From Opisthocomus hoazin (Eukaryota > Chordata > Aves > Opisthocomiformes > Opisthocomidae): a stretch of 64,000 nt of DNA. Positions within the stretch are counted from its first letter, which is position 1. Each line of letters begins with the position of its first letter. The notes below the pieces were generated by a model. The model did no database searches and was not told the DNA's origin. It was given only the letters and a program-made list of their open reading frames with translations. This document shows positions 1 to 64,000 of this stretch, piece after piece. Made by a program: the position numbers and the translations under genes. The DNA lies in NCBI RefSeq assembly GCF_030867145.1, contig NC_134433.1, positions 13,963,216-14,027,215 of the forward strand. Direction: 5' to 3'.

Positions 1-1383
1 AGTTAAATTGAGATCATGTTCTAGGTATGTAAGTTGCCTTAAATATATTTAGCTTCAAATAAAACCGACTTAAATGTTTCTCTCCGAGTACTGTCATATG
101 TGAGTGTAATGAGTATTAGAGCCCTGGCCCTCCTTGCGATAGCTGTAGGAGCTCCTGTCTCAACCAGGCGTTAAGTTCTGAGGCTGAATCCCCTTCCTGC
201 GTGCCCCCAGCGGTGCTGTGCGGTCCTGTCAGCCCAGCCCTGCAGCAGTTGGGGTGTACAGGGGGGTGCAGGCAGCTGGGGGGGCTTAACCTGCCACAGG
301 CTCTAGGTCTAGGTTCAAGGGTGTGTTGGAGTAAAGTCCGCAGTGAGGAGTGTCAGAGTCTGTGTAAGTGTTATGCCTAAATAAGAGGTGCGGTATAAAA
401 ACTTCTGAGTTTATTACGCCTGGTTACACTTGCATTTCAGCCCTCCAACATTCCTTCGGGGTCTGTAAATTCGACTGATGGAGATAAATCCAGCTGCATT
501 TCTACAAAATACCTTGTGCAAGAGAGCACAGAAGGAAGACGTGGCTGAGAGGCTGTAAGACACGTGCTCAGCAGCAGCGTTCTCACAAAACAGCTCTGTA
601 ACAAAACTCGTGTAGAAAGTCCACTGCATTAGAAGTGCAGTGTTTTACAGTTAGAGCTGCAAACGAGCTGCAAGGGTAGAATTTACAGAACCCATGATCG
701 GTGTGATGTGAACTCTGTCCTGCAACATCCTTAACCCCAAGACAACTTGTTAATCCCCAGTAAAATGGGATTTAAGCTACTCCCTGCGTGACAAGCTGTT
801 TGTGTGTAGGGTAACTCCCCACACCTCGGCTAAACTGACTCCTGCGAGGGCAGTAGCTACACAGATGCCTCTGGAAAGGAGCACAGCTTACAGCCCCTCC
901 CACAGCTCTTTGCAGGCCTGGGCTGCAAAGCCTGTTTAACTGGGTCTGTCTCATACTGGTTACAAGCTATCACACCAGTTACTCTGTGACAAACTCTGCA
1001 GGAAGCTGGTTACAGCTGCCCCTTTCCGTGTGGGGTGACTGCTTCAGCAGCTCATCTTTGCTCAATTCAAGAATGTCTGTTTTCCAAAACGCCTCCTGTG
1101 AGGCAGAGAGGGGGAACCTGTCATTTTTAGCATGTGGGACAAATTCACTTAAACTTTACTAATGCTTCTATTCAGCCCATAAAGCAGACAAATTGCAAAA
1201 TCATCCATCGATTGCACAAGTCGTAAATATACTGGGTTCCTTCTTAGAGGTAGTAAAAGTCTCCAGCTCTACTCTCCTCAAGCTCCCCTGAGCCCAGCAT
1301 TCTCTCTCCCCCTTTAGAACACAACACAGAAGCTAGAGAAACTCACACTTTGTGAATTCAAATCTCTTACAAAAAAGGGGTAG
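1..1383. other. Flank downstream of PTRH2, no gene recognised
   Basis: I see no coding exon here. A plus-strand AATAAA lies at 58-63; because CLTC normally lies tail-to-tail with PTRH2 on this side, the first tens of bases could be the end of the CLTC 3'UTR, but nothing in the sequence proves it. A minus-strand AATAAA (plus TTTATT at 410-415) could serve a long PTRH2 3'UTR. The short open frames in this stretch have no recognisable content. Confidence 0.5.
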
Positions 1384-1389
1384 TTTATT
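1384..1389 (-). terminator. PTRH2: Probable PTRH2 polyadenylation signal
   Basis: The plus strand reads TTTATT, which is AATAAA on the minus strand, about 97 bases past the PTRH2 stop codon. This would give a short 3'UTR of about 115-130 bases. A second AATAAA at 415-410 would give a long form. Which one is used cannot be seen from sequence alone. Confidence 0.5.
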
Positions 1390-1485
1390 TATACTGAGAG
1401 AACATACAGAAAAATCCCAAAGCTTGGATTTTATCTCTTCAGTACTGATCTACGCCAATGCATTCCGCTTTCTTTGGTCCCCGGT

Positions 1486-1992
1486 TTAGAAGAGTTTTAG
1501 GTGACCAGAAACTTTATCTACCACGTCAGCTGGTCCCGGGCCAATACCGAGGACGGTCTGGGAGCCCGGAGCGATCTGCGTACGCCCCGCATCCTGTATT
1601 AAGCTCACGGTGAGTCCGAGGTGCTTGGCGTCCGCCAGGAGCTGGATCAGAGTCTCCTCATCCGGCGCTTTGAGGACCACTTTCGGCTGCCCGCAGTACT
1701 CCCACTGCTTCAGGAGTTCGGGGTTTCTTCTTTGCACCTGCCGGTAGGCGGAAACAGCCGCGTGCGAACACTGCGCTGCCACTTTGCCCTTGCCCATCTT
1801 CAGATCGTTGCGGACAACCAGCACCATCTTGAACTCCCCCGACTCCCCCATGACGTCAGCTTCGCTCCCCGCGCTGCTCGCAGGCGTTCTGGGCGGCCTC
1901 AGGAGCCTCCCGCGGATGCCCCAGCCCAGGCAGACCCCGCAGGCGACGCCGGCGATGACGCTGAGGAACCCGGGCTGCGAGAGGTAATCCAT
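1486..1992 (-). CDS. PTRH2: Peptidyl-tRNA hydrolase 2, mitochondrial (Bit1), 168 aa
   Basis: PTH2-family enzyme that releases tRNA from stalled peptidyl-tRNA; the vertebrate protein sits in the mitochondrial outer membrane and is also known as the anoikis factor Bit1. Residues 1-8 are followed by a hydrophobic anchor at about 9-26, a variable linker at 27-52, and the PTH2 domain from about 54 to the end. Family signatures are visible: [13 protein letters not shown] at 67-79, EYCGQPKV in the middle, [20 protein letters not shown] near the end, and the terminal GHLKLF. The only ATG of the frame is at 1992-1990 and matches the usual MEYL-type start of orthologues; the open frame runs 35 codons further upstream only from a TTG, and a splice acceptor interrupts that extension. 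The length is close to the roughly 180 aa of mammals. There is no intron in the coding part. The gene is transcribed away from VMP1 from a shared CpG island. Identity is very secure. Confidence 0.96.
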
Positions 1993-2011
1993 GCCGGAGT
2001 CCGGAGACGGG

Positions 2012-2543
2012 CTGGGAGGGGAAAGGCACAGTTTACTGGAGCGCTGCTCAGCTCGCGGGGCTGCGCTGGCTGCCTGCGGGCAGACAGGGTTTGTCAATAG
2101 CCGAGATCCGTTCCGCGGGGAGGGGGCACTCGCAGGCTCTCCGCGGTCGGCTCCTTGCCCGGCGACAGCTCCCCAGCCGCAGACAGCTCGCCGGTGGCGG
2201 CGCGCGACCTCCCGGTGACGGGCTTCGCCTCGGGAAGCGGAACTGAGGAAAAAAACAGCAAATTACGTGAAAGTTACACCTAAAAACGGCGAGAGAAACG
2301 GTAAAATGGCGCGGGCTTCCAAGCCAACGCCCAAAGATCGCTCGAGAGATGCTATCCGGGCCGGAGCGGAGCCACCGGCAGCCACGGCACCACCGGGCCC
2401 CGCGCACCGGCAGCCCCCGGGGGAGGCGGCCGCACCGGGCAGGCCGGCCCCGGGCACAGCCAGACCCGGCGGCAGGAGCAGAGCGGGACCCGCGGGCGGA
2501 ACGGGCCCGGCCCACGAAGGCCTCAGGACACCCCGCCGCTCAC
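2012..2543 (-). other. PTRH2: Probable 5'UTR intron of PTRH2
   Basis: On the minus strand a consensus donor, CAG followed by GTGAGC, begins at 2543, and a pyrimidine-rich acceptor (TTCCCCTCCCAG) ends at 2012, 20 bases before the start codon. Splicing would remove 532 bases. This explains why the open frame upstream of the start has no ATG. Donor and acceptor are read directly; actual use is inference. Confidence 0.6.
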
Positions 2544-2590
2544 CTGCCGCGCGGCCGCTGTCGCCCGGAGGTGACGTCACCAGAGGCGCG
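2544..2590 (-). other. PTRH2: Probable non-coding first exon of PTRH2 (5' end uncertain)
   Basis: This is the sequence upstream of the minus-strand donor at 2543. It is GC-rich and has no ATG that would lead into the PTRH2 frame. The transcription start is not determined; the limit near 2590 is a guess based on the CRE at 2572-2579 and the ETS-like site at 2592-2602. Confidence 0.4.
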
Positions 2591-2680
2591 CGGGAAGTGA
2601 CGCGACCCGGCAGGCGGGCAGGGGCGGGGTTGGTTCTGCACCGACTTCCGGGTTGGCCGGGGCCCAGCGGGAGCTGCCGG
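2545..2680. promoter_or_regulatory. Bidirectional PTRH2/VMP1 core promoter
   Basis: The stretch lies between the PTRH2 donor (2543, minus) and the VMP1 donor (2692, plus), so both starts must be within it or very close. It carries a perfect palindromic CRE (TGACGTCA, 2572-2579), a combined ETS/half-CRE string GGGAAGTGACG at about 2592-2602, and ACTTCCGG (ETS, minus orientation) at 2644-2651. No TATA box is seen. Site assignments are by consensus match; factor binding is inference. Confidence 0.7.
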
Positions 2681-2691
2681 CGCGGAGTGTG
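2640..2691 (+). other. VMP1: VMP1 exon 1, non-coding (5' end uncertain)
   Basis: A strong donor GTGAGT begins at 2692 inside the CpG island, just downstream of the ETS-like site. Vertebrate VMP1 has a non-coding first exon followed by a start-codon exon several kb away, and this is the best donor for it. The 5' end is not visible in the sequence; 2640 is an estimate. Confidence 0.6.
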
Positions 2692-3448
2692 GTGAGTGCG
2701 GCGCTGCGGGCCGGGGCCGGGCCGGGGGCTCGGCTGCCGCAGGGGCTTCCCCGGTGGGCGGAGGGGTCTGGCCGCGCCGCCGTCCCCTCAGCCGCACCTG
2801 CCCGGCCTCCCCCATCCCGCCCCCTCGGCGCCGCTCCCCTCACGTCCGCGCGCGCCCCCGGCCCCGGTCTCCCTGGTGACAGCGCGCGGGCGGGCGGCCA
2901 GGCGGCAGCCCCGGGACCGGGCCCTGGGGGGGAGGGGGGGGGCAGCGGCGTCCCGGGGCACCGTGAGCGGCGGGAGCGGCGAGGAGGCGGCCGCGGCCTG
3001 AGCGGGGCGGGGGGGGGGGGGTGTTGTGCGGCGTCGCCCCCGGCGAGTTCATCCCGGTGCCGCGGGAGACCGGCTGCGCGCGGGACGCGTCACGCCACGT
3101 CACGCCAGGCCGGACCGAGCCCCGCGGGACGATGCCTGAGGCCGAGCGGAGCGCCTGGGCGCGTCTGTCCGGCCCGTGGTTCCCTGGGCGGCGTCACCCG
3201 GCCATCCCGGAGGTGCCAGAGCGGCCCCGCTCCCGTTTCGTTCTAGCTTTGCCCGCGGGGTGCGGGGCCGTGCGGGTGGGCTGAGGGCAGGGTGGTGGGT
3301 CTGGTAGCGGCTGCATGTCCAGGGTGTCCGCGCGGAGCGGCACGCGTGGCCTTGCTGTGGGGTTCCCTCCCGCCCTGGTCCGCTCGCTGCGGACAGCGGT
3401 GCCTGCAGCGAGCGGGTGTCCTGGCTGGGTTGGTGTTCATGGTGCGGG

Positions 3449-3694
3449 CTGAGCTGGAGGGAAGGAAGCTCGGTCTGAACAGGAGGAAGAACTTCTTCCC
3501 TCTGAGGGTGACGGAGCCCTGGCCCAGGCTGCCCAGGGAGGCTGTGGAGTCTCCTTCTCTGGAGATATTCCAGACCCACCTGGACGCAGTGCTGTGCAGC
3601 CTGCTCTGGGTGACCCTGCTTGGGCAGGGAGTTGGGCTGGGTGACCCACAGAGGTCCCTTCCAACCCTGAACATTCTGTGATTCTGATTCTGTG
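3449..3694 (+). mobile_element. CR1 LINE, 3' fragment, young subfamily
   Basis: Severely 5'-truncated CR1 retrotransposon end. It codes in frame for the usual C-terminal reverse-transcriptase string ([20 protein letters not shown] at protein level) and ends with the CR1 3' tail of ATTCTGTG units (3673-3680 and 3687-3694, with a 6-base partial unit between). It is nearly identical to the matching part of the copy at 21534-22231, so both derive from the same recently active subfamily. Confidence 0.93.
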
Positions 3695-3800
3695 GGAGCG
3701 TGGTAGTGCTCGCTTACGCCTTGGAGCACAGGAATTTTGCCTGAGCTGTGGCTTTTTGGTGCTGTTTTACTGTTTGGACTTCTGCTCTTCTAAGGTGCTT

Positions 3801-3845
3801 TCACAGAATCACAGAATCCCTGGTTCCTGCCAGATTGGTCGACTG
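3801..3845 (-). mobile_element. Short CR1 3'-end fragment
   Basis: The string CACAGAATCACAGAATCC is the reverse complement of the CR1 tail. Only a few tens of bases look related, so this is a very short or decayed copy facing the element at 3449-3694. Confidence 0.5.
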
Positions 3846-6800
3846 GGGGCTCCCACGCTTTGTACCATCTTCCCTGACGATAGCATCTATATGCTCTTCT
3901 TAATGCATTAATTTACCTGTTGAAATGGGCTTCGCTGTGTCAGTCCCTTTTTTTCAATCCTTTATTTCTGCCGCATGGGACGGACTTTTTTTTATTCGTT
4001 ACTTGTCATTAGTGACAGCTGCAGTGACAACTTCATCCCACGTTTTCAGATGAGCGTTTGACAAAACATGTTTCCAGTTGTGCAATGGGAGGTGAGCACT
4101 ACTTATTAATTTGAGCTAAGCTTCGTGTCCTACTTACAGCTGAGATCAATGGTACTTGTAATTTCTGTGGGACAGGGCAGGAGGAGACTTTGTAGCCATG
4201 CGGTGGGTGGTAGTGGTGAGGACGGTTTGTATACCGGAAGCAACACTCGTAGCTGGAACGTCTGCACTATTTCCACCTTAAAGCTTTTTTCCTGTGGTTG
4301 TCTTTGAATATCTTTTGGATGTCACAACCGTTTCTGACTCCAGCCTGTGAATACCTCTGCTTAGAACGTTCTGTGCAGTTAGTGCATGCTTTGAGATCTC
4401 CTCTTATTTATTAACCAAGCTTTGGGATTAAACCAAAAAATTATTACTCCATATGTATAGTAGGAGTAGGGCAGTTTTTCTGGTGTAATGGTGATGGGGA
4501 ACATGCTATTATCTGCAAGTTAGAACTTTAACTTCTGTTACTTGTGGAGAAGTGTGAGCTAGGTGGACTTTGTGGTTCCCTGAGAACGAAGGGCATGGCC
4601 TTGAAGCTGTTGCAACACTAAGCTTTTTGCGTTCCTGTGGCGGGTTGGACCCCTGGTCACAGGGCAGCACCTTGCCGGTTTTGGTGCTGCGCTGACCAGG
4701 TGGACCCAGGAGACAGTAAGATGTTATTGGTGAGGTGGGCAGCAGTTCGGTGTACTTCAGACTTCTTAAAAGAATATTCTTCTCTCTTACAAGGCTTGGA
4801 ATTCGCCTCTGTGATTCACCTTGCGTGGGCAGGGTATTCCCACTGAATGGCCGAGGCAGCCGTAGTGTAACCTGAGTTGGTTCCAGCTGGAGACTGTTGA
4901 TGCCTATGAAAAGCAGAAGTCGTTGTCTGAGGAGTGTGTTTCAGCTACTGTTTTCTGTGGGGTTTCTTTGGTGCTTCTGTTCATTCCCTTTCATCTCTGC
5001 TGTACCTCCTCTTACAGAAGGAGCGCTCTGCGTATAACGGCTGGGCAGGTTCAAGCATCTTCTTGTGGGGAAACTGTCTTCCAGCACCTGCCAGATAGGA
5101 TAAAGGCAAAGTTCCTACCAAATCTGCGCTCTCCACCAGCTGCTGGAGGAGTCAGAGGAGGCAATTCTTGAGGCTGCGTTTATACTCTTCTTTTTCTAAC
5201 TCTTTGTTCTTTCCTAGTCAAATTTTAGCATGCCTCTTCTGTGCAGGGTGTGTAAACATCTTGTGACAATTCCTGTGACCTTTCTTTCCTCTGTGCCTTT
5301 TGGAAGCTGACGGTGGAGAGCTTGACTGCCACCTTCTGAAGGTGGAATGCAGTCTGAGGGCTGTGAGACAAACCTCTTGGCAGATAGCATGTGCGTGGAT
5401 TTCCGTATCACCCTCCGGAACTGAGGTTGTGAAGGATCCTGTGCCTGTTAAATCACCTGAATATTAAGTTACGGTCTTTTTTCCAACGCTGTGCATCCCC
5501 TCTCTCCAGAGCCTTTTTCTCTGCTTGTATCAGTCTTTCCAAGCCATCTGTTTTGGTGAAAGGGCTGTGTGGGCATATGTGATGTGCCCTCCCCAAGAGG
5601 TGCGTTACTGCAGCACCGATCGGTGCTGTGGCAGTGCTTCTCACGGAGAGGACGTGAAGTACAGCGTATTGCAATGCCGTCTCATTCAAAATCTGGATGT
5701 AGTTGAGCTGGGCGCTCGGGAAAGCGAAGTTAGCGTAGCGGCACAGCAGTAACACTAAGGAGGTCTCCCGTGGTCTCCTCAGGTCACGCTCTCAGCAGCA
5801 TATTTCACCCTCTCTGATAACCTTGGAGTGGTTTTCTCGACGCCAGTTGTGCGTTGTTGTCCCAGTCTCATTCTGTGGGCTGTGATCTGCACCCCGGGCT
5901 TGCTGCCTCCTGCCAGCGTGAGGAGCGCAGAACTGATCCCAGACCTGCGCTGTAGCATGAGATGCTGCACTGATAATGTTCACATTCCCAGTTATTTCAA
6001 TTTACTTTCTTTTATTTAAATCTTTTTTAAAGTTTCAGCAGGAGATCACTGCAAAGACTCAAACAACCTGAATTTTGTCTTTTCTTCCGTTTTCCAAACC
6101 TTTTCAGCTACATATTGTGTAATGACTCTACTGTATTAGTATAGCACCTGATTCTGCTGCTGGATCTACACAGACAGCCGTCAATATTCATGTTTCACCC
6201 GAGAAAATCCACCGGGGAGAACAGTTTAAAATATTAATGGCAGGGACAGAACTTCTGGTAACCTCGAAAGAAAATGCGCAGCATCCCTGACAGATGTGTC
6301 ACAACAAGACTAAATCATTCTTTCCTAAAAGATGTCCCAAAGTCTTTTTGGGAAAGTGGAAATTTTAACTCTAAATTGTAAGATGACTTTTTTCAAACAG
6401 CGTTTGGCTAGGAATTGGAAAATAGGTCTGGTGTGCAGAGGCGTAACCCACAAAATGGAAACCTGTGGTCTTTAACTGAATTACTTTTCCTTAGAGGGAT
6501 TAAACTATTTTAGTTAGAAAAACATTTTTAGTATGGGAATAAATGCACTCATATCAAAGTAACCCATTATAGCTGAATCTATGGAGATTTTGAACGTCTT
6601 TCAGATGTGTCCTAATTTATTTTAATTGAATGCTTCCCCTGAGTGTTAAAGGACTGGAAAAAAACCCAGGCAGTTACTTTTTCTATTTTATGTCATCTTT
6701 AGGGAAGTTATTAACCTTCAGGTTAGGGGCTGTGTCAGTTTTGTATCACATGATGAACAGTATTTTCTTACTCTGCAGGGACAGAAGGCTTGGAAGAGCA

Positions 6801-9194
6801 GTCACTTTGGTCTTGAATGTCTGCAGAGCTGAGGACGTAGTTCTCTGTTCCCCTGGCTTCAGCTCCAGAAGAAGTAGTGAAGAGTGCCGTAGTTGTACGG
6901 AGCGGAAAGGGTAGGTAATGTTTCACTTCAAGACTGATCTCATCCGTTACCTAAGTGTGTTCGTGTGCCAGGCAGTCTTTGACTTTTGGGGGAAAGTGCT
7001 CTCCAAACTGTTACTTTGGCAAGGAACTGTTAACTTACTGCCTGTGTAAGTTGTTGCCTATGTGGAGCATTTGATGACTGAAACAAAACTGTATTACAGA
7101 TGTGTAGCACTGTCTATTTCAGTGCAGTTACTTGTTCACCTGCCAAAGTCTGCTTTTTAATCTTTTACTCTCTTTGTTGTAACTGAAGAACAGTGATGTA
7201 GATAAAGAAGAAGGAATGGTCATCAGAAAGGTTGAGGAGAAAGGAGGAGCAGGATCCCAGCAGGACTGCAGTGTGTGGGTTAAAATGCAAGAAATAACAG
7301 AAGACTGAAAACAGTGTGTTGCGAAGGTGGCTGGGAGAAAAAACATCAGCAGAACGGCCTAAGCTGTAAATCTGCTTTTAGCAGCTGTGTGACAAGTAAC
7401 TTTGATGGAGATGAGAGTCAGGGTTCCAGGGTGTCATTAAGAAGCAGTGAGAATTAGTGATTCAAACAACATCTGGGAAGGCAGTGACATCGTTAAGATA
7501 GTTTGAACAGCTTCCTTGTTCCAGCACATTGGAAAGGAGTCCTCAAAAAAATGCTTAGTACAGAACGTGAATCCACATTCTGCTCCTCCAAGTGAGAGTG
7601 CGAGGACCCAACTGCCTTGTCTTAAACTGTTTCCTTTTGCACAAGCGCACCCAACGCTTGGGTGCCTCGGAAAGAGGGGGCTTTTGTCCTTTCCTCCGAT
7701 TACGGAGTGCGGGGATTGCAGTGCCTAATTTTGTTATGTTCTCATGCTCTAATAGCTTGTTATGCTTTGTCTCACTTATGCTGTGAAGTGCCAGTCACAG
7801 TTGCCATAAGCCCTTTTTGTTGACCAATTTACATTTTGACTAGCTATAATTGTCTTTTTATGCTTAATGTTATGGATTGCACTAAAGCTGAATAGCGTAT
7901 TGTGGGCTATTTGTTCAGCCCTACAAAGAAGTTCTTGTGCGAGCACAGCTCTAACAAGTGATCTGAGCAACTCTGATACAAAAACTGTTCAAAGTTGTTT
8001 CTCCTCACTCTTTTAAATAGTTTATTTTTATGTTTGCTGGTAATGCTCAACGTATTAGGCAAATTTATATTTAGGTATGGACTCTGTCTTTTTCAGCATG
8101 AGTAAGAAGTAAAGTTCTGTTTAGCAGATGGAGGTTAATTTCCTGTGGCGAGCTATGACGGATTTGGTGTAGACTTGAGAATGTGGACTCGGTTAATGAA
8201 GGGTAACTCCATTTTGGGTCAGTCTCCCACTCCGATTAATCTCTGTGGGGAAACATAGTGCAGGACTAGTGATTCTCTTAGGCATCAAACAGAGCGACAG
8301 ATCAGAGAGCTGGGCTTTCTTGATGCACATCCTCCAGTTCCTTACGCTAAGATGCTTTACGTATAATTAGACTTCGGTAAACCAAGGAGTTTTTTCTGAA
8401 ACCAGTAAGGGTTTAGTTTCTGAATGGCAGCCTGTTCAGAGTTGCCATTTGATGGGTATCAAATATCCTAATCAACTGTGTTCTTAAATACAAGTTTTTG
8501 GAGCTTTTCTGCAGAATTGTTGAACTTTAACACCTTCTTAACAAGTATTTGCCCCTCAGAAGTGTGCAAGAGGATTATTTATCTGCTTTGCTGTAGATGT
8601 TGACTTGTGTACTTTGAGGCAGCGTTATGCAAAACTAATCCCAGATTAGTGCCTTGCCAAACAGGCAGGGTAAAACTGGCTCTGTTGGCTGTGAAAGCTG
8701 TAATACGGCTGTAACAAGGCACCTGAGATCCCGAGAGACTGGTGATTTTTATGTGCCAGTAATATGTTTAGTGGATTGCAGTGGGATTCATTTCATGGGG
8801 AGGGGTGTTGTGCACAGCCTAGATTTTAGCATCAAACATGGAGAGCAGTTTGCATTGTAGTAAATTGACTTTCTTGAAATGTAATTAAGCTGAGCAGACA
8901 TCAAACCAAGTGAGACTTCAATTATGAATGCTGGATTTGCACAAGGCAAAAAGAGAATTTAAAAATGAGGAACATGTGGCTTCCGCTTAATTTTTTTTTT
9001 GTTTTGTTTTATTGTTTGTTATATGTAAGCCAGCAAAATGTGACTGAAGTTCCCTAAACCAGAACACTTTTTTTTTCAGCGTGGCTGTGTGCAGAACGGC
9101 TCTGATGCCTTTTGCCTTCCTAAGCAGCTTTCTAACATCAGGCTTTCTAACTGTGGGTGCCCAATTTGAATATTCCCCTCTGCAGTTTGACCTT

Positions 9195-9345
9195 TGTGTG
9201 TCTAAATGTGTAACACATGTGTATGTGGTATGCGTATGTATGTGTCTATATAAGCTTATATTGTATATACATATGTATACATATATACACATGGATATAT
9301 GTATATATACACGCATAGATATATATAACATGTGTTTATATATGC
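9195..9345. repeat. TA/CA/TG-rich microsatellite
   Basis: Imperfect alternating purine-pyrimidine tract (ATATGTATAC, TATATACACA and similar units) of about 150 bases in intron 1. It has many short self-complementary segments and would be length-variable. Open frames across it are low-complexity and not genes. Confidence 0.85.
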
Positions 9346-11301
9346 AAAATTAAGAGCACCATGAGCAAGCACAGTCAGTAGACACAAAACACCATCTACA
9401 GGGGCTTACTGTCCTAATGAAATGAGGAGATGGCTAAACATTTGATCCTTGTATCACCGTAGCAACTGGCCAGTTATTCTCGATTAAGTGCCGGAGTAAC
9501 TGCGCTGACTTCCAGAGTGTCAGGCTGCTATAAAACTGGTCTGAGGAGAGAGAGCGGGTCGCGTTTCTCTGGTGTTTGACTGGCGGTTCAGAGCAAACCT
9601 TCGACTGCAGGTGACTGCAGGGTGATGCTGTGGAGCTCTTGCTGCAGCAGGTCAGTCCTCCATTGTCCTTGGCCGACTACGGAGCCCTTCAGCATTTTTC
9701 AGAAGCAAACTTTTGCAAGGCTGCTTTATTAATATTCTTGGTGATTTGGGAATTGTAGAGCCCGAGTTTCAATGAAGAAAAACTGTAACACGCAAGAGAT
9801 TAGTTTCTACTAGCTTGTTTAACTGGACAGATTCCTATTCCTGCGCATTTAATTTCAGGAGGGAGGTGCTGGAGGAAGGCCGCCTTCCCGAGACTTTGAT
9901 GCTTTTAACTGTTGGGTTTGAAGTAAAATCCCTTTAAGAATCACATTCTTGCTAGCAATTTTATCCGTATTACAAGTATTGCACAAGGCTTGTACCAGTT
10001 TAGAAGTACATCTGTCTAAAACTGACTTGTGAAACCCTGGACATATTAAAAAAATACATTATCTGAAATCTTTTAACATTTTATTAAAAAAATTGAGACG
10101 AAATTATTGCATTCTGAATCAAAGGGGCGATCTCACTCCTGTTTACCAAACCTGAGTTGCTGCTTGGCTCTTAAGCCTAGCATAAATCAAAGGGGAAGTA
10201 TTTTTTTCTGTAAAACTTTAATTTCCTCCACTAGACAGTTTTATGTAACCTGTCATTTTGATATTGCACTACTTTTCTTTCCAACAAAAGCAGCATATTA
10301 AAAACTGTAAATCATGTTAGCTTACAAGGAGAAATACAATGCAAATAAGATGCATTAGCTTTATGGGACTCTTTTTCCAAAATAAAATTCCAGAAACTGT
10401 TTTAAGATTCAAGAGAGGGTTTTTAAAGCAAGGAGTCTGACTGGCTACTTTCTTTGTGTTTGATTGCGTAAGAATTGTCAGCTTTTCAGTTTTTGGTGTT
10501 TTTTTTCGTTTGTGGTTGTGTTTTTTTTAAGAAAAAGAAAAAAAACGAGCAGCTCTTGCAACATTCTGATTTATGCTTGCTTCCAATTATTGCACTATTT
10601 ACTCTCCTGGATAAGGAAAACCACAGCTGTTCTTTTGCGCTTTTTAAGGCTGATCTCACTAGAGAGAGGCTCAGCTAGCAGACAGAATGTACACTTTTCA
10701 AAAAAACTTTCCGTCAGAGAGCTCTTTTCCATGGAAGTGTTTACCTTTTCTGGTTTAGAGGTATTAGACTGTGCAGAACATGAGATGCAGTTCTGTATCT
10801 TGGTTACCATATTGAGGGCTGTTTTTTTCAGCTGTGAGGTTTTTCAGGTCTACTTGCATACTAACTACCTGGAAGCTTAGTGCCGGAATAGATGCCTTCT
10901 AATACAAGAGTCAAATATTAAGCACCTCTTTCTCAGCACTGAAGGGAGGTTTGTATGAAGCTCTGCTGCTTCCTGAGCCCAAACAGTGGGCTGATTAGTA
11001 GAAGAGATTGTTTAACGCACTTTTGTTCAGTTGTTAGAAGTGAGGGAGTTTTGTCATTTAAGTGCAAAATTTAGATTTATGTAGGTGGAAATGTTTTAAT
11101 CTTTGTCACTGTGGGGATTGAATCACTTTCTCCTTAATGGTGTGGTGCGGGACAACTGTGATTTGGATTTGGAGAACGGCTGGATGTTTGCCTTTATCCT
11201 TCGACTGTGGAGTAAATGGAGTCTTCATAACCAGAAACGGAGACATTGTGCTTTTTGATTTTCTTCTACTATTAGATCCCCATACGTGACTGATCGATGA
11301 A

Positions 11302-58140
<46,839 letters not shown>

Positions 58141-59677
58141 GTGAGTAATTCTTTAACACCGTAATACCTTCACTCATTAAGTGGAAAAATACTGGAGTCA
58201 AACTAGATGTGCTGAAAATTGTGCTTTGCTTCAAAGTGCAAGCTTTGGCCAGCACGTAATTTAGGTCTTATTTGCAACTTCATTCCTCACCTCAAGGGCT
58301 TCAAATACTTCAAGAAATATAACATAATAGAAATATAATAGATCAGATGGCCCAAGTATGTAGTACCAACGGTACCCAGAAATACGATACAGCTCTTCCC
58401 ATTGGAGATTGTGGCACTTTCAGCTGCAGATAGGCTGGGTTTTTATGGACTTTCTTTGATGTTGTAGTGTGATTCTACGACAAAAAAATGAAAGAACTGC
58501 TGTGATTTATGCAGTGTCCTAAGATGACAGTAAACATCCTCCATAATTTGAACTACCTTTTACATTTAAAATATTGAATCTCTCAGAAAATGTCAGAAAG
58601 AGAATTTTGGGGTGTAGCATTATAGCTCCATTCTGTTAAACTTGGGTTTTCATAGGAGAAATGACAGTTTTTGTGGGTAAACTGTTCCCATCTTGAAAAA
58701 GTTTGTCTTTTTTTTTCTTTTTTTGACTGAGTTCTTTAGTGATTGGTTGTTATTTTATTTTTTAAGTGAAAATCTCAGTTTAAAACAAGAAAACTAAGCA
58801 AAAACCCAGCTAAGGACAGTTGGGGTGGGAGGGGGGAAGACAATTAAAACAACATGCTTACATGTGCCTCGGTGGGTTTGAATGAAGACTGAACACTGAT
58901 GATGAGGTGCAGGAGTTTTGCCTCATGTCTACCTGTTCAGTCATGAAATTCTGTGTAATTTTAAAATCCATTGTTGAGGTTAACGTTTCCTGCCTGGTAG
59001 TCCAGCAAAGAAGATCGTAACAGGGTCTCTCTAACCATGCAGAAGTTTCATAAACTTCTTGAATGCAAACAGTCTGTGCAACCTAATTAATTTAAATGTA
59101 GGCAACTAGATCAAATCATATGGATTTCATCAAAAATTGATACGTAGTTGTTCAAAGGAACAGTCATGTTCTGGGAGGGGGAAGCTACTAATCAGATCAG
59201 TTTAATGTGAGGGATGCGGGCTGAAAGGTTTAACTGTAAGCCTCTAATATTTAAATAGAAAGCCTTACTATTGGGGGTTTGGGGTTTTTTGGTCTGTTTT
59301 TTTTTAAACTAGATACCTAATATGGATCCATAAAATAAATTCTAAGGTGTTTCTACTTCTCCAAGGTCTTTCACTTGTCATATGGGGCAAATTGATTGAC
59401 ACTTTGCTCTCCAAACTTTAATAACTATTTTCACATAAAATCCAAAAAGCCACACTCCTCAAGAACAGTTTCAGGGGAGGAATGTCTGGAAATAGTTCCT
59501 TTTAAAATATGTAAACTTGAAGTAGTAATGCTATACAAAGAAAAGGAGTGTCAGAAGAAAGGTTCTAGGGCATTTCACTAATGAAACAAATCCTGACTTT
59601 ATTACTTCCTGATCTTCTGATTGGGCATCTGGTTTGTAACAAACTTCAGAATTAATTTGTTGCTTTGAACATTATTT

Positions 59678-59700
59678 AAAAAAAAAAAGAGAGAGAGAGA
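59678..59700. repeat. A11(GA)6 simple repeat
   Basis: Eleven A then six GA units in intron 10. Confidence 0.9.
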
Positions 59701-61162
59701 TGTCACTACTTGTAGCCATCATTAGTTAGCTTTTCTTAGTATTTTTCTTAGTATCAGTCACACGAGGCGATTCACTACTAACTTTTGATCTGCGCTGCTA
59801 CTAGGTCAGGTATATTTCCAAAGATTTACTCTCCTGCAAATCTTTGAGCCAAAACTGGTAGGTTTTTTCCTACTTCATCTGTCTTGGAGATAATTTTGCA
59901 TCGAATTACTTTGAATGCATTCACAAGACCTCCGCTGGATTCAGATTTTATTAGATGGTTGATGTCAGAGTTAAAAAATGTTCTCGGGAGACAGTAAGAT
60001 TTTTGGAATGTCCCGGTATCCTTGACTTTTCTCAAGCTGTCTGCTAACATTACCTCATCAATTTCTTTTAGAGTGGAGTATAAAACATGTTAAACAATAG
60101 CTTGCATTAAATCCCATATTATTAAATTAAAATATAGTTCTATTTAATGGTCAGTAACTGTATTTTAATCAAATTCTATCTGACACAATGACTTAAGACT
60201 TTTTTTTGTCTGGGATATTGCTCTTACACAATAGGAAATGCCTAAGCACAATACTTTAAAATAATGAACACATTAATATACAGGATAACTAAAATCTAGA
60301 CAGAAGATTAAGTTACGAGATAAAGTCTGAGAATATTTGATTTTATAAGCTGGAGAGAATTTCTCGATAACTACATGAGTCTTAGTCAAAAAAGCCAAAC
60401 CACTTCACCTGCAGACCTTGCCCGTAGCGCAAGAGCTGCTTCCTGCTGTTACTGGATGCTGCTGGCGTTGCACACTAAGCCAGCCGTAACCCGGCCGTTT
60501 TAATATAATTCAGGGTAATTTGATTTTACAGTTTTGTCTAGGTCTCCATTACAAAAGGAGCATAAAATACTCCTTATTAATTAAATAAAGAAACAAAAGG
60601 AGAAGAAAATGTGGCAGGAGATCAAGAGCTGTTTATGAAAGATTTTTGAAAACATTGGTGGTAGCTAGTGGACAAAAAGAGAGGAGTGAAGGGTGGTGGT
60701 GGCAGCAAGGCGGAGGGCAGCTCTGCTGCAGCAAGCCCCCTGCAGAGGAACAAAGGGGCGTGGGTGGGTTGAAGAAACTGAAGCTAGCGTGAGTCTTGAA
60801 ATCAGAGCTGACGAGGATTGCAAAGGTGCTGGTAGCTCACATCAGGCTGGTAATTATCCACCTGTTCTACCAGTTCGTAGTTTAAAGTTGTATTATTGCT
60901 GTCTAAAATGCTAAAAGAGGATAATGTTTTCTCTCCGGTTGTGTTATGTTTGTAAGCTTTTGTGAGGAAGGGTGGTGTGTAAGAGTTTTGCCTTTTATTC
61001 TGTCACTTGAAGAATAGTTGAACTCGCTGATCATCTATGTAAAATACTTTTGATGCTGGTTTTAGGCCGAACCTAGCCCATTTGAAATGTTGAATTATCA
61101 TGTGTGTTGTGGGTTTTCTTTTGGGTCTGAAATATTTCTGTTTAATTTTTTTTTACCTACAG

Positions 61163-61370
61163 CTGCAGGATTGTTTATGAAGTCACACTAAGCATATTGC
61201 TTTTAAGCACAATCACATTTTCTTTGAAGTGGCAGTTTCAAATGTGGATTAAGAATTCCCAGAAAACAGCTAAAGAAATAGTTCGCAAAGCACACACCAT
61301 CCACAAAACTGTCTGCCATCAATTCTGGGTAAATGTTCAGAAAGAAAAAAAAAATCTAAATTTTGTGTAG
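61163..61370 (+). other. Candidate alternative terminal exon of VMP1 (unproven)
   Basis: A long pyrimidine tract and acceptor (TTTTTTTTTACCTACAG) end at 61162. Joined to exon 10 (phase: two bases GG), the sequence stays open for 68 codons to TAG at 61368-61370. The predicted tail has a hydrophobic stretch, IVYEVTLSILLLSTITFSL, then a basic region rich in K, R and H. A second AG six bases downstream (61167-61168) would keep the same frame. AATAAA at 61793-61798 could end such a transcript; alternatively a GTAAAT donor follows at 61329. I do not recognise the peptide, and it does not match the standard VMP1 C-terminus. Chance is a real alternative in an intron this long. Confidence 0.25.
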
Positions 61371-61792
61371 TTCAGCATGCTCTGTTCATGCTTTGTGAAA
61401 ATGAGCTAATAACTTTAGAACTTCAATAGACACCTGAAAAATTCATGAATGTGTTTTACCTAGCAGTAGGCAGCACGTGGCCTTCACCTCAGAAGCATCT
61501 GAGCTTCAGTGGCAAGTGGTACGGCCGCATCCTGGTTGGACAAATCCCACCCTTCGGGCAGAGAGATTCGCTCCGAACTGTTGTTAATGGTGAACTCGTG
61601 TGGGCTGCAGAAGGCCTTCATTCCAGAGGCTGGGGTGGTTACTCAAGGGGAGGCGTGAACTTGGAGAAGTGCTCGTAGGATACACTGGGTATGCTGTCGT
61701 CTTAGCAAGATGAGTGAACTACCTGGAGCAAATGGTGCCTTGCTGATTGTAAGAGAAGTAGAGACTCATCTATTCAATTAATGAAAAGAGTC

Positions 61793-61798
61793 AATAAA
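61793..61798 (+). terminator. AATAAA downstream of the candidate alternative exon
   Basis: A consensus polyadenylation hexamer about 420 bases after the TAG of the candidate exon. It is meaningful only if that exon is used; isolated AATAAA strings are common in AT-rich introns. Confidence 0.2.
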
Positions 61799-63259
61799 CT
61801 AATTTGAAGTTTAAATAGAAGCCAGTGAAATGCATGTAAAAAACCTGCATACTTCAACAGATTTTTTAAAATTAATTTGTTAGTGCCATGTTCCATGGGT
61901 GAGACATGTTAACACTGTAAAGTGTAATTCAGCAAACTCTGAAAATCTCCCCAAAAATATCAGTGCTGCTGAAGGGTTTCTTAACCTGGTGGTTTCTGCG
62001 GAGCAGATTTTCGTGCCTACCAGCTCTGCAGGCCAGGTGGAATGATTGCACGTGTTAAAGGAGCAGCAGTGTCTGGGAACAGGTACTTGAACCCTGGCCT
62101 TGACAAACCAGTTTGCTGCTCTCTATTGTGCCATAATTCTTTGCTCCACAACTTAATCTCAGTTGATTCGTGTTAAGGAGCACGATGTTCCGTTCAGGAA
62201 AAAAGTACAAATGAAATCATGGTGACTGATGTAACTGGAAACTTTGCTTAGAGATTGTATATTTTTTCAAAAACCATTTACAATATAGGTTTAGGTTATT
62301 TCTTTGGAATACAAGTCAAGAAGCTACAGTGATAAAGGGCTGCAGCAGAAACCAGTTGTCCTGGGGTGGGAAGAGCCCTTTTTTTGATTCACATCGTACC
62401 ACGTGGTTGCCAGGCGTTTTTTTGGGGCTGTTGGCAGGGTACGACCCCATAGCAGGGCTTCTCCCAGCTTGTCTCCACAGCTCCACATCGCTCCGCTCTG
62501 GGCAAAGCAGCGTCAGAGGAGCCAGGCACGATCTGCCAACCACACCTTCTGACTCGGTGGACCATTGTTTTGCACGTATGCCAGAAAGTCCATATCCCAT
62601 TGAGCTGACACCTGCATTAAAGGATATTTTGAAAAAAATAGCTTCCAATCGATATTAAAATAAAACCTGCGTAGTAAAATTCCACCAAAAATAACCTGAA
62701 GTGGCTGAGAAGAGGATAACTGAGCAGTGACTTGAAGATCTCTGACAGAAATGCTTCTGGAAGGTTACACCAATGCACCTGACGTTTCTTGGTACGATAA
62801 ATCAATGGCTCTCCTCCCACAGGTATATCGGAAACCTGTGGGACTGTGCCCTCGTAATACGCACTGTACACAATAGATCAGCTCTGCACAAAAAAGGCTT
62901 TGGCGTCCCGAGAGGGACACAGATGCGGATGAAATTTGAGTAGCTTTGGTGTTGAAAACCTTCCAGGGGATCACAACAGAATTACAAAAGTTTATTTGCA
63001 AAAGGCTTGTAGGATTTAACTCCGAACAGGCAAGCTTATTTAATAAATTGTGTACAGAAATAATGCTGCTATATCTTTAAAATACAAACAGGAGTTTCCT
63101 TACAAAGGACGATACTGAGCAGAGCTAAGAACCAGCAGTGCAGAGATGTTGCAATTCCTATTTTTGAAAGCATTTATTTTAGCGTAACAGAACGTCCCAA
63201 GAAAAAAGCACGTTTTGCAGACAGCTTGGTTAATGTGGCTATTGGAGCGTGGCTCCAGG

Positions 63260-63273
63260 TATAAATGACGTCA
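63260..63273 (+). promoter_or_regulatory. TATAAAT next to a perfect CRE
   Basis: TATAAAT (63260-63266) overlaps by one base with the full palindromic CRE TGACGTCA (63266-63273). It lies 300 bases upstream of the AP-1 pair and may belong to the same regulatory region. Confidence 0.35.
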
Positions 63274-63569
63274 AACGTGTAACAATTTTAGCTTACTAAT
63301 CTTCAAATAAGATATTTTCTTTCTTCATCTTGTAAAGCAAGTGAATCTGCCAAGTAACCTTTTAAGCCCCAAAAGGTTTCTGTTGATCCTGACCATAAAC
63401 CAGGTTTATTTCCTGCAGTTTTAGAACACTGAAGGCAGATAATGTCTCGGTTGCACTGAACGTTCCGGAGTGGCGGTGACAGACGCTGAAGGCTGCGGTT
63501 GCTCGGTGGGACTGGGGAGCCCAGGTTTTGCTGGGAGCTGGGGTCCAGGCTGGCTGCAGCATCGTCTGC

Positions 63570-63680
63570 TGGGGCTGAGTCAGGGGGAGCCCGCGGTCCT
63601 GAGTCACTGCCCAGCCCCGAGCCGCGGGGAAGTGGATGGTTTAAATACTGTGAGAATCTTTATCAGCACAGGAAATGACA
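63570..63680 (+). promoter_or_regulatory. MIR21: Candidate intronic promoter of the miR-21 primary transcript
   Basis: Two consensus AP-1 sites TGAGTCA (63576-63582 and 63600-63606) are followed by a PU.1/ETS-like GGGGAAGTG (63626-63633) and an AT-rich TATA-like TTTAAATA (63640-63647), in a short GC- and CG-enriched patch within VMP1 intron 10. In mammals the miR-21 primary transcript starts in this intron from a promoter controlled by AP-1 and PU.1. A start near 63670-63680 would fit. The hairpin itself would lie beyond the window. Motifs are seen; orthology and function are inferred. Confidence 0.45.
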
Positions 63681-64000
63681 GCTCATTAAAATACTAACCG
63701 TTAAGCCTGTTTAGATCACTGTCTGGAAAAAAATTAACCATTGAAGGTTCAGATAAGTTGCAGGAAGAAAGGTGCTCTGTTCAGACAGTCAACACGGCAC
63801 GCAAATTAATCAGCTTTGCTAGTTGTCCAGTGGCATAAAAGTATTTCTGTTGGAATCTGTTTTTCAATGGTTTGTAAAATACCTAACTTTCAAAGACGTT
63901 GATACCGTGCTGGAGCAGAACTTCCAGTTTCTTTTGAGGGAGGGATGGCTAAAATAACCAAATACGGTGCCTCTTACTAAATATTTTATTGCTTTTGAGC

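Follow-up and report, generated by a model that had tools for sequence, protein, structure and literature searches.

The window analysed here, a 64-kb stretch of the hoatzin genome (64,000 nucleotides), carries a large part of the VMP1 gene. A tblastn search with the human VMP1 protein returned 18 rows, nine of which are plus-strand exons, correctly ordered between 11302 and 58140, at E 1e-6 or better. The other nine rows (E 0.68–7.9) were dropped as chance, among them two close to the patch described below, at 63173-63120 and 63508-63621 (E 3.5 each). We take human VMP1 to have one non-coding first exon, so that the nine matched exons presumably correspond to exons 2–10. Exon 11 was not found in 58142-64000, where rows from the C-terminal part of the protein are weak, the best having E 0.43 over 8 aa. 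Because exon 10 ends at about 58140 and no convincing C-terminal match follows up to 64000, a GC-rich patch with a cluster of regulatory-type motifs near the right end of the window lies inside intron 10. The patch is 5.4 kb into the intron, on the VMP1 sense strand, and this fits the location expected of the mammalian promoter miPPR-21. A preliminary description of this DNA had placed the motifs in the intron that follows VMP1 exon 10, and the exons matched by tblastn, the GTGAGT donor and the lack of an exon 11 match up to 64000 confirm that placement.

No Rfam family reaches its threshold anywhere in the window; MIR21 is therefore outside it and would lie to the right. The mature miR-21 sequence was also sought in viral contigs and in genome contigs, for vertebrate contamination carrying the locus, with 0 matches in each.

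Several other features of the window were recorded. A long GC-rich region (up to 0.87) extends over 1492-3732, upstream of the VMP1 coding exons, and is perhaps a CpG-island promoter. An intronic patch at 20892-21424, with GC up to 0.89, contains a perfect 31-bp tandem repeat of 2.1 copies at 21238-21302. Octamer repeats of ATTCTGTG are located at 3673-3817 and 22216-22231 (3 matches, two of them exact); they resemble CR1 tails, as would suit a bird or another sauropsid.

Table 1. Features in and around the intron 10 patch, in window coordinates
Feature	Position	Strand	Basis
VMP1 exon 10 (human numbering)	58079-58140	+	tblastn 83% over 23 aa, E 1e-6; CTACAG acceptor, GTGAGT donor
VMP1 intron 10, visible part	58141-64000	+	VMP1 C-terminal part without convincing match up to 64000
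Palindromic CRE/AP-1-like TGACGTCA	63266-63273		motif scan; putative element
GC-rich patch	63411-63686		150-bp GC up to 0.71
AP-1 word TGAGTCA, canonical	63576-63582	+	exact match; putative site
AP-1 word TGAGTCA, canonical	63600-63606	+	exact match; putative site
GGGGAAGTG, Ets/PU.1-like	63626-63634	+	exact match; factor assigned from motif only
TTTAAATA, TATA-like	63640-63647	+	exact match; aligns with bovine GATAAAT
Segment collinear with bovine pri-miR-21 core promoter	63628-63666	+	local alignment score 24; 42-nt end-to-end ranks
Predicted pri-miR-21 transcription start region	63665-63690	+	TATA-like spacing and bovine start

In all, the window has 14 patches with GC of at least 0.60, this one included. 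GC enrichment around the motifs, as described earlier, was confirmed: GC is 0.70 at 63486-63635, a value reached by 2.7% of 150-bp windows. TGAGTCA also occurs within two of the remaining 13 GC-rich patches (25925, 36470). Stop-to-stop frames of 84 aa (plus strand) and 118 aa (minus strand) cross the patch, as they might if it were an exon or a repeat copy instead of a promoter. A Pfam search yielded no hit for either frame at E up to 1, although this is a weak test, because a true 44-aa VMP1 exon is likewise unmatched. The best other self-match of the patch within the window extends over 15 bases (E 0.065), and one 16-base two-copy repeat touches the patch at 63683-63698. Based on these results, an exon or repeat copy was rejected as a highly improbable explanation.

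Motif cluster and chance expectation

The cluster consists of two canonical TGAGTCA words spaced by 24 bases, start to start, followed by the Ets/PU.1-like GGGGAAGTG and then by the TATA-like TTTAAATA, each found where the preliminary description had reported it. AP-1 and Ets/PU.1 words, as expected of miPPR-21, are present in the patch as motif matches. Besides the TGAGTCA pair, the only AP-1/CRE-like word that the patterns used detected in 63200-64000 is TGACGTCA, 310 bp upstream of the pair; it is a perfect CRE palindrome that adjoins TATAAA (63260), and the combined TATAAATGACGTCA spans 63260-63273.

Taken alone, TGAGTCA is no more frequent than chance would have it, with 10 copies observed in the 64-kb window against 11.3 expected. 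GGGGAAGTG occurs twice against 0.47 expected, a count reached by 8 of 100 shuffles. TTTAAATA occurs 18 times against 4.9 expected, and a word so common in the window says little. The succession of one AP-1 word and a TATA-like word is ordinary as well (5 observed; mean 3.3, sd 2.0). Among 300 random 64-kb sequences, a same-strand TGAGTCA pair within 24, 30 or 50 bases was present in 2.0, 2.7 and 5.3%, respectively, and a pair in either orientation in 4.7, 5.3 and 10.3%. When random 300-bp sequences with the composition of the patch were used, a same-strand pair within 30 bases occurred in 0 of 20,000 and a pair in any orientation in 2 of 20,000. The full ordered cluster, comprising the pair, the Ets word and the TATA-like word, turned up twice among 400 random 64-kb sequences; it is rare, though its definition was fitted post hoc to the observation.

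These frequencies lead to the question of whether the patch is simply a GC-rich intronic stretch in which a pair of AP-1 words happens to coincide with a frequent TATA-like word, with no regulatory role. Close pairs on one strand arise in 2–5% of random 64-kb sequences, and in up to 10% when any orientation is allowed; TTTAAATA is abundant, and the motifs were picked after the sequence had been read, all of which favors coincidence. However, coincidence has to account for the scarcity of the full ordered cluster in random sequences and for an intron and a strand that are both as expected, and we regard it as unlikely.

Comparison with mammalian pri-miR-21 promoters

PMC6070548 describes a bovine pri-miR-21 start, mapped by RACE to the VMP1 intron that separates exons 10 and 11. 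It is situated directly downstream of a block conserved in cow, mouse and human, the second most conserved of the aligned region; STAT3 sites are given at -47 and -16, and a longer pri-miR-21 transcript takes in exons 11 and 12. As a query we used the last 61 bases before this start, assembled from the printed primers. Bovine blocks recur in the hoatzin patch in the same order, i.e., GGAA-TGG, TGGT, TAAA, TGTGAGA and TCAG. Local alignment of the whole 61 nt with the segment at 63628-63666 is not significant: P is 0.06 when judged by random 300-bp sequence and 0.09 when judged by real tiles. Aligned end-to-end, the 61-nt query ranks the segment 3rd to 7th of 37–39 plus-strand places in intron 10; window-wide the segment is 32nd to 103rd of 868–874 places, and its score is reached by 4 to 13 of 300 shuffled queries. 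A 42-nt query running from GGAA to the start, trimmed post hoc after the local alignment, gives the segment the top rank among plus-strand places of intron 10 with each of three scorings (a tie in one). Window-wide, the segment is then 2nd to 4th of 864–879 places, and none of 300 shuffled queries reaches the score there. Two bovine cloning primers compared with the window gave no convincing match in 62800-64000. The post hoc 42-nt query thus supports a likeness to the mammalian promoter, while the whole 61-nt fragment, at P 0.06–0.09, does not stand out. The order of the blocks suggests that the patch may be homologous to the bovine core promoter.

Across the window, the whole bovine fragment matches best elsewhere, at 40732-40680 in intron 7 (minus strand), with a local score of 44; the highest control scores were 41 for 150 random 64-kb sequences and 40 for 300 shuffled queries. 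The same place leads three end-to-end scorings (58 to 53, 66 to 64 and 52 to 44), with small margins in some. Its corrected significance is modest, because eight queries and several scorings were tried. The intron 7 element (40680-40744, minus strand) carries two STAT-like sites at a spacing of 28 bases, with TGAGTCA immediately upstream, and a TATA-like word is absent at the matching place. The element may be a relic, a STAT3 element that arose by convergence, or a product of chance.

Paired STAT3 sites like those of the bovine core were absent from the patch, as judged by three simple patterns at a spacing of 26–34, which detect 3 STAT-like pairs per strand window-wide. In addition, the sources disagree on the mammalian start: relative to an earlier start, the promoter is placed ~900 bp upstream in PMC6528201 and the STAT3 sites ~800 bp upstream in PMC3907398, both unlike the cow. 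Since exon 11 is not in view, the true pri-miR-21 promoter could lie to the right of 64000, near exon 11, with the patch acting only as an AP-1 enhancer in intron 10. The missing bovine-type STAT3 pair, the non-significant match of the whole bovine fragment and the failure to find exon 11 up to 64000 are all compatible with such an arrangement, but the TATA-like element and the TGTGAGA block come after the AP-1 and Ets words in the right order, and we consider the more distant location fairly unlikely.

The human promoter was compared through its AP-1 sites. The review PMC6528201 assigns the human promoter to TMEM49 intron 10 and names AP-1 and PU.1 sites for it, in agreement with what the preliminary description had said of the mammalian miR-21 promoter. 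The sites in the EMSA-bound human AP-1 probes are termed non-consensus by the authors (PMC6694678), and the cores read from the printed probes are TGACTTC, TGACGCA and TGACACA. The three probes and two human ChIP primers, compared with the window, had no convincing match in 62800-64000. Because the human sites depart from the AP-1 consensus and their probes are unmatched, the comparison gives no support for a conserved AP-1 pair. AP-1 control may nevertheless be common to birds and mammals while the sites differ; that this control predates the bird-mammal split, as proposed earlier, rests on published work and not on the sequence of the window.

A candidate avian pri-miR-21 promoter

Based on the location in VMP1 intron 10, the ordered cluster, the collinearity with the bovine core and reports on Meq and AP-1 in chicken, we propose that the patch is probably the proximal promoter from which avian pri-miR-21 is transcribed. 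The motifs, the host intron, the strand and the partial collinearity with the bovine core are directly established; factor binding, the start site and the product we infer as follows. Jun/Fos dimers would bind both TGAGTCA sites and GGGGAAGTG may be bound by PU.1 or another Ets factor, while the TATA-like TTTAAATA would set the start ~25–45 bases downstream. The predicted transcript would run rightward, take in VMP1 exons 11 and 12 and reach the MIR21 hairpin, and pri-miR-21 would be transcribed independently of the VMP1 promoter. Judged by the bovine transcript, with a total length of 3.5 kb, the hairpin is predicted at no more than about 4 kb from 63670, and exon 11 ahead of it. Counted against this promoter reading are the P values of the 61-nt bovine fragment, the post hoc trimming, the lack of a STAT3 pair, the unmatched human probes, the differing mammalian starts, an exon 11 out of view and the presence of TGAGTCA in two of the 13 other GC-rich patches. 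For the avian promoter as first described, gene, intron, strand, motif order and some bovine-core collinearity were retained, and a counterpart of the AP-1 pair in the human probes was not.

A more far-reaching proposal is that birds and mammals both retained AP-1 control of miR-21 but came to exert it through remodelled sites, as a tight canonical TGAGTCA pair in birds versus three non-canonical sites in human, with the STAT3 pair lost or moved in birds. The bovine-core-like element on the minus strand of intron 7, with its two STAT-like sites and TGAGTCA, can be cited beside such a loss or move; we regard the proposal as quite doubtful.

The microRNA miR-21 is induced by stress and growth factors. 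The chicken gga-miR-21 promoter was reportedly mapped, by Stik and colleagues in 2013, to the 10th intron of TMEM49 (VMP1), with AP-1 and Ets elements, and is said to be activated by Meq. A literature search on chicken, TMEM49, miR-21 and AP-1 gave no apparent description of the chicken promoter among the matches listed. Meq is a tumour-virus protein of AP-1 type that is reported to switch on miR-21 in chicken; according to two reviews citing Stik et al. 2013, it acts with AP-1 to raise gga-miR-21 (PMC6862082) and binds the miR-21 promoter (PMC7459779). With the bird promoter known exactly, one could try to tell the old parts of this switch from the rebuilt ones. Because a promoter of this type is already described in mammals and, reportedly, in chicken, the finding is ordinary; it is sensible and not surprising.

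Compared with known systems, the hoatzin patch differs from human miPPR-21 in having two canonical TGAGTCA words in place of three non-canonical AP-1 probes, and from the bovine core in that paired STAT3 sites are not evident. It resembles the bovine core in the TATA-like word and the TGTGAGA block near the bovine start. With mammalian miPPR-21 as a whole (human, Fujita 2008, via reviews; cow, PMC6070548) it shares VMP1 intron 10, the same strand and AP-1 plus Ets/PU.1 sites. The same intron and the AP-1 and Ets elements also liken it to the chicken gga-miR-21 promoter, a likeness drawn from the reported mapping and not from sequence.
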